DNA of 64,000 nt from IMG/VR virus record IMGVR_UViG_3300022933_000279, positions 62,001 through 126,000 of that record; one strand, given 5' to 3'. Under the pieces are notes generated by a model. That model worked only from the letters and a program-made list of their open reading frames with translations. It ran no database searches and had not been told where the DNA came from. The translations under genes were made by a program, and so were the position numbers. Shown one piece after another: positions 1-64,000 of this stretch (positions are counted from its first letter, which is position 1; every line of letters starts with the position of its first letter). Source of the stretch: a virus.

Positions 1-2
1 TT

Positions 3-176
3 AAAATTATGTATCTACCAAAATATGAAGAATTAATAACAGAGATATATTCAATGTTTAAAGGAAGATTTGAAAAGGTATATGTAATGACAGTACCTTT
101 ATGGGATATGAATAATAACATGAATTTAATGAAATATACACCTGAACAACTTGATTTTATCCATGCGACTCAGTGA
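3..176 (+). CDS. C-terminal fragment of an unknown protein (5' end cut by window)
   Basis: An open frame runs from the window edge to a TGA at 174-176, with a possible internal ATG at 9. The visible 57 residues are rich in Met, Asn and Tyr and end in FIHATQ. The next gene's ATG at 163 lies inside this frame, the same overlap style as the rest of the cluster, which supports it being a real gene end. No family is recognised. The product could be another enzyme of the downstream surface-modification cluster, but nothing visible proves that. Confidence 0.5.
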   Translation, partial: KIMYLPKYEELITEIYSMFKGRFEKVYVMTVPLWDMNNNMNLMKYTPEQLDFIHATQ

Positions 177-1188
177 AGAAGATTTTACTAAGATACCTTG
201 GCATGATATTGTAGCTCTCGGCACTAAGACAATGCTATATCGAGATACATTTACCATATCTTGGTTGTTAGGTAGATTTTGTAACTATAAATGTTCTTAT
301 TGTTGGCCATACGCCCGGGCAGATAAAAAAGATCACAGACCAACGGAACTATGTCTTAAAACTATTGATGAAATAAAACGTCAAGCGAGAGATCAGGGAT
401 TTAATTCTTTTAACTGGTCTTTGTCTGGAGGTGAACCAACCTTTCATCCAGGTTACTTAGATATACTTCAGCACTTAGCTGATGACGAGCATGCTAAAAG
501 ACAAAGAATACATATGACTTCAAACTGTTCTCGTAAAATAAAATGGTTTGAAACATATATTAAATATGCACAAAAATTTGACAAAGCATCAATTACAGCA
601 TCTGCTCATTTTGAACATTTAAATACCCAAGACAAGATAGCTGACTTTGCAGATAAGTTAGTTTTTCTTCAAGATAATGGAATTAGAATAACTATTAATA
701 TGGTGATGATCCCAGAGAGATTTTGGGCACTGACAGATCATGTTTTATATTTTAAAGAACGTGGTATTCACACTACATTAAAACCACAATCAAATCCAAC
801 AGCAACAAAAGTTGTAGAAGGATATACTCAGGGACAATTAGATATTTTACATAATGATTCTAGACCATCTGATCGAGAGATAGATTTAATAGATTCAAAA
901 GGAAATATATATGAATTGGACCAAGCTGAAAGATTTAACGCGTTTAATTTTAATGAATTCAAAGGCTGGGACTGCACGTCGGGTTTTCGTAGTATTATTA
1001 TACGCGAGCCTTGTGGGAGCATTAAGCGGTCATATTCTTGCAGTGATCTACCTTTAGGAAATATAGAAACTGGATTCAAATTATTTGATAAACCTATGCC
1101 CTGCATAACTGATAATTGTGTAAGTTCAGCAGATAGTAAAATTCCTAAACGAAAGCCAGAAAGTAATTATCCATTATGGAAAAATTAA
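163..1188 (+). CDS. Radical SAM protein with SPASM-like Cys-rich C-terminus
   Basis: About 341 residues. A CxxxCxxC motif (C40, C44, C47 in FCNYKCSYCW) is the hallmark [4Fe-4S] site of radical SAM enzymes, and LSGGEP downstream is the SAM-contacting GGE motif. The C-terminal third carries scattered cysteines (WDC, PCG, YSC, MPC, NC) resembling an auxiliary-cluster SPASM or twitch domain. ATG 163 is preferred over the in-frame TTG at 151 because it sits at the end of the preceding frame. It is the first of three consecutive radical SAM genes and overlaps the next by 13 bases. SPASM-type enzymes modify peptides or small molecules; the substrate here is unknown. The radical SAM call is secure, the role is not. 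Confidence 0.85.
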   Translation: MRLSEEDFTKIPWHDIVALGTKTMLYRDTFTISWLLGRFCNYKCSYCWPYARADKKDHRPTELCLKTIDEIKRQARDQGFNSFNWSLSGGEPTFHPGYLDILQHLADDEHAKRQRIHMTSNCSRKIKWFETYIKYAQKFDKASITASAHFEHLNTQDKIADFADKLVFLQDNGIRITINMVMIPERFWALTDHVLYFKERGIHTTLKPQSNPTATKVVEGYTQGQLDILHNDSRPSDREIDLIDSKGNIYELDQAERFNAFNFNEFKGWDCTSGFRSIIIREPCGSIKRSYSCSDLPLGNIETGFKLFDKPMPCITDNCVSSADSKIPKRKPESNYPLWKN

Positions 1189-2288
1189 AACACTTCTGTG
1201 CATTACCCTTTACTCAATTTACTGTCTCATCATTTAATGAGTATCAGTTATGTTGTGATAATACGGGTGAATCAGGAATGTATAGTGATCAACATTCTAT
1301 CTTAGAATATTTTAACTCTGATTATATTAATAAACAAAGATTATCATTTCTTAAAAATAAAAGATTAGATATATGTCAGTCCTGTTGGAAAAGAGAAGAT
1401 AAAGGTTTAAATTCAAGAAGATTAGAAAGTTTAAAAGGAAATTATAGAGAGCAAGTAAGAAGATATAAACAAGGATTACCTTTAATTCCAAATCATCCTG
1501 TTTTTAAAATTAAGTTTGGAAATTTATGTAATCTTAGATGTATAATGTGTGGTCCGCAATCATCATCTGCATGGGCCCAGCATAAAGAAAAACATAGTGA
1601 AGGTACATGGCCGATTTATGAAAATACATTCAATGAAGGAACATATGAAGATTTAAAACAAATATTACCTAATGTAAGTCGTATTATTATATCAGGAGGT
1701 GAGCCTTTAATGAATGATAGATATTATGATTTTCTTGAATGGCTTATTGGATATAAGTTCGCAAGTAAATTAAAAATAACAACTCTTACTAATGCTACGA
1801 AAATACCAGAACATTTGTTTCAATATAAAAAAGCTTTTAAACGATTATCTTTTAATATATCAGTTGATGGTATAGGAAAGAAAGATGAGTATATTAGAAC
1901 AGGGCAGGTTTGGGAAAAGAAAAAAGAGAATATTTTCAAACTACAACAAAATTTTATGATTGGATTTGAAGTAACAGTGCAGGCACTTAATATTGGTTAC
2001 TTAGATAATATTCAAGGTTATTTAAAAAACAATTTTGGAAGAATGTCTCCATTAACAAACATCTTAGTAACTCCAAAATATTTTGATTCCACCAGCTTAC
2101 CACAAGATATAAAACAACTCTACTTAAATAAAAATACAAAATATATTCCTGAGCGGATTACAAATCTATTAAGAACACCTACAAAAGGTAAATCTTTTCA
2201 AAAAGGTTTAAGGTTTCTTAAACTGTGTGATAAAAGAAATAATACAAATTTCTTAGAAGAGTGGCCCGAATTTAGACCGTATGTATAA
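1176..2288 (+). CDS. Radical SAM protein with N-terminal twitch-like Cys segment
   Basis: 370 residues. The core motif is C118, C122, C125 (LCNLRCIMCG), followed by ISGGEP. Ahead of the core is a Cys-rich segment: C8 in FCALPF, CC at 26-27, and C67/C70 (CQSC). This resembles twitch-domain-containing radical SAM proteins, in which extra cysteines bind an auxiliary cluster. The start overlaps the previous gene and the stop overlaps the next ATG by 8 bases, so the three radical SAM genes are translationally coupled. The substrate is unknown. Glycosyltransferases and methyltransferase-like genes downstream suggest sugar or cell-surface modification, but that is inference. Confidence 0.85.
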   Translation: MEKLKHFCALPFTQFTVSSFNEYQLCCDNTGESGMYSDQHSILEYFNSDYINKQRLSFLKNKRLDICQSCWKREDKGLNSRRLESLKGNYREQVRRYKQGLPLIPNHPVFKIKFGNLCNLRCIMCGPQSSSAWAQHKEKHSEGTWPIYENTFNEGTYEDLKQILPNVSRIIISGGEPLMNDRYYDFLEWLIGYKFASKLKITTLTNATKIPEHLFQYKKAFKRLSFNISVDGIGKKDEYIRTGQVWEKKKENIFKLQQNFMIGFEVTVQALNIGYLDNIQGYLKNNFGRMSPLTNILVTPKYFDSTSLPQDIKQLYLNKNTKYIPERITNLLRTPTKGKSFQKGLRFLKLCDKRNNTNFLEEWPEFRPYV

Positions 2289-3321
2289 TCCCGATCAAAT
2301 AAAACATATTCATTTAGAACCCACCCAAAGATGTCAAGCCGCATGTCCAATGTGCGATAGGACAAATAATCCTCGTATAAAAAATGCTGAATTGACCTTA
2401 GATAATTTCATGCATATGGTGGATATTGATTTTGTGAAGCAATTAAATTCATTATTAATGTGTGGTAATCACGGTGATCCTATTATCTCATTACATGCTC
2501 TAGATATTTTAAGATACCTTAGAGTCAACAACCCAGATATACACCTGCAAGTTACTACAAATGGTGGTGCCAGAGACGAAGACTTTTGGAGAGAATTAGC
2601 TTTCATTTTAGGTAGTAGAGGTAAAGTACAATTTAGTGTTGATGGCCTGGAAGATACAAATCATTTATATAGAGTAAATGTTAATTGGAAAAAAATTGAA
2701 GAAGCAATGGATGTATTTACTCAAGCAGGTGGAAAAGGTGTTTGGGTTTATTTAATATTTGAACATAATGAACATCAAGTTGAAGAAGCAGAACAAATGG
2801 CCAAGTTATTTGGATTAGACTTTATAAGAAAAAAGACTGGAAGGTGGGTACAGAGCTATAAAGGTAAGAAGATTGATAAAAAGATAACCAACAAAGGGAA
2901 TGAGATTAAACCAGCTACAAAACCAGAGCATCAGAATCAAAGCGTAAATAAATATGATAGATTGGTTAAGACTCATGGTTCCTTTCAAGAGTATTTAGAT
3001 CAAACATCCATCAAATGCAAATCCCTTATAACTAATGAAATATTTATCAGTGCTGAAGGTCTTGTAACTCCTTGCTGTTGGACTCATGGACGATTTTATA
3101 AAGCATATCAAGAGATTGGTGAAAATCAGATTTGGTCTTTCGTAGATGACGTGAAAAATATAAATGCTCTTCATACTCCGTTACGAGAAATCATTAAAGG
3201 AAACTTTTTCGCACAGCTGGAAAAGAGCTGGAATCTCCCTTCATGTTCTGATGGGAAATCTGTTGTATGTGCTGAGAAATGCGGTTCAGGGTTTGATGCT
3301 TTTAGAGATCAGTGGAAATGA
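2281..3321 (+). CDS. Radical SAM/SPASM-like protein
   Basis: 346 residues. N-terminal C18, C22, C25 (RCQAACPMCD) gives the radical SAM cluster site. A GGARDED-type stretch and FSVDGLED fit the TIM-barrel core. The C-terminal part has CC in TPCCWTHG and further cysteines (SCSDG, VVCAEKCG), typical of SPASM domains that hold extra Fe-S clusters. It is the third radical SAM gene in a row and is not a close copy of the other two, so the set looks like a pathway rather than a simple duplication. Its stop overlaps the following ATG (ATGA). The reaction is unknown. Confidence 0.85.
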   Translation: MYNPDQIKHIHLEPTQRCQAACPMCDRTNNPRIKNAELTLDNFMHMVDIDFVKQLNSLLMCGNHGDPIISLHALDILRYLRVNNPDIHLQVTTNGGARDEDFWRELAFILGSRGKVQFSVDGLEDTNHLYRVNVNWKKIEEAMDVFTQAGGKGVWVYLIFEHNEHQVEEAEQMAKLFGLDFIRKKTGRWVQSYKGKKIDKKITNKGNEIKPATKPEHQNQSVNKYDRLVKTHGSFQEYLDQTSIKCKSLITNEIFISAEGLVTPCCWTHGRFYKAYQEIGENQIWSFVDDVKNINALHTPLREIIKGNFFAQLEKSWNLPSCSDGKSVVCAEKCGSGFDAFRDQWK

Positions 3322-4061
3322 CAAATTTTTATTGTTTGAAATGGGGAACAAAATATAATCGCTTTTATGTTAATAGACTGTTTAATTCTTTAAAGGAGCA
3401 TTATGACGATCCTTTTAGTTTTACTTGTCTTACTGATAATACTGTGGGTCTTGATAAAGATATTATCGTAGACCCAATACCAACTGATTTTAGTGAGTTT
3501 CCAAGAACACAAATATTTACATCTGAGAAGATGTGTTATTTTAATAGTTATAAACACATCTCGGGACCGAAGGCTTGGTTTGACTTAGATATATTAATAC
3601 AAAATAATATAACGGAACTTATTAATAAAAAGAAAAATAAGGTAACATATATTTGGAACTATTGGAGAAACGAAGAAGCACATAAAACTAATTATGGTTG
3701 GATGACTACTCCAATTAATTCTTCTTTTGTTGCTTGGCAAGATGATTTAGGTTTTGATATGTATGAAAGATTAGTTAAAAATAAAGAGAAGGCATTTTTT
3801 ACTTATCCATCATATGACAAATATCTATTCTATCAAGAACATAGAAAAGGTAATTTAAATTATTGGGAACCAGGAATAGTATATAATTATAATATAGGAG
3901 TTAAATATCCTGATGATTTAAACCCGACAAAATATAGATCTGATTATAAAGTCTGTTTATTTAATACATCACACAAAGCATGGGCGAAACCTAATGAAAC
4001 ACATATAGAGTTACATCAGGCAGAAGGCTGGGCATATGACAAATGGATTAGTTATGAATGA
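3318..4061 (+). CDS. Glycosyltransferase-like protein (GT-A type, DxD)
   Basis: About 247 residues. The N-terminus (FYCLKWGTKYN, then FTCLTDN) resembles nucleotide-sugar glycosyltransferases with a Rossmann-like GT-A fold. WFDLDILI provides a DxD-type metal-binding motif near residues 89-91. ATG 3318 forms an ATGA overlap with the preceding stop; GTG 3312 is an in-frame alternative. No signal peptide or membrane segment is visible, so it should act in the cytoplasm. Donor and acceptor cannot be read. A second DxD protein follows at 6094, which supports a glycan or glycoconjugate pathway. Confidence 0.6.
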   Translation: MTNFYCLKWGTKYNRFYVNRLFNSLKEHYDDPFSFTCLTDNTVGLDKDIIVDPIPTDFSEFPRTQIFTSEKMCYFNSYKHISGPKAWFDLDILIQNNITELINKKKNKVTYIWNYWRNEEAHKTNYGWMTTPINSSFVAWQDDLGFDMYERLVKNKEKAFFTYPSYDKYLFYQEHRKGNLNYWEPGIVYNYNIGVKYPDDLNPTKYRSDYKVCLFNTSHKAWAKPNETHIELHQAEGWAYDKWISYE

Positions 4062-4629
4062 GTTTGATTCGTTTGCTTCTGATATCTTAAAAAATTCGGA
4101 TTCAAATGCATATGATATTTTGTGGTATACTGTTCCAGAAAATAGACGACATAATGTAGGTGCGGCTAATAACCGATATAATAAAACCTTAAATGATAAG
4201 ATCCATTCTTTAATTACTCAATATTTTGACGAAGACGATTTAAACATGGTATGTTCTTGGTATATGAATTATCATGTTGACAAAATAGAAAAATTAGGTT
4301 ATAATATAACTTATTATGATTCAGATCCTTATGTGTGCGAAGATTGTGATCTTATAAGTGACAATATACATAACGTAGATGTTATATTTGATAGAGTGCG
4401 ATTTAAAGGTCCTATCATACATAAATTTTGTGAAGATACTTATCCTATTGGTAAAGTTCATAAGGGAAAATATATATTAGCAGGTAGTAATAAAAAAAGA
4501 TTGCATATATGTAACCCTATTGAATCCTCTCAGCAATTAATAGAACAGAATGAAATCAAGTCCGTTATCTATGAAGAAGAATACGAATTTCAAAAAGTTA
4601 AATATTCAATAGTAGTAGGATGTTCATAA
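4054..4629 (+). CDS. Rossmann-like protein, first of three tandem paralogues
   Basis: About 191 residues from ATG 4054 (ATG 4036 is an in-frame alternative). The protein has alternating helices and strands, a possible acidic motif YYDSDPYV, and a C-terminal strand KYSIVVG that lines up with the ends of the next two proteins (YKRFMVIG and YKRFMTIG). It is the most divergent of the three and lacks the GSWFGWP motif. A class I methyltransferase-like or nucleotide-binding fold is plausible. The gene contains an internal consensus sigma70-like promoter at 4277-4305. Function unknown. Confidence 0.55.
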   Translation: MNEFDSFASDILKNSDSNAYDILWYTVPENRRHNVGAANNRYNKTLNDKIHSLITQYFDEDDLNMVCSWYMNYHVDKIEKLGYNITYYDSDPYVCEDCDLISDNIHNVDVIFDRVRFKGPIIHKFCEDTYPIGKVHKGKYILAGSNKKRLHICNPIESSQQLIEQNEIKSVIYEEEYEFQKVKYSIVVGCS

Positions 4630-5438
4630 AAAATTTCAAAAGTGCTGAGATTAATTTAAAAATTCTTGAAAGAGATAGACGTGCCAATATAGGTGAATGG
4701 GCTAAAAAGAATTCTATTTTAGAAAAACATAGGCGCAGATTAGATAGTAAAAGAAGACAACTCGATCAAGAAAAAATTGATGATACTGGTTTATATGAAA
4801 AGAATAAAATAGAATTTGAGAATACGATGGAATGGTCTCCTTATATGAAGGTTAAAAGATTCTTAGATGAATCTTATCCTGAATACGCTTCTAGTCTTTT
4901 AGATTCAATATCAGATGGTCAATATGAATCTAAAAAATGGATGAGTGAAGTTTTAAAATCAGGTCAATTAGGTAATAAAGATCCTTTAAAAATTGAAATA
5001 GCTGGATCCTGGTTTGGATGGCCAATGATTGAGTTATTAGAAGATGCTATTGTAAAAATAGAAAGTATTGATTTATATGATATAGATGAAGTATGCCATG
5101 AAGTAGTTAGAAAATATATATATCATTTCAAACCGAAATATCATATAAATCAATATCATGATTTTTTTGAAAGAGGTGATAAAAGGATCCGGCATTTACT
5201 TATTTGCACTTCTTGTGAGCATATGCCAGATATAAGTGAGATGAAAGAATATTATAAAGACACACCCAAACCAATTCTTGCACTTCAAAGTAATAATTAT
5301 GTTGAATTGGCAGAACATGAAAACTGTGTTAATAGCTATTCTGAGTTGGCTGAGAAGAATGAAATAAAAGATATAAGGTATCAAGGTGAAAGAGACTTTG
5401 GTTATTATAAAAGGTTTATGGTTATAGGAACATGGTAA
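4620..5438 (+). CDS. Class I methyltransferase-like protein, second tandem paralogue
   Basis: 272 residues. The first ~75 residues are charged and probably helical, with many Arg and Lys. The core contains EIAGSWFGWPMIELL followed by DLYDIDEVCHEVV, an arrangement like motif I and the acidic post-motif II of Rossmann methyltransferases. LLICTSCEHM and LALQSNNY follow. These blocks recur almost unchanged in the next gene (VGSWFGWPLIEM, CYDFDETC, VICTSCEHM, CLQSNNY), so the two are clear paralogues. The gene overlaps both neighbours. The substrate is unknown; in this setting a sugar or lipid precursor is possible. Confidence 0.6.
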   Translation: MFIKNFKSAEINLKILERDRRANIGEWAKKNSILEKHRRRLDSKRRQLDQEKIDDTGLYEKNKIEFENTMEWSPYMKVKRFLDESYPEYASSLLDSISDGQYESKKWMSEVLKSGQLGNKDPLKIEIAGSWFGWPMIELLEDAIVKIESIDLYDIDEVCHEVVRKYIYHFKPKYHINQYHDFFERGDKRIRHLLICTSCEHMPDISEMKEYYKDTPKPILALQSNNYVELAEHENCVNSYSELAEKNEIKDIRYQGERDFGYYKRFMVIGTW

Positions 5439-6097
5439 AAGAATTTCGCGATTCAAATTATTATAAAGTATTTAAGTTTGTAAGAAACAATTTTCCAGAA
5501 TATGAAGATAGTTGGTGTGATTCGATTTCTTTCGATCAGTATGAATCAAAAAAATGGTTATGTGATGTTCTAGATAATTTAAAAATAACGGAAACAGATA
5601 ATGTCCGAAAATATACTAAAGATGCAGGTGTTACAGGATGGTTTTATCCTCTCTTAATAGATATAGTCGGGTCATGGTTTGGTTGGCCGTTAATAGAAAT
5701 GATTGACCAGTTTTCTAAAGGAAGAATTACACGAATTGATTGTTATGATTTTGATGAAACCTGTCAAAAGGTAATGGCTCAATATAAAAATATGTTTGAC
5801 CCGAAATATGATATAGTACAACATGATGATTATTTTGAAAGAAAAGAAGTAAGAAGAAGGCACTTGGTTATTTGTACTTCTTGTGAACATATGGGAAATT
5901 TTAATAGAAGATATTATAAGGGTAATCCTTTTGTTTGTTTACAATCTAATAATTATTTTGATTTACCGGAGCATACAAATTGTGTAGAAAATGTGGATGA
6001 ATTAATAAAGAAAAATAAATTGAAAAAGATATGGTATAAGGGTGAAAAAGATTTTGGCACTTATAAACGTTTTATGACAATTGGACAGTGGCAATGA
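5432..6097 (+). CDS. Class I methyltransferase-like protein, third tandem paralogue
   Basis: 221 residues. It is a shorter version of the preceding protein without the charged N-terminal extension. Shared blocks in the same order are QYESKKW, GSWFGWPLIEM, YDFDETC, QHDDYFER, VICTSCEHM, LQSNNYFDLPEHTNCV and FGTYKRFM. The conserved SCEHM block with its cysteine and histidine may be catalytic or metal binding, but this cannot be settled by reading. The stop overlaps the next ATG (ATGA). The tandem arrangement suggests duplication followed by specialisation. Confidence 0.6.
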   Translation: MVKEFRDSNYYKVFKFVRNNFPEYEDSWCDSISFDQYESKKWLCDVLDNLKITETDNVRKYTKDAGVTGWFYPLLIDIVGSWFGWPLIEMIDQFSKGRITRIDCYDFDETCQKVMAQYKNMFDPKYDIVQHDDYFERKEVRRRHLVICTSCEHMGNFNRRYYKGNPFVCLQSNNYFDLPEHTNCVENVDELIKKNKLKKIWYKGEKDFGTYKRFMTIGQWQ

Positions 6098-6729
6098 AAC
6101 GGGCTGTTGCATGCATCTGCGTTGGAGATAAGTATAATCTTACTGATGTTAAAATATTAGAACAAATGGTATTCCAAAATACCACCTATGATATAAACTT
6201 TAGAGTATTTGATGAACCAGTATTACCTAAATGGTGGACTAAGGTTTTATATCATTCACCAGTAATAGAACCATTTGAAGAAGATGTTGTTTTAGCTTTT
6301 GATTTAGATGTAGTTATAAAGGGAAGTATAGATCCTTTGTTTGATTGGGTAGAACAACAAGATTATCTATGCGCAGTATGGTGTAGATGGAGAGAGCATA
6401 TGGATAATTTTGAAGAACAAAGAGATAAAGATATATTTTGTACTCCTTACAATTCTTCAATATTAGGATGGAAACCAGATACTTGTTTGAAGATTTGGGA
6501 AGAATTTGTTTTTGAAGATATAGAAAAATATAATGGATTCGATACTTATCTTTGGATGAAGAGATTGGATCCTATTAGAATACCGGATCATTTTTATTAT
6601 TCAGCACATTTTGCACAGTATCAAGAATTGGATTATCCGGTGGCCCTTTTTAATAAAGGACAAAACATTGGTTTAGAAAAACATGAAATAATATCTAAGG
6701 TACCATGGGTGAAAAAATACAGGAATTAA
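6094..6729 (+). CDS. Glycosyltransferase (GT-A type, DxD)
   Basis: About 211 residues from ATG 6094 (GTG 6088 is in frame). The N-terminus RAVACICVGDKYNL and the motif VVLAFDLDVVIKGS (D70-x-D72) are typical of GT8-like glycosyltransferases that bind a nucleotide sugar through a divalent metal. YNSSILGWKPD resembles the acceptor-side region of these enzymes. It is followed, with a 25-base overlap, by a GT-B-like protein. It probably acts in the cytoplasm on a phage- or host-derived glycan. Confidence 0.65.
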   Translation: MKRAVACICVGDKYNLTDVKILEQMVFQNTTYDINFRVFDEPVLPKWWTKVLYHSPVIEPFEEDVVLAFDLDVVIKGSIDPLFDWVEQQDYLCAVWCRWREHMDNFEEQRDKDIFCTPYNSSILGWKPDTCLKIWEEFVFEDIEKYNGFDTYLWMKRLDPIRIPDHFYYSAHFAQYQELDYPVALFNKGQNIGLEKHEIISKVPWVKKYRN

Positions 6730-7472
6730 TATTCTCTATAAACCACGGAGGGTTAGGTGATAGGTTTTGTATGCTCTCAAATATTTTACATACTATGCAG
6801 CACTCCCCTGCGGGCTCAGTGAAATTAAAGGCTTATTTGTATCCACAGGATGAAGCAGACAAAAAATTAAGAAATAATTTAAAATTTAATAATTTGTTTG
6901 AAGTAATAGATTTTTTACATCTTGAAAGGCCGAACAATCCATTTTTAGAAGATAGCGTTGAATTACTTAATGAACATAGCGATCACTTTGAAGGATTTAT
7001 GAAAAATGTTGAGAATGAAATGTATCGATCTTTTAATGATACATTACTTAGAGATGCAAAATATTGGCCTGTGAGTTATGAAAAATTCGCTAAGAAAAAA
7101 TATATTACGTATCTACTTTATCACACAGAAAAACTTCATTTTGGTCAGAGTCATAAAATTCTTACTAATGAACAGATAGACGTTTTTAAAAATATTATCA
7201 GTAATATGACAGAACTTTCTGATAAATTGGAGTTTGTTGAATTGGAGGATTATAATTATGAAAAAAATATTGAGTTATTATCTAAGAGTTATTTTCATAT
7301 AGGGTCAGAAGGAATGTGGACCCACTTATCCAGAGCAATGAATGTTTATACTATAGCGTATTCACTACTTGATGAATTTATTGGAGAATTTAATCAACAA
7401 GGTCATTTTTGTTCGAAAGAGTTTTTAGAGTGTTTGGAAAAAATGAAAGAGAAAAGCAGAGAATTAATATGA
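6705..7472 (+). CDS. GT-B-like glycosyltransferase candidate
   Basis: 255 residues. The N-terminus SINHGGLGDRFCMLSNIL has the glycine-rich GLGD turn followed by a hydrophobic helix seen in ADP-heptose-type (GT9) and related GT-B glycosyltransferases. HIGSEGMWTHLSRAMN near the C-terminus resembles the donor-binding loop, with the order SEG-H-A, of those families. The length is short for a complete two-domain GT-B enzyme, so it may be a reduced or divergent member. It overlaps both neighbours. The assignment rests on motifs only. Confidence 0.5.
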   Translation: MGEKIQELIFSINHGGLGDRFCMLSNILHTMQHSPAGSVKLKAYLYPQDEADKKLRNNLKFNNLFEVIDFLHLERPNNPFLEDSVELLNEHSDHFEGFMKNVENEMYRSFNDTLLRDAKYWPVSYEKFAKKKYITYLLYHTEKLHFGQSHKILTNEQIDVFKNIISNMTELSDKLEFVELEDYNYEKNIELLSKSYFHIGSEGMWTHLSRAMNVYTIAYSLLDEFIGEFNQQGHFCSKEFLECLEKMKEKSRELI

Positions 7473-8275
7473 TACATGTTTATTCAGATAGTTTTGGTGA
7501 AACACATGGTGCTGGTACTTGGCCTGCAAAGCTTGAATTTATTAGAGAAGAGGAAGTAAAAATTAACGGGTCTGGAGGGACCGGTCCAAATTGGAGCTTA
7601 AGAAAATTAATTAATGATTTGGAAACTTCAAAGATAAAAAATAAAGATAGTGTAATTGTTTTACTGTCCGATCAGAAGAGAATGGAATTTCCTTGGTTGG
7701 AAAATGATTGGTTAGCAGATGGTATTTTTTTATTAGCAGAAGATATTCCAGAAGAAATAGTAAAACACCTTAAAGGAGGAACACCAGAATTTGACAAATA
7801 TAGATATAAGAAATATGAATATGAAATAAGAACAATTGCACAATCATTAGGTCCCATGTTTTTATATGAGAACGTCAAAAATATAACATTTTTACATTTA
7901 CTTTCTCAACAGTTTAGTGAAATAAATTTTTTGGTATTTACTTGTTTTAGTCTCAATCATTTTACTTCAAGATATAAAAATTTTAATATTACATCTACAA
8001 AATTATTATATGATTTGGATTTTGAAGAATTAAATTCATCTAATTTTTATTATGTATCAACTCCGGTTTCATATATGGCCGGCACATATGATGGTGATGA
8101 AATGTTGAATAATCATATGACTGTAGAACAAAACGAAAAATTTGGTATCTTTTGTAATGACATATTAAATAATAATACACCCGATACTAGCTGGTTTGCT
8201 TATAAGGCATATGATGATCCTTATGCAGAACATCAAGGATCAGAGCCGCCAGCACCACTTTTCATTTACGATTGA
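7469..8275 (+). CDS. SGNH/GDSL-hydrolase-like protein, copy 1
   Basis: About 268 residues from ATG 7469, which overlaps the previous stop (ATGA). The N-terminus HVYSDSFGETHGAG corresponds to block I of SGNH hydrolases (catalytic Ser in DSF). GSGGTGPNWSL supplies the Gly and Asn of blocks II-III, VIVLLSDQKRMEF follows, and NNHMT near the C-terminus may carry the catalytic His. The family hydrolyses esters, often O-acetyl groups on sugars. This copy reads YSDSF where the next has YGDSF, and NNH where the next has DNH, so it may be the less active partner. It keeps the PMFLYENVKNI block shared by both copies. Confidence 0.6.
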   Translation: MIHVYSDSFGETHGAGTWPAKLEFIREEEVKINGSGGTGPNWSLRKLINDLETSKIKNKDSVIVLLSDQKRMEFPWLENDWLADGIFLLAEDIPEEIVKHLKGGTPEFDKYRYKKYEYEIRTIAQSLGPMFLYENVKNITFLHLLSQQFSEINFLVFTCFSLNHFTSRYKNFNITSTKLLYDLDFEELNSSNFYYVSTPVSYMAGTYDGDEMLNNHMTVEQNEKFGIFCNDILNNNTPDTSWFAYKAYDDPYAEHQGSEPPAPLFIYD

Positions 8276-8276
8276 T

Positions 8277-9095
8277 ATGACAATACACATTTATGGTGAT
8301 AGTTTTGGAGTAATTTGTAAACATGATAAAACATGGCCGGCTGAACTATCAAGATTAAAAAAAGAAGAAATTGATGTTAAAGCAGAATCGGGTAGTGGAC
8401 CTAATTTTTCTTTAGATTTATTAATTGCAGATTTAGAAAATAGTTCCATTAAAGATGATGATACAATAGTTATTCTGTTATCCGATCAGAAGAGAATGGA
8501 GTTTCCTTTTGTAAGGAATAATGAACATGTTACAGGTGTTTTTAGAATAGCTGAGGATAATAAAGATTGGAAACATCCATTTGAGCCAGATAATAAAGAT
8601 GATCCTTGGCCTGGAGTACAGAATCAGTCCTACTTAAATGATTATAAAAAGGAAACAAAAATTATAGCACAAACATTAGGGCCTATGTTTTTATATGAGA
8701 ATGTTAAGAATATATCTTTTTTACATTTGTTATCTTTAAATTTTAAAAAGATAAGATTTGTGGTATTTACTTGTTTCAGTTTAGATCATTATCTAGGAAC
8801 TTATAAAAACTTCAATATAAATTCAACTGATTTTTTACACAAAATAAAATTTGAATCTTTAGATAGTGAAAATTTTGATTATGTAAAAATTCCTGTAGGA
8901 CATATTGTAGGCCTTGATGATACTGGTATTCAATTAGATAATCACATGACACCAGATAAAAATTTAAAATTTGGTAAATTAGTATATGATATAATAATGA
9001 AAAATGAGATTGATAGATCCTGGTTTAATACACATCCCTATGATGATCCTTTTGAATACCAGTATCCATTAGAACCCATTTTCATATACGATTAA
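8277..9095 (+). CDS. SGNH/GDSL-hydrolase-like protein, copy 2
   Basis: 272 residues from ATG 8277, one base after the previous stop. IHIYGDSFGVI is a better match to SGNH block I (GDS) than the first copy, with SGSGPNFSL and LDNHMTPDKN for the oxyanion and His regions. It shares VILLSDQKRMEFP, TLGPMFLYENVKNI, VFTCFSLDHY and the C-terminal PYDDPFEY/FIYD blocks with its neighbour, so the pair is a tandem duplication. An esterase that trims acetyl groups from a glycan would fit the surrounding glycosyltransferases. It ends one base before a perfect late promoter. Confidence 0.62.
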   Translation: MTIHIYGDSFGVICKHDKTWPAELSRLKKEEIDVKAESGSGPNFSLDLLIADLENSSIKDDDTIVILLSDQKRMEFPFVRNNEHVTGVFRIAEDNKDWKHPFEPDNKDDPWPGVQNQSYLNDYKKETKIIAQTLGPMFLYENVKNISFLHLLSLNFKKIRFVVFTCFSLDHYLGTYKNFNINSTDFLHKIKFESLDSENFDYVKIPVGHIVGLDDTGIQLDNHMTPDKNLKFGKLVYDIIMKNEIDRSWFNTHPYDDPFEYQYPLEPIFIYD

Positions 9096-9103
9096 TATAA
9101 ATA
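9096..9103 (+). promoter_or_regulatory. T4-type late promoter upstream of the tmRNA
   Basis: A perfect TATAAATA octamer, the T4 late-promoter element, starts directly after the stop of the SGNH gene. With T4 geometry, transcription would begin about 6 bases downstream, near 9110, just ahead of the tmRNA acceptor piece. This suggests the tmRNA is made late, with the virion proteins. Confidence 0.7.
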
Positions 9104-9109
9104 AGATAA

Positions 9110-9375
9110 GGTTGTTGATATAATTGGATAGCTTTTTAGGACGTGGGTTCGATTCCCACCGCCTCCACCAGAGAGATATAACTTAGATGTTGTATTTCGC
9201 TGATGGGGGCGTAACGGTATTCGACTGAGAGTGAAGGGATTAAGGAGACCTAAGGGTGGTAACCTATAACCAATAATCTAATCGCAGATAATACCGATTA
9301 TTTTCCAGCACAAGTGGCACTCGCCGCTTAATCGCTGATGGGCTTATGATTGTGCCTGGAAACAGAAACAATCAA
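9110..9375 (+). ncRNA. ssrA: Permuted (two-piece) tmRNA
   Basis: The acceptor piece comes first. A T-arm (GTGGG at 9143-9147, loop TTCGATT, CCCAC at 9155-9159) is followed by the 3' acceptor strand 9160-9166, discriminator A and encoded CCA at 9168-9170. A 34-base spacer follows, then the coding piece starting GGGGGCG at 9205-9211. Those seven bases pair with 9160-9166 and leave a G·U at the third pair, the alanine identity element. Next come the tmRNA-typical TATTCGAC, a resume codon in the context TAATC-GCA, the tag ending ALAA, and a hairpin (9348-9373) with a GAAA tetraloop. A possible P2 helix pairs 9133-9139 with 9225-9231. Exact 5' and 3' ends are inferred. The known role of tmRNA is rescue of stalled ribosomes by trans-translation with SmpB. 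Confidence 0.93.
9284..9331 (+). other. tmRNA proteolysis-tag reading frame
   Basis: From resume codon GCA (9284) to TAA (9329-9331) the frame reads ADNTDYFPAQVALAA. With the charged alanine, the appended tag would start Ala-Ala. The hydrophobic ALAA end is the type recognised by ClpXP-like proteases. At 15 encoded residues it is longer than the 10-residue E. coli tag. Confidence 0.9.
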
Positions 9376-9394
9376 CCACACATAGAAAGGAAAA

Positions 9395-9910
9395 ATGGCT
9401 GAATATAAAAATGAAGAACCCTGCGAATTTGTATACCGCGTTAAAGCAGTATCAAAAGTAGTAGATGGAGATACAATAGATTGTTGTTTCGATTTAGGAT
9501 TTGATGTAATGTTTCATAGTCGGGTTCGATTATTGGGTATAGATACTCCGGAATCCAGAACAAGACATAAGAATGAAAAGGTGTATGGTTTACTTAGTAA
9601 AGACGCACTTAAATCATGGGTGCATTGGGCTGTTATGGATGATAGAGATGATATTGATATTGAAATTAGATGTCCTGAAGCAGATAGTCGTGGAAAGTTC
9701 GGAAGAATTTTAGGCGAAGTTTGGGTAAATTGTAATGCAGAAGGAGAGCACGGTGGTTGGACTAACGTTAACAAATGGATGTGTGAGAACGGACACGCTG
9801 TTGGTTATTGGGGTCAAAATAAAGATGATGTTAAAGGTGAACATTGGGCAAATAGAGAATATCTTTCCGAACAAGGTAAAATGGCACTTCTTCAATGGGA
9901 TGAAGATTAA
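9395..9910 (+). CDS. Staphylococcal-nuclease-like (SNase/TNase) protein
   Basis: 171 residues. VVDGDTIDC, VRLLGIDTPESR and the downstream YGLLSKDAL segment match the thermonuclease fold: the calcium-binding Asp region, the first catalytic Arg and the IDTPE signature. Later Arg residues (ADSRGKFGRILGEVW) include the second catalytic Arg region. No signal peptide is visible, so it should act in the cell, for example in host DNA breakdown or DNA repair. AAAGG lies just ahead of the ATG at the tmRNA end. It overlaps the next gene by one base. Confidence 0.85.
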   Translation: MAEYKNEEPCEFVYRVKAVSKVVDGDTIDCCFDLGFDVMFHSRVRLLGIDTPESRTRHKNEKVYGLLSKDALKSWVHWAVMDDRDDIDIEIRCPEADSRGKFGRILGEVWVNCNAEGEHGGWTNVNKWMCENGHAVGYWGQNKDDVKGEHWANREYLSEQGKMALLQWDED

Positions 9911-10764
9911 TGAAAGCATTCGCTGAAGTAGCAGGTTTGGTATCAAATGCGTATCATGGACAAAATGAAGTTTCTATGATACGTAGTTTTGAAAGTCCAC
10001 CAATCATTTTATCAGGGCCATTATTTAAAAGAATATTTGAACTTACAGAAAAAGAAGCTCTTCACTCAATTGGATTAAGTGATTTAAAAAATAAATTTCC
10101 TAAGGTCCAAGGAAGAGCTAAACAAATTTCTACCTTTACTCAAATGCAACCTAATTCGCAATTTTGGCAAGGTGGAATAGATGATGAGGATAGACCTGGT
10201 GGTTTGTTATTGCATGTGAAAGGAAATGTAACAGGTCAATTCAATCAAGACATGTATACCGAAATATTAAGAGGTGGTAGACGTGTTATAATGCTAAATG
10301 ATGATACCATTGAAGAGCAAGAGTTTGAAGACGAATTAAAAGGTCTTCAATCCGAATTCAGAAAATTAGTCCATGAAATTTTTAAAAAGAAATTAGGCAT
10401 TAAACCTGATAGCCCTTTATCTTTTTCTGATAATAATTATCCTGAAAATATATTGCGGACAGAATTAGATGGACGACAAAAAGCTACCCTCATTAAAAAC
10501 TATTTGGATGGGATGGAAAAGCTTCTGAAAAATAAGAAGTATAAAGAAGCTGTTTCAGATATGATGTTTGATATGATTGCAGTAGGTGATTATGAATATA
10601 ACGAAATTACTATGGAAAAAGTAAAGTTAATTTCAATTTATGTCACAAACTCAAATATAGATCGCTCAGACGTCGATAATCTAAGAAAACAATTTAAAGT
10701 CCCTATCTATCCAAATGCTTCTCGAACACAAATTGAGAAGATCCTCCAAACAATAAATTCATAA
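9910..10764 (+). CDS. Conserved phage protein of unknown function
   Basis: 284 residues, ATG overlapping the nuclease stop. The protein is soluble, mixed helix and strand, with an acidic middle (DDTIEEQEFEDELKG) and a charged C-terminal half. FWQGGIDDEDRPGGLLLHVKG and GQFNQDMYTEILRGGRR are distinctive. It matches no enzyme family I recognise. Its position between a nuclease and the folE promoter hints at DNA metabolism, but no active-site motif is apparent. Confidence 0.6.
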   Translation: MKAFAEVAGLVSNAYHGQNEVSMIRSFESPPIILSGPLFKRIFELTEKEALHSIGLSDLKNKFPKVQGRAKQISTFTQMQPNSQFWQGGIDDEDRPGGLLLHVKGNVTGQFNQDMYTEILRGGRRVIMLNDDTIEEQEFEDELKGLQSEFRKLVHEIFKKKLGIKPDSPLSFSDNNYPENILRTELDGRQKATLIKNYLDGMEKLLKNKKYKEAVSDMMFDMIAVGDYEYNEITMEKVKLISIYVTNSNIDRSDVDNLRKQFKVPIYPNASRTQIEKILQTINS

Positions 10765-10772
10765 AAAAATAC

Positions 10773-10801
10773 TTGACATTTTGTTGAATATATCGTATAA
10801 T
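10773..10801 (+). promoter_or_regulatory. Consensus sigma70 promoter for the folE-gp59 operon
   Basis: TTGACA at 10773-10778 and TATAAT at 10796-10801 are separated by exactly 17 bases, a full match to the bacterial housekeeping consensus. It sits in the short gap before folE, with AGGAG just ahead of the ATG. This fits early transcription by host RNA polymerase. Confidence 0.88.
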
Positions 10802-10832
10802 AATACTATTAAATAATTAATTATAGGAGCAC

Positions 10833-11516
10833 ATGGAAGCACGAAGAAAATGCGATCCAGAGTTGGGTCAATTAGTAAGTGAACACTTGGAAAGTCTTGG
10901 TTTAGAAACACCTATGACACAAGTTCGAAAAAATTATGATAGTGAGACAGCAATTGAATCTATCAAAGGAAACATGACGGAGATTATGACATCATTAGGA
11001 TTAGATCTTAAAGATGATTCATTACAAGATACACCCAAAAGAGTAGCACAGATGTTTGTGAATGAAATTTTTTGGGGACTTGATTATGACAGATTTCCTA
11101 AATGCACAAAAATTGAAAATAAGATGAACTATAAAGGTTCATTTGTATTAGAAAGAAATATCAATGTTCAATCCTATTGCGAGCATCACTTTATTGTTAT
11201 TGATGGTGTTGCCAGCGTCGCTTATCTCCCAAACAAATATGTTTTAGGGTTATCTAAGTTAAATCGAATTGTTCAATTCTTTTCAAAACGTCCTCAAGTT
11301 CAGGAAAGGCTTACTGAACAAATTAGAGCTGCGATTGCGTTTGTTGCTCAGACAGAAGATGTTGCTGTTCAAATTGATGGCGCACATTTCTGTGTTAAAT
11401 CACGAGGCATTCAGGATCTCAGATCTACAACTGCAACATTCTCTGCATCAGGTGTTTTTTCAGAAGGATCACAACGTCAAGAGTTCCTTGCAGGATGTCG
11501 TTCTTTAATGGCTTAA
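10833..11516 (+). CDS. folE: GTP cyclohydrolase I
   Basis: 227 residues. SYCEHHFIVIDG carries the zinc ligands C116 and H119, with the third ligand C187 in AHFCVKSRG. YVLGLSKLNRIVQFF and KRPQVQERL are the GTP-binding signature. The first ~35 residues are a family-atypical extension. The enzyme converts GTP to 7,8-dihydroneopterin triphosphate, the first step towards folate and 7-deazaguanines. The genes that follow (DpdA-like, QueC, amidotransferase) make the 7-deazaguanine route the likely purpose. QueD and QueE are not in this window and may be elsewhere in the genome or supplied by the host. Confidence 0.95.
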   Translation: MEARRKCDPELGQLVSEHLESLGLETPMTQVRKNYDSETAIESIKGNMTEIMTSLGLDLKDDSLQDTPKRVAQMFVNEIFWGLDYDRFPKCTKIENKMNYKGSFVLERNINVQSYCEHHFIVIDGVASVAYLPNKYVLGLSKLNRIVQFFSKRPQVQERLTEQIRAAIAFVAQTEDVAVQIDGAHFCVKSRGIQDLRSTTATFSASGVFSEGSQRQEFLAGCRSLMA

Positions 11517-11517
11517 T

Positions 11518-12369
11518 ATGACATACATTTCACATGAAATACCTAGATCACTAATAGATGAACATCAAGACTTTATTAGCGATTATCAATTTGTATTACT
11601 TCATAAAATTCTAGAAGATAAAGATTACGCAGAGATGGTTTGTGACTTTGCGAATAATGGAGAATTTACTTATCTTGATAATAGTTGTTTTGAATTGGGT
11701 GAATCATTAGATAATGATATTCTCTATGAATGGTTCCAAAGATTAGAACCAGACTTTGTAGTTCTACCAGATGTTCTCGGAGATAGAAAAAGAACACTGG
11801 AAAGGTCGATTGAATTTGCTAATGATTATCCAGACACAATCCCTAATGGTATGCCCGTTATTCAAGGAGCAACACCAGATGAAATGATTGATTGCTATAA
11901 TGACTTTACTGAGTATAGTGATAAATGGCCGATAATTGGTATACCTTTTGTTTATCGTTGGGCTGATAAAGACCCAACACTTCAGGCGAATGAAAGAATA
12001 AAGTTACTTGAAAGAATGGACAGAGAGTGTATTGATAGAGATATCAAACATCATCTATTAGGTACGTGGCAAGCAAGAGAATTTGCACATTATAGAGATT
12101 ATAATTGGATTCATAGTATAGATACTTCCAATCCAGTAATGGCAGCATTAGACGGAACACCTTATGCAGGAATTCACGGATTAACACAAAAACCAACATC
12201 AACATTTGATTCTATTTACGATATGAAAGAAGAAGATATTAACTTAGATCTTTTATATTATAATGTTGATAGTTTTAGACAAATCGTTACGGGTAAATTT
12301 CCTGAGAGAAAATATCCAGAGAATTTAAATTGTTTTAAATACTTTACATATTCAGGACAACATGGCTAA
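11518..12369 (+). CDS. dpdA: DpdA-like 7-deazaguanine DNA transglycosylase
   Basis: 283 residues. The pattern LDNSCFELG, FVVLPDVLGDR, PVIQGATPDEM and HSIDTSNPV follows the TIM-barrel layout of tRNA-guanine transglycosylase relatives, with conserved aspartates on successive strands. The protein lacks the four-Cys zinc site of classical bacterial Tgt, as phage DpdA proteins do. DpdA inserts a 7-deazaguanine base into DNA in exchange for guanine. Here it lies in one operon with folE, queC and a glutamine amidotransferase, the known company of phage DpdA. The modification would protect phage DNA from host restriction. Confidence 0.75.
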   Translation: MTYISHEIPRSLIDEHQDFISDYQFVLLHKILEDKDYAEMVCDFANNGEFTYLDNSCFELGESLDNDILYEWFQRLEPDFVVLPDVLGDRKRTLERSIEFANDYPDTIPNGMPVIQGATPDEMIDCYNDFTEYSDKWPIIGIPFVYRWADKDPTLQANERIKLLERMDRECIDRDIKHHLLGTWQAREFAHYRDYNWIHSIDTSNPVMAALDGTPYAGIHGLTQKPTSTFDSIYDMKEEDINLDLLYYNVDSFRQIVTGKFPERKYPENLNCFKYFTYSGQHG

Positions 12370-12592
12370 TAAGATAGATCCAGAACACTATCAAAGTAAT
12401 ACAAAATTGGAAGCGATTGATGTTATAGAAGCTTTCGATTTAAATTTTCATCGCGGAAACGTTGTTAAGTATGTTTTGCGAGCAGGTAAAAAATCAGAAA
12501 AGGGTTACGAGAATAAAGATAAACAATTAGAAGATTTGAAAAAAGCTAAGTGGTATCTTGAAAGAGTAATCAAAAATGTTACGGAGGGATGA
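12362..12592 (+). CDS. DUF3310-like small protein
   Basis: 76 residues. The sequence has the pattern DPEHYQS, EAIDVIEAF, FHRGNVVKYVLRAG, LEDLKKAKWYLER, which is the compact helical DUF3310 domain common in phages and sometimes annotated as a nucleotide kinase or pyrophosphohydrolase-like protein. It overlaps dpdA by 8 bases and the queC ATG region by one. A role in nucleotide metabolism is inferred from context; the biochemical activity is not established. Confidence 0.8.
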   Translation: MANKIDPEHYQSNTKLEAIDVIEAFDLNFHRGNVVKYVLRAGKKSEKGYENKDKQLEDLKKAKWYLERVIKNVTEG

Positions 12593-13323
12593 TGGACTTA
12601 CGAGAAGCTAGAAATAAACTTCCAGAAGTTAAAGAAAATGTTGCAGTTATATTATCCGGTGGCATGGATAGTTCTATTGTTACAATGATGTTAGCCCGAC
12701 ATTATGGACCAGAAAAAGTATTTGCTTTAACATTTAACTATGGTCAAAAGCAAGCTGAAGAATGTATGAAGGCAAAAGAATTATGTCGTGAATTAGGTGT
12801 ACCACATAAGCAATTAGATATAGGTTATTTCGGAGAGTTAGTTCAACCTATTAGTGCAAATATATCTGGCACTGATATTGACATGCCCAACATTAAAGAA
12901 GTGTTGGGAGATCCCCAACCTGTTACATATGTCCCGTTTAGGAATATGATGTTGTTAAGTAATGCATGCGCTTTTGCAGAAGTAGTAAATGCAGAATACA
13001 TTTTTTGTGGACTTCAAGTTCATGATGAATATGGGTATTGGGATACAAGCCAAGCCTTTGTAGATGCATTAAATGGCATTACAGTACTAAATAGAACATT
13101 CAAGACACAAATTATTGCGCCGTTCTCTTTATTAAGTAAAACAGAAGAATTAAAAATATGTAAAGAGCTAGGAACATTTAATTTATTAAAGCATACATTA
13201 ACATGTTACGATCCAGATGAAGAAGGTCGTAGTTGTGGAAGGTGCCCTTCTTGTTCTGAAAGAATTAAAGCGTTTCAGAATATTCAAGAAATAGATCCAA
13301 TACCTTATCAGGAAGGCGATTAA
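12592..13323 (+). CDS. queC: 7-cyano-7-deazaguanine synthase
   Basis: About 243 residues. VAVILSGGMDSS is the PP-loop ATP site (SGGMDS). TFNYGQKQ, VTYVPFRNMMLLS and GRSCGRCPSCSER (zinc-binding cysteines) match QueC throughout. ATG 12592 is preferred to ATG 12589 because GGAGG at 12583-12587 then has workable spacing. The enzyme makes preQ0 from 7-carboxy-7-deazaguanine using ATP and ammonia. The adjacent gene is a separate amidotransferase, so this looks like a split version of the fused Gat-QueC found in phages that make deoxyarchaeosine. Confidence 0.93.
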   Translation: MDLREARNKLPEVKENVAVILSGGMDSSIVTMMLARHYGPEKVFALTFNYGQKQAEECMKAKELCRELGVPHKQLDIGYFGELVQPISANISGTDIDMPNIKEVLGDPQPVTYVPFRNMMLLSNACAFAEVVNAEYIFCGLQVHDEYGYWDTSQAFVDALNGITVLNRTFKTQIIAPFSLLSKTEELKICKELGTFNLLKHTLTCYDPDEEGRSCGRCPSCSERIKAFQNIQEIDPIPYQEGD

Positions 13324-13985
13324 TGTGTAGTATTTCTGCAAGCAAGAGCAAAGAAGTTTTATTAAAATTAGTAGAACTTAATAGATATCGGGGCGAAGAA
13401 TCTCATTCAGTTTCACAGTTTTTATATCACGAAGATTTAGATCCTGACGCCAATGGTTTTTATCTTAAACAACAGATTAAATCATATGGCCCTTTAGATG
13501 TAAAACAATTAGATGGTGAATGGGATTATTGTATTGTTCATCAACAAGCACCCACATCAAAAGAAGTTAATAATACTGATTTAGCAACAGGAAGATTTAT
13601 TCACCCAGCTGTGAAAGGAAAATCTTATTTGTGGCATAATGGTATTATTAAAGAAGGAAAATTTGAAGGTGATTGGGATACAGAATGGTTGTTTGATCTT
13701 ACATTAGATGATTTAGAAAAAAGCCCTCTTAAAAGATTTGATGCTAAGATAAGTGAAGCAGATGGTACATTCGCATGTATGATGCATCACGATAGTAGTA
13801 TGTTTATATTTCGTAATGAAATTAGTCCTTTGTTTAGTGAAGGATCATCCTTTTCTTCTACTAAGTTTGAAAACTCTATTCCAGTGCCCGCAAATACAAT
13901 GTGGGAATTAGATTATGAAATGGGTGGTTTAGTAGAACAATGGAAATTTGAAACAAAAGAAAATCCCTATCATTTTGGAGAATAA
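13323..13985 (+). CDS. Class II (Ntn) glutamine amidotransferase, Gat-like
   Basis: 220 residues. The protein begins Met-Cys-Ser, so removal of Met would expose Cys2 as the N-terminal nucleophile of class II amidotransferases. NRYRGEES, CIVHQQAP, SYLWHNGIIKEG and GDWDTEWLF correspond to the RG, HR, HNG and DTE motifs of this fold. In archaea and some phages a Gat domain joined to QueC supplies ammonia to turn preQ0 into the amidine archaeosine. Here the Gat is a free-standing gene touching queC. I therefore infer a role in making deoxyarchaeosine or a related base. An asparagine-synthase-type role is less likely because no synthetase domain is attached. Confidence 0.78.
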   Translation: MCSISASKSKEVLLKLVELNRYRGEESHSVSQFLYHEDLDPDANGFYLKQQIKSYGPLDVKQLDGEWDYCIVHQQAPTSKEVNNTDLATGRFIHPAVKGKSYLWHNGIIKEGKFEGDWDTEWLFDLTLDDLEKSPLKRFDAKISEADGTFACMMHHDSSMFIFRNEISPLFSEGSSFSSTKFENSIPVPANTMWELDYEMGGLVEQWKFETKENPYHFGE

Positions 13986-14452
13986 TGTTTATACACCCCG
14001 TGAATGCCTCTACTGAGGTAACCAATATCGATGATACAATGATTCAACCAAATACTGTTGATTTACGAGTCGATAAGGTTTATCGAATCGGCGCTGGTCC
14101 AATGCACATAGATGAAGAAGAAAAGATACATCGAAAGTCAATGGAAATATTTCCCGATGAAGATGGTAATTTTCTTTTAAGTCCAGGCTGTTATGAAATG
14201 CAATCCAATCAACAAGTAGAAATAGCAGAAGGGGAAGTTGCTCTTGTTCTTGGTAGAAGTACTTTTAATAGAAATGGCGTTTTGATTATCAGTTCAATTT
14301 ATGATTCAGGTTTTAAAGATTATGCAGGGGCAACTGTGTATAATATAGGCGGAGAAACAACCGTTAAGCCTAATACGCGATTTGCACATTTAATTATTGC
14401 AAAAGCGGAATCCTTACATAAATATGATGGAGACTATGGCGAAAAAAATTGA
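13985..14452 (+). CDS. dCTP deaminase/dUTPase-family protein
   Basis: 155 residues. PNTVDLRVDKVYRI is motif 1 of the family and GRSTFNRNGVLI the RS(S/T) motif 2, followed by IYDSGFKDYAGATVYNIGG (motif 3 and core strand). The length and the long insertion between motifs 1 and 2 resemble dCTP deaminase more than a compact trimeric dUTPase. The role would be to supply dUMP for dTTP synthesis or to keep uracil out of phage DNA. It sits within the folE operon and overlaps gp33. Confidence 0.75.
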   Translation: MFIHPVNASTEVTNIDDTMIQPNTVDLRVDKVYRIGAGPMHIDEEEKIHRKSMEIFPDEDGNFLLSPGCYEMQSNQQVEIAEGEVALVLGRSTFNRNGVLIISSIYDSGFKDYAGATVYNIGGETTVKPNTRFAHLIIAKAESLHKYDGDYGEKN

Positions 14453-14693
14453 AAATAAAGAAAAAGAAACTATAATAAAAATGCTGACTCCTGAAACATT
14501 CAATTTGGATGTTAAGAAGTTGTCAGATAAAATGCCGGTAATGGATGCAATTTTACATTATTGTGAAATGAATAAATTAGAATATGAAACAGCTGCTTCT
14601 TTAATATCCACAGATCTAAAAAGAGTCTTACGAGCTGAAGCTGAAGAATTAAATTTCATACCGACCACATCGAAACTACCTATCAATGTTTAA
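14436..14693 (+). CDS. 33: Late transcription coactivator, gp33-like
   Basis: About 85 residues from ATG 14436 (in-frame ATGs at 14424 and 14427 are alternatives). MPVMDAILHYCEMNKLEYETAA and LKRVLRAEAEELNFI follow the pattern of T4 gp33, which has the same helix order ending in a KIQSEAIDENLL-like stretch. gp33 bridges RNA polymerase, the late sigma gp55 and the sliding clamp to activate late promoters. The perfect TATAAATA sites in this window are its expected targets. It lies next to gp59, as in other marine T4-like phages. Confidence 0.75.
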   Translation: MAKKIENKEKETIIKMLTPETFNLDVKKLSDKMPVMDAILHYCEMNKLEYETAASLISTDLKRVLRAEAEELNFIPTTSKLPINV

Positions 14694-14754
14694 AAAAGTA
14701 AAAGAGAGTTTGGATGGGTCGTCTTTGCTAGAACACAACCACCTGATTGGGTAA
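14686..14754 (+). CDS. Possible 22-residue leader ORF between gp33 and gp59
   Basis: ATG 14686 overlaps the gp33 stop, and the TAA at 14752-14754 overlaps a TTG start at 14747 that is in frame with gp59. The peptide MFKKVKESLDGSSLLEHNHL plus IG has no family. Since gp59 has no clear ribosome binding site, a coupling leader would explain its translation. This is suggestive only. Confidence 0.3.
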   Translation: MFKKVKESLDGSSLLEHNHLIG

Positions 14755-15367
14755 CCGCCCTATTCCAAATGCCATGAATGAATTTGAGTGTTATAGTCTT
14801 TATACCTCTCTTAAATTACATTTTACTACAGATTACGATTACTTTAAGTATAATGGTAAATGTAATGTTACACCTGAGTCGTTTAACAAACGAAGAGAGC
14901 GATTCTTTTTTAAGAAATTATCTAGAGAATATCCAAATCCAGAATTAAGAGATTTTCTAGTATCGAACTTTTTAAGTGATATAAATATGTGGATAGGGGA
15001 TGCTTTTGGTGAAAAGTGTGTTTCAACCTATCGTGACTGGCGGAAGCGTATTGAGAGTTTACAATACATTTTTCGTGAAGATTGTTCGAACATCATGTCA
15101 GATGATTCGAATGAGTTCAATGCTTTATTTGAAGTAGTAGATGGACAACATCCACCTATTCTTCGTTATGCTTTAGCGAAAAAAATAAACATTGAATCTT
15201 TTATCATCCTAGATGATATTTTATGTTTCATACCCAAATTTAATAGAGATCTTCAGGACCCAATCGTGTGGCCGGACTACTATAAGAAGTGTGTGAAATA
15301 TAAGCCATTCTTTACTCATGAATTTGAAGCAAGCAGAAAAAGCTTGAAAAAAGTTCTTGACATTTAA
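14747..15367 (+). CDS. 59: gp59-like replicative helicase loader
   Basis: 206 residues from TTG 14747, or about 197 from ATG 14774. CYSLYTSLKLHFTTDYDYFKYNGKC, then RRERFFFKKLSREY, matches T4 gp59 (YKLYLMIKQHM, YDVIKYNW, QKRRDKYFFQKLSEKY) in order and spacing. The C-terminal half has FIILDDILCFIPKFN like the T4 FILLDSFLNII block. gp59 loads the gp41 helicase onto forked, gp32-coated DNA, and the next gene is gp32. Neither start has a good Shine-Dalgarno sequence. The gene's 3' end contains the -35 element of the gp32 promoter. Confidence 0.9.
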   Translation: MGNRPIPNAMNEFECYSLYTSLKLHFTTDYDYFKYNGKCNVTPESFNKRRERFFFKKLSREYPNPELRDFLVSNFLSDINMWIGDAFGEKCVSTYRDWRKRIESLQYIFREDCSNIMSDDSNEFNALFEVVDGQHPPILRYALAKKINIESFIILDDILCFIPKFNRDLQDPIVWPDYYKKCVKYKPFFTHEFEASRKSLKKVLDI

Positions 15368-15385
15368 TAAAGAATGTTATATAAT
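15357..15385 (+). promoter_or_regulatory. Consensus sigma70 promoter for gp32
   Basis: TTGACA at 15357-15362 overlaps the last codons of gp59, and TATAAT at 15380-15385 follows after exactly 17 bases. The start of gp32 is 67 bases further on, with AAGGAG before its ATG, leaving an AT-rich leader that could carry autoregulation as in T4 gp32. Confidence 0.88.
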
Positions 15386-15451
15386 ATATGTTATATTATG
15401 ATTAAGTGAATAAAGCGTATACAACGAAACAAAGCAGTTATAAGGAGAAAT

Positions 15452-16387
15452 ATGTCGTTTGCAGATATGAAGAAAAAAAGAGGTTCCTCATTAAGCCACC
15501 TCAGCGAAGAGCTTAATAAAATCAACAATCCCGGATTTGGTGTAGATGAACGTTTTTGGAAAGCCGACTTAGATAAGGCTGGAAACGGTTATGCAGTCAT
15601 CAGATTCTTGCCCCCTATTGAAGGAGAAGATCTTCCTTGGGTTCGTGTTTTCAATCATGGTTTTCAAGGACCAGGTGGATGGTATATTGAAAACAGTCTT
15701 ACTACTCTTGGTAAGAAGGATCCAGTTTCTGAATATAATTCAGGTCTTTGGGCTACAGGTGTAGAAGCGAATAAAGATATTGTTCGTAAACAGAAAAGAC
15801 GTTTGACTTATTATGCCAATATTATGGTAGTTGAAGATTCAAAGCGTCCTGAAAATGAAGGGAAAGTTTTCCTTTTTAAATTCGGGAAGAAGATCTTTGA
15901 TAAAGTCAATGATCAGATGAATCCTCAGTTTGAGGACGAAACACCTGTTAATCCTTTTGATTTCTGGGAAGGAGCGAACTTCAAATTGAAGATTCGTAAG
16001 GTAGAAGGCTTTACAAATTATGATAAAGCTGAATTTGCTGCTCCTACACCATTGTCAGAAAATGACGAAGACATGGAAAGGATTTGGAAACAACAGTATT
16101 CACTTCAAGACTTTTTGAAGCCTGATAACTTCAAGTCATATGAAGAATTATCCTCACGTTTAAATAAAGTTCTTGGTAAAGGAATTGATCCTTCCATGCA
16201 GAGAGCTGAAGATACAGTGATAGGTCCTGTTGATCATACTAGTGTACCTTTTGATGGTGGAGTTCCTAATAGGCCTGCACCGCAACCAACTGTAAGTGCT
16301 CAAAATGATAATTTGGATCAGGGTAGTATGGATTCTGGAGAAGGAGATACTCTTTCTTACTTTGCTAAATTAGCTGAAGAAGAATAA
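15452..16387 (+). CDS. 32: Single-stranded DNA-binding protein gp32
   Basis: 311 residues, close to the T4 length of 301. The basic N-terminus (MKKKRGSSLSHL) fits the cooperative-binding domain. The core FWKADLDKAGNGYAVIRFLP and the DFWEGANFKLKIRKVEGF block are strongly conserved in T4-like gp32. The zinc-binding cysteines of T4 gp32 are not apparent, so the core may lack that finger. The acidic tail (GEGDTLSYFAKLAEEE) is the usual protein-interaction segment. It has its own consensus promoter and ends in a hairpin terminator, so it can be expressed alone at high level. Confidence 0.95.
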   Translation: MSFADMKKKRGSSLSHLSEELNKINNPGFGVDERFWKADLDKAGNGYAVIRFLPPIEGEDLPWVRVFNHGFQGPGGWYIENSLTTLGKKDPVSEYNSGLWATGVEANKDIVRKQKRRLTYYANIMVVEDSKRPENEGKVFLFKFGKKIFDKVNDQMNPQFEDETPVNPFDFWEGANFKLKIRKVEGFTNYDKAEFAAPTPLSENDEDMERIWKQQYSLQDFLKPDNFKSYEELSSRLNKVLGKGIDPSMQRAEDTVIGPVDHTSVPFDGGVPNRPAPQPTVSAQNDNLDQGSMDSGEGDTLSYFAKLAEEE

Positions 16388-16398
16388 TCATTCATTTA

Positions 16399-16427
16399 GT
16401 GGTCATCTACTGGGTGACCACCTTTTT
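16399..16427 (+). terminator. Rho-independent terminator after gp32
   Basis: A perfect 7-bp stem, GTGGTCA at 16399-16405 and TGACCAC at 16415-16421, with a 9-base loop is followed by CTTTTT. It lies 12 bases after the gp32 stop and overlaps the 3' end of the convergent tape-measure gene. Confidence 0.85.
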
Positions 16428-18710
16428 CAATGAATCTTTTCGTGAACTAGTATCAAGGTCAGTCTGGAGGACGATGCCTTCGGTTTTGGTGGTGACTACT
16501 GAATTATCTACTACATTTACTGGTTGTCTATCTCTTTCTTGTCTTGCTAATTCCCTCTCTTCTTTTCTTTTTCTCTCCTCGGCCGCCACAAGTCTTTTAT
16601 ATGCTTCTGGATCATCTTTTTCCATTTTAGCCATTTGGTAATGTTTTGAATCTTTACCGAAAATTCCTTTGGCTGCCTTTTTCCCTAAAAATCCCATATC
16701 CATCATCAACCTCGCAATAAATTGGGGAATTCTTCGGACGAAGGCAAAGACTGGTTCTAGAACATGATCGTAAATTGCATCGGTTGCCATTGTAAATAAT
16801 TTTTTGATACCAGTAAATAAAGAAAAGTTACCATCTTTATCTCTTAGATTTTTATCAATAAATGCTACTGCATTTTTAAAATCGAATTTTTTTAATATCC
16901 AAGCAACTGCTTCACCTAATAGGTTTGGTATAGCAAACAATACATCGTCGAATACAGACTCTATACCGGCCCCTATTGCGCCTGTAATACCACCTTCTTT
17001 ATATCCATCTACAATATTACTTATTACATCAAACGCAGAAAAAAGGAACCCAATAGGAATGAATACCTTACCAATAACTTTTGCGATCTTACCTACAAAA
17101 CCTAAAATGTCTTTTAAGGGTTTGATCCAATCAGTTAAAGGAGCAATTATACCTGAAAACGTTTTTGCGGCTTTTGTAAGAATGCCGTCTTTAGGTCCGA
17201 ATGCACCTTTGAATGAATCTCTAAAAGAATTAAAAGTTTTAATTGGATGAGCTAATGCTTCTGCATTTAAAAATCCAAGAGCACCAAAGTTAAGTACGTT
17301 TACTAATTTGAAAAACCCTTTAGTAATTTTTAACATAGTACCAAAGATATTATCAATGGCAGTTAAGAATCCAGTCTTTACTTGCATCAACTTACTACCT
17401 TCAGCAAACATTGGCATCTTAAAGAATGCTCCAAACCTTGTACTAAATCCTGCTTTTGCTTTTACTATGCCTTCAGCAACATCATCACCTATATTGAAAA
17501 TTTTAGTTTTCAATTTAGAAAACATACCTTGTTTTTTAATGACAAGGTCATCAACTTTTGCAGGATCTAATCCTAACATTTTTATAATACTGGAGTTGAA
17601 TTTTGTTTTAGCTAGTTTACCTGCATCTGCCGCTTCGTCACTTATTTCTAATATATTAGCGTGCTTCTTCAAGAACTTTATTTTAGCTGCGTCGGATAAT
17701 CCTTCTGCATCAGCAGCAAAAGCCAACATCTTAGATTGGGATTTTAGAAACTTTAGTTTATCTTTTTGAATACCGTCAGTATGGTCAGCCATCCATGCTA
17801 ACATTTTAGATTGCTTTTTCAAAAAGCCGGCTTTATCAGCAGCGGACATATCTTCAGCTGTATTCATCCACTTCAACATATTCGTCTGAGCATTGAAGAA
17901 CTTCAATTTATTTGCATCTGTTAATTTTTCAGCATCAGTAGCCCATGAAGCTAGTCTACCTAGAGTTTTAGTAAAGTTGTTTTTTTGAGCGAGCGCAAAT
18001 TTGTCTGTGTCTGGGCCAAATTTTAAAAACTTTCCTATATCATCTGCAAATCCAGCCTTTTGTTTAGCAAGTTCATTAGGAAATTTTTGTTCAAAACCAA
18101 AGTACTTTTTTAAATTAAACCACATACCACTTTTGGTTTTTCCTAAATCTTTAACATCTCCAGGAGGAAATCCTAAGGCACCTTTGATTTTATCAAAAAA
18201 AGATGTCCTATGAATTTTCATATTATCAAGTAATTTTGTGAACTGATCGCCAGTAAAAAAAGCTGTTATCGAATCTTTAAATAATGCTAATCCGGCTATA
18301 GCCGCACCGCCGAGTCCGGCAGCTAATCCACCCCAACTAAAATCTAAGCCACCTAAGGATGGTGCTCCACCTCCTCCACCACCTTTATCTTTATCTTTAG
18401 CTAAACGAGCGGCTTCCATTGCTGCTTCTAATCGCTTTCGTTCAGCATCTTTAATAAAGTCAAGGTATTCAGCAAAGAGATCGGCAGTTCTAAATGTGTT
18501 AGCTTCGACTGATTGTAATAAATTATTACTCATATCGCCCATGCGAATTGAGTTAGACCAATATTGTGTCTGCGCATCAAATGAATCTTTCATTTGATTT
18601 ACAAACATGCCGCTAGAAATAGCATCTGCTCCTAATTGTGAAGACACCTCATCTTGCCATTTTTTACGGGCAGCATGTTCTTTTGGATCTGTTTTTACTG
18701 TCTCAGCCAT
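16407..18710 (-). CDS. Tail tape measure protein (gp29-like)
   Basis: 767 residues, directly downstream of the gp26/gp51 chaperone pair, the classical position of a tape measure gene. The N-terminal part is helical, followed by a GGGGGG linker and a hydrophobic GGLAAGLGGAAIAGLALF segment. Residues ~235-370 hold about four degenerate ~33-residue helical repeats with the core KLKFLKxQSKMLAWxADxxGLSDAA. Further hydrophobic helices follow (IGKVFIPIGFLFSAFDVI). It is longer than T4 gp29 (590 residues), so a longer tail is possible if length follows the tape. The start overlaps the gp51 frame by 8 bases. Confidence 0.75.
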   Translation of the reverse strand: MAETVKTDPKEHAARKKWQDEVSSQLGADAISSGMFVNQMKDSFDAQTQYWSNSIRMGDMSNNLLQSVEANTFRTADLFAEYLDFIKDAERKRLEAAMEAARLAKDKDKGGGGGGAPSLGGLDFSWGGLAAGLGGAAIAGLALFKDSITAFFTGDQFTKLLDNMKIHRTSFFDKIKGALGFPPGDVKDLGKTKSGMWFNLKKYFGFEQKFPNELAKQKAGFADDIGKFLKFGPDTDKFALAQKNNFTKTLGRLASWATDAEKLTDANKLKFFNAQTNMLKWMNTAEDMSAADKAGFLKKQSKMLAWMADHTDGIQKDKLKFLKSQSKMLAFAADAEGLSDAAKIKFLKKHANILEISDEAADAGKLAKTKFNSSIIKMLGLDPAKVDDLVIKKQGMFSKLKTKIFNIGDDVAEGIVKAKAGFSTRFGAFFKMPMFAEGSKLMQVKTGFLTAIDNIFGTMLKITKGFFKLVNVLNFGALGFLNAEALAHPIKTFNSFRDSFKGAFGPKDGILTKAAKTFSGIIAPLTDWIKPLKDILGFVGKIAKVIGKVFIPIGFLFSAFDVISNIVDGYKEGGITGAIGAGIESVFDDVLFAIPNLLGEAVAWILKKFDFKNAVAFIDKNLRDKDGNFSLFTGIKKLFTMATDAIYDHVLEPVFAFVRRIPQFIARLMMDMGFLGKKAAKGIFGKDSKHYQMAKMEKDDPEAYKRLVAAEERKRKEERELARQERDRQPVNVVDNSVVTTKTEGIVLQTDLDTSSRKDSLKKVVTQ

Positions 18711-18897
18711 GTCTTTGTCTTTCTTCTTCCATACGTTGATTTTCTTCTTCTATATGTTCAATTAAGAGGGCAATATAAAGGTCTCTTTCGTAACACATCA
18801 TATTTTCTATCTCAGTCAAACTCCATTTATGATTCTGTATTAGAGAAAAAATGGTTTTATAATAGTTAACTAAACTATTGTGACTGAGTATTAACCG
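18703..18897 (-). CDS. 51: gp51-like baseplate/tail assembly protein, expressed by -1 frameshift from gp26
   Basis: A 64-codon frame begins in the -1 frame at the end of gp26 and stops at 18705-18703, overlapping the tape measure ATG. It has no ATG before the conserved part; the first is at MMCYERD, in the middle. The sequence NHKWSLTEIENMMCYERDLYIALLIEHIEEENQRM resembles small gp51 proteins of marine T4-like phages (LTELE, then WERDIY, then LL, then IEEE). The lack of a start and the slippery site at the gp26 end make frameshifting the simplest route. Such G/GT-type chaperone pairs are standard in other tailed phages. Confidence 0.7.
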   Translation of the reverse strand, partial: RLILSHNSLVNYYKTIFSLIQNHKWSLTEIENMMCYERDLYIALLIEHIEEENQRMEEERQRHG

Positions 18898-19613
18898 AAA
18901 AAAGCCTGTAGCCCCTCCAAGGCTACCTTGTCTTTTTTACCACATTTTTCGCACTGCCAAGATACTTCATGTCTTAATTTAGGCATGGTATTAAAATAAG
19001 CAACAATCTTACCAAATTGATTTTGATTTAGACTGTAAATAAAATCTTCTAATTCTTGTTCGGTACTATTTTTAATATCATGATATTCTTCTTTATCATA
19101 TATTCCAGCAATACATGCTTTGGTAATTTGAAAGATAGAATCCATTTGAGATTCCTCTGCTGGTCTTGTCATTCTATCAATATCTGGATATCTTAATTGC
19201 ACTGATATTTTATCATCAAGTTTAACCAGATCTTTATGGTCTTTATTAATATGTAATTTAATATCATTACAATTAATTTCAACTTGTGTGGTGCCATTAC
19301 ACCCATCTTTTTCATCAGCTGTTGGGTGTCTCATCCCAACTGTTATCAATTCACCTACTGAGCGCGCTCGTAAATTTAAAAATAACATTTCAACATCAAA
19401 TGCTGGTAGGTCATTTGTAACAAGATCCTCATCAAGGCAACAATTTTTAATAATTTGTTTAGTTGCAGTGACAATATCTTGCGTATCTCCACCTTCAAGT
19501 GCTGTTAATAAAATCTTTTCTTCTTTAACAAGAAAAGGTCTATATTTAACCGGCCTATCTACGCTATGTAATTTGATCGTATAGGTCGGATTATCTATTA
19601 CTGGTAAACTCAT
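18891..19613 (-). CDS. 26: Baseplate hub assembly protein gp26-like
   Basis: 240 residues. YTIKLHSVDRPVKYRPFLVKEEKILL, IVTATKQIIKNCC and VEMLFLNLRARSVGE are the signature of gp26-family proteins of T4-like phages. The C-terminal half contains CEKCGKK, which may bind metal with an upstream Cys. gp26 is needed for assembly of the baseplate hub and is probably the equivalent of the short tail chaperone of other phages. GGAG lies just ahead of the ATG. Its last codons form the slippery site that gives access to gp51. Confidence 0.85.
   Translation of the reverse strand: MSLPVIDNPTYTIKLHSVDRPVKYRPFLVKEEKILLTALEGGDTQDIVTATKQIIKNCCLDEDLVTNDLPAFDVEMLFLNLRARSVGELITVGMRHPTADEKDGCNGTTQVEINCNDIKLHINKDHKDLVKLDDKISVQLRYPDIDRMTRPAEESQMDSIFQITKACIAGIYDKEEYHDIKNSTEQELEDFIYSLNQNQFGKIVAYFNTMPKLRHEVSWQCEKCGKKDKVALEGLQAFFG
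18897..18903 (-). promoter_or_regulatory. Candidate -1 frameshift slippery heptamer T TTT TTC
   Basis: The gp26 frame reads GCT TTT TTC GGT TAA, so T TTT TTC is in the correct phase for tandem -1 slippage two codons before the stop. A perfect 7-bp hairpin (AATAGTT/AACTATT, complement of 18861-18879) lies 17 bases downstream. That is a weak and somewhat distant stimulator. Confidence 0.65.
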
Positions 19614-19633
19614 AATATCTCCAATTCAATAAA

Positions 19634-20161
19634 TTATATCGTGGTCCATTTATGACATGCAAAGCTCACATTAAACTGACCAAGTGTGTTATTTGAATCC
19701 CATCCTAACGTGGTGGCATCAACGTTTATTGGGAATGTATCCATATATTTAGTACCTGTTGTTGCTTCTTCTTCACTAATCGATTCATTGGATTGATCAA
19801 ATGCCAACACAGTTATATCGCCTTTATAATCATCAAAATATTTCATATTTCCGGTTTCAGTTGGAACACAAAAATCCATCCATTTAATAAAAAAGTTTCT
19901 GGCTTCCCATGCATTAGTAATGATAAATTGTAATTGATATTCAGTGTAAGTATTTTCTCTTGCCATTTTACGAACAGGGCCATAATGTTTCAAATCTGAA
20001 GTAGCTATTGTTCTCGCACCTAAGGGAGCCTGATTACAAAAGAAAGTAAGTCCTGCAGGCAAATGAACCTTACTCGGTGGTTTTATTTTCGCCACGAATC
20101 TATTCATTGGGGCTATACCACCCGCCTCATCCAATTTAGCTAAAAAATCTGTCGTATTCAT
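19634..20161 (-). CDS. Tail-tube-fold protein (gp19/gp54-like)
   Basis: 175 residues. FVAKIKPP, TFFCNQAPLGARTIATSDL, ENTYTEYQLQFIITNAWEARNFFIKWMDF and the end LGWDSNNTLGQFNVSFACHKW follow the tail tube layout of T4 gp19 (163 residues), which ends LDWDKNNEIEEFSVTFA. Its place among hub genes suggests a tube-initiator role or a dedicated tube paralogue rather than the main tube protein, which normally sits next to gp18. The start overlaps the upstream stop by 4 bases. Confidence 0.6.
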   Translation of the reverse strand: MNTTDFLAKLDEAGGIAPMNRFVAKIKPPSKVHLPAGLTFFCNQAPLGARTIATSDLKHYGPVRKMARENTYTEYQLQFIITNAWEARNFFIKWMDFCVPTETGNMKYFDDYKGDITVLAFDQSNESISEEEATTGTKYMDTFPINVDATTLGWDSNNTLGQFNVSFACHKWTTI

Positions 20162-20763
20162 AAGGTCCTTATCATTGCTTGACTATCCATCCAGACTTCA
20201 GATTTATCAGCTTTTCTAAAATCTTCAACAGGTAAATGTATTGCTGTAGCCCATTCATCAGCAGGAACATGTATAAATGTGCCTGAAGAGTATGTTATAT
20301 CGTATTTATGTATGGTTGGTTTAACTTCTTTATATCTAACAAAAGGTCTTATGTCGCTGTAAGAAATGTCTATATAAGTTCTTGAAGTATCCTCATTTAA
20401 ATTAATCCGGACAATTAATTTTTTCATCAATGCTTCTCTTAAATGATGCGGCAGATAATGAAAATTTATTCCTACAAAACCTCTTGACCAAGCTTCAATT
20501 GGAATAACTAACGGAAACCTATCATAATATTTTAATTTATTTTTATGCTTGGGATCATAGTTCATAAAATACATATGACCCATTTGTATTCTGTTTTCGC
20601 CTCTAGCTAAACGAGCTTGTTCTCTGGTACCTTCTGATATAATTTTATATGGATCTTTAATTCCGCGCGATCTACCGACGGTTAATTCCTGACGAAGGGT
20701 ATTAAATTTATCCCTCAACCATACAATTGCTTCATCTGCTAGTTTTGTTAGTTTTAGTGCCAT
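20158..20763 (-). CDS. Virion protein, possibly gp2-like DNA end protector
   Basis: 201 residues. GHMYFMNYDPKHKNKLKYYDRFPLV and GINFHYLPHHLREALM are strongly conserved-looking blocks that I associate with a small structural protein of marine T4-like phages. It follows gp4, and in T4 gene 2 is the neighbour of gene 4, so a gp2 role (DNA end protection and head completion) is the best guess. It is shorter than T4 gp2 (274 residues) and the assignment rests mainly on position. Confidence 0.45.
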   Translation of the reverse strand: MALKLTKLADEAIVWLRDKFNTLRQELTVGRSRGIKDPYKIISEGTREQARLARGENRIQMGHMYFMNYDPKHKNKLKYYDRFPLVIPIEAWSRGFVGINFHYLPHHLREALMKKLIVRINLNEDTSRTYIDISYSDIRPFVRYKEVKPTIHKYDITYSSGTFIHVPADEWATAIHLPVEDFRKADKSEVWMDSQAMIRTL

Positions 20764-20766
20764 GTA

Positions 20767-21210
20767 TTATTTAGATAATAATTGATCCTCGGTTAATATA
20801 ACAAATTTCCAATTTTTCTTTTTGCAAACTGCACTTGCTGCTTTCCACTTTGCTTCATTAACCCCATATCTTTTCATTTCTAATAAAAATCTACCAGTTT
20901 TTCGTTTTCTGCCGGTATCTTTAGGGGGAACAGTTTGTTTCTTAGGTTTTATTTCAATTAAGGAAATTTCTATAAGACCGTCATGTTTTTTAGTTTTTAC
21001 CCAAAAGTCTGGATAGTATTTGTGTATTCTTCTATCAAGTGGGGATCTATATGGAATTACTACTTCTTCACTAGCCCATTTAATAATACTTGGATTCTCA
21101 TCACAATACACCATAAAGCGTCTTTCCCACAAACTTCTATAAATTATCTTAGTGGGATCACCTTTATATTTGCTTCGATTTTTAGGTTTATACTTTCCTT
21201 TATAAGCCAT
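20767..21210 (-). CDS. 4: Head completion nuclease-like protein gp4
   Basis: 147 residues, close to T4 gp4 (150). YRSLWERRFMVYCDENPSIIKWASEEVVIPY, then YYPDFWVK and LIEIKPK, has the E...PD...(E)xK arrangement of PD-(D/E)XK-type nucleases. gp4 finishes DNA-filled heads before tail joining. The N-terminus is very basic (KGKYKPKNRSKYKGD). It is the first gene of the - strand block, 35 bases downstream of a TATAAATA late promoter. Confidence 0.85.
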   Translation of the reverse strand: MAYKGKYKPKNRSKYKGDPTKIIYRSLWERRFMVYCDENPSIIKWASEEVVIPYRSPLDRRIHKYYPDFWVKTKKHDGLIEISLIEIKPKKQTVPPKDTGRKRKTGRFLLEMKRYGVNEAKWKAASAVCKKKNWKFVILTEDQLLSK

Positions 21211-21220
21211 ATCAATTCGT

Positions 21221-21228
21221 TATAAATA
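21221..21228 (+). promoter_or_regulatory. T4-type late promoter for the rightward baseplate operon
   Basis: A perfect TATAAATA lies in the 65-base gap between divergent blocks. Predicted transcription starts near 21235, leaving about a 40-base leader before the gp48-like ATG. Confidence 0.75.
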
Positions 21229-21244
21229 ATTTAATATATTAGGC

Positions 21245-21252
21245 TATTTATA
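21245..21252 (-). promoter_or_regulatory. T4-type late promoter for the leftward tail operon
   Basis: TATTTATA on the + strand is a perfect TATAAATA on the - strand. Predicted transcription starts near 21238 and runs through the opposing promoter into gp4. Confidence 0.75.
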
Positions 21253-21275
21253 CAAGAATAACAGGAATTTTTTAC

Positions 21276-22166
21276 ATGGCAATTTCAGACACAGAAAAAA
21301 ATTTACAATATCCATCTGACTTAATGAAGACAACCGAACAACATTGGGTGGAGTTTACGGCCTATCCTGCGCTCTTTGGAGGAAAATATTCTCCAACATC
21401 AGATTTTTCAATAGCTCTTCCAATGAGTGCCCAAGCAATGATTAGTACTTCTGAAGCTATATACGCTGAACAAGAGGGATTAGGAACCGTATTATCTGAA
21501 ACGGCCGGTAAGGTTGCAGGTGGTTTAAAGCCATGGTTTACATCGGGCAAAGGCATAGAAAAAAATGTTGCAACTACTTTAGCTGGAATTACAAAGGATA
21601 TGAATCAAAGTACTGGTGAAAGTGTAGCAGAACATGGCGTCGCACAAATGATAAGGAAAAATGATTTTTTAAAAAGAGCTGCCGGTGGTTTAAATGTTGC
21701 TATTAATCCTAAAATGTCTTTATTATATCAAGGACCTGGAAAGTTTAGAAAATTTACTTTTGAATTTCCCATGATAGCAAAATCAGCAGGTGAATCGGAC
21801 ATGATACAAGGTATTATAAAGAGATTTAGAATGGCAACATTACCAGGTTACACAGATTCTCATGTAACTAACGCCCAGACTTCTACGGGATCCGAAGCAA
21901 AAAGAGGAGCCGGATCAAACTTTTTTACATTTCCAAGTAAATTCAAAATTCATTTTGGTCACGGTGGAGGAACAGGAAGTTCGCTACAAGGGAAGGAAAC
22001 ACCCTTTAAAATAGCAGATAGTGTATGTAATGCTTGTGTGGTTAATTATGCCGCTGCCGGTATTCCATTCTTTTTTGAGAATAATCACCCGTTTGAAGTT
22101 AAGATGACCCTTACATTTACAGAAACAATAATTATGACCAAAGAGTTGGTCAATAATGGATTTTAA
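21276..22166 (+). CDS. 48: Baseplate tail-tube cap/initiator (gp48/gp54-like)
   Basis: 296 residues. INPKMSLLYQGPGKFRKFTFEF, FFTFPSKFKIHF, ETPFKIADSVCNACVVNYAAAGIPFFFENNHPFEVKMTLTFTETIIMTKELV is the conserved C-terminal half of the T4-like gp48 family. gp48 and gp54 share this fold and sit on top of the hub to start the tail tube; the length lies between T4 gp54 (320) and a short gp48 (364), so either is possible. It is the first gene of the rightward baseplate operon. Confidence 0.75.
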   Translation: MAISDTEKNLQYPSDLMKTTEQHWVEFTAYPALFGGKYSPTSDFSIALPMSAQAMISTSEAIYAEQEGLGTVLSETAGKVAGGLKPWFTSGKGIEKNVATTLAGITKDMNQSTGESVAEHGVAQMIRKNDFLKRAAGGLNVAINPKMSLLYQGPGKFRKFTFEFPMIAKSAGESDMIQGIIKRFRMATLPGYTDSHVTNAQTSTGSEAKRGAGSNFFTFPSKFKIHFGHGGGTGSSLQGKETPFKIADSVCNACVVNYAAAGIPFFFENNHPFEVKMTLTFTETIIMTKELVNNGF

Positions 22167-22726
22167 TGTCTTATTTTAGTTATTTACCAAAAGTAGAATA
22201 TAATATAACAAAAAGTAAATATTTTGAGACCTCAACTGCTGTTGATATATTTGTTAGAAATTTAATAAAACAGAACGTTATAGATAAAGGCGTAACGTTT
22301 GATCTACATACTATTGGAGACGGTGAAAGACCGGATATAACATCATTCTTGATTTATGGAGATGTTAAATATGATTGGATTATATTTTTAGCAAATAGGA
22401 TGTTTAATCCTTATTTTGATTGGCCTTTGAGCAGTCAAGATTTTAGAAAATTACTTCAAAGTAAATATGGTACAGCTGAACGCGCAAGAAAAGTTATTCA
22501 TGAATATCATCAAATTATACAGCCAGCAACAGATTCTGTAAGAGAAATAAAAGTTGTAGTTGATAATGAAACATGGTCATCTTTAAATGATTCGGAAAGA
22601 AGTCGAATAACAAAATATGATTATGAATTTAAAATAAATGAAAGAAATAGACAAATTAAAATAATTGATAAACAATATATTGAAAGTATTTTTAAAGAAG
22701 CTCAATCAAAACGATATGGAACGTAA
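22166..22726 (+). CDS. 53: Baseplate wedge protein gp53
   Basis: 186 residues (T4: 196). The early ERPDITSFLIYGDVKYDWIIFLANRMFNPYFDWPLSSQDF block matches the T4 stretch with RPEELANAIYGNPQLYWVLL and YDPYYGWITSQEA. The C-terminal half has the helical segment ending RQIKIIDKQYIESIF, like the T4 LRQIKIIAKSDI end. gp53 holds adjacent wedges together around the hub. The start touches the previous stop (TAATG). Confidence 0.9.
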   Translation: MSYFSYLPKVEYNITKSKYFETSTAVDIFVRNLIKQNVIDKGVTFDLHTIGDGERPDITSFLIYGDVKYDWIIFLANRMFNPYFDWPLSSQDFRKLLQSKYGTAERARKVIHEYHQIIQPATDSVREIKVVVDNETWSSLNDSERSRITKYDYEFKINERNRQIKIIDKQYIESIFKEAQSKRYGT

Positions 22727-22729
22727 AGT

Positions 22730-24520
22730 ATGGCGGGAAGAACAGATGCAGAAGAAACAGGGGAAGGGTATGAATGGCATCAAACAGATAGAACTCCTAC
22801 AACATCACCGGTAGAAGATAATTCCACTCAGGCAACTGCTCGGATTCCTGGTGACTATAAGGTTGAAAAGTTAGTTCTTTTGTCACCTAATATAGATGCA
22901 GAAATTGATTTAACACCGACTTTTGATACTATATCTATATTTGAAGATATAAGCACACCTTATTTATTAATGGATTTGTCTATAGTGGAATCATACGGAC
23001 TAAGAGAATTGATTCCTCTTATTGGTGAGGAATTTATTGAACTTGTGGCAGGCACTGCTGGTGTAACAGCAAAATCCGGTTCACCATCACAAAATAAATT
23101 TGATGGTATTATTAGTAAAGTCTTTAGAGTGACAAGCTTGTCACCGATAATATCAACATCTGAAAGAGTTAAAAATTATGTTATACATTGTGTTTCTGTA
23201 GAGGCAATTATTAATGAAAAAACTAGAATAAGTAGGGGATATAGAAAAAAGTCAATTGATCATGTTATTAAGGACATTTATAAAAAAAATATTGTTAAGC
23301 CTTTGGAGAATGAATATAGTAGTTATGTTGGAAAAGATAAAGTTAAACCATTAGTTATTGAACCAACCGAAGGTACTCATGATATTACGTTTCCTTTTAA
23401 AAAACCATTTGATATTTTTAATGATTTATCGGAAAAGGCTTTAACTCTTAATGAACCTGAAGAAGAAAATGTTGCGCAAGCACGTGGTGATGTTCCACCG
23501 GCACGACAAGCAGGTGGTGCATTGTATATGTTTTATGAAACATTATCTAATTTTAGATTTGAAAGTTTAGAATCAGTTTTTAAACGGACCCCTAAGCGAC
23601 ATATATATGCAAAACCTAGTCCCTCAATCAGCGCAGATGATATCATAAATGGTTTTAATGTTTGCCTAGATTATCAAATTGATGGGCTCTTTGATATTAT
23701 TGATAACTTACGTGCCGGAATGTATGCTTCAAAATTAATAACTCATGATATGACACGGATGCGATATGATATTACAGGTTATAGTTATGTTCTTAGAAAT
23801 GATACACCTATTTCAATACCTGAACCTTCAACGGGCATAGAAACTGAAACACAATCCGGAAGCACAGAACCAGAAGCATCTAAAAAGAAATTAGCAGATT
23901 TAACTTTGTCATTAGCTAGAACTGGTGCTGGCGGTAAATTATGTACAGATAAAAATGACCTTTTACATGATAGTGATGATGGTGAACGTTGTAAAATAAA
24001 ATTTATGGCTACGGATTTAAATCACGCTTATTTTTTTGAGGCGAATAGAAAAGATGCCGGAGGCCCTAAAGAAAAAGGAATAAAAGAAAGCAATCTTGAA
24101 AGAAGAGTACAATTAAGAGATTCACAATTACAACAATTAGATAACATTAAACTTACACTTAGAATGTATGGTGATTCATCTTTAAGAGTTGGAGAAATTA
24201 TAAACTTTTATGCTCCTTCTCAAACTTTGCAAGAAGGATCAGAACAAACAGCCGATGTATTTTTAAGTGGTAAATATATTATAACAAGAATTAAACATAT
24301 TATTAATGCTGAACAATATCTGATGAATATTCAATGTAGAAAAGATGCTTGGTATTCTGATTTACCAGCGTTTGATCAAGCACTAAATGCATCTCGTTTA
24401 CTTGGTAATACTTCTAAAGACGAAGCGAAGGCTAGGGCCTTAAACGTTAAAATCTCATCCGGTACAACTGATGCGAGCAATGCTCCAGATACAATTACGC
24501 CAAATGATGAAACCATATGA
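22730..24520 (+). CDS. Baseplate hub protein, gp27-like candidate
   Basis: 596 residues. After a polar N-terminal ~45 residues comes KVEKLVLLSPNIDAEIDLTPTFDTISIFEDISTPYL, a beta-rich start typical of hub proteins of the gp27/gpD class. The rest is beta-rich with a helical middle (IDHVIKDIYKKNI). The C-terminal region LTLRMYGDSSLRVGEIINFYAP and GKYIITRIKHIINAEQYLMNI fits the last hub domain. It is longer than T4 gp27 (391). Its place between gp53 and gp5 supports a hub role as the platform for the gp5 spike. Confidence 0.65.
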   Translation: MAGRTDAEETGEGYEWHQTDRTPTTSPVEDNSTQATARIPGDYKVEKLVLLSPNIDAEIDLTPTFDTISIFEDISTPYLLMDLSIVESYGLRELIPLIGEEFIELVAGTAGVTAKSGSPSQNKFDGIISKVFRVTSLSPIISTSERVKNYVIHCVSVEAIINEKTRISRGYRKKSIDHVIKDIYKKNIVKPLENEYSSYVGKDKVKPLVIEPTEGTHDITFPFKKPFDIFNDLSEKALTLNEPEEENVAQARGDVPPARQAGGALYMFYETLSNFRFESLESVFKRTPKRHIYAKPSPSISADDIINGFNVCLDYQIDGLFDIIDNLRAGMYASKLITHDMTRMRYDITGYSYVLRNDTPISIPEPSTGIETETQSGSTEPEASKKKLADLTLSLARTGAGGKLCTDKNDLLHDSDDGERCKIKFMATDLNHAYFFEANRKDAGGPKEKGIKESNLERRVQLRDSQLQQLDNIKLTLRMYGDSSLRVGEIINFYAPSQTLQEGSEQTADVFLSGKYIITRIKHIINAEQYLMNIQCRKDAWYSDLPAFDQALNASRLLGNTSKDEAKARALNVKISSGTTDASNAPDTITPNDETI

Positions 24521-24545
24521 CACATAGTATAAGGATTGAAAGATA

Positions 24546-26576
24546 ATGGAAACTGACTTTATGGGCAAAGCTGGCTTTATTTGGGCCATCGGTGTTGTTG
24601 AGGATAGAAATGATCCTCTGTATCTAGGAAGATGTAAAGTAAGATACTTAGGTTGGCATACTAGAGATAAACAAGAATTACCAACAGTAGTATTACCTTG
24701 GTCATTTCCTTTAATGCCAATAACATCCGCTTCACAAACACAAGTTGGTACAAGTCCCACTGGCCCTGTTCCAGGAACTTGGGTTTTATCTTTTTTTAAA
24801 GACGGTCTAGATGCCACTGATCCAATTATGTTAGGAACATTGCCCGGTCGGCCTGATAAAGCATGTGATCCACGTGATGGTTTTAATGATCCCCGAACTT
24901 GGCAGCCCAAACCATTTCAAGTAGATGACAACGGTGCGGTTATTGAAGGATCAGTTGAATTTAAAGATGTGCCCCAATTTCCATTAAAATTGAATCGGGT
25001 TAGGGATAAGGGCGTTGAAATTACAGAACGTACTGATGATCCTAATAAACATAAAGATAAAGATATTTGGGATTTTTCTTATAACTTTCCTAATATAAGA
25101 TTTTTAAATGAACCTACTACTCCTAGATTAGCTAGGGGTTTGCAGGATACATCAGCTAAAATTCTTAATAGAGTAAGACCAGGTCCTGGGCCTGCATCTG
25201 TAATGGTTGAAGGTAATGCAGAGTCTCCTTTACAAAATAGAAGAGATGTAAAGATGGGCAAATTTGGTATTAGAGCTAGTGATTTTGCTGATAGGCCAAC
25301 CTTCATGGAACCAGAGTCTGCATATGCCGCACAGTATCCTTATAATCATGTTCATCAGACTGAAAGTGGACATGTTATAGAAATGGATGATACTCCAACT
25401 GCGGAAAGATTGTCTTGGACACATAGATCAGGTGCCTACCGAGAAATGGGACCAGCAGGTGATGTTGTAGATAAAGCAACCAGAGATGCGTGGTCCTGTG
25501 TTTTGAGAAACTCATATGAACAAATAAGTGGTAATAAATTTTCTTCGATAGATTATGGATATGAATTAGCTGTGGCCGCTACAGGAGGAAAAGAAGATTA
25601 TTGGCTTAGAGTATGTGGTACTGGCGATGTTCATTTAGAAGCCGAAGAAGGTAACATTGAAATGTATACTAAAAACGGCGTAACTTTTATAAATGCGAAG
25701 CGAATTGAATTTAATGCTAAAGAATATATTAGAATGTCTGCTCCGCGGATTCAACAAACAAAATTTCCACGGAACAATCCGAGTTTAAATCCATCAGAAG
25801 CAGGAGATAAATCAGGACAGGAAGTCGAGGTAGCAGGAAATCAATCAGAAAATGTTGGCGGTGCGAAAACAGTAAATGCTGGTCAAATTGGAATGAACAC
25901 AATGGGACCTTTTACTACATCATGTCAAAGTGAATCAAAGAATATTTCTCATAGTTCAGAAACAACAGTTATGGGATTAAATATTCTTTTGGGTCAAGGT
26001 GCAGCCGGCTGGAGTACTGCAGTTCAAAATGGAATTATTAATTTAAGAAGTGCAGACGCCAAAGCTGGAACAGGTGGAATTTTACTTCATTTAAATGAAT
26101 TACCAGTTTCCAGTCCGTCATCGGCAAAGTCATCAGCGGTTGGTTATTTGTCTATTATGCCTACTGATCCAATCTCGTCGGAAATTGAATTAGCTTCGAC
26201 ATTTGGTAAAGTTTCTATGAAAAATAAATTCGGTGAAATAGCATTAGAAGAAGCCCCAATGGGAACCGGAGGAAATCTAAAACTAGAGACAAATGGTGTA
26301 GGCGCTGAGATGATGATGAAATCACCGATGGGAGGAATCAGTTTTGATGCAACGGGTAAGGTTAATATCTGGAATGAGGTAACTTCTTTAACGAACATAG
26401 TAAAAGTTCTCTTTAGACATCTTTTGGAACACACACACGGACATAATGATACTATTATGGGTACACCAAACCCAATGGCCGTAACATTACCAAACGCGTT
26501 GCAACCATGGTATACAGACTTACTTACAGAACAGGCTAAACTAGATGGCTTTTTTGCGCAAAACAAGGGTTTTTAA
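24546..26576 (+). CDS. 5: Baseplate central spike gp5-like, without a recognisable lysozyme domain
   Basis: 676 residues. The N-terminal WAIGVVEDRNDPLYLGRCKVRYLGWH is the OB-fold start of gp5/VgrG spikes. HQTESGHVIEMDDTPTAERL and SGAYREMGPAGDVV are the gp5/VgrG core, followed by the beta-helical needle (GDVHLEAEEGNIEMYTKNG). The long Gly/Ser-rich C-terminal half is probably further beta-helix. No T4-lysozyme-like domain is seen where T4 gp5 has one (between the OB-fold and the needle); the segment there is Pro/Asp-rich linker. TSS-proximal wall degradation must come from another protein. Confidence 0.88.
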   Translation: METDFMGKAGFIWAIGVVEDRNDPLYLGRCKVRYLGWHTRDKQELPTVVLPWSFPLMPITSASQTQVGTSPTGPVPGTWVLSFFKDGLDATDPIMLGTLPGRPDKACDPRDGFNDPRTWQPKPFQVDDNGAVIEGSVEFKDVPQFPLKLNRVRDKGVEITERTDDPNKHKDKDIWDFSYNFPNIRFLNEPTTPRLARGLQDTSAKILNRVRPGPGPASVMVEGNAESPLQNRRDVKMGKFGIRASDFADRPTFMEPESAYAAQYPYNHVHQTESGHVIEMDDTPTAERLSWTHRSGAYREMGPAGDVVDKATRDAWSCVLRNSYEQISGNKFSSIDYGYELAVAATGGKEDYWLRVCGTGDVHLEAEEGNIEMYTKNGVTFINAKRIEFNAKEYIRMSAPRIQQTKFPRNNPSLNPSEAGDKSGQEVEVAGNQSENVGGAKTVNAGQIGMNTMGPFTTSCQSESKNISHSSETTVMGLNILLGQGAAGWSTAVQNGIINLRSADAKAGTGGILLHLNELPVSSPSSAKSSAVGYLSIMPTDPISSEIELASTFGKVSMKNKFGEIALEEAPMGTGGNLKLETNGVGAEMMMKSPMGGISFDATGKVNIWNEVTSLTNIVKVLFRHLLEHTHGHNDTIMGTPNPMAVTLPNALQPWYTDLLTEQAKLDGFFAQNKGF

Positions 26577-26590
26577 ATAAAATAACTAAT

Positions 26591-26767
26591 ATGACAAATC
26601 AAACACAGTGGGAAAAAACAACACAATTAGTTCCTCATCCAAAGGTGTTAGAACTAATGAGCAAGTTAAAACAATTAAATGATCTCGAGACTAAATTGAT
26701 GACAGAATTTAAAAATGCACTAGAAAAGCAAGCGCAAGAAGGGGATAATGGCGGAACAAGAAGCTGA
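26591..26767 (+). CDS. Small hypothetical protein (58 residues)
   Basis: ATG 26591 to TGA 26765-26767, ending inside the start of the next gene. The peptide begins MTNQTQWEKTTQLVPHPK and continues with a helix-forming segment (ELMSKLKQLNDLETKLMTEF) likely to form a coiled coil. The tight spacing, the 20-base overlap with the next gene and the lack of any other gene in the gap support it. It may be a small baseplate accessory or chaperone. Confidence 0.55.
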   Translation: MTNQTQWEKTTQLVPHPKVLELMSKLKQLNDLETKLMTEFKNALEKQAQEGDNGGTRS

Positions 26768-29700
26768 TCTAGATCAGCTTCTTTCCCGGAAAATGGTGGA
26801 ACAAGAAGCTGATGAGTGGTCCTCTAGAAATTTAGGAGATATAGGTTATCTAAAGCACTTTTTTGAAGTAGCAGCAAAAGGTCTGGAACTTCATAAGGAG
26901 AACGCGGCATTTATTAAGGAGGCTTATGAATTTAATAGGGCACTTGTATTTGCTAAGGTAGATCCATTATTTGCAGCATTAGATAAAATTTTTCAAGAAA
27001 TTTTAAAACTATTAGATGATCTCAGAGGTTTAGGTTTTTATTATCTACCTGTTCATTCAAAATCAATTGGTACATCTAATGAAGTACAAAGAAATCCTGT
27101 TACAGGTGGACTATTGATTGGGGGTACATATTATGCAAAAGCAACCGCCAGTGGCATACCCGGAGAATACAAAAAAGCTAATGTTTTTCTAGGTGACACT
27201 CCAGCTACGGATAAAGAAACAGGTGAACAAATATACGTAAAAGATACAGCATGGGAAGATCCATTTGATGCCGACGGCAACAGCACAGGAACAGAATTAA
27301 CCTTAGAGAATGCTTTTGTATATGCTAATGAGAAGTTAGGTTTAACGCAATTATCTCCAACTGGTATTTTACAAACAATTGATAGATCTTTTGACGATAA
27401 AAATGATGTCCCTAAAGGTAATACGGCTTTTACAACCGATACATCACAATTATTGTCAGAAGATTATTATCTATCAGGCCGGCCAATATTTTCAAATTCT
27501 GCAACGGTAGGTGGAATTATTATTATAATGGGAGCACCCTCTTTTGATAAATTTGGAGATATTTTAAAAACATTTAATAAATTTATTAATTTAGAAAGTT
27601 TTAATCAGTTAGTAGCTGATGTTAAGAAAATACTCAATCCGCCTGTCGTACATAGAATAAAGTTATCTTGGGTAAGCACCAAAACTATTGATGTGGATAG
27701 TGAGTCACCGGATTTTAATACACCGCCTTCACTTTCTGATGCTCCCGGCAAGAAAACTTATATAGAAAAAGATGATACCGTAGGTTCATTTTACAAGCAC
27801 GATAAGAACGAAGATGGAACATACAAAAGCAATAGAGTTTTGAAGGCTACGGTAGGCAAATCAATAGCCCGAGTCACTAAAGTTATAACGACTGAAAACA
27901 TGGTAATTGAAGATAGAGAAACGCTAGGCCATAAAGCAGATACTCATAATACCAATTTAACAGAAACAATGATTAAAAGGAATCATCAAGAAATAAAAAT
28001 AGATAGAAATTTGGTTCCTTATCAAAATCAAGAATTGGAAATTGCATATATGTCACCCGGCATGGAATTTAAAAAAGGTGATATTATTGTAGAAGCGATA
28101 CCCATGACGGACTCTGGAGGTACTCAAACCGCAACCGGAGATAAAATTGATCTTAATAAACAAAATGCGGGTGATCCAGGTAAAGACAATGATAAGGAAT
28201 ATGTTCAAGTCACTGAGGGTGAACTTATAGTCGGAAAAGTAGTGGATGAATTCTATGCAGATGCTTTACCTGAAAAACCAGATTGGAGAGGTAAAAGATT
28301 AGAAGAATTAATTCCACCTTTAGGTTCAGTTTTAGATACTACTGAAGCACATGTAAGAAGTATATTCGCAACTATTAAAAACTATCAGGCCAGTCTAGAT
28401 CCGATTATAAAATACTTAGATGGGAAAATGGATGAACTTACGGCATTCAGTAATGAAATTGAAGAATTATTAGAATTATTTGCTGTAGGTATTCCCGCGC
28501 TTGGTATGTACACATTATACTTGAATCCCCAATTAGGGGGCACAGCTCGTTTCAGAGAAAGAATGATGGGTGCAGGAGGACCTGATAAGCCACCTGAAAA
28601 TTTAAAATTTTGTGCCGGTGTTTGTTTTTTAGGTGGTGGACCAACAGGAGGACCATTAGTTAAATCTCTTGATTTTCTTGCGTTGATGCTAGGAATGAGA
28701 AAGCCGACAGAGGAAGAGGCAGTTGCGCAATCTAGATTGGAAGAATTGGCGACTCCGCTTTTTGATGAAACAAAAACATATATGGCCGGAGATAAAATTT
28801 ATTATAAGGGCGTTAATTATATTTGTTTAGTTAATTATACAACTGGCGAAGAACCTATAATAAAAGATCTGAATGATGAAAATGTGATTAATGCAGCATA
28901 TTGGGAAAGACTAGGAGAAGCTGGAGTTAAGGATGAACAAGTTACAGTTGGAGATGCAAGAACTCCTGAAGAAATAAGAAAAGCCAAAATAGATTTTTTG
29001 AAAGATACTAAAAAGGCTTTAGGTGATATTTTAGTTAAATTAAATGGGGCTTCACCTGGTGCATCAAGTTTAAGAAAGAAGATTATGGATGTTCCTCTTT
29101 ATGGAGCAATGGATCCACTGCAATCACCACCAGCGTTTATTTCATCTGGTGCAAATGAATCCACTTTTAATGATCTTCTAAACTTAAGAGATATGGATTT
29201 AGAAGAGTTAGATTTATTGGTTTATAGAATCACAGAAATGTTGGTTTCAGTGGAAATTACAATGATTCAAGAAACACCAGATGTAGACACAGAACCTGGT
29301 AGTTTTAGATCAAAAGGGAAATCGTTACTTATTTTAAAAGGTGAATTTATAGATGAAGTTGATGATTTTGAAGGGGGACAAAGAAAGGTTAAACCAAATA
29401 CAACTATTACTATTCTTGATCCTCTCAATCCAGGTTCTGGTTCAACAAGAACTGTAGAACGTATGTCAAATACAACAGTGGCCGTTCTTAATGAACCATT
29501 TGAACCAGATATAGAAACTGCACTGGCTTATGATGTAATTTTAACTGATCAAAATGAAACTGAATATAAGTATAAGTCCGAATATAGAGCAAATAATACA
29601 CACTATTATCATCCAGGATATAGATTACGTGAATTTGAAGCCAAGGCAAATACTATTTCAACTTATTCAAAAGTTGATGTAGCGGGTAATTATATAGATA

Positions 29701-30209
29701 TACCTGAGTATGAAGCCGGGAACCCGAAAGGTTCCGGGTTCGACAACAAACCGCGAAATGTTAATGAATACCCGCTTGGTACCATTATAGAAATAAATGG
29801 AACTGTACCACAATCAGAAGGATATGTTGGTGGGGGTGGAATAGAAGTATTATTAGAAGAAGAAGAACAGGTGGCAGAGACATGGAATGCGATTGGTGTT
29901 TCACAGGATGATGTCTTAATTGTAACTCTTGATACAGGAGTATTTACTAAGTATATTCAAGAAGTTCTTGATGATACACATATAGCAATTGATTCCGCCA
30001 TTCAAGCAGGGGGAGATGCTCCGTATCAAACCTTGTTATATCATTCTGATTGGGATTTTGAATTATCAATCGGCAAAAAACAAGTAAAGGCCCAAGACGA
30101 TAAGATACAGAGTAGTAAGAATAAATTTCTTGATTATTTGAATGATATTAATGCTCAGGCAGATGAGATTTATGATTACTTGGATAAATTGAATAACGAG
30201 GGTTGGTAA
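26748..30209 (+). CDS. Large baseplate structural protein with CBM-like segment
   Basis: 1153 residues. The N-terminal region is helical (EVAAKGLELHKENAAFIKEAYEF), the middle beta-rich, and the last ~60 residues a helix (KQVKAQDDKIQSSKNKFLDYL). At about residues 673-720 the pattern YMAGDKIYYKGVNYICLVNYTTGEEP...AAYWERLG is like carbohydrate-binding modules of the CBM5/12 type (GDxVxYxGxxYxC, then YW). Its position between gp5 and gp25 marks it as a virion protein. No T4 equivalent is recognised. A near-palindromic GC-rich stretch at ~29715-29740 encodes the GNPKGSG turn. Confidence 0.6.
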   Translation: MAEQEADLDQLLSRKMVEQEADEWSSRNLGDIGYLKHFFEVAAKGLELHKENAAFIKEAYEFNRALVFAKVDPLFAALDKIFQEILKLLDDLRGLGFYYLPVHSKSIGTSNEVQRNPVTGGLLIGGTYYAKATASGIPGEYKKANVFLGDTPATDKETGEQIYVKDTAWEDPFDADGNSTGTELTLENAFVYANEKLGLTQLSPTGILQTIDRSFDDKNDVPKGNTAFTTDTSQLLSEDYYLSGRPIFSNSATVGGIIIIMGAPSFDKFGDILKTFNKFINLESFNQLVADVKKILNPPVVHRIKLSWVSTKTIDVDSESPDFNTPPSLSDAPGKKTYIEKDDTVGSFYKHDKNEDGTYKSNRVLKATVGKSIARVTKVITTENMVIEDRETLGHKADTHNTNLTETMIKRNHQEIKIDRNLVPYQNQELEIAYMSPGMEFKKGDIIVEAIPMTDSGGTQTATGDKIDLNKQNAGDPGKDNDKEYVQVTEGELIVGKVVDEFYADALPEKPDWRGKRLEELIPPLGSVLDTTEAHVRSIFATIKNYQASLDPIIKYLDGKMDELTAFSNEIEELLELFAVGIPALGMYTLYLNPQLGGTARFRERMMGAGGPDKPPENLKFCAGVCFLGGGPTGGPLVKSLDFLALMLGMRKPTEEEAVAQSRLEELATPLFDETKTYMAGDKIYYKGVNYICLVNYTTGEEPIIKDLNDENVINAAYWERLGEAGVKDEQVTVGDARTPEEIRKAKIDFLKDTKKALGDILVKLNGASPGASSLRKKIMDVPLYGAMDPLQSPPAFISSGANESTFNDLLNLRDMDLEELDLLVYRITEMLVSVEITMIQETPDVDTEPGSFRSKGKSLLILKGEFIDEVDDFEGGQRKVKPNTTITILDPLNPGSGSTRTVERMSNTTVAVLNEPFEPDIETALAYDVILTDQNETEYKYKSEYRANNTHYYHPGYRLREFEAKANTISTYSKVDVAGNYIDIPEYEAGNPKGSGFDNKPRNVNEYPLGTIIEINGTVPQSEGYVGGGGIEVLLEEEEQVAETWNAIGVSQDDVLIVTLDTGVFTKYIQEVLDDTHIAIDSAIQAGGDAPYQTLLYHSDWDFELSIGKKQVKAQDDKIQSSKNKFLDYLNDINAQADEIYDYLDKLNNEGW

Positions 30210-30217
30210 TATAAATA
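30210..30217 (+). promoter_or_regulatory. T4-type late promoter before gp25
   Basis: A perfect TATAAATA follows the stop of the 1153-residue gene. Predicted start is near 30223, giving a very short leader; AAGGAAC precedes the gp25 ATG. Confidence 0.7.
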
Positions 30218-30236
30218 GATTAAATAAGGAACATCT

Positions 30237-30659
30237 ATGGCACAAACACGATACACAGAAATAGAGTATGATGAAAAAACTGGCGCAACTATCTATTCTG
30301 ATGTTGATATATCTTTTAAAGCTCATCCTGTAACAGGTGATATTATTAAAACAAAGAATGCGACTGTGATAAAACAATCTATGCGTCAGATATTACAAAC
30401 AAGAGCAAATGAAAGATTGGGTCATCCTGAAATTGGCGCAGGTGTTCAAGAATTATTATTCGAACCAATGAATCAATTAACAGAAAATAGACTCGTTAGA
30501 AAAATTGCAGACTCTTTAAGAATGTTAGAACCTCGGGCTACAATAAGGGATATAATTGTAATGGGTGATCCAGATAAAAATGCTTATAGGATAAAAATTA
30601 TTTTTACGATGTTAGGGCAACAAACCGACGAAATTTTCGAAACTTATACGTATAGGTAA
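30237..30659 (+). CDS. 25: Baseplate wedge protein gp25
   Basis: 140 residues (T4: 132). ATVIKQSMRQILQTRANERLGHPEIGAGVQELLFEPMN is the conserved gp25 core that nucleates sheath assembly, including the EPR-like tail LRMLEPRATIRDI. gp25 forms the wedge core with gp6 and gp53 and gives the sheath its first contact. gp6 follows after 3 bases, in the T4 order. Confidence 0.95.
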   Translation: MAQTRYTEIEYDEKTGATIYSDVDISFKAHPVTGDIIKTKNATVIKQSMRQILQTRANERLGHPEIGAGVQELLFEPMNQLTENRLVRKIADSLRMLEPRATIRDIIVMGDPDKNAYRIKIIFTMLGQQTDEIFETYTYR

Positions 30660-30662
30660 GTA

Positions 30663-32549
30663 ATGGCAACAGATGTAGCGAAATTAAATGTTTCAGAACT
30701 GGACATGCCGGCTATCAAATCCAACATGATAGCCTTTTTAAAAAGTCAAAGTGAATTCGCAAATTTTGACTTTGCAGGTTCAGGATTGGATGTAATAATG
30801 GATATGCTAGCATATAATACTTATTATAATTCATTTTATTTAAATATGTTAGCAAATGAAATGTTTTTAGATACTGCGGAACTTAGAAATTCTGTTGTAC
30901 AGAAAGCCAAACAGATGGGTTATACACCTCGATCTGTTCAAGGAACAAAGGCAATAGTTACATTGCAGATAACTCCTAGTGATCAAGCAACCACAATGGT
31001 TGTAGAAAAAGATAAAAGATTTTCTGCTACTATAGATCAGGACAAATATATTTTTACTACTGCGGATTCGTATAATGCTATAATTGGTTCCAATGGAAGA
31101 TTCACGGTTCCCGATGTACAGTTGAATCAAGGTATAAGGTTAACTCACAAATATGCAGTTGATTATTCTAACAAAGAGCAAAAATTTCTTTTACCTAATC
31201 CACAGACTGATGTTACAACATTAGAGGTTACTGTAAAGGCTTCACCGACTTCTACAATTATAGATACCTATACAAAGGTAACAGACACAGTTAAAGTAAC
31301 AGCAACATCTAAAGTATTTTTCTTATATGAAGAATTTGATGGTAGATATGAAGTACAATTTGGAGATAATAAAGTAGGAGCGCGTCCAGCTGATGGAAGC
31401 CAAGTTATTTTAACAACAAATATTTCTGATGGCCAAGTTACAAATAAAGCCGCAACTTTTCAAGCTATTGATTTAATAGGAGGATATGCGGATGTTCAAG
31501 TAGTAACTACAACCGCTGGTTATGGTGGTGCTGTAAGGGAATCAATAGAAGAAATAAAATACGGTGCGCCTAAATTATATGAAACTCAAAATAGAGCAGT
31601 TACATTAAATGATTATAAAAGAATTGTAGAAAATGAATGGGTTAATGCAGAGTCAGTAACATGTTGGGGCGGAGAACAAAATGATCCGCCAAGATATGGA
31701 AAAGCGTATATTGCAGTAAAACCCAAGAGTGGATTATACTTAACATCAAAAGATAAAAATGCAATTAAAACTGATATATTATTAAGAAAGAATATGGTTT
31801 CTGTAACACCAGAGATTGTTGCTCCTGATTATCTTTATCTAAAAATTACTTCAGATGTTAGATATGATCCAAATAAAACTATTCAATCTGCAGATCAAAT
31901 AGGATCAAATATTGTTAATGTGGCTCTAAATTATAATCAAAATGAATTAGGAAAATTTGATTTGAGATTCAGGTATTCACGATTAACTACTTTAATTGAT
32001 AATACAGATCCAGCCATTTTAAATAACCAAACAACTGTTCTTTTATTTAAGAGATTGGTGGTAGAATTAGCACAAGCTTTCAACTACGCACAGAATTTTT
32101 CGAATCAATTAAAATATCCATACGTTGGTTATAAAGGAACATTGACTTCTTCAAAATTTCAATATATTAATGAATCAACAGAAGTTGTAGAAACTGGATG
32201 TACATTATCTGATGCAGATGGTATTATTCAAGTTGTAAAAGAAGCAGCCGGCGAAGTTGCAGTTATTAATACTAATGTTGGGACGTTAGATTATACTACA
32301 GGTAAGATGACTTTGGTATCATTTAAACCTATAACAGTTGAAGCTGTTGTAAATAATAATACAATTGAAATATTTGTGCAAACTAATGTATTGGATATAA
32401 CACCTATAAGAGAACAAGTTATTATAGTTGAAAAGAAAGATATCCAAATTAATATGATGACCGATACTTCATTAAGTACAGGTGATTTCCAAATGGCAAC
32501 ATCTGATGAAACCCCCGCGCAGGTAATTTTTGGAGCTAATACTGCATAA
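30663..32549 (+). CDS. 6: Baseplate wedge protein gp6
   Basis: 628 residues (T4: 660). FDFAGSGLDVIMDMLAYNTYYNSFYLNMLANEMFLDTA is the highly conserved N-terminal gp6 block, with VVQKAKQMGYTPRS following. ETQNRAVTLNDYKRIVENEW belongs to the core-bundle domain shared with gpJ-like proteins. gp6 forms the continuous ring that holds wedges together. The last base of its stop is the first base of the next ATG. Confidence 0.94.
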   Translation: MATDVAKLNVSELDMPAIKSNMIAFLKSQSEFANFDFAGSGLDVIMDMLAYNTYYNSFYLNMLANEMFLDTAELRNSVVQKAKQMGYTPRSVQGTKAIVTLQITPSDQATTMVVEKDKRFSATIDQDKYIFTTADSYNAIIGSNGRFTVPDVQLNQGIRLTHKYAVDYSNKEQKFLLPNPQTDVTTLEVTVKASPTSTIIDTYTKVTDTVKVTATSKVFFLYEEFDGRYEVQFGDNKVGARPADGSQVILTTNISDGQVTNKAATFQAIDLIGGYADVQVVTTTAGYGGAVRESIEEIKYGAPKLYETQNRAVTLNDYKRIVENEWVNAESVTCWGGEQNDPPRYGKAYIAVKPKSGLYLTSKDKNAIKTDILLRKNMVSVTPEIVAPDYLYLKITSDVRYDPNKTIQSADQIGSNIVNVALNYNQNELGKFDLRFRYSRLTTLIDNTDPAILNNQTTVLLFKRLVVELAQAFNYAQNFSNQLKYPYVGYKGTLTSSKFQYINESTEVVETGCTLSDADGIIQVVKEAAGEVAVINTNVGTLDYTTGKMTLVSFKPITVEAVVNNNTIEIFVQTNVLDITPIREQVIIVEKKDIQINMMTDTSLSTGDFQMATSDETPAQVIFGANTA

Positions 32550-35500
32550 TGGCTGATAACAGAATATCTGAAATAATACAAAATCAATTACCATCCTTCT
32601 TTACTGAAGAAGGTAGTAATCTCCCTGTCTTTATGACAAAGTATTTTGAATTTTTAGAATCCTACCAAATAGAATATACTGATTTAGAATTAGACGAATA
32701 TAATATTGTCCAAGAGGATGATGACGGCGCATATTATGTTCGAGGGACTGCTATAGATCAAAGAGAACTTGTTTACGAACCTTCAGATGGTGCAGAGTCA
32801 ACTGATGCCGGATTGCAATATGGACACTTTTATCCTGTTTATGGAAATAAGGCACCTGCTATAGCCGCTTCTGATGATGGTACAATTTATGAATTAGAAT
32901 TAGAAGAGTTAAGGGGTAATGTATTTTATATGCCGAGAAAAGGCGGAGCAAATGGTGGTAACTATGGTATAGCAATAAAAGATCCTCCTAGCACCTCATA
33001 TACTGCATATACAGCCGCTTCTAGAATTGTAAAGGAAGATTCACCAGAAGATGGGAAAGCTAATACAGAAATTATAGTTGAATCGGAAAGAGGAGAAGAT
33101 GCTACATTTGCTATTGGTGAAGTAATTATAGGCGCTACATCTGGTGCTCAACTTATAGTAACTGGTTATCAAAGAAAAAACGAACCTGCTGGTAAATTTT
33201 TAGAAACAGCAAATACCGCATCTCCAAAATATAATTTAGATCCACATCTATTATTCGCACGTCCTATTAATGGAAGAGTATTGATACACGGAGAATCTAT
33301 TAGAGGTAGATTGACACGTGCAAAAGCTACAGTAGGTGAAACAGATAAAGATTTATTGAGAAATCCTCTTCGAGGTGCTGCCGATATAGATTTAATGACT
33401 GATGTTGATGCGGCTGACAACTACATGTTACAACAATTCAGGGAAGATTTCTTATCAAATATTCCTTTTGATGCAATTGGAGATTTAAGACAAGCGATTA
33501 AAACAGCAAGGGATATCTATAGAAGCAGAGGTACAGAAGATTCTTTTCTTTGGTTATGGAGAACAGTATATGGATCAGATCAACTAAGTTTTATATATCC
33601 AAAAGAAAGATTATTGAGACCTTCCGATGGTACCTGGAGTTCTGCAAAATCTGTTAAATTATATACCGGTACCGCTATAAACCCAGATGAATTTAATAGT
33701 AAAGTTATTAAAGGTCAAGATTCTCAAGCTACAGCAACTGTTGATAATTCTATTGCATATATTGAAGGATCGACCGCAGTAACAGAATTATATTTAACAG
33801 ATTATGTTAAAGGGTATGATGCTCGTTTTGATATCTATTCTGATTTTCAACCCGGCGAAAAAATAGCAACGATTGAAGCATTTGTTGATACTGAAGCTGG
33901 GCTTTCGGAACTTATGAATAGTCCTGATTCTTCTGATGCTGTGAAAGCAATGGCATTTCCGGCAGGTTCTTCTAGAGGAGATTGTATTGCTGTTATTGGT
34001 GATATTACAATTGTAAGCGCCGGTACAGGTTATAAGGTTAATGATGAATTAGTAATAAAAGGAGGTCCCGGACAAGGTGCTTCAGCACGTGTATCCGCAA
34101 CCGCTAATGGCGCAATTGATGAGATTATTGTAGATGATGGCGGTAATGGATATATGGGCGGTGAAATGTTAATAGTTGATAGTGCCGGCACACTGGGCAC
34201 CAATCATACTGGCGCTATTCGCGGAATTCTAGAAACAGGAACATTTAGAGATTCTAATTCAACAATTGATAAAGTTATTTCAACTGCAAATGGTGGTTCA
34301 GCTGCTTCCGCTATTTCATTAAATGCATTTTCATTTTCTGTTGATGATCCAGGCGATGTAAGATATCCCGAAAATATTAATACACATTTTAGTTCAAGTA
34401 ATTCAACTACTTGGGTTGCTGAAGTAACAAATCAAGATACTGAAGATGGCGGCGCTAATATTTTACTTGAAGAAGGTGACGGATTAATTTTAATAGATAG
34501 TACAGATGGCTCAGCAGATGCTGGTGATAATATTCTTTTTCATACAAAGAATTTTGAAGATGATATTCAATCAGGCTATTATGTATATGATTCTAAAACA
34601 GGAACTAAAGGAACAATTGCTGGGCCATCAGTAAACACTACATGTTTTGTTTATGTAATTGAGAGTGAATCGGCGGCTAACTTTGTTGAAAATAGTTATG
34701 GTGATTTATACTATAGTGCAAACGCTACAGCAGTTCCTGGGAAATCCCAAATGTTTCAAATTGCTTCAATTAAACCAGCAAGTTATTATGAAACAAATCA
34801 ATTAGGAGATAATACTTATTCTATTGATAGCTATTACGGAGCAACAAAATATACCTATACTTCTTTTGGTGCAATTGCGAATGTACAGGTTATAACTACT
34901 GGAATTGATTATTTAAAAGGCCCAAGTTATGAAGCATCTAATCAAACTATATTAGGAAAGAAGGCATATGAGTTTGAAGATCCTATTACTGGAAAAAATA
35001 CTGCTGAATTATCATATTTAAATTTTGCAGAAAATGTTCAGGGGAAATATAGATTTGGTGAATATGTTATCGGACAGACTTCAGGTAAAAAAGCTCAAGT
35101 AGTACAGCCATATGTTAATTCATCGGCGAATTCTACTGCTAGTTCAATGAAAGTGAAAGAAGTAGATACAACATTTTCTCTTGAAGACGAAAGTGTTATT
35201 TTAAGCGGATTAGGAACATTTGAGAATAATACTTCTGCTCTTTATTCTTTTTCTACTAAGGGTGTAGGTGGTGCTGTTGTTATAGCATCAAATGGAAATG
35301 AAACTTGGGATAATCAAACAGGTGATACTGGTAATAATACTCTTTCTATTGAATCTTCAAATACAATATATGGATCATATAGTGGTAAGATTGCTGTTAA
35401 TGATCAATTGGAAACATATGTTGGACTTAAGGGTTTAAATAATAGTACAGGTGCTGACTATGAGAATTTATTAAATGCCGGTAATGAATATATTGGAAGA

Positions 35501-38500
35501 ATAAGTTTTAGAGCTAGTACTGTTTTATCTAGTGTTGTTCTTAGATATGGACATTCTAAAACAGATGTAAACTTTGTAAGCGACGGTGCAATAGGCGGAT
35601 TAACAAATGTAGATTTGTATAGTCAAGTAGGCACTAATAATGCTGATCAAATTTATACTTATGAAGGCAAATTTACAGTTGATCCTACAAATAATTATCA
35701 TGCGATATATTTGTATATAAAAATGAATACATCTACAACATATACATTACATGTAGATAAAATTGAAATGATAGATGTTACAACTCGTGGTAAGCTTGAA
35801 TATGAAGGATTCAATACAGCAGATGAACCAGAATCATTTATGATTATGGAACCATCGGAATTTACTGCTGGAGAAACTGTTGTATCTTTAGTTGGTGCTA
35901 GAACAGCTGTATTAGCAAGTGCAAATGTTCAATCAGTTGAATCAACTGAGAATTATGGTAATAATGCTGTATTAAAATCCGGTGCTTTAAAAACTGGAGC
36001 TATTAAAGCTCTTACAATTGCACAGGCAGGTATAAACTATACTACAGTTCCTACAGTTACGGCCCCAACAGGTGATAACAACGCGACATTTACAGCTAAC
36101 CGTACAACTATAACTAATTATCCTGGAACGTTTAAAAGTAAATTAGGAATGATTAGTGATATTATCAGGGTACAGGATTCTTACTATTATCAAGATTTTT
36201 CATATGTTTTGAGATCTGATATTCAGATTGGTACCTTTAGAGATATGGTAAGGTCTTTTGTTCATCCAGCAGGATGGGCAGTATTTGGTGAGATAGGTAT
36301 TGAATTTTTGATTAGTATGTCCATTGAGGCAGAATCAGTCACTAATAAAAAGCTTGAATTGTTCGTTGATAGAACACCAGCATATGTTACACAATACGGC
36401 CCAATTGATAAAGATATGAGAATGGGTTATAATAGAACAATGATGCCGTTTGATAGTGAATATGGCCAAATTGATTTTGATTGGGGTATTATTCATAATT
36501 ATCATATTGAATTCTTAGATCCAAGATGTATTGGTTTTGGCGCAACGACAGATGATAAACATTTTGCATTTCACTTAGGAAGGCAAGACAGTACTACTTG
36601 GTTAAATGGACTCGGATGGGACTATGAAAAAGATTATGCTGGTAATTTAGCTGGGCAATTTGGTGTAGCTACACCTTACAATAGTAGTGATGCCGGCAGA
36701 GTAGAAATAACACATTGGTTCATAGAACATGATCAAACTAATGCTTTGAACGAAAGTACTAAAATTGCACCTTGGTATCCGAATGTAATCGCAGAATATG
36801 TTATTCCAGGTCACTATGAAGGAAATGAATGTACAGGACATAGCGCCGGCGGTGGAGTTTCCCTACACGGTAAGGATTCACACTATAATACAGAAAATAG
36901 ATGGAACCCTCAAACTTCGACTAATGCAGCTGGGACATATGCGGGCGCACAAAGACCACCGGAAACTTTCTGGGGTCTAGGTGGAGACGGTAATCCAAGT
37001 CTAGTACGTAAAGGTGGATTTGAATATTGGCCAGAAATAGGTATATTAGGAAAATATACTTCACCGGATGGTAATGAAACAATGCCATTAGTTACCACTC
37101 ATGTAAGTTATGGTGAAGAAGAAGTTGAATTAATCGGTGATGCTACTATAACTGTAATAAGTTGGAAAGAGCCTACACTGCCTATAAGAATGGCAACCGC
37201 GTCATTACCAAATTTAACTAGTGTTGATACATATGTTAAATTAGATGAGAGTAGGGTAAAAATACAACCATTTGATAATATGTCCATTGATAGACAAACT
37301 GTACATTGGCCAAATGCTGCAGATCGTTTAATCGCGGTAACAGTTTCAAGCACTGATTTTCTTTTTGATGGCGTAAACATTAATGATAGTGCATGGTCAA
37401 GAAAACTTATCAAGGGTGTAACATATCGTTTTAATCAAGAAGATAGTACTAATTTAGGACACCCATTAAGATTTGCAAATCTTCTTGACGGTAAACATGC
37501 TGCAGGATATGTAGAAGCAACAAATCAATATCCTTATACTGCAGTTGGCACACCAGGAAGTGGTGGATCATATGTTGATTTTAAAATTCCAGATTTTGAT
37601 GTAGCACATGTTGATGGTTCTGGTAGCTGGAGTAAAAATGATACAGTATGGGCTTATTGTCATAATCATTCAAATATGGGCGGCCCAGTAAAAATAGAAG
37701 AGAAGATAGTAGTTAATGGTTCTGAATGGATGCATGTTAAAAAATCTCTGGGTGTTAATACTCCAGATACTACTGCTTCCGGAATTTATAGAGATCCAAC
37801 TTATGAATATGGACAGTCATATGCTAGACCAAAAGATAAGAGATTAAATAATCCATTAAGAACTGATAATAAGTTTGAAGTCGCAGTTGCAAATATTAAA
37901 GCTGGACATGTTGTAGGATTAAGAACGGATGGGACAATACAACAGGTATATCAAACAGGGAATGTTTGTTTCCCAAGAATCAATTATGTTCATTCATTAT
38001 TAGGAATAGTTCAATCAGATGGCGCTGTTGGGGAATTTGTTGAAGTTCATGATACTGATTCAACAGAAGAAAAAGTTTGGGATCTAGTACCTGGTGCTGA
38101 ATATTATCCTAATTATAGTGCAAATTCTGCGAATCTTCAGGAAGAGGCATATGTTACAACTACTCCTCCTACAATAACTTCTGCAGATGCTCTTGATAGA
38201 ATTAAATTAGGAAAAGCAGACACAAAGGATTCATTAAATTTATCTTTTCCTAGATGGGAGATATATACTTATCAAGCACATGAAAATTTAGTAGAAGGAA
38301 ATGTAGTAGGTTTAATGTCTAATGGTAAGGTACAAAAAGTTTTCTGTGAAGTAGATGGAACGGCTAAACCTCAATTAGATGGCGTTCACTCATTACTTGG
38401 TATAGTAAAAGCGGATTGTTTACTAGGAGATTGGGCTGAAATAATAACAAAAGATCAAACTCACGAGATGGCAGCATTCTTTCAAGGTGCAGACACAAAC

Positions 38501-39181
38501 TTTACATGGGCAACAGATACAGATCTTTATGTTGATTATAGAGATGCTTCTATAAAGCTAAATGTAGCTTATAGCAACCATCCACTTAATAAGATTGGAA
38601 AGTCACTTGCTGGACAACAAGGTACGGAACAGACGGTATTAGTGACATGCGATATACCGACACATGGAACATATTCGCCTACATGGGATAAAACGAAAGC
38701 TAGTTGGCCATGGAATACTTATTGTAGAGTATCCACAGTTCCACATTTAGATGATATAGTAGGCGATAGCACAATAGAAGAATACGCAGGACTTGGTATA
38801 GAATTAACTATGCCACAGAATGATCACCCAGTAGAAAATCTTGAATCTGGGCAGAGCATATTATTTGATGATATAAATATTATACTAGAAGAAGCAGATG
38901 GGATGCTTCTCGAAGATGGTGATGAAGTATTAGTAGAAGATGGTACAACTGATGCAACATCTGCCATGGGTAAATTAAAAATCGAGAATGATTATCTCTT
39001 ATATGAAGACCTTATAAATACAGGTAGTGACTATAAACGTATTAATATATATAGTAGGTTTGATGCTAAATATATTGTAGGTAATTATACCACAAGTAGT
39101 TTTAATGTACATGAGCGCGCGAATAAATACTTCCCGGAAGGACGTAGTGATCACGCAGCTCAACATGCAGTTTTAGAGTAA
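32549..39181 (+). CDS. Very large baseplate wedge protein (gp7 position) with cupredoxin-like domain
   Basis: 2210 residues, twice T4 gp7 (1032). The N-terminus ISEIIQNQLPSFFTEEGSNLPVFMTKYFEFLESY is typical of the wedge-initiator proteins of marine T4-like phages. The body is beta-rich with repeated acidic turns (LLEEGDGLILID; ILEEADGMLLEDGDEVLVEDG). At about 1594-1720 the segment GVTYRFNQEDSTNLGHPLRF...YCHNHSNMGG resembles the cupredoxin-like domain found in many cyanophage structural proteins, with His, Cys and Met in copper-ligand order. Two copies of a VVGL...G.IQKV...HSLLGIV motif lie near the C-terminus. Its place after gp6 supports the gp7 role. Confidence 0.7.
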   Translation: MADNRISEIIQNQLPSFFTEEGSNLPVFMTKYFEFLESYQIEYTDLELDEYNIVQEDDDGAYYVRGTAIDQRELVYEPSDGAESTDAGLQYGHFYPVYGNKAPAIAASDDGTIYELELEELRGNVFYMPRKGGANGGNYGIAIKDPPSTSYTAYTAASRIVKEDSPEDGKANTEIIVESERGEDATFAIGEVIIGATSGAQLIVTGYQRKNEPAGKFLETANTASPKYNLDPHLLFARPINGRVLIHGESIRGRLTRAKATVGETDKDLLRNPLRGAADIDLMTDVDAADNYMLQQFREDFLSNIPFDAIGDLRQAIKTARDIYRSRGTEDSFLWLWRTVYGSDQLSFIYPKERLLRPSDGTWSSAKSVKLYTGTAINPDEFNSKVIKGQDSQATATVDNSIAYIEGSTAVTELYLTDYVKGYDARFDIYSDFQPGEKIATIEAFVDTEAGLSELMNSPDSSDAVKAMAFPAGSSRGDCIAVIGDITIVSAGTGYKVNDELVIKGGPGQGASARVSATANGAIDEIIVDDGGNGYMGGEMLIVDSAGTLGTNHTGAIRGILETGTFRDSNSTIDKVISTANGGSAASAISLNAFSFSVDDPGDVRYPENINTHFSSSNSTTWVAEVTNQDTEDGGANILLEEGDGLILIDSTDGSADAGDNILFHTKNFEDDIQSGYYVYDSKTGTKGTIAGPSVNTTCFVYVIESESAANFVENSYGDLYYSANATAVPGKSQMFQIASIKPASYYETNQLGDNTYSIDSYYGATKYTYTSFGAIANVQVITTGIDYLKGPSYEASNQTILGKKAYEFEDPITGKNTAELSYLNFAENVQGKYRFGEYVIGQTSGKKAQVVQPYVNSSANSTASSMKVKEVDTTFSLEDESVILSGLGTFENNTSALYSFSTKGVGGAVVIASNGNETWDNQTGDTGNNTLSIESSNTIYGSYSGKIAVNDQLETYVGLKGLNNSTGADYENLLNAGNEYIGRISFRASTVLSSVVLRYGHSKTDVNFVSDGAIGGLTNVDLYSQVGTNNADQIYTYEGKFTVDPTNNYHAIYLYIKMNTSTTYTLHVDKIEMIDVTTRGKLEYEGFNTADEPESFMIMEPSEFTAGETVVSLVGARTAVLASANVQSVESTENYGNNAVLKSGALKTGAIKALTIAQAGINYTTVPTVTAPTGDNNATFTANRTTITNYPGTFKSKLGMISDIIRVQDSYYYQDFSYVLRSDIQIGTFRDMVRSFVHPAGWAVFGEIGIEFLISMSIEAESVTNKKLELFVDRTPAYVTQYGPIDKDMRMGYNRTMMPFDSEYGQIDFDWGIIHNYHIEFLDPRCIGFGATTDDKHFAFHLGRQDSTTWLNGLGWDYEKDYAGNLAGQFGVATPYNSSDAGRVEITHWFIEHDQTNALNESTKIAPWYPNVIAEYVIPGHYEGNECTGHSAGGGVSLHGKDSHYNTENRWNPQTSTNAAGTYAGAQRPPETFWGLGGDGNPSLVRKGGFEYWPEIGILGKYTSPDGNETMPLVTTHVSYGEEEVELIGDATITVISWKEPTLPIRMATASLPNLTSVDTYVKLDESRVKIQPFDNMSIDRQTVHWPNAADRLIAVTVSSTDFLFDGVNINDSAWSRKLIKGVTYRFNQEDSTNLGHPLRFANLLDGKHAAGYVEATNQYPYTAVGTPGSGGSYVDFKIPDFDVAHVDGSGSWSKNDTVWAYCHNHSNMGGPVKIEEKIVVNGSEWMHVKKSLGVNTPDTTASGIYRDPTYEYGQSYARPKDKRLNNPLRTDNKFEVAVANIKAGHVVGLRTDGTIQQVYQTGNVCFPRINYVHSLLGIVQSDGAVGEFVEVHDTDSTEEKVWDLVPGAEYYPNYSANSANLQEEAYVTTTPPTITSADALDRIKLGKADTKDSLNLSFPRWEIYTYQAHENLVEGNVVGLMSNGKVQKVFCEVDGTAKPQLDGVHSLLGIVKADCLLGDWAEIITKDQTHEMAAFFQGADTNFTWATDTDLYVDYRDASIKLNVAYSNHPLNKIGKSLAGQQGTEQTVLVTCDIPTHGTYSPTWDKTKASWPWNTYCRVSTVPHLDDIVGDSTIEEYAGLGIELTMPQNDHPVENLESGQSILFDDINIILEEADGMLLEDGDEVLVEDGTTDATSAMGKLKIENDYLLYEDLINTGSDYKRINIYSRFDAKYIVGNYTTSSFNVHERANKYFPEGRSDHAAQHAVLE

Positions 39182-39209
39182 TTAATTAATAACGATTGGA
39201 GTTATCGAA

Positions 39210-40937
39210 ATGCCGGCTTTAGTAACAAATAAATTTAGAATGTTCAATGCAAAGCAGTTTCGAGAGTCTTTTGACGAAGATTCCGGAATGACAACATTTG
39301 CGAACACAGTCGCGGGCGATACATACTTAGAATCTAATATGTATCTTTTCATCGGTGGTGTCCAGAACTGGGCTAATGTAGCAGGAGCCGCGGCAGCAGA
39401 CAACGACACAACACCCCCTACACCCACCGATTCAGTATCAAATACTTATTATAATCATTGGAAAGATATGATCGCAGCTAAAAAGGTTGTATCTACTGAT
39501 GTGACACATTGTATTCCTAGATATAATTGGGCTAACAATACATCTTATTTTGCTTATGATAATACGCAAAATGCTATGCTTGCCAATACCTTTTATGTCA
39601 TGACAGATGAATATAATGTATATAAGTGTTTAGCAAACAATAACACTGGTGGAACAAGTGTTGCAAAACCAACAGGTCAAGCAGCAACTATTGTTACACC
39701 TGGATCAGATGGATATAAGTGGAAGTATATGTTCACAATTTCGGCCGCATCGGCTTTGAAATTTGTAACCACTAATTATATTCCTGTACAACAAGTACGT
39801 TATCAGAATACTGTTATGGCATCGGCCACACAGGAAAACACCTTACAACGTGCTGTTGAAAATGCAGCTGTTGATGGTGCTATCAATATCTATAGAAAAA
39901 CAGCTAACGGAACAGTTGGTGGAGCTGAATATTTAATTTTTGAAACCAACACATTGGATAACGGTTTTGGTAGTGCATATTCACATACTACTACTTCCGT
40001 ACGTATTCATAGTACCGCAAGTGCTGCTGATGATGTTTATGTCGGTTCAGATATATTCTTTACATCAGGAAATGCAGAAGGACAAGGTGGAACTATTACA
40101 GATTATAATGGTACTACAAAAGTAGTTACCTTCGCGCCAGCAGTTTCATCTGCGGCCGCACAAAGTGATAGTTTTCAAATTGCACCTAGATTACAAATAT
40201 TAGGTGATGGAAGCGGAGCAAATTGTAGATCAAACGGAACTAATACTTCTGGTTTAACTGATGTTATAACAATTGCCGCAGGTTCTGGATATACAAATGC
40301 AGCTGTTAGTGTTTTAGCTAATAGTTCTTGGAATACAGATGATGCCACAGTTCAAGCTGTTATCGAACCAAAAGGCGGTCATGGATTTGATGCCACAGAA
40401 GAATTAGGTGGATATAACGTTATGGTTAACGTTAGACTTGAAAATGATGAGTCCGGAGAATTTACAGTAGCCAATGATTTTAGAAAAATTGGTTTAATTT
40501 CACATCCGAACGCAGCTAATACAACTAATGATAATGATCTTGCTATACCAGCAACTATTTCATTGGCTGACCAGGCACTTAGAGTTACAGTGCAATCTTT
40601 TTCAGGTTCTGCATATTCATCAGACCAATTAGTAACAGGTTCAGTATCAGGTGCAACAGGAAGAGTAGTTGACTGGACTTCAGGAACAAGTAAATTGAGA
40701 ATGTCTCAAGTTACAAAAGGTTCAAATACTTCAAACGGATGGGATGGAACACCAGGTTCTTTTCAAGCTAACGAAGCGTTGACGGTTTCTGGAGGTGGAA
40801 CAACCGCTAATACAAGTGCTATTGAAGGACCTGACTTGAAACAATATACTGGTGATATTCTATATGTTGAAAATAGATCACCAATTTCAAGAGCTAGTGA
40901 CCAAATCGAAGATGTTAAGTTAATAATTAACTTCTAA
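39210..40937 (+). CDS. 8: Baseplate wedge protein gp8-like
   Basis: 575 residues. The N-terminus ALVTNKFRMFNAKQF, DTYLESNMYLFIG and the PTDSVSNTYYNHWKDMIAAKKV segment align with T4 gp8 (IVTSKFR, TIFITFG, PTDSVLGVTDMWTHMMGTVKV). The end DILYVENRSPISRASDQIEDVKLIINF matches the T4 ending EMIYMENRPPIIMAMDQTEEINILFTF. It is 240 residues longer than T4 gp8 because of beta-rich insertions (SGSGYTNAAVSV, GSVSGATGRVVDW). The order gp25-gp6-(gp7)-gp8 is preserved. Confidence 0.88.
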   Translation: MPALVTNKFRMFNAKQFRESFDEDSGMTTFANTVAGDTYLESNMYLFIGGVQNWANVAGAAAADNDTTPPTPTDSVSNTYYNHWKDMIAAKKVVSTDVTHCIPRYNWANNTSYFAYDNTQNAMLANTFYVMTDEYNVYKCLANNNTGGTSVAKPTGQAATIVTPGSDGYKWKYMFTISAASALKFVTTNYIPVQQVRYQNTVMASATQENTLQRAVENAAVDGAINIYRKTANGTVGGAEYLIFETNTLDNGFGSAYSHTTTSVRIHSTASAADDVYVGSDIFFTSGNAEGQGGTITDYNGTTKVVTFAPAVSSAAAQSDSFQIAPRLQILGDGSGANCRSNGTNTSGLTDVITIAAGSGYTNAAVSVLANSSWNTDDATVQAVIEPKGGHGFDATEELGGYNVMVNVRLENDESGEFTVANDFRKIGLISHPNAANTTNDNDLAIPATISLADQALRVTVQSFSGSAYSSDQLVTGSVSGATGRVVDWTSGTSKLRMSQVTKGSNTSNGWDGTPGSFQANEALTVSGGGTTANTSAIEGPDLKQYTGDILYVENRSPISRASDQIEDVKLIINF

Positions 40938-40958
40938 TATTTTACAATAAGGTAATAA

Positions 40959-43900
40959 GTGTCAGGCGTAAAAACAAATTTTAACATTGCACCATACTAT
41001 GATGATTTTGATAAAGATAAAAACTTTCATAGGATCTTATTCAGACCTGGTTTCGCAGTTCAGGCAAGGGAACTTACCCAGATGCAAACCATCTTGCAAG
41101 AGCAAGTTACCAGGTTCGGTGATCATATCCTTAAAGAAGGCAGCAAAGTTTTTGGTGGAGATGTAACACTCAATACACAAGTTAATTCTTTAAAGTTAGA
41201 ATCGGCTTTTGATAGTGCTACTGTAACAGTTAGTTCTTTTGAAGGTAAAACTATTACTGGCGGCTCCTCAGGTGCCAAAGGTTTAGTTATTAGAGCAGAA
41301 GCTCTTACTGTATCAGATCAACCTACTTTAATTTTTTCTAAATTAGGTGGTGGAAATTTTTTAGATGGCGAAACAATTTCTACTTTAGAAACAACACCAT
41401 ATCAAGCTAATACTGTTAGTTTAAGTGGTGCCTCTGGAGTGCAGTATGCTCAGAATACGGCATCTGTCGCAAGTATTACAGAAGGGTGTTTTTATATAAG
41501 TGGATTTTTTGTTTTAAACCCCGCGCAAACTATTGCCTTAGATAAGTATAGCGGTTTACCAACAAAAAGAATTGGTTTAACAGTTACTGAATCTATTGTT
41601 CAAACAGATGATGATTCATCTATTTTAGATAATGCACAAGGTACTGCTAACTATGCGGCACCGGGTGCTGATAGATTTAAAATGGCATTGACTTTAACAT
41701 CTTTAGATATAGCAACAACAACTACTGCTACAGATGGAACTGTCACAACTACTTCTAGTACTTTTACAGAATATGCTGGTGAAAAATTTATAGAATTAGT
41801 TAGAATGGAATCTGGTGTTAAAGTTTCAGAAACCAAGTTTCCAATTTATGGGGAACTTGAAAAAACATTAGCTAGAAGAACATTTGATGAATCAGGTTCA
41901 TATACTGTAAGACCATTTGGAATACAATTAAGAAATCATAAAGATGGAAATACTGCTTTAATCTCTGCCGGATTAGAAGCAGGTAAAGCTTATGTAAAAG
42001 GCTATGAATATGAAAATATTGCAACACAATATATTGATGTAGAAAGAGGTCGTGATACAGCAAATGTATCAGATTATATTGTTGCATCAGATTATGGCAA
42101 TTCTTTGTATCTTAAAAATGTTTTAGGTACTTTCGATATATCCAAACATGAATTGGTGGATTTGCATTGTTGTCCTTCCGCTTCTGTTAATGCTATGTCA
42201 AATGATACTAATGCGTTAACAAAATACAATCAAACGAAGATGGGAACAGCGAGAATAAGATCGTTTGATTGGGAACAAGCAGATCTAACTGCATCTAATA
42301 CTACACACTTTCATTCAGTATATTCATCTCGAATATATGACATACGTTTAGATAAAACTATCGCCGGTGAAGTAACTGGTGAAGGTGATGATTTAACAAC
42401 TCTTGGTGTCCCAGCAGGAATTACATCATATGCAAATGGAGCATATAAGGGCGCAGTGGTAACTGTTAATACCACGAACGGCTCTACTGTTTCAAGTGAT
42501 ACAGTTTCGATTGCTGAATATATTGCTATAGGTTCACAACACACAATTAAAGCTAATACTGCTTTATCACAAAAAGTATTATCAAATTCAACATTTACTA
42601 TTTCTTTTAAATTTCAAGATTTAGGTTGTTTGATTGTAAAGCATGCAGCTGTAGATCAATTAACTGCTGCAAACACAACTTATGTTGTAAAAACAACATC
42701 TGCAGATATTGATAAACTATCAAAATTTAATAATGATCCTGAAGGAATAGCCCAATTATCAGGTGTAAGTAAAAATACATTATTATATCAATTACCATTT
42801 TCACCTTTGGCAACTATACCTGATGGGGTTACTTATACATATAAAACATTTCAATCGATTTCTGTACCAATGGCAGGTGTGACAACTGTATCGACAGCTT
42901 CCGGTGCTTTTATAGGAACAGGCGCTCAGTCCGCATCAACTGCGAAAGAATTGTTTTCAGTAGCTGTTAAAACAATTGATAATGCCGCCAGCCCACCGGT
43001 TGATAATGTAACAGGAGAAGCATTAACTGAAGGGCAGTTATTAAATTTTGATGCATCTACAGGTAGAACAGCAACTATTGATAGTCCTACTCAAACAACA
43101 TTAAATTTAAATACAAAAAGTGGTGCATATCAAGTAGAAGTACTTTCAACTATTAGAACAGCTAATGCAACGCCAAGATCAAAAACGTTAACGGTTGGAA
43201 ATACAACTGTCATAGCTTCAAATACAACTATTTCTAAAGGTCAAGTTCATATTGCTGAGCCTAATAAAAAGTCCGGTAAAAAAGATAACTTGATGATATC
43301 TGATGTTGTTAATATAGCTTATATAATTGATTCTGGTGACCCTGCTCAACCGGTAGGTCAACCGATGATAACAGCACTCAAAGATGCTGCATCAACAACT
43401 GCCGTAGACGCTACTTCCAGATATGATTTAGATAACGGACAACGAGATAATTATTATGATTGGGCTTCTATTACATTAAAGCCTGGTCAACCAGCCCCTG
43501 CTGGACAACTATTAATAATTTGTGATCATTTTAGTAATCCTGCTTTAACACCACCAATTCAAGATGCGCTTGCTGGATATTTTTCAATTACATCATATGC
43601 CGACGTAAGTTCAAATACAGGATATCATTATGACCTACAAGGTGTTAAAAGAAAAGGATTTAATTTCTCTGCTGTTCCAAAATATACAAGTCCTACAACA
43701 GGTGAAGAAATTGAATTAAGAGATTGTATAGATTTTAGACCCACACGTTATTCTGCTAATAATGATAAAGGTTCTAATACTACAAATGATATGACATCTA
43801 ATAATGCAGCGATTCCTTCTTCACAGTTGGGATCTGCCGGTGGAACACCAGACCCTGAATATACATTTCAATTTAATATTCAATACTATTTGGGCCGGAA

Positions 43901-46900
43901 AGATAAATTAACTCTTTCTAAAGATAGGAAGTTTAATGTAATTAAAGGTGTACCTGCATTAGAACCAGTTGCTCCTCCGGATGACGACGATTCTATGACA
44001 TTGTATACATTAACTATTCCTCCATATACTTTTAATACTCAAGATATTAAAACAAAGTATATTGATAATAGACGTTATACAATGAGAGATATTGGTAAAC
44101 TAGAAAAGAGGATTGAAAATTTAGAATATTATACTGCATTATCAATGTTAGAAAAAGAAGCTGCAGCTTCATCTATTTCTGGCGGATCAACACAAGACTC
44201 ACTCTTTAATCCTGCCGGTGATAGATTTAAAAATGGTATTTTAGTAGATGGTTTTAAAGGTCATGGAATAGGTGACGTTATAAACAATGATTATAGATGT
44301 TCAATTGATATTGAAAAGAATGAATTAAGACCTCCATTTAAGACAGATAACTATACATTTCAAATGACGGATATTGGAGGTTCTAGTAATAATGTTCAAT
44401 GGCATTATCCAGCACAAGAACTAATAACATTACCTTATACAACTGCTAATTTAGTAAATCAACCATTAGCAAGTACTTATAAAGGAGTTAATCCATTTGG
44501 TTTAGCTCAATTTACTGGTGGTATTAAAACATATCCTGATTCAGATACATGGTATGATACTGAATTCCGACCTGAGGTATTAGTTAATATTGAAGGTGTT
44601 AATGATAATTGGCAGTTTGGAAATTATCGTGCCGGACATGGATCACAATGGGATAATTGGACTAAAAATTGGCATGGCGAACAAATTAACCCAGAACCAG
44701 AAATAAGTGTTAAGGATGCCGGTGCAACTTCTATTGGTATAAGAAAAGCAAATCTTATTAACAAAGGACAAACACGAAAAGGTATAACTTCAAAAAATAT
44801 TCCAGACTCAATTAAACGATCATTAGGAAATAAAGTAGCAGATATTTCTATGACATTCTGGATGAAGGCACACTTGCTAGGTTCTCAATATACACCAGAT
44901 GATAATAGAATATATTTTGTAGCAAGAGGATTAAAGCCAACAACAAATGTATATGTATTTTTTGATGGAGATAATGTATCCGCAAACGTTTATCCAATGC
45001 CTTTCTTAACAATTAATGGTGTTGATACAGATAAACATCTAATGTTGGGTGAAACAATATCTGAGGGTTCGAATGTTGCGCAAATTATACTTCCACAATT
45101 AACTACTTCAGGTGGAACCGCAACTGCGTATATTAAAGTAGTTAAGGCATTAGATCTTAATGGTGATAATGCTGATCTAGATCAAGCTTTTTCACCAGGT
45201 TCAACAACTATTCTTACATCTAATAGTGGTGTTTCCGGAGTCATATCAAATAGAACTGTGCCTACAAGAGGACAAGCAGATTATATGTCAACTAATCAAG
45301 CCGGTGAATTTGCAGGTATTCTTTCTATACCAGCAGGAGCTCACAAATCAGGTGAAAGATTATTAAGAGTTACTGATCAAGAAATAAATTCTGTTCCAGA
45401 TTCAACTATGGCAGCAGAATGTACTTACACCGTAAGAGGTTTAGTAGATGGTAGAGAACCAACTTCGATTTCAACTAGGCCCTCTGTTTCACGAAGAGAA
45501 GATGTCACTAATGAAAATGTAATAACAAGTCCTACTAGTAGAATTGAAGGTTCATCTCAGTGGATGGATCCAATGGCTCAAACATTTATTGTTAATAAGA
45601 GTAATTATCCTGAAGGGGCTTTTATTAAATCAGTAGATTTGTGGTTTAGACAAAAAGCAACAGCTAATAGTTCAACGCCGCAATTACCTATAACGGTTCA
45701 GATTAGACCACTGATTAATGGATATCCAAGTTCAGGAACTATTATTCCACATAGTGAAGCAGTAAAAAGACCAGAAGAAATTAATACTATAGTAACTGCT
45801 CCGGATGCTTCAAATACATCTCATTATACAACATTTGAATTTCCTGCACCAGTATATTTAACAGGTGATGAATATGCATTGGTTGTTCTTTCAAATAGTT
45901 CTGAGTATCAATTATGGACAGCTATACAAGGATTAAGTCCTTTAACTGATACATCCATCAGTCCTAATATTAGAATACCTAAGCAACCAAATATTGAAAC
46001 AATGTATTTACCAACCAATGCGGGCATGCCACAAATGTCTCCAGGTGAATCATTGATGATGAGAGTTAATAGGTGTCATTTTACAACACAAAATCAAGGC
46101 AACATAATTTTGATGTCTAATACACATAGTCAAAATATGGCCACATCTAATGTTTATATAGATGCATATAAATTTAATACATCAGTAATGAATTTTGATA
46201 GTACAACAATTAATATGGCATTTAAGACTACTAATACATCTGGTGGATATTCATCAACGAATTACGTAACAGCCGAGAAAGATAAAAACGTTAATCTTGA
46301 AGAACGAATGATGATGCAGTCTAATACAGCAAATAGTTTTAGTACACATATTACTATGAGATCTACTTCAAAATTTGTTTCACCATTGATTGATACTTCA
46401 AGATTTAGTTTAACTACAGTTGAAAATGATGTTGATAATGCAGCTCTAGCAAATTCAAATATATACATTATTAATGCTGGCGCAGCTTATACATCTACAG
46501 CAGTAGCTACAGTTTCTGGTGGAAATGGAACAGGTGCAGAAATTGCATTAACACTTTCAGCTGGTGGAATTTCGGGTGCAACAGTTACTAACGGTGGTTC
46601 GGGTTATACAGAAACTCCAACAATAACAATATCAGATACAGGACATACTGGAACCAATTTCGCAAATGTTGTTGTAAGTAGTGAATTAGATGCACAAGGT
46701 GGACCAATCAATGCTAAATATATTACAAGGAAAGTTAACCTTGAGGATGGTTTTGAAGCAGAAGATATTAAAGTTATCGTTCAGGCTTATAAACCAGAAA
46801 GTGCTAAAATATATGCATACGCAAAAGTTTTAAGTCCTGATGATTCCTCTGCATTTGATGATAGAGATTATATCCTATTATCACAAGAAACAGCTGCTTC

Positions 46901-47096
46901 TGTACATTCTTTAAATGAAGATGATTATAAAGAATTTTTATTTAAATCACCAAATGATACAATTGATTATACTGATGATTCAGGAACCAATTATAAGAAG
47001 TTTAAAACATTTTCAATTAAGTTATGTATAACTTCTACTAGTACTTTAAAAGTTCCTAAAGTGAAAGATTTAAGAGCAATAGCATTAGATGAATAA
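40959..47096 (+). CDS. Giant baseplate/tail protein with DUF4815-like N-terminus
   Basis: 2045 residues, from a GTG at 40959 (AAGG upstream). The N-terminal NFNIAPYYDDFDKDKNFHRILFRPGFAVQARELTQMQTILQEQVTRFGDHIL is the DUF4815 signature common in structural proteins of marine myoviruses. The middle has a helix TMRDIGKLEKRIENLEYYTALSMLEKEA typical of these proteins. The C-terminal ~300 residues are beta-rich with a GYTETPTITIS repeat. It replaces the T4 gp9-gp12 region in position and may be the peripheral baseplate/fibre-attachment protein. Exact equivalence is unknown. Confidence 0.7.
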   Translation: MSGVKTNFNIAPYYDDFDKDKNFHRILFRPGFAVQARELTQMQTILQEQVTRFGDHILKEGSKVFGGDVTLNTQVNSLKLESAFDSATVTVSSFEGKTITGGSSGAKGLVIRAEALTVSDQPTLIFSKLGGGNFLDGETISTLETTPYQANTVSLSGASGVQYAQNTASVASITEGCFYISGFFVLNPAQTIALDKYSGLPTKRIGLTVTESIVQTDDDSSILDNAQGTANYAAPGADRFKMALTLTSLDIATTTTATDGTVTTTSSTFTEYAGEKFIELVRMESGVKVSETKFPIYGELEKTLARRTFDESGSYTVRPFGIQLRNHKDGNTALISAGLEAGKAYVKGYEYENIATQYIDVERGRDTANVSDYIVASDYGNSLYLKNVLGTFDISKHELVDLHCCPSASVNAMSNDTNALTKYNQTKMGTARIRSFDWEQADLTASNTTHFHSVYSSRIYDIRLDKTIAGEVTGEGDDLTTLGVPAGITSYANGAYKGAVVTVNTTNGSTVSSDTVSIAEYIAIGSQHTIKANTALSQKVLSNSTFTISFKFQDLGCLIVKHAAVDQLTAANTTYVVKTTSADIDKLSKFNNDPEGIAQLSGVSKNTLLYQLPFSPLATIPDGVTYTYKTFQSISVPMAGVTTVSTASGAFIGTGAQSASTAKELFSVAVKTIDNAASPPVDNVTGEALTEGQLLNFDASTGRTATIDSPTQTTLNLNTKSGAYQVEVLSTIRTANATPRSKTLTVGNTTVIASNTTISKGQVHIAEPNKKSGKKDNLMISDVVNIAYIIDSGDPAQPVGQPMITALKDAASTTAVDATSRYDLDNGQRDNYYDWASITLKPGQPAPAGQLLIICDHFSNPALTPPIQDALAGYFSITSYADVSSNTGYHYDLQGVKRKGFNFSAVPKYTSPTTGEEIELRDCIDFRPTRYSANNDKGSNTTNDMTSNNAAIPSSQLGSAGGTPDPEYTFQFNIQYYLGRKDKLTLSKDRKFNVIKGVPALEPVAPPDDDDSMTLYTLTIPPYTFNTQDIKTKYIDNRRYTMRDIGKLEKRIENLEYYTALSMLEKEAAASSISGGSTQDSLFNPAGDRFKNGILVDGFKGHGIGDVINNDYRCSIDIEKNELRPPFKTDNYTFQMTDIGGSSNNVQWHYPAQELITLPYTTANLVNQPLASTYKGVNPFGLAQFTGGIKTYPDSDTWYDTEFRPEVLVNIEGVNDNWQFGNYRAGHGSQWDNWTKNWHGEQINPEPEISVKDAGATSIGIRKANLINKGQTRKGITSKNIPDSIKRSLGNKVADISMTFWMKAHLLGSQYTPDDNRIYFVARGLKPTTNVYVFFDGDNVSANVYPMPFLTINGVDTDKHLMLGETISEGSNVAQIILPQLTTSGGTATAYIKVVKALDLNGDNADLDQAFSPGSTTILTSNSGVSGVISNRTVPTRGQADYMSTNQAGEFAGILSIPAGAHKSGERLLRVTDQEINSVPDSTMAAECTYTVRGLVDGREPTSISTRPSVSRREDVTNENVITSPTSRIEGSSQWMDPMAQTFIVNKSNYPEGAFIKSVDLWFRQKATANSSTPQLPITVQIRPLINGYPSSGTIIPHSEAVKRPEEINTIVTAPDASNTSHYTTFEFPAPVYLTGDEYALVVLSNSSEYQLWTAIQGLSPLTDTSISPNIRIPKQPNIETMYLPTNAGMPQMSPGESLMMRVNRCHFTTQNQGNIILMSNTHSQNMATSNVYIDAYKFNTSVMNFDSTTINMAFKTTNTSGGYSSTNYVTAEKDKNVNLEERMMMQSNTANSFSTHITMRSTSKFVSPLIDTSRFSLTTVENDVDNAALANSNIYIINAGAAYTSTAVATVSGGNGTGAEIALTLSAGGISGATVTNGGSGYTETPTITISDTGHTGTNFANVVVSSELDAQGGPINAKYITRKVNLEDGFEAEDIKVIVQAYKPESAKIYAYAKVLSPDDSSAFDDRDYILLSQETAASVHSLNEDDYKEFLFKSPNDTIDYTDDSGTNYKKFKTFSIKLCITSTSTLKVPKVKDLRAIALDE

Positions 47097-47322
47097 GATA
47101 CAAACCGAAGACCCTCGTTTTGTTAGGGACATACACTCAAAGGCACTTTTAGCCACAGATAAAACTGCCCTAAATAGACACAGATCACAACGGCTAGCTG
47201 TTGAGGCCGCTCGTAAAGAAAGAGCTGAGCATCGAGCAGAGCTTGATAGATTAAGTAATACTGTGGATAAGATAGAAAAATTATTAATGAATGTTTTAGA
47301 AAAGGATAAAGATGGCAGCTAA
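47089..47322 (+). CDS. Small coiled-coil protein between tail genes
   Basis: 77 residues. Charged and helical, with a coiled-coil-like C-terminal half (EHRAELDRLSNTVDKIEKLLMNVLEKD). It overlaps both neighbours by a few bases, which suggests coupled translation. A chaperone or trimerisation factor for the neighbouring fibre-like protein is plausible but not shown. Confidence 0.65.
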   Translation: MNKIQTEDPRFVRDIHSKALLATDKTALNRHRSQRLAVEAARKERAEHRAELDRLSNTVDKIEKLLMNVLEKDKDGS

Positions 47323-48847
47323 TGTAGCGTTATCAGATACGTTTGATTTATGGAGAACACGTACAAATCAACTATTGATGTACACTCAAACACAGGGTGG
47401 AAAAGACGTATTACACATTTCTAATACTACCAATTCAACATCTAATACAACAGGTGCAATTACTTCAAATGGTGGTATAGGAATTAAGTCGTCAGCAGTC
47501 ATCGGTGGTGATTTACTCACACATTCAGGCTTAACTGTAACAAAAGTTTCAAGTTTACAAGGTAATACCGATATTGGTGACACGAACGCAGATACTTTAA
47601 CAATTACTGCGAGAATTGATTCTGATACGATACCTTATACCGATGCCGATAAGAATTTCGGTAATAGTACATGGAGATGGGGAACAGTACACGTTAGTGG
47701 TATTGTAGGTTCAAACTCGTCTGCCTCTATATTAATTCCAACAGGCACTTCCGCTGAAAGAGCAGGTACTACAGGTGCAATTAGATGGAATACAACACTA
47801 GAAAGATTCGAAGGTAATACAGGAACATTATTTTATCCATTCGGAGGAAATCCTGAAGATCAAGATGGTGATACACAAATTACTACAGACAACGCAAGTG
47901 ACGAAGATATAATTAGATTCTTTACTGGTAATTCTTCAACGCAATCAACCGAACGAATGAATCTAGGTACATCAGGTAACCTAGCAATCGGAACTGGCTC
48001 AACTCTTGGTGATGCGATGTTACACGTTGAGGGTACAGCTAACGTCACCGGCACCGTAAACTTCACAAATAGGACTAATTTAAAGGGTAATACGCACGTT
48101 ACAGGAGGAGCCTGGGCAAACGTTTCTGTATCTGATTATGTTAACTTTGCAACAGAATCTATGACGTTAGATTCTAATACAGTAATTGTAACCGGTAATT
48201 TAGTTGTTCAAGGAACCAGAACATATAACGATACTACTATTATGGTTTCCGAAGATAAAACAATGGTCTTTGGATTAGCAAGTAATATCTATAGTCAATC
48301 AGATGCTAGTTCTGGAACAGTTACCTCCCAGAGAAATAATTCAACTGAGACACACGGATTATCGGTCACTGATAAAGTCTTTATTACTGATGCTGGAACT
48401 TCTGGTTTAACAGCAGAAGCAATATATACAGTTGCTACAGTACCGACAACCACTACATTTACGTTAACAGGTTATTCAGGGTCCGGATCGTTTGATTTCG
48501 CGAAATGTCATACAGATGCTTCAGCAACCGGCGGTGGTATGATAATACCTGGTGCCACTGTACACAGTGTATTATATAATAGTACAGTTGGAGGATGGGT
48601 TGTTTCTGATGGATTAAAGAGTAACGGCGCTGCCCATTTTACAAGTACAATAAATATGGATGGTGATTTAGATATCGATGCCGCAGTTGTCCATGATGGG
48701 GCTTTCACCCATGATGGGGCATTCAAAACAACAGCAGGTGGAACCGCTGCCGCTAATTATATTTTAAAAAGTGGAGGCGCAACCGGAGAAAGTTCATGGG
48801 TAGCTTTTGGGATATATGATTCATCCGGAACGAGACTTGGACCATAA
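47312..48847 (+). CDS. Tail fibre/structural protein
   Basis: 511 residues. The N-terminal FDLWRTRTNQLL is a virion-attachment-like motif frequent in marine phage fibres, and TGAIRWNTTLERFEGNTGTLFYPFGG is the RWN-type element found in trimeric fibres and baseplate proteins. Gly/Thr/Asn-rich beta-solenoid-like segments fill the rest (TNSTSNTTGAITSNGGIGI; VHDGAFTHDGAFKTTAGGT). It probably forms a fibre shaft just upstream of the two repeat-rich adhesin-like proteins. Confidence 0.7.
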   Translation: MAANVALSDTFDLWRTRTNQLLMYTQTQGGKDVLHISNTTNSTSNTTGAITSNGGIGIKSSAVIGGDLLTHSGLTVTKVSSLQGNTDIGDTNADTLTITARIDSDTIPYTDADKNFGNSTWRWGTVHVSGIVGSNSSASILIPTGTSAERAGTTGAIRWNTTLERFEGNTGTLFYPFGGNPEDQDGDTQITTDNASDEDIIRFFTGNSSTQSTERMNLGTSGNLAIGTGSTLGDAMLHVEGTANVTGTVNFTNRTNLKGNTHVTGGAWANVSVSDYVNFATESMTLDSNTVIVTGNLVVQGTRTYNDTTIMVSEDKTMVFGLASNIYSQSDASSGTVTSQRNNSTETHGLSVTDKVFITDAGTSGLTAEAIYTVATVPTTTTFTLTGYSGSGSFDFAKCHTDASATGGGMIIPGATVHSVLYNSTVGGWVVSDGLKSNGAAHFTSTINMDGDLDIDAAVVHDGAFTHDGAFKTTAGGTAAANYILKSGGATGESSWVAFGIYDSSGTRLGP

Positions 48848-48867
48848 TATAAAGACGATGAAAACAA

Positions 48868-50337
48868 ATGGCATCACCGTTAAAGGTTATAAATTCTGGA
48901 TCGGATCTTCAACAAATGACCGATGCAGAAATAGACAATATGATAGTTCCTCTTGTTTTGCAGGAGTTCGCCTCTAATCAAACATACAATGTTCGAGGTA
49001 ACGTAACTGCATATGCAAACAACTCTGGGAACGCCGGCGGATTTGATAATAGACTCCGAAATGATGATGTAGGAGATCATCCTATTTCAGCTGGCAATTT
49101 CACTACAACTTCCTGGTCTATTCAACAAGAGCAGTCCAACGCTGCTGGAACTACAAATGTAATTTATCCCACTAAGTGGGTTACATCTGGTGGTAAGTTG
49201 CAGCGAATGACTACTGCTGAATTACAAACTACTATTTTAGCTAGAGTTGCTAATCATTGGAAAACAACTACCTATCCCGTTGGTGGTTATTATTTTGGTA
49301 CTGCTGCACCCGATGCAGATACATGGATTTATTGTGGTGATGTTCTAACAGAAACTTATAGACAAACCGGTACAGATAGTTCAACTGATTTTAAGTTATG
49401 GAGAAAAACAGGGCCAACCTCCACTTCTGGTTCAAGACCTGTTTATAATAGAACAGGTAATGATGGCGTCCAGGAATTGTCCGATAATGATATGAAATCG
49501 TTAGCGGCAGAATGGAGAAACTATCTATTTAATGTTGAATCTATTGGTCATTATGAAATGGTTTCCGGTTCATCAGCACCAGGAACAGGTACTTGGACAC
49601 AAGTAGGAAGTTATGTAGATTATTTAACGGATACAGGTAATGTAATATATTCTCAAGGATACGAAGGAATATATTCAGCTGGTTATGAAGGAATATATTC
49701 TAATCAATATGAGGGATTGTATTCCGGACAATTTACAGGAATGTATTCAGGACAATTTACTGGTATATATTCAGGGCAGTTTGCAGGTATATATTCGCGA
49801 GGTTATGAAGGATTCTATTCACAAGGATATTCCGGTGGTTATGGAGGTGGTTACCAGGGACCATATGTAGGTTCTTATCGATCAGGATTTATGGGTGATT
49901 ATCGTGGTGACTATGAAGGAAGTTATATAATGACCTATGGATCAGGTAGTGAAGAAGGATTAAACCCTAGAGCTTCATCTGAAGGTCCTGCATATACTGG
50001 CACATATTCAGGTACATTTTCAGGAATTTATTCCGGTACATTTTCAGGAATTTATTCTGGGGTATATTCAGGAATTTATTCAGGACAATATTCAAATCAA
50101 TATGCCGGCTTTTTTTCAAATCAATATGAAGGCATTTATTCACAAGGTTACCAAGGAATATATTCTGGAGGATTTGAAGGCATTTATTCATCAGGTTTTG
50201 AAGGTTTTTATAGTATGTTTTATGTTGGAATTTATAGTAATCAATATACTGGAATTTATAGTAATCAATATACAGGTTTAACAGTGCTATCATCATTAGG
50301 TTCTGCAACGTACACATTTTGGAAGAGGGTTGCGTAA
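48868..50337 (+). CDS. Adhesin-like tail protein with Tyr/Gly/Ser octapeptide repeats, copy 1
   Basis: 489 residues. The first ~255 residues have structural-protein features (MTDAEIDNMIVPLVLQ and HYEMVSGSSAPGTGTWTQVG). From about residue 260 almost to the end are some twenty degenerate octads of the form YS-x-x-(Y/F)-x-G-(I/F), such as YSGQFTGI. The array is broken by a distinct segment with NPRASSEGPAYTGTY. The protein ends SLGSATYTFWKRVA. The same architecture recurs in the next gene. Tyr/Gly/Ser/Gln-rich repeats of this kind suit receptor binding or a flexible fibre; the true fold is unknown. Confidence 0.7.
   Translation: MASPLKVINSGSDLQQMTDAEIDNMIVPLVLQEFASNQTYNVRGNVTAYANNSGNAGGFDNRLRNDDVGDHPISAGNFTTTSWSIQQEQSNAAGTTNVIYPTKWVTSGGKLQRMTTAELQTTILARVANHWKTTTYPVGGYYFGTAAPDADTWIYCGDVLTETYRQTGTDSSTDFKLWRKTGPTSTSGSRPVYNRTGNDGVQELSDNDMKSLAAEWRNYLFNVESIGHYEMVSGSSAPGTGTWTQVGSYVDYLTDTGNVIYSQGYEGIYSAGYEGIYSNQYEGLYSGQFTGMYSGQFTGIYSGQFAGIYSRGYEGFYSQGYSGGYGGGYQGPYVGSYRSGFMGDYRGDYEGSYIMTYGSGSEEGLNPRASSEGPAYTGTYSGTFSGIYSGTFSGIYSGVYSGIYSGQYSNQYAGFFSNQYEGIYSQGYQGIYSGGFEGIYSSGFEGFYSMFYVGIYSNQYTGIYSNQYTGLTVLSSLGSATYTFWKRVA
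49649..50280 (+). repeat. Octapeptide-coding repeat array, copy 1
   Basis: Degenerate 24-base units of the type tattc-N-gg-N-(ta/tt)-N-gaa-gg-aata encode YSxxYxGI octads. Units differ mostly at third positions, so the array is old compared with the near-identical DNA repeats in the next gene. Confidence 0.8.
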
Positions 50338-52172
50338 TGGCTACTGACGGAAGGGTAATGAGAATCTATCCACTGGGTAGTAACACAGAATTAGCCGCAA
50401 CAGAAAGTGGAAAATTATATATAGGGTCAGTAACTGAAACCGGTTCCGGAGCTTCTGCTAATATTGGTAAAATTACAACTATTACATCTACACCGGGAGC
50501 TGGAGTATATGATAATGTATTTTCAGCCGGCGATTATCTTGTTATTAGACATCAACAATATGGAATGTTAGGTGTTGGTCAATGGATTAAAGTTCAATCT
50601 GTTTCAAGTACGGGAGCCAGTACAGAATTAACTTTAGAAGATGGTACTGCAGAATTTTACAAATATTTAAATTCATCCGGAGCAAGTTATACAGGACAAA
50701 CTAGCGTAGGTATTACATTTGAAAAGGTAATGGGTTGGGGTATTAGACAAATGACCAACGACCAAATTGATGATTCCATAGTTCCAGAAGTTTTTAATAG
50801 ATGGGGATCCTATACAAAAGGAACTGCAACACATGATGATTGGAAAAGTCATATAAGACCTTTAGCTGGTACTTCTAATACATCTGGTTATGATTTATGT
50901 GGAACTGTTGGTGAAAGATATAGAAGCCCAGATGTTGTAGGCGATCATCCAGTAGCAAATAATGTAACTATAACTAATTATTCATTAGAACAATGTGTTG
51001 GAACAAAGCCTTTTAACGGCGCATCAAATGCAACACATGTTGATGATTTAGATAGCACTGTAGAATTTTTAGGTGCTAATACAGGTGGATCTCACGGCGA
51101 TAAAGTATACGAAATGTCAGACGCAGACATTGCGGCCGGCCCTGTTATTGCTAGGTGTAATGCATATTTTACTTCAGCATCAAATACTGTTGGTTCTTAT
51201 CATATTGGAACTGCTGTGGGAGATTCAGATACTGGTTCTTGGCATGATGAAACATGGTATACAGATACAGTAATAACATCGTCAGGTTCAGCAAACGTTG
51301 CATATCATCTTTATAGAAAAGAATCAGGAGCGGTTAGAGGATGGTCAACTTCAAGATCTTTATCAAATGCTAATACAGAAGCAAGAGCCTCAAATTCTGT
51401 TACACATTGGACTGGTGCTAATGCTGACTATATTGCTGTAGGAAATTATCCACGTGCAGCAACGGATGAGGTAATATACTTACCAATTTATAATCAAGGT
51501 AATAATCAAGCTAAAGAATCAAATACTGTTCAAGCCTATGGACATTCTGCAACTTTACAAAATACTGCAGATGATGCTGGTATACATTTGCATTGGATTA
51601 AACATTTATTGATATCAAATGCTGGTGAATATAGTTTAGTAACAGGTAATACAGCTCCTGGAATTGGTACATGGTCATTTTGTGGTAATGTATATGATAA
51701 AGTTACAACAGTTGGGGATGTAATATATTCTCAAGGATATGAAGGAATTTATTCTGCAGCATATGAAGGCATTTATTCATTAGGATATGAAGGCATTTAT
51801 TCATCCGGATTTCAAGGTGGATATGCTGGTGGATATGCTGGTGGATATGCTGGTGGATATGCTGGTGGTTACGCCGGTGGATACACTCAAACTTATGGAT
51901 CTATGGCTGAGTCTCCAAACCCACGGACTTCCTCAGAAGGTCCTACATACTCTGGAACTTATTCAGGCACTTATTCTGGAACGTATTCAGGCACTTATTC
52001 TGGAACGTATTCAGGCATATTTTCGGCTGGCTTTATTGGAATTTATAGTAATCAATATGGTGGAATATATTCTGGACAATATGCTGGATTCTATAGTAAT
52101 CAATATACTGGAGTAACGGTATTTTCTACTTTAGAAACACAAAATTATAGTCTTTGGAAAAGACACGCCTAA
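50337..52172 (+). CDS. Adhesin-like tail protein with Tyr/Gly/Ser octapeptide repeats, copy 2
   Basis: About 611 residues from ATG 50337, which overlaps the previous stop and has GGAAGAGGG upstream. The first ~460 residues share MTNDQIDDSIVPEVFNRWG and GDHPVANNVTITNYSLEQ-type blocks with copy 1. The last ~145 residues are octads (YSQGYEGI and so on), then six tandem GGYA units, the segment SPNPRTSSEGPTYSGTY, five YSGT units and an ending TQNYSLWKRHA parallel to copy 1. It is a clear paralogue with an extra ~165-residue N-terminal domain. Likely receptor-binding function. Confidence 0.7.
   Translation: MATDGRVMRIYPLGSNTELAATESGKLYIGSVTETGSGASANIGKITTITSTPGAGVYDNVFSAGDYLVIRHQQYGMLGVGQWIKVQSVSSTGASTELTLEDGTAEFYKYLNSSGASYTGQTSVGITFEKVMGWGIRQMTNDQIDDSIVPEVFNRWGSYTKGTATHDDWKSHIRPLAGTSNTSGYDLCGTVGERYRSPDVVGDHPVANNVTITNYSLEQCVGTKPFNGASNATHVDDLDSTVEFLGANTGGSHGDKVYEMSDADIAAGPVIARCNAYFTSASNTVGSYHIGTAVGDSDTGSWHDETWYTDTVITSSGSANVAYHLYRKESGAVRGWSTSRSLSNANTEARASNSVTHWTGANADYIAVGNYPRAATDEVIYLPIYNQGNNQAKESNTVQAYGHSATLQNTADDAGIHLHWIKHLLISNAGEYSLVTGNTAPGIGTWSFCGNVYDKVTTVGDVIYSQGYEGIYSAAYEGIYSLGYEGIYSSGFQGGYAGGYAGGYAGGYAGGYAGGYTQTYGSMAESPNPRTSSEGPTYSGTYSGTYSGTYSGTYSGTYSGIFSAGFIGIYSNQYGGIYSGQYAGFYSNQYTGVTVFSTLETQNYSLWKRHA
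51819..51878 (+). repeat. 12-bp tandem repeat (GGATATGCTGGT)
   Basis: Four identical 12-base units (51819-51866) encode Gly-Tyr-Ala-Gly, followed by one diverged unit at 51867-51878 with synonymous changes. The identity at third positions suggests recent expansion by slippage. Confidence 0.92.
51950..52017 (+). repeat. 24-bp tandem repeat encoding YSGT YSGT
   Basis: The unit TATTCAGGCACT plus TATTCTGGAACG recurs nearly exactly two and a half times. Each half encodes YSGT with different synonymous codons, so the true DNA period is 24 bases although the protein period is four residues. Confidence 0.85.
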
Positions 52173-52204
52173 ATATAACTAATAACATATTATGAAGAGG
52201 AATT

Positions 52205-52786
52205 ATGGCAGAAACTGCAGAAGTCGCTGAATCCACCGAGTGGAGTCACGATACAATGATTGAAGGACTATGGCGCTCTGGTGATAAACAAGAAGTTTCC
52301 ATTTTATATGAACGAGAAGATAAATCTCGATATTCCGGACAAGCAGAAGAAGGAACAAAAGAATGGAAAGATTTCTTTTTTAAATTCACTACCGAACAAG
52401 TAGACTCTTTTACAGATGCACATCGTGCTCAAAGAGAAGCCCACGGGCCAAGGCCTGATCATCAAAAACAAATTCAAAAAAGAGAAGACAAACAAGCAGT
52501 TGAAAGGAAAAAAGCAGCTGATGAATTAGAATCTCTTTTTCGTGCAAAATTAGAAGCTTTTGAAATACCAGAAGTTAGAGACAGTGAAAATCGAGATTTA
52601 AGATCTCGTATTAGAAAATCTAAATCATTAACAGAAATTTCTGCGTTAGTTGCTTCACTCATTACTCTATCTATTATCAGGGTAACCTTAAAAGCAGAAG
52701 ACCTTTTAGATGAAACACCAGAAGTAAAAGAAACTTCTGGAACAATTGAAGAAGTTGCTAATGAGGTTCCTAAGGATGAGAACTGA
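52205..52786 (+). CDS. Hypothetical protein with helical middle and acidic tail
   Basis: 193 residues. The N-terminus (EVAESTEWSHDTMIEGLWRSGDK) is soluble. A long charged helix (QKREDKQAVERKKAADELESLFRAKLEAF) is followed by an uncharged segment, LTEISALVASLITLSIIRVTL, that could be a buried or membrane helix. The end is acidic. AAGAGG precedes the ATG. It lies between the adhesin-like genes and a glycosyltransferase. A virion or fibre-assembly role is possible; no family is recognised. Confidence 0.55.
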   Translation: MAETAEVAESTEWSHDTMIEGLWRSGDKQEVSILYEREDKSRYSGQAEEGTKEWKDFFFKFTTEQVDSFTDAHRAQREAHGPRPDHQKQIQKREDKQAVERKKAADELESLFRAKLEAFEIPEVRDSENRDLRSRIRKSKSLTEISALVASLITLSIIRVTLKAEDLLDETPEVKETSGTIEEVANEVPKDEN

Positions 52787-53579
52787 TGAAGGTTTTTTAT
52801 TAGTAGCTACTAACCATAAACCGTATCACACTGCTGCACAACAGTTAGCTGATAGTTTAAAAGAATTTGCACCTGAACATCCGGTAATACTTTTCACAGA
52901 AGATAAATGGGTAGATTGTCCTGGAAATCATATTTTTGATGAAGTCCATGGAGGTATGCCTAGTTCTAATCGCGCTAAATTACTAGCATTAAAAGATACT
53001 CCTTTCGATATTACATGTTATTTAGATTCTGATATGGTATGTGTTCATCCGGATGCACCTTTAATTTTTAAAGGTTTAAAAGATGGATATGATATGGCGT
53101 GGACTAAAATTAGAACATATGCCGCAGCTATGGTTTGGTGGGATAAAAAACAATTAAAAGTCCCACATGGTGGAATGTGCTTATATAGAAAATCAGATAA
53201 AATGATTTCTTTTATGGAACAATGGTGGGAAAATTGGTGTTGGAAAAAGAATCAAGTAGCAGAATGGGACGAAAGATGGAATGGCAAATATCCTTATTGG
53301 GAAACCAGAGGATGGGATCAGTTTCCTTTACATTTAATGATGGGCGCTATTAGACAAGATGATCCATGGTATAGACCTGATATAAAATGGCATTGGGTTT
53401 ATGGCGGCGATCCACCCTGTACACCTGAAACAGATGATTGGAATGATGGAAGTGATTCAAGGTGGAATTGGATTATTGGATACCATCATGATAGGGAAAA
53501 TATGAAACCAGAAGATATAGTATTTCGCGATTATTCGTGTTTATTATTTAAAAGTCAATATCAAAATGGAAGAGTATGA
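52776..53579 (+). CDS. Glycosyltransferase-like protein (DSD motif)
   Basis: About 267 residues from ATG 52776, overlapping the previous stop (an in-frame TTG at 52746 is less likely). FLLVATNHKPYHTAAQQLADSL and DITCYLDSDMVCVHPDAP (D84-x-D86) fit a GT-A glycosyltransferase. HGGMCLYRKSDK and a Trp-rich region (EQWWENWCWKK) are part of a possible acceptor site. With two oxygenase-like genes behind it, it could glycosylate or help hydroxylate a virion protein such as the Tyr/Ser-rich adhesins next door. That link is inference. Confidence 0.65.
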   Translation: MRTDEGFLLVATNHKPYHTAAQQLADSLKEFAPEHPVILFTEDKWVDCPGNHIFDEVHGGMPSSNRAKLLALKDTPFDITCYLDSDMVCVHPDAPLIFKGLKDGYDMAWTKIRTYAAAMVWWDKKQLKVPHGGMCLYRKSDKMISFMEQWWENWCWKKNQVAEWDERWNGKYPYWETRGWDQFPLHLMMGAIRQDDPWYRPDIKWHWVYGGDPPCTPETDDWNDGSDSRWNWIIGYHHDRENMKPEDIVFRDYSCLLFKSQYQNGRV

Positions 53580-54376
53580 AACATACAGAACATATTACTA
53601 ATTTTTGTAATGATCCAGATATTTTAAATATTTTAGAAGAACTTGGTGAATATTTAGACGGTTTAGATTTAGATGCAATGAAACTTCGACCAGGGCGTCA
53701 AAATAAACCTGAAATGAATGCTGTCATTTCAGATAATTATTTAAGTACATTTAGAAAAACAGTTAGGCCAGGACCTCCTTGGCATCAAAAAATAGTAGAT
53801 CTTCTATTAGATTTAAAACAAAGAAAACGTAATACAAAAGTAGCAGACCTGGCAACTGCTTTAGGAAAAAGAATAGGAGCAAGAAAACAGGCTCTCAGTG
53901 CAATATATCCTCCAGGTGGCTATGTTGGGTGGCATACTAATGCAGATGTTCCGGGTAGAAATTTATTATTTACTTGGTCTCAAAAAGGTGAAGGTGTTTT
54001 AAGATATAAGAATCATACAAAAGGATTCTCTTTTGATATACCTGATCACAAAGGTTGGAATATAAAATCATTTGATTGGTTTAGTCATGGTCAATCTGAA
54101 AAGGAAGGATATACATGGCATGCTGCAGGATCAAATTGTTTAAGAGCAACCCTTGCTTTTGTTATTCATAATAATCCAATGTCCAACGAAATGTTAGAGG
54201 ATGACTTCAATTTAACATCTTGGAGTCCGGGTTGCTTTATAAGTGATACTGATTTAAAATATGAATCTAAGTGGTGGGAGAATACTAAAGATAGTATTAT
54301 CAATTATGAATTAAGTGATGAATTAATAAGTGAACTTGAAACAAGCCCTTCAGGTGTAAAATATGGTCCTCGATAA
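53576..54376 (+). CDS. Possible 2-oxoglutarate/Fe(II) oxygenase-like protein
   Basis: 266 residues. YPPGGYVGWHTNADVPGRN has the loop and His of the double-stranded beta-helix fold (H120-x-N122, with D124 close by), and YTWHAAGSNCLRATLAFVI gives a later His (H182) and Arg (R190) at the right spacing. The usual HxD reads HxN, so iron binding may use Asn or D124, or the protein may be inactive. It sits between a glycosyltransferase and a clear oxygenase. The family call is tentative. Confidence 0.5.
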   Translation: MKHTEHITNFCNDPDILNILEELGEYLDGLDLDAMKLRPGRQNKPEMNAVISDNYLSTFRKTVRPGPPWHQKIVDLLLDLKQRKRNTKVADLATALGKRIGARKQALSAIYPPGGYVGWHTNADVPGRNLLFTWSQKGEGVLRYKNHTKGFSFDIPDHKGWNIKSFDWFSHGQSEKEGYTWHAAGSNCLRATLAFVIHNNPMSNEMLEDDFNLTSWSPGCFISDTDLKYESKWWENTKDSIINYELSDELISELETSPSGVKYGPR

Positions 54377-54950
54377 GAAATCCCCTTATATAAGAATTCA
54401 AAGTGGATGGTTTAAAAAGAATAAAGATAAGATTATTAAAGAATTTGAACCTTTAGTTGAAGAAGGAACGACTGTAGGTGGAAATAAAAACGAAAAAAGA
54501 AAATCAGATGTTCATCTTTTTGATATTTGGAGATTAGAATTAACTGATTTTAAAAAAGTTATTATTTTTAAAGTTAAAGAGATATTTACTACAGAAAATA
54601 AAAATTATGGATTTGATTTAGATTATTCTACTGTAAATATTCAATTTACTAGATATCAAAAAGATGATTTTTATGAATGGCATGCAGATGATGATTTACT
54701 GAATACACATATAAAAACACATAGTATAAGAAAATTAAGTATGGCAATGCCTTTAAATATTGGTGAATTTGAAGGTGGTGAATTTGAAATTAAATTATCC
54801 CCAAGTGAAAATGCAAAAACAAGAAAAATACCTATAGAGCCTGGAAATATAATAGTATTTCCTAGTTTCTTAGAGCATAGAGTCCTCCCAATAACCTCAA
54901 ATACACGTTATTCTTTAGTGGCGTGGATCTCAGGACCTCCATGGAGATAA
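54363..54950 (+). CDS. 2-oxoglutarate/Fe(II)-dependent oxygenase (prolyl-hydroxylase type)
   Basis: 195 residues. FYEWHADDD supplies H107 and D109, FPSFLEHRVLP supplies H172, and the 2-oxoglutarate-binding R182 lies in SNTRYSLVAWISGPPW. EFEGGEFEI is the conserved core strand. These are all the catalytic residues of PKHD-type hydroxylases, which are common in marine phages. The substrate is unknown. The stop codon overlaps a late-promoter-like GATAAATA. Confidence 0.88.
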   Translation: MVLDKKSPYIRIQSGWFKKNKDKIIKEFEPLVEEGTTVGGNKNEKRKSDVHLFDIWRLELTDFKKVIIFKVKEIFTTENKNYGFDLDYSTVNIQFTRYQKDDFYEWHADDDLLNTHIKTHSIRKLSMAMPLNIGEFEGGEFEIKLSPSENAKTRKIPIEPGNIIVFPSFLEHRVLPITSNTRYSLVAWISGPPWR

Positions 54951-54953
54951 ATA
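54946..54953 (+). promoter_or_regulatory. Late-promoter-like GATAAATA before gp13
   Basis: GATAAATA matches the NATAAATA variant of T4-like late promoters and lies 41 bases ahead of the gp13 ATG. One mismatch from the perfect octamer lowers confidence. Confidence 0.45.
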
Positions 54954-54993
54954 CAATATATGTAGACAGAAAATGTATTGTAGGATATGAACC

Positions 54994-55737
54994 ATGGCAA
55001 AACCGCAAACTCGCGAACAATTAAAACAATACTGCCTCAGAAGTTTAGGTCACCCAGTTATAGAAGTTAATGTTGATGACGATCAATTAGAAGATCGCAT
55101 TGACGAAGCTTTACAAGTCTGGAATGACTATCATTATGATGGGTCGGAAAAAATTTATTTAAAACATCAAGTTACATCAGATGATATTACTAACGAATAT
55201 ATTACCGTTGGGGAATCAACTATAAGTATAATCAAAGTACATCCTATTGATTCAACAACAGGAAACATTAATATGTTTGATGTGAGATATCAATTAAGAT
55301 TAAATGATATATTTGATTTGAGTAAACAGCAGCTTTCAGGATATACTATGGCTATGCAACACTTGAGTTTAATAGAAAATTTATTTAATCAATCTCCTTC
55401 TTTCAGATTTAATAGACATACAGATAAAGTTTATCTTGATGTTGATTGGGATAAAGAATTGGTTGTTGGAAAATACTTATTATTTGAATGTTATAAATCC
55501 GTAGACCCAGAAGAATTGACCGATGCATATAATGATCTTTGGCTAAAAAAATATATATCTTCATTATTTAAAAGACAATGGGGATCTAATCTATTAAAAT
55601 ATGAAGGTATGCAATTACCCGGTGGCACTACATTAAATGGTAGACAAATTTTTGATGATGCAACAACTGAATTACAAATGTTGGATGATGAAATCTTTAC
55701 GAAGTATCAATTACCTGACGACTTTATGGTAGGATAA
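54994..55737 (+). CDS. 13: Neck protein gp13-like
   Basis: 247 residues. TREQLKQYCLRSLGHPVIEVNVDDDQLEDRIDEALQVWNDYH is the conserved N-terminus of gp13 in marine T4-like phages, and YNDLWLKKYISSLFKRQWGSNLLKYEG follows. gp13 joins gp14 to form the neck that seals the packaged head and binds the tail. gp14, gp15 and gp16 follow in the T4 order. Confidence 0.88.
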   Translation: MAKPQTREQLKQYCLRSLGHPVIEVNVDDDQLEDRIDEALQVWNDYHYDGSEKIYLKHQVTSDDITNEYITVGESTISIIKVHPIDSTTGNINMFDVRYQLRLNDIFDLSKQQLSGYTMAMQHLSLIENLFNQSPSFRFNRHTDKVYLDVDWDKELVVGKYLLFECYKSVDPEELTDAYNDLWLKKYISSLFKRQWGSNLLKYEGMQLPGGTTLNGRQIFDDATTELQMLDDEIFTKYQLPDDFMVG

Positions 55738-55738
55738 A

Positions 55739-55984
55739 ATGAAAAAATTTAAAACTTTTATAGAAAAACCTGAATTCTGTAATGTGCCCGGCGGAGTTAA
55801 AAGTCCAGCTCTTGCAGCGAAGTGTGCGGAACCAGAAAAGAAAAAACCGGCACCTCAACAAGCTGATATTAGATCAAAAGCTTTGAAGGATAAAAAAGAT
55901 AAGTGGAAAAAATTAGGTTTATCTACTCAAGAACAAGCTGAATTAATTGCAAAATATACCAAACATTCGGAAATTGCTGGATGA
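55739..55984 (+). CDS. Small basic hypothetical protein
   Basis: 81 residues, lysine-rich with a Cys-containing N-terminus (EFCNVPGGVKSPALAAKCAEPEKKK) and a helical C-terminus. It lies one base after gp13 and overlaps the next gene by 4 bases. Its position inside the neck operon points to a virion-associated or assembly role. Confidence 0.55.
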   Translation: MKKFKTFIEKPEFCNVPGGVKSPALAAKCAEPEKKKPAPQQADIRSKALKDKKDKWKKLGLSTQEQAELIAKYTKHSEIAG

Positions 55985-56184
55985 AAACGTTTCAAGAATA
56001 TATTGATGAAGATATCAATTTGCCCATAGAAGTTGGAGATATTGTTCTCGGTGGGAAATTTAAAAATAGAAGAATAGAAGTAAAAGATATCGGAAAAAAT
56101 GAAAAGGGTGATATTACTATTAATGGAAAATCAATTCTCAGGATCAGAATAACAGACGAAAAGGCTGACGATGCCGACGAGTAA
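55981..56184 (+). CDS. Small hypothetical protein with possible SH3-like beta fold
   Basis: 67 residues. INLPIEVGDIVLGGKFKNRRIEVKDIGKNEKGDITINGKSIL reads as a small beta-barrel of the KOW/SH3 kind, common in small phage proteins of T4-like neck regions. It overlaps gp14 by 14 bases. Fold prediction by eye only. Confidence 0.55.
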   Translation: MKTFQEYIDEDINLPIEVGDIVLGGKFKNRRIEVKDIGKNEKGDITINGKSILRIRITDEKADDADE

Positions 56185-57013
56185 TTATTTTCAAAAATTT
56201 GATCATAATAATGAACAAAATCTTCTTCAAGATTTAATGGTGGAGTCTATTCAAATTTTTGGACATGATGTATCTTATTTGCCCAGAACAAAAAATAACG
56301 TAGATAACATATATGGTGAAGATCCAACTTCATCTTTTGAATCAGCTTATCCTATAGAAATGTATATTAAGAATACTGATGGATTTGAAGGCGAAGGTGC
56401 ATTTGTTGGTAGATTTGGATTAGAAATCAGAGAACAAATAACATTTACTGTTGCAAGACGTACTTGGGATGGACAAGGAATATCTGATAGACCTTTAGAA
56501 GGCGATTTAATTTGGATGCCTCTAACAAGTAAGTTATTTGAAATACAATTTGTTGAGCACCAGGCTGTCTTTTATCAAATGGGAAAACTTCCTGTTTATG
56601 ATTTATCTTGTGAATTGTTTGAGTATAGTGATGAAGATATTGATACAGGTATAGCAGCAATAGATAAAGTAGAAGTTGAAAATGCTTATTCAGTAGAATA
56701 TGTATATTCCGCTAATTCGGGTGTTTTTACAACTGATGAAACTGTTACAGGAACTCTTTCAGGAGCAACGGCAGTAGTATTACAAACATCAACTTCAGGT
56801 TCAGATAGTATTATAAGGTTAACAAATATTGTTGGTACTTTTAGTGCAACGGAACAAATTACAGGTGGCACTTCAGGCACGACAGCTAATTTAGGTGCAA
56901 CTGCAACAGAGTTTGCAGGTGACAGTACTGCTAATAATAAAACAATACAGACGACAGCAGATGGCATTATAGATTTTAGTGAAGGAAATCCATTTAGTGA
57001 AGGAAGTTTTTAA
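56171..57013 (+). CDS. 14: Neck protein gp14-like
   Basis: 280 residues (T4: 256). NEQNLLQDLMVESIQIFGHDVSYLPRT is the conserved gp14 N-terminus, followed by REQITFTVARRTW and LIWMPLTSKLFEIQFVEHQAVFYQMGKLPVYDLSCELFEYS. A Gly/Thr-rich beta insertion (TGTLSGATAVVLQTSTSGSD) near the C-terminus is also seen in marine relatives. With gp13 it forms the neck. It ends one base into gp15. Confidence 0.92.
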   Translation: MPTSNYFQKFDHNNEQNLLQDLMVESIQIFGHDVSYLPRTKNNVDNIYGEDPTSSFESAYPIEMYIKNTDGFEGEGAFVGRFGLEIREQITFTVARRTWDGQGISDRPLEGDLIWMPLTSKLFEIQFVEHQAVFYQMGKLPVYDLSCELFEYSDEDIDTGIAAIDKVEVENAYSVEYVYSANSGVFTTDETVTGTLSGATAVVLQTSTSGSDSIIRLTNIVGTFSATEQITGGTSGTTANLGATATEFAGDSTANNKTIQTTADGIIDFSEGNPFSEGSF

Positions 57014-58008
57014 TGTTAGGACAATATTGGTATCACGGATTAACAAGAAAATATGTTTCTATATTTGGAACCATTTTTAACGACATCTATTTAAAGCGTA
57101 AGAATGCTTCTGATGAATTTGTCGAAACATTAAAAGTTCCCTTAGCATACGGTCCGAAACAAAAATTTATGACTAGGATCTCGGGCGATGCTAATCTAGA
57201 CAAAAAGGTGGGGATGCAACTGCCGAGGATGGGCTTCGAGATGACTTCCATGTCATACAGTCCCGAGAGAATGTTGCATCCCCTTAACCAACAAAAATCA
57301 ATGTGGAAGGGTCAAATTGGAGTAGTTAAAAGTCCAGTACCATATGATTACGCTTTCACATTGTCAGTGTTTGTAAAAAATGCGGATGACGGAACACAAA
57401 TAATTGAACAGATAGTACCGTTTTTTCAACCCGATTTTACAGTAACTATAAATGCACTTCCAACAATGGGAATCAAGTTAGATGTTCCTATTATTTTAAA
57501 TGGTGTTAATATTGAAGATTCATATGAAGGTGATTATCAAACACGAAGAGCAATAGTTTGGACATTAGATTTTACAGTTAAGGGTTTTCTTTATCCGAAT
57601 ATTAAAGGTAAAGGATTTGGTGACGGTAGTGATGATCAGGCAACAGCATTAATACGCACATCAATTATCAATTTTCATATAATGCCGTATAGAGATCCAG
57701 GCTCGGTAGACGCCGAAAGAATTTTATTAGAATCAGATACAGGGTTTGGAAAAGGTAGGGATGAAATATTAAATGAAGATGATTCCAAAATGTTATTAGA
57801 AACAACTAGAACAGATATTAATGCAACATTAGTAAAATCAAGATTTACATCTAAAGTACCTATAGATGTACCAGCTGGCGATGATTATTATGAACCAACA
57901 GAAACAAGAGATTTCTTTGCAGAAGGTCTTGAATGGGATCCAGCTACAGGTACTGATACAATGGGTGGTACATTAGATATAAACGCATTCGGTAATTCAA
58001 ACAAATGA
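57013..58008 (+). CDS. 15: Tail sheath stabiliser/tail completion gp15-like
   Basis: 331 residues (T4: 272). The N-terminal QYWYHGLTRKYVSIFGTIFNDIYLKR and LPRMGFEMTSMSYSPERMLHPLNQ match T4 gp15. IIEQIVPFFQPDFTVTINA and RRAIVWTLDFTVKGFLYPNIKG are the next conserved blocks, as in T4 (IVEQILPYFQPHF and RIEWSLTFEVNGWMYP). gp15 caps the tail tube and joins it to the head. A perfect 11-bp inverted repeat lies within the coding region (57210-57220 and 57273-57283). Confidence 0.92.
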   Translation: MLGQYWYHGLTRKYVSIFGTIFNDIYLKRKNASDEFVETLKVPLAYGPKQKFMTRISGDANLDKKVGMQLPRMGFEMTSMSYSPERMLHPLNQQKSMWKGQIGVVKSPVPYDYAFTLSVFVKNADDGTQIIEQIVPFFQPDFTVTINALPTMGIKLDVPIILNGVNIEDSYEGDYQTRRAIVWTLDFTVKGFLYPNIKGKGFGDGSDDQATALIRTSIINFHIMPYRDPGSVDAERILLESDTGFGKGRDEILNEDDSKMLLETTRTDINATLVKSRFTSKVPIDVPAGDDYYEPTETRDFFAEGLEWDPATGTDTMGGTLDINAFGNSNK

Positions 58009-58460
58009 TTAAAGATAAAATGGAAACTATTGAAAATATTGATAAGCAGGTTGACCCTAAAACGGTTGATACAAAATTAGATGAGGTATTTGAGATTACA
58101 CCAACATCTAAAAATGAACCTGTTGTATATAAAAAACCAGAAGTGAATGATGATGGAATGGATACTGATTTTCAGTATGCACGAGAAAATATATATAATG
58201 TGATAGAGAGAGGGTCTGACGCCATGGAGGGCTTACTTGAAGTAGCTAGGGAAACAGAACACCCGAGAGCATACGAAGTAGTAGGTCAGTTAGTTGATAA
58301 GTTAACAAATGCAAATAAAGAGTTAATGGGATTACATAAAACAAAAAAAAGCATGTCAGATGAAGTCGTAAGGTCACCTCAAAATGTTACTAACGCACTA
58401 TTTGTAGGGAGTACAGCTGATCTTCAGAAGATGCTGAAACAGAAATCTAAGGAGGCGTAA
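58005..58460 (+). CDS. 16: Terminase small subunit gp16-like
   Basis: 151 residues (T4: 164). QYARENIYNVIERGSDAMEGLLEVARETEHPRAYEVVGQLVDKLTNANKELMGLHK is the conserved helical core of marine T4-like gp16. The C-terminal helix (VTNALFVGSTADLQKMLKQ) is also typical. gp16 recognises DNA and stimulates gp17 during packaging. ATG 58020 is an alternative start. The large subunit gp17 normally follows directly but is not found in the rest of this window. Confidence 0.9.
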   Translation: MIKDKMETIENIDKQVDPKTVDTKLDEVFEITPTSKNEPVVYKKPEVNDDGMDTDFQYARENIYNVIERGSDAMEGLLEVARETEHPRAYEVVGQLVDKLTNANKELMGLHKTKKSMSDEVVRSPQNVTNALFVGSTADLQKMLKQKSKEA

Positions 58461-58462
58461 GC

Positions 58463-58813
58463 GTGGAATCGCTATTCAGTGCGGTAAATATAACAATGTT
58501 TGGGATTATATTATTTTCCTCATTGTTCATATTTCTATTCAACTACAGACACGATAATAAAGACAAGTATCAGGGCAAGTATTCTCTAATTGTATTTGAT
58601 CTTTTCATTAACATGGGTATGTCAATTACTGGTTATATTTTAGTATGGCTAGTATTTGAAAACGTTCCACAATTAGCTCCATTTAACACTTATAGATTTC
58701 CAGTAGGATATATGTTTGGTTTGACTTCTAATATAAGCATTCCAATTGTTTTGAAGTGGTTTACATCACAAATCACTAAAAAGTTAAATGAAGCAGTGAA
58801 GAAAGGAGTATAA
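58463..58813 (+). CDS. Small membrane protein with three predicted helices (holin-like size)
   Basis: 116 residues, from a GTG at 58463 with GGAGG in the preceding stop region. Hydrophobic helices at about residues 8-27, 46-66 and 78-97 are separated by short polar loops, with a positively charged end (KKLNEAVKKGV). The topology is compatible with a holin or a cofactor of the next protein, which is also membrane-bound. The three-base context to the cytochrome gene (TAATG) shows the two are coupled. Confidence 0.6.
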   Translation: MESLFSAVNITMFGIILFSSLFIFLFNYRHDNKDKYQGKYSLIVFDLFINMGMSITGYILVWLVFENVPQLAPFNTYRFPVGYMFGLTSNISIPIVLKWFTSQITKKLNEAVKKGV

Positions 58814-59271
58814 TGGCGGTAAAACCTAAACAAACTACTGCTCCTGAAGAAGTTGCGGACGAACATGTCGAGGTAATGGAATTAGAACCAGTAAAAGCCA
58901 TTGAAATAGAAACTAAAAATCTAGTAGCATCAAGTAGAATATTCATATACACTATAATAGGATTACTGGCATATTTAATTTTCTTAGTAATACCAGATAT
59001 TTCCGAGAAGGTTACATGGGTGGAAAAGGATCTTAATTCTGTATTAGTACAATCAGAAAGATTCAAAAAATCCACCAGAGTATTTGCAAGAGATAATCAA
59101 TGTGCATCTTGTCACTTAGAGCCTGATTATCTTCTTCATAATCTCTTAACGAAGTATCCTAGTTTTTCAGATATTAAATCATTTATGTCTGTAGGACATC
59201 AACGATATTATACAATGACTCAACCTATATCAGATGCTGAACTCTTAGCAATTTATAGGACTTTACAATGA
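58813..59271 (+). CDS. Membrane-anchored c-type cytochrome
   Basis: 152 residues. A cytoplasmic acidic N-terminus (~42 residues) is followed by one membrane helix (IFIYTIIGLLAYLIFLVI, 43-60), then a soluble domain with C97-A-S-C100-H101, the CxxCH haem c motif. The end MTQPISDAELLAIYRTL is the usual last helix of class I cytochromes c, with Met135 as the likely axial ligand. The haem domain would face the periplasm, where the host cytochrome c maturation system acts. It overlaps the next gene by 4 bases. Electron transfer in a phage is unusual; the partner is unknown. Confidence 0.82.
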   Translation: MAVKPKQTTAPEEVADEHVEVMELEPVKAIEIETKNLVASSRIFIYTIIGLLAYLIFLVIPDISEKVTWVEKDLNSVLVQSERFKKSTRVFARDNQCASCHLEPDYLLHNLLTKYPSFSDIKSFMSVGHQRYYTMTQPISDAELLAIYRTLQ

Positions 59272-60389
59272 TCATGGTTGGCAAACTTCTTGCATTTTTA
59301 ATATTTTTAGTTATATCAGCATATCCCGGTAAAGCCAAAGATTCTCCTCATGATCGTACTGGCGCAGTAGTTAGCAAAATAAAACAAATAGAATACATTC
59401 CAACATATGGATCAACGTTTAAAAGAGTAAAAGAACGTGGTCATATAATATGTGGTGCCAAAGATTCTATGCCAGGTTTTGGAGAAGAGCTTTGGGATGC
59501 AGAAACAGGCGTATTAAAATTTCAGGGCTTTGATATAGATATTTGTAGGGCAATTGCTACTGCAGTATTCGGAGATAAGGAAAAGGTTGAATATGAAATA
59601 ATAGATGGTAAAACAAGATTTAGTTATTTAATAGATGGAACGGTTGATGTGGTATCGGCTACTGTTACATACACATATACTAGAAATGTTCTTAAAAAAT
59701 TAGAGTTCATGCCCACTACATATTATGATGGACAAGGATTTATTGTTCGAAAGACTCTTGGTGTATCATCTGCAAAGCAAATGGATGGTGCAAGAATATG
59801 TTATAGTTCAACCGGAACTGCCGCAAAAAATACTAAGGATTTTTTTACAAAACATTTTCTTAATTATGTTCCAGTTGTGGTGCCAGTTGGAGAAAAATCT
59901 AAAGATTATTACTTAGATCGTAAATGTGATATGTATGGCACAGATCGCTCCGGTTTAGCATCTAATAGAATTGGTTTTAAAAATCCGGAACAACATGTGA
60001 TCCTTCCAGAAATTATTTCAAAAGAACCTCTTGGTCCAGTAGTAAAATATGGAGATCAACAATGGTCTGATATTGTAAGGTGGACAATATATGTTCTGTT
60101 CATTGCAGAAGAAATGGGATTAAATTCAAATAATATATCTAAATTTAAAAATAATATAGATCCAAGTATACAACGATTTATGGGCGAATTAAATGGTAAT
60201 GATCATCCTCATCTAGGGGCTAAATTAGGATTAGATGCTACATGGGCATATGAAGTTATTAAACAAGTTGGAAATTATAAAGAAATATATGAAAGAAATC
60301 TTGGTGAAAATACACCTCTAGCTCTTAAACGTGGGCTAAATAAATTGTACACTGAAGGTGGTTTATTATATGCACCTCCATTAAAATAG
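59268..60389 (+). CDS. Periplasmic amino-acid-binding protein (AapJ/SBP_bac_3-like)
   Basis: 373 residues. MVGKLLAFLIFLVISAYPGKAKDS is a signal peptide, cleaved near AKA-D. HIICGAKDSMPGFGEELWDAETGVLKFQGFDIDICRAIATAVFGDKEKVEYEIID and TRFSYLIDGTVDVVSATVTYT follow the N-terminal lobe of general L-amino-acid-binding proteins (AapJ). ICYSSTGTAAKNTKDFF and WSDIVRWTIYVLFIAEEMGL are the second lobe and C-terminal helix. The family delivers amino acids to an ABC transporter; no permease or ATPase genes lie nearby, so it would have to serve a host transporter. Residues in the binding site differ from the usual RNTTWT block. Confidence 0.88.
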   Translation: MIMVGKLLAFLIFLVISAYPGKAKDSPHDRTGAVVSKIKQIEYIPTYGSTFKRVKERGHIICGAKDSMPGFGEELWDAETGVLKFQGFDIDICRAIATAVFGDKEKVEYEIIDGKTRFSYLIDGTVDVVSATVTYTYTRNVLKKLEFMPTTYYDGQGFIVRKTLGVSSAKQMDGARICYSSTGTAAKNTKDFFTKHFLNYVPVVVPVGEKSKDYYLDRKCDMYGTDRSGLASNRIGFKNPEQHVILPEIISKEPLGPVVKYGDQQWSDIVRWTIYVLFIAEEMGLNSNNISKFKNNIDPSIQRFMGELNGNDHPHLGAKLGLDATWAYEVIKQVGNYKEIYERNLGENTPLALKRGLNKLYTEGGLLYAPPLK

Positions 60390-60396
60390 GGAAAAA

Positions 60397-60714
60397 ATGC
60401 CAGATGAATTAGTCGATAAAATGTCAAATGAAATAGCCGCAGCAGAAGATAACTTACGAATATGGACAGAAAAATATGAAATGGAAGTTAGGCGTGAAGC
60501 AGTGACTGCACAAGCGGATGCAAAGATGGCACTTGACGCGGCAAAAATAAGATTAGAGAAGTTGACAGCACAATATAAACCAGAATATTTAACTAGGTTT
60601 GAAGCACTTCCAGTTCCACCAAAGTTTAAGCCACCATTGCCTGTAATACCAGAAGAAATTAAAAAAGAAATTCTACCAAAGGTAACCAGAAGTAAGAAGA
60701 AAAAGAAAAAGTGA
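60397..60714 (+). CDS. Hypothetical coiled-coil protein with poly-Lys tail
   Basis: 105 residues. A helical N-terminal part (MSNEIAAAEDNLRIWTEKYEMEVRREA) is followed by a Pro-rich segment (PVPPKFKPPLPVIP) and a C-terminus of consecutive lysines. AGGG precedes the ATG. It may bind nucleic acid or membranes through its basic tail. It sits between an exported protein and the SAP-like gene; no family is recognised. Confidence 0.5.
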   Translation: MPDELVDKMSNEIAAAEDNLRIWTEKYEMEVRREAVTAQADAKMALDAAKIRLEKLTAQYKPEYLTRFEALPVPPKFKPPLPVIPEEIKKEILPKVTRSKKKKKK

Positions 60715-60753
60715 GTTAATAAAATATAAACATTATAATTAAAAAAGGATGAT

Positions 60754-60978
60754 ATGTCTTGGATTGGGAATATAATTAAAAAAGTTTTTAAAAATGAAGG
60801 TTTAAAACAACCAGAACCTGAACCTAAAAAAGCTGAGAAAAAAGTAAAAAAGAAAAATTTGAAAAGTATGACAAAAAAACAATTAGAGTCATACGGTAGA
60901 GAATTAGGTGTCGAATTGGATAGACGACATAATAAAGCTAAATTAATTGCACGACTGGAAGAGGCGGTTGCAAATTAA
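60754..60978 (+). CDS. SAP/HeH-like small DNA-binding candidate
   Basis: 74 residues. A Lys/Pro-rich N-terminus leads to LKSMTKKQLESYGRELGVELDRRHNKAKLIARLEEAV, which has the helix-extended loop-helix pattern of SAP and HeH domains (KxELxxxxxxxGxxxDxxxxKxxLIxxL). Such domains bind DNA. AAAGG precedes the ATG. The gene overlaps the start of the next gene. Confidence 0.65.
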   Translation: MSWIGNIIKKVFKNEGLKQPEPEPKKAEKKVKKKNLKSMTKKQLESYGRELGVELDRRHNKAKLIARLEEAVAN

Positions 60979-61252
60979 TAATACAATAAAAGAGTATTGG
61001 CGCGATTGGGCTGCACTCGTTTATTTGTTTATCTGCTTAGTAGATTTTTTTGTAGCGCCTTTGATATGGAACTTAATGATGGCGGAATATTGTGACACAC
61101 ATGATTGTATAAAAGAAGGTGTAACACGATGGATTCCTTTGACACTTGAAAGTGGCGCCATGTTTCATCTTTCATTCGGAGCAATCCTTGGTGCAACGTC
61201 ATTTAATAAACATAAAGAGATTCACGCTAGCACTAAGTCTACTGATACTTAG
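60968..61252 (+). CDS. Holin-like membrane protein (3TM holin type)
   Basis: About 94 residues if started at TTG 60968, which has GGAAGAGG just upstream; the only other in-frame start is a TTG at 60947. A hydrophobic helix (AALVYLFICLVDFFVAPLIW), a Cys-containing loop (YCDTHDCIK) and a second helix region (MFHLSFGAILGATSF) resemble holins of the 3TM type, with the conserved WIPLTLESG ahead of the last helix. It overlaps the lipase gene by 62 bases, an arrangement typical of lysis genes. Confidence 0.65.
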   Translation: MQINNTIKEYWRDWAALVYLFICLVDFFVAPLIWNLMMAEYCDTHDCIKEGVTRWIPLTLESGAMFHLSFGAILGATSFNKHKEIHASTKSTDT

Positions 61253-61934
61253 TGGATGTGCTGAAAATAAAACTGATTCAAATAATGATCTTGATAGTGG
61301 AGATAAATCAAATCTACCAGTCACAATATCATCTCTGATTGAACACGCAGAGTATTGTAAAGTAATTTACGATAGTGGTGGTAATCAAAAAGATGAAGTT
61401 GCATTTGATGTAAAACAAGATAGTGGAATAACAATAATTATTATTAGGGGCACTGCCAATGCAGAAAATGTCCAATCTGATATTGATGTAAGATTAGTAG
61501 ATGATGCAGTCACAGGAATCAAACTTCATAAAGGATTCAGAGATGCGTCTTTAGGTGTTATGGAGATTATTGATAGAGATCATACAGTTGAACATACTGT
61601 ACATATTACAGGTCACAGTTTAGGTGGAGCTATTTCACAAATAATAGGAATGTGGCTTCATAAAAGAGGTCACAATGTTCAAATCTATTCTTACGGATCA
61701 CCAAAAGTTACTTATCAAATTATGTCTGGAGGACAGCCCACTCATTGGCGTGTGGTTCGTCTTAGCGATCCTATCCCTTTTACTCCTCCCTGGCCTTATG
61801 CTCATACCGGTCTTTTTATAGATAGTCAGACTTTAGATTGGGGTCCAGATAATGATAATGGATTAATTTCTCAAACAGATGGCTTGACTCACGCCATAGC
61901 AAAATATGTGGAAACATTGAAAGCCGCTCAATGA
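61191..61934 (+). CDS. Lipoprotein lipase (Lipase_3 fold)
   Basis: About 247 residues from GTG 61191, which has GGAG upstream and gives a complete lipoprotein signal: basic RHLINIKR, hydrophobic FTLALSLLILSG, and the lipobox cysteine C23 in LSGC. ITGHSLGGAIS holds the catalytic S143 (GxSxG), LSDPIPFTPPW the Asp (D193), and YAHTG the His (H205). This is the Lipase_3 layout. The mature protein would be lipid-anchored and face the periplasm or outer membrane. Its start is nested in the holin-like gene. Membrane damage at lysis, or lipid scavenging, are the likely roles. Confidence 0.85.
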   Translation: MQRHLINIKRFTLALSLLILSGCAENKTDSNNDLDSGDKSNLPVTISSLIEHAEYCKVIYDSGGNQKDEVAFDVKQDSGITIIIIRGTANAENVQSDIDVRLVDDAVTGIKLHKGFRDASLGVMEIIDRDHTVEHTVHITGHSLGGAISQIIGMWLHKRGHNVQIYSYGSPKVTYQIMSGGQPTHWRVVRLSDPIPFTPPWPYAHTGLFIDSQTLDWGPDNDNGLISQTDGLTHAIAKYVETLKAAQ

Positions 61935-62653
61935 AGGGTGAAGAAAGACCTTACTTAAAAAAATATGGAATAGAAGAAAAGGTTAACCCATTTGAAAACA
62001 TTCCAGAAGATAGAACAGCCGTAGATAACATTTTAAGAGTGAATCACGGTAATCAAATGAGATTAAACTTGATGGCTGATGCTAAAGCTAATATTATGAT
62101 TACTGTTTCTTCTATTGTTTTTTCAGTCACTATAGCTAATTTAGATAATGAAATAATGAAATGGCCTTTAATAACATTTGCAGTTGGAAACTTTTTTACA
62201 TTATTATTTGCCATATTTGCAATTATTCCAAAAACAGCTTATCCTAAGCTACCACATTCCAATGAAATTGATAGAAAATCGCCTTGGTTTAATCCTTTAT
62301 TTTTCGGACATTTTGCACATATTGATATTGATGAATATAAAAAAGATTACGCAGAAAAATTGTTGACTGATGATAAAATATATGATACTATGGTAGGAGA
62401 TATATATGGCCAAGGAAAAGTACTTGCACTTAGTAAATATAAGTATCTCAAATGGTCATATAATTGTTTTCTTGGAGGGATGGCATCAGCAATGGCAGTT
62501 TTTGCATTACAAGGGGCTGCAGCAGATTTTATATTAGAGTATGGATTATGGTTAAAAGATATTATATTTGAGGAAATATCATTTACTTTTGATGGACTGA
62601 GAGAAGTAGCCTGTCAAATAAGTACTCCATGTCGACAGAAATATAACTTATAA
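61931..62653 (+). CDS. Pycsar effector-like membrane protein (DUF5706/PycTM-like)
   Basis: 240 residues. HGNQMRLNLMADAKANIMITVSSIVFSVT, a second helix (PLITFAVGNFFTLLFAIFAII), NPLFFGHFAHIDIDEYKKDY, MVGDIYGQGKVLALSKYKYLKWSYNCFLGGM and a third helix are the DUF5706 pattern of Pycsar transmembrane effectors. In bacterial Pycsar systems such proteins open or disrupt the membrane on binding cCMP or cUMP made by a cyclase. No cyclase gene lies nearby here. It overlaps the lipase gene by 4 bases, so a lysis-related or superinfection-exclusion role is possible. Confidence 0.72.
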   Translation: MKGEERPYLKKYGIEEKVNPFENIPEDRTAVDNILRVNHGNQMRLNLMADAKANIMITVSSIVFSVTIANLDNEIMKWPLITFAVGNFFTLLFAIFAIIPKTAYPKLPHSNEIDRKSPWFNPLFFGHFAHIDIDEYKKDYAEKLLTDDKIYDTMVGDIYGQGKVLALSKYKYLKWSYNCFLGGMASAMAVFALQGAAADFILEYGLWLKDIIFEEISFTFDGLREVACQISTPCRQKYNL

Positions 62654-62656
62654 ATA
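62649..62656 (+). promoter_or_regulatory. T4-type late promoter after the Pycsar-like gene
   Basis: A perfect TATAAATA overlaps the stop of the preceding gene. Predicted start near 62662 gives a ~26-base leader before the ATG at 62688. Confidence 0.7.
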
Positions 62657-62687
62657 TGATATACAGATAACTTTATGGAACGTATAA

Positions 62688-63068
62688 ATGAGTATATTGA
62701 ATAGAAGTAAACGTCAAGGTGACGATAAAATAAATACTGTTAAGGAATTGATTATTACATCAGAAGATAAATTATGGGAAAGTGATCCAATGAAAGCATT
62801 GACATTTGAAGGTACGGAACGTCGCAAAAAATTGAACTGGTGGACAAGAACATTTTTATCCATTGTTATAGTTCTTACTTTTTTATTCTTAGTGTGGTTA
62901 CTCTTTATGGAGGACCTGCCTGATGCATCTCGCGATTTAATAAATATAATGACCGGGGCGTATGTGGCGGTACTCGCCAAAGCAACGGACTACTGGTTCA
63001 AAGATAAAGATGATCCAGAACACAAAGAAACAGAACGAGAATTAGCAAAAGATGCTAGCGTAAGCTAA
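62688..63068 (+). CDS. Small membrane protein, one or two helices
   Basis: 126 residues. A soluble N-terminal ~45 residues is followed by a clear membrane helix (TFLSIVIVLTFLFLVWLLF). A second moderately hydrophobic segment (INIMTGAYVAVLAKATDYWF) may be re-entrant. The C-terminus is charged. This pattern is seen in phage holin-like or tail-associated membrane proteins. It is the first gene after a perfect late promoter. Confidence 0.6.
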   Translation: MSILNRSKRQGDDKINTVKELIITSEDKLWESDPMKALTFEGTERRKKLNWWTRTFLSIVIVLTFLFLVWLLFMEDLPDASRDLINIMTGAYVAVLAKATDYWFKDKDDPEHKETERELAKDASVS

Positions 63069-63096
63069 TAAATTAAAATCTAAAAAAAGTAAAGCT

Positions 63097-63372
63097 ATGT
63101 CTTTAGAAAAAGAAAATTTAGAGGCCCATGTTGACTTATGTGCGGAGAGGTACCAGCGCTTGGAAGAAAAGTATCAACTGCTGAAAGATACTATTGATAA
63201 AAGTAATACGGTTATTCACGAAAGAATTTCCAAAATGAAAGATAGTATGGACGAAATGAAAGCATTATCAATAGAACAACATTTTAAACTAAATAGAATA
63301 ATAATAACTACTGCTGTTGCTGTTATAGGTACTATTGTTGCCGCAGTTATTCAACAGTTGATCCATAATTAG
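63097..63372 (+). CDS. XhlA-like coiled coil with C-terminal membrane anchor
   Basis: 91 residues. A long coiled coil (LCAERYQRLEEKYQLLKDTIDKSNTVIHERISKMKDSMDEM) ends in a single membrane helix (IIITTAVAVIGTIVAAVIQQLI). This is the architecture of XhlA/haemolysin-type proteins that assist holins. It could also be a scaffold that brings other proteins of this island to the membrane. AAAGCT precedes the ATG, so the ribosome site is weak. Confidence 0.65.
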   Translation: MSLEKENLEAHVDLCAERYQRLEEKYQLLKDTIDKSNTVIHERISKMKDSMDEMKALSIEQHFKLNRIIITTAVAVIGTIVAAVIQQLIHN

Positions 63373-63378
63373 GTTAAT

Positions 63379-63846
63379 ATGTTAACATTGATTGATATAA
63401 TAGAAGAAGAACTAGATGAATTATTAGAGCTTGAAGAAGATCTTGCTGAAGATGGTTTAACTTTAGAAGATTTCTATGAGTGGACTGATCAATTAGATGA
63501 AAAAGAATCCCAAGCAAATTATATTAATAGAATGAAAAAATTGGGTAGAAAAGCCAGACGTATAAACAAGTTATCTTCAACGAAAAGAAAAAAGAAAAGA
63601 TCTCAATTAAGACGAAAGACTGCTGCTAAGATTCAAAAATCAGCCCTACGTAAGGCCCAAGGTGATGTAATACCAAAAGCAGTAATGAAGGCTACAGGTA
63701 CTGGTGGAATGATTAAAAGAAAAAGATGGAAAGAAATGAAAAAGAAAATGGTTGATAGAAAGAAAGTAGTAAAAGCCCGTGAAGTTAAAAGAGGCGAACC
63801 CGCAAGGATGAAAGCAGCCCGTAGATCAATGGCCAAACGAGGATAA
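63379..63846 (+). CDS. Bipolar protein: acidic N-terminus, very basic C-terminus
   Basis: 155 residues. The first ~55 residues are strongly acidic (IIEEELDELLELEEDLAEDG), the remainder strongly basic (KRKKKRSQLRRKTAAKIQK; KRKRWKEMKKKMVDRKKVVK). Such charge separation suggests binding of DNA or packing in a head, and internal head or scaffold proteins of T4-like phages are often bipolar. Its place in the late region next to the still-missing gp17/head genes agrees. No family is recognised. Confidence 0.6.
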   Translation: MLTLIDIIEEELDELLELEEDLAEDGLTLEDFYEWTDQLDEKESQANYINRMKKLGRKARRINKLSSTKRKKKRSQLRRKTAAKIQKSALRKAQGDVIPKAVMKATGTGGMIKRKRWKEMKKKMVDRKKVVKAREVKRGEPARMKAARRSMAKRG

Positions 63847-63848
63847 AT

Positions 63849-64000
63849 ATGCATCATATTTCAGTAAAAGAAAAAATTGAACATACAAAGTCATACAGTT
63901 CTGATGGTGGAAGAAATGTTCGTAAAGTTATAAAAAAAAGAATTGTTTCCCGAAGAAGGACCGCAGTCACAGAATCAGGTGCTGAATTATTGAAAACCGC
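63849..64000 (+). CDS. Basic protein, 3' end cut by window
   Basis: ATG 63849 opens a frame that stays open to the window edge. The visible part (HHISVKEKIEHTKSYSSD, then RKVIKKRIVSRRRTAV) is basic, like the preceding protein. It starts two bases after that gene's stop. Function unknown. Confidence 0.5.
   Translation, partial: MHHISVKEKIEHTKSYSSDGGRNVRKVIKKRIVSRRRTAVTESGAELLKT

Follow-up and report, generated by a model that had tools for sequence, protein, structure and literature searches.

The locus at positions 9110-9375 of the window, by which we mean the whole 64,000-nt stretch of viral DNA analysed here, raises two questions: does a phage encode a working tmRNA in two permuted pieces, and what can the spacer between these pieces hold? 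The earlier note had listed a T-arm, an encoded CCA, a 34-base spacer, a GGGGGCG pairing with a G·U third pair, a resume codon and a tag, and all of these are in the sequence. Our data indicate that the locus is very probably a functional phage two-piece tmRNA, from a lineage whose spacer slot often holds a small gene. The Rfam model tmRNA_permuted (RF04321) matches 9110-9331 over its whole length (model positions 1-213) with 99.7 bits against a gathering score of 47 (E 3.2e-18 for a search space of the 64-kb window), and this is its only match in the whole virus record. ARAGORN calls a tmRNA* at the locus with the tag ADNTDYFPAQVALAA, in agreement with the tag read from the sequence. ARAGORN and the alpha-tmRNA covariance model had been proposed as checks; recognition by a covariance model and the ARAGORN tag stood, whereas alpha_tmRNA (RF01849, gathering score 50 bits) is absent from both the gathering-threshold and the lax tables for the window, the lax table leaving four lower-scoring overlapping clan matches undisplayed. 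None of the older clade-specific models is over its cut-off at the locus, where tmRNA_permuted stands alone at the gathering threshold; the best of them at the lax threshold, beta_tmRNA (RF01850), scores 55.7 bits against a cut-off of 84. Among relatives, alpha_tmRNA is over its cut-off in 6 of the 20 scanned (L166, L167, L168, L139, L150 and L090) and in 2 of the 18 scanned loci that bear a gene in the spacer (L149 and L253).

All parts of the gene lie on the + strand. From the RF04321 alignment and the sequence, the acceptor piece (9110..9170) consists of the 5' arm, the T-arm (GTGGG-TTCGATT-CCCAC), the acceptor 3' strand CGCCTCC at 9160-9166, an A, and the encoded CCA at 9168-9170. It is followed by the intervening spacer of 34 nt (9171..9204), which the predicted fold, an ORF scan and comparison with relatives indicate to be without a credible ORF. 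The coding piece (9205..9375) is supported by the sequence, by RF04321 and by compensatory changes in relatives, and its 3' limit of 9375 is the one given in the earlier note, not a mapped mature end. Its 5' strand GGGGGCG (9205-9211) is complementary to 9160-9166 with G·U as the third pair, so that G3·U70 corresponds to 9207 with 9164. ARAGORN and the tags of the lineage place the tag reading frame at 9284..9331, with resume codon GCA at 9284 and stop codon TAA ending at 9331. Downstream of it, a 3' hairpin found by eye (GATTGT...ACAATC, 9348..9373) encloses a GGAAACAGAA-like motif; this motif was seen again downstream of the tag in relatives, by eye and without statistics.

The processing, charging and tagging steps of bacterial tmRNA are well established, and G3·U70 is the identity pair for alanylation. 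By analogy, we infer that the same steps take place at the window locus. The precursor would fold through pairing of 9205-9211 with 9160-9166, and host tRNA-processing enzymes would excise the 34-nt spacer, leaving an acceptor and a coding piece that the acceptor stem keeps together. Charging of the tmRNA by host alanyl-tRNA synthetase would rely on G3·U70, host SmpB would load it onto stalled ribosomes, and the tag, with its ALAA ending, would direct the rescued peptide to host proteases. A role in ribosome rescue or tagging during infection is plausible on the same grounds, and such roles have already been discussed for phage tmRNAs (PMC9004378).

The virus record containing the window has 150,810 bases and belongs to a T4-like phage. 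Among the genes around the tmRNA are those for T4-like baseplate wedge, hub lysozyme, tail and head-closure proteins. Directly upstream lies an ORF (8196..9095, + strand) without a PHROG match, ending 14 nt before the tmRNA match, and downstream is an endonuclease gene (9395..9910, + strand) assigned to phrog_452, whose relatives led to tmRNA-bearing sister contigs. Judged by the baseplate wedge protein, its closest relatives among annotated phages are the Methylophilales phage Melnitz and the Pelagibacter phages HTVC008M and Mosig, with about 37% identity in this protein; they too are T4-like marine phages with a permuted tmRNA, and all three match RF04321. The claim that this is a phage-encoded permuted tmRNA is therefore upheld by the virus record, the T4-like gene neighbours and these three isolates. 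ARAGORN finds no tRNA genes in the virus record. No other Rfam family is over its cut-off in the window and five further stretches of the record, a scan that lies outside record positions 60,001-62,000. When window DNA was compared with annotated phages by distant blastn, the best 20 of 128 rows all fell on the endonuclease gene, and in a second blastn the best 60 of 482 rows were short T-arm-like matches (tRNA or tmRNA genes) or unannotated stretches in other phages. Two tandem radical SAM domain genes are also present in this phage genome, at window 1176-3321.

The earlier note overrated the novelty of the locus. Phage tmRNAs in two pieces have been in the literature since 2022, when they were reported for the marine phage Melnitz together with a survey that counted 53 of them among phage genomes, 50 of which came from marine or aquatic samples (PMC9004378). 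PMC12656738 and PMC11915505 mention phage tmRNAs as well, and the latter gives 11,946 permuted sequences for the published tmRNA database. By itself, the copy in the window adds one more to the published phage two-piece tmRNAs. It differs from that of Melnitz in its tag and gene neighbourhood. Melnitz also has a glutamine riboswitch after the coding piece, whereas the window record has none in the all-Rfam scan, which excludes record 60,001-62,000. The Melnitz spacer is 142 nt long, compared with 34 nt in the window, and a 54-aa ORF that begins in it extends 42 nt into the coding piece. The two-piece tmRNAs of Caulobacter and Sinorhizobium show the same permuted gene order as the window and two mature pieces, which in S. 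meliloti are 82 and 204 nt (PMC2245857), but unlike the alphaproteobacterial two-piece tmRNAs the window locus is under the older clade-specific Rfam cut-offs. A tmRNA-like RNA of phage DS6A is also phage-encoded and is described in PMC11915505 as being without a tag frame, whereas the window has one. Group I introns in tmRNA genes are likewise extra sequence removed from the mature RNA (PMC11915505), but the slot considered here is the ordinary spacer of a permuted gene, holding dissimilar small ORFs. The predicted 23-aa ORF of S. meliloti contains the tag, with a start codon irrelevant to it (PMC10117765), a different situation from ORFs nested in the spacer. Searches of the open PubMed Central literature brought up no title or abstract dealing with spacer genes in permuted tmRNA. 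The new part of our results is these nested genes at the level of the lineage, which are under protein-level selection in their sequence and would be expressed.

Relatives were gathered through endonuclease homologues (80 of 108 kept), homologues of the upstream protein and pattern scans of viral contigs, giving at least 133 distinct permuted tmRNA parses. A tmRNA beside the endonuclease is not universal. ARAGORN was positive at 30 of the 80 kept endonuclease loci and the pattern finder added five (L081, L115, L142, L144 and L149), and Rfam found no tmRNA in 20 of the remaining loci; many of the loci end early. On one contig (L112 and L195) an endonuclease locus is without a tmRNA match and a gene-bearing tmRNA lies elsewhere; the tmRNA thus changes position among relatives. 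Members of the lineage were recognized by tags that begin with A[ND]NxDY, with a finder that demanded a tag ending in AA. The window belongs to this lineage by tmRNA body and tag type, its own spacer being free of a nested ORF. Among the matches listed, a complete ORF lies inside the spacer in 58 of 71 distinct lineage tmRNAs, compared with 0 of 60 other permuted tmRNAs, of which 19 have spacers of at least 60 nt. Here an ORF counts as a spacer ORF if it has 25-31 aa and a stop codon 1 or 9 nt ahead of the coding piece, or if it has at least 50 aa; the 71 are distinct sequences, some 1-2 bases apart, and leave out wrong second parses of L201 (spacer 48) and L167. In three of the 60 non-lineage tmRNAs (Melnitz L166, L260 and L280) an ORF begins in the spacer and enters the coding piece. 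The ATG of the nested ORFs is 7-20 nt past the CCA (9 nt in 33/58), preceded by a Shine-Dalgarno-like stretch in 56/58 by a loose motif. From the stop to the first G of the coding piece there is 1 nt in 37/58, 9 nt in 15/58 and 14-16 nt in 6/58. A riboswitch carried in the spacer was considered and rejected: Rfam found none within the long spacers of the 20 and 18 loci scanned, and the sole glutamine riboswitch is that of Melnitz, after the coding piece. Intron families were also not over cut-off in these 20 and 18 loci.

The nested ORFs encode three dissimilar kinds of small protein. Class A (49/58 ORFs, 47 distinct coding sequences) has 26-30 aa with one hydrophobic segment, the best 19-residue Kyte-Doolittle mean being about 1.6-3.1. 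Class B (7/58) is hydrophilic, with 50-57 aa and DLWD at the end in six of seven, and class C (2 in the count of 58) is basic, with 53 aa and the motif CTLCT. When one protein of each class was compared with annotated phages by tblastn, there was no match, in a search that divergent members could escape. Homologues of class B were found at 7 loci, of which 5 are tmRNA spacers and 2 are not, as judged by eye from the flanks; for class C there were 24 loci, of which 6 are tmRNA spacers and 18 lie outside them. Because homologues of classes B and C occur free-standing, the spacer slot appears to take up ordinary small phage genes. In the window phage itself, a free-standing 52-aa homologue of class C is encoded at record 57,791-57,949 (L066 17791-17949; record G000), with 51% identity over 39 residues and E 1.4e-7. 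This homologue (CTLCT...RWLGN) lies between two genes that look to be of radical-SAM type, from a cysteine motif seen by eye, and it is possibly a modified-peptide precursor. A class B-like match at window 25008 (E 0.004), within the gene for the baseplate lysozyme, was taken as chance.

Several other explanations of these data have to be considered. The window locus might be a non-functional relic of a host ssrA gene, and ssrA fragments can indeed travel with prophage excision (PMC9004378). We regard this as very improbable. The full-length RF04321 match is intact, the gene occurs in many viral contigs and three isolates, and compensatory pairing in the relatives is perfect. For the latter, 68 distinct related sequences were located without demanding pairing: a motif with acceptor positions 5 and 6 free and position 7 fixed as G gave the coding piece, and the T-loop and the TCC-N-CCA end gave the acceptor piece. 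At positions 5-7, 204 of 204 cells are paired, compared with a mean of 158.2 and a maximum of 171 when partners were shuffled (2000 shuffles), a statistic to be read with the relatedness of the sequences, which are not independent. The acceptor stem exists in seven variants among the 68 sequences, and U70 stands opposite G3 in all 71 lineage members among the matches listed. Loss of the acceptor pairing or of the tag frame in close relatives had been named as evidence against a tmRNA; the pairing is retained through compensatory change, and a tag of related type is found in 71 distinct relatives among the matches listed, a count that is not a test of tag loss since the finder demanded the AA ending and the group was defined by the tag start. 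A decoy or inhibitor of the host tmRNA, which would occupy SmpB, AlaRS or ribosomes and shut off host rescue, would be consistent with the absence of any SmpB match at a threshold of E 0.001 from the phage record, which may itself be incomplete. A decoy, however, has no need of a complete tag frame with a degradation-type ending, as is present in the window and in 33 distinct lineage versions, although tag-less members would escape a finder that demands AA. Such a role is therefore unlikely. Among the matches listed the lineage has 33 distinct tag peptides, the window's included, and the window tag was found only in near-identical copies (the window, L015, L050, L057 and L063).

The spacer ORFs in relatives could also be by-products of a structured, U-rich spacer and no genes at all. 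The spacers are indeed under structural constraint. The whole 34-nt spacer of the window is predicted to form a hairpin continuing the acceptor stem, and in relatives the spacer ends are predicted to pair with each other, lengthening this stem. Spacer nt 2-8 after the CCA pair with the last 20 nt with a mean probability of 0.83, compared with 0.46 for shuffled tails (15 tail shuffles per spacer); pairing is above this control in 55 of 55 distinct spacers, narrowly in some (L142, L240), and its probability in L113 is only 0.20. For nine representative proteins no Pfam match is over cut-off, Sarcolipin coming nearest with 16.7 of the required 26.4 bits (E 0.0059), and PHROG matches go no lower than E 0.031. 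The compared sequences are in many cases closely related. On the other hand, an ORF spans 55 of 77 distinct spacers of at least 60 nt, compared with 2.89 expected from dinucleotide shuffles. In 18 disjoint pairs of class A sequences the differences at codon positions 1, 2 and 3 are 43, 18 and 89, the synonymous fraction is 0.516 against 0.212 for neutral change (P 7.5e-16), and dN/dS is 0.22, indicating purifying selection; these pairs supersede a pooled dN/dS of 0.41 over 194 overlapping pairs. The free-standing homologues of the two other spacer proteins also argue against by-products, an explanation to which we give little weight. We infer that the nested ORFs in relatives are translated.

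All 20 relatives scanned, with and without a spacer ORF, pass the RF04321 cut-off. The tmRNA is also intact in gene-bearing members, since 18 of 18, chosen for their spacer ORF, pass it over the full model. Three dissimilar small proteins are placed between the same RNA pieces, with starts and stops that spare both pieces. It seems, then, that protein genes can be housed in the spacer that a split housekeeping RNA gene discards. A bolder reading, which we put forward tentatively and hold to be somewhat less than an even chance, is that such a locus is a gene with two products. The excised spacer would serve as mRNA, and translation of the nested membrane micro-protein would be tied to folding or processing of the precursor. 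The Shine-Dalgarno-like stretch, right after the encoded CCA, lies within the paired nt 2-8 of gene-bearing spacers and would be held in a helix with the spacer 3' end. The ribosome-binding site of the nested ORF is thus predicted to be sequestered, and this might influence its translation. On this two-product reading the slot would be repeatedly refilled with dissimilar small phage genes and emptied again, as in the window. The lineage offers a compact system in which to study the coordination of RNA processing and translation on one transcript.

The history of the slot was followed on a tree of tmRNA bodies, spacer excluded, with 71 rows, one of which is a wrong duplicate parse (L201). Slot content changes at least 17 times on this tree, and the slot switches between having an ORF and having none at least 10 times, each count being perhaps one too high. 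Of the inner branches, 16 of 68 are starred; when only these are counted, class A must still change at least 9 times and the state without an ORF at least 8 times. In the smallest starred group the window is joined by L272, which bears class A and whose long branch is flagged as unsure; the next starred group has 14 rows, with an ORF in all except the window. The 12 tmRNAs most similar to that of the window all have an ORF (12/12). Nearest by identity are L077 and L079, of class B, with 95% in the acceptor piece and 81-82% in the coding piece; they are placed elsewhere on the tree than the window, and the short tmRNA sequences of this lineage may be mosaic. The simplest reading of these comparisons is that the window slot is probably empty through loss of a nested ORF.

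Gene-bearing spacers were also sought outside viral contigs. A scan of genome contigs for spacers of 80-110 nt gave at least 118 stretches, 12 of which passed a loose stem test. Among the matches listed, ARAGORN found a tmRNA in 4 of these 12, and all four have a nested ORF and a lineage-type tag. These four loci (L377, L379, L332 and L401) come from contigs of three MAGs, which carry the labels Flavobacteriales (two contigs), Chloroflexi and Saprospiraceae. In L401 a nuclease, an exonuclease and a glycosyltransferase match phage families; of three proteins tried in L377, two have no match and the third falls in a phage family of unknown function. The lineage-type tmRNAs on MAG contigs are likely to be misbinned phage. 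The idea that gene-bearing spacers are general in bacteria was accordingly set aside, as the confirmed cases among the matches listed are all of lineage type and probably misbinned phage. A host search of genome contigs with a Melnitz- or Mosig-like tmRNA pattern gave no match.

These results also bear on annotation, because marking the whole stretch as tmRNA can hide an ORF. The 54-aa ORF of Melnitz lies at MZ577097.1 46,096-46,257, overlapping SsrA, which alone is annotated there in all four Melnitz records. In L121, a hydrophobic ORF starting after the CCA seems by eye to cross the 5' part of the coding piece and to end just before the tag, a possible overlap of a protein gene and a tmRNA.
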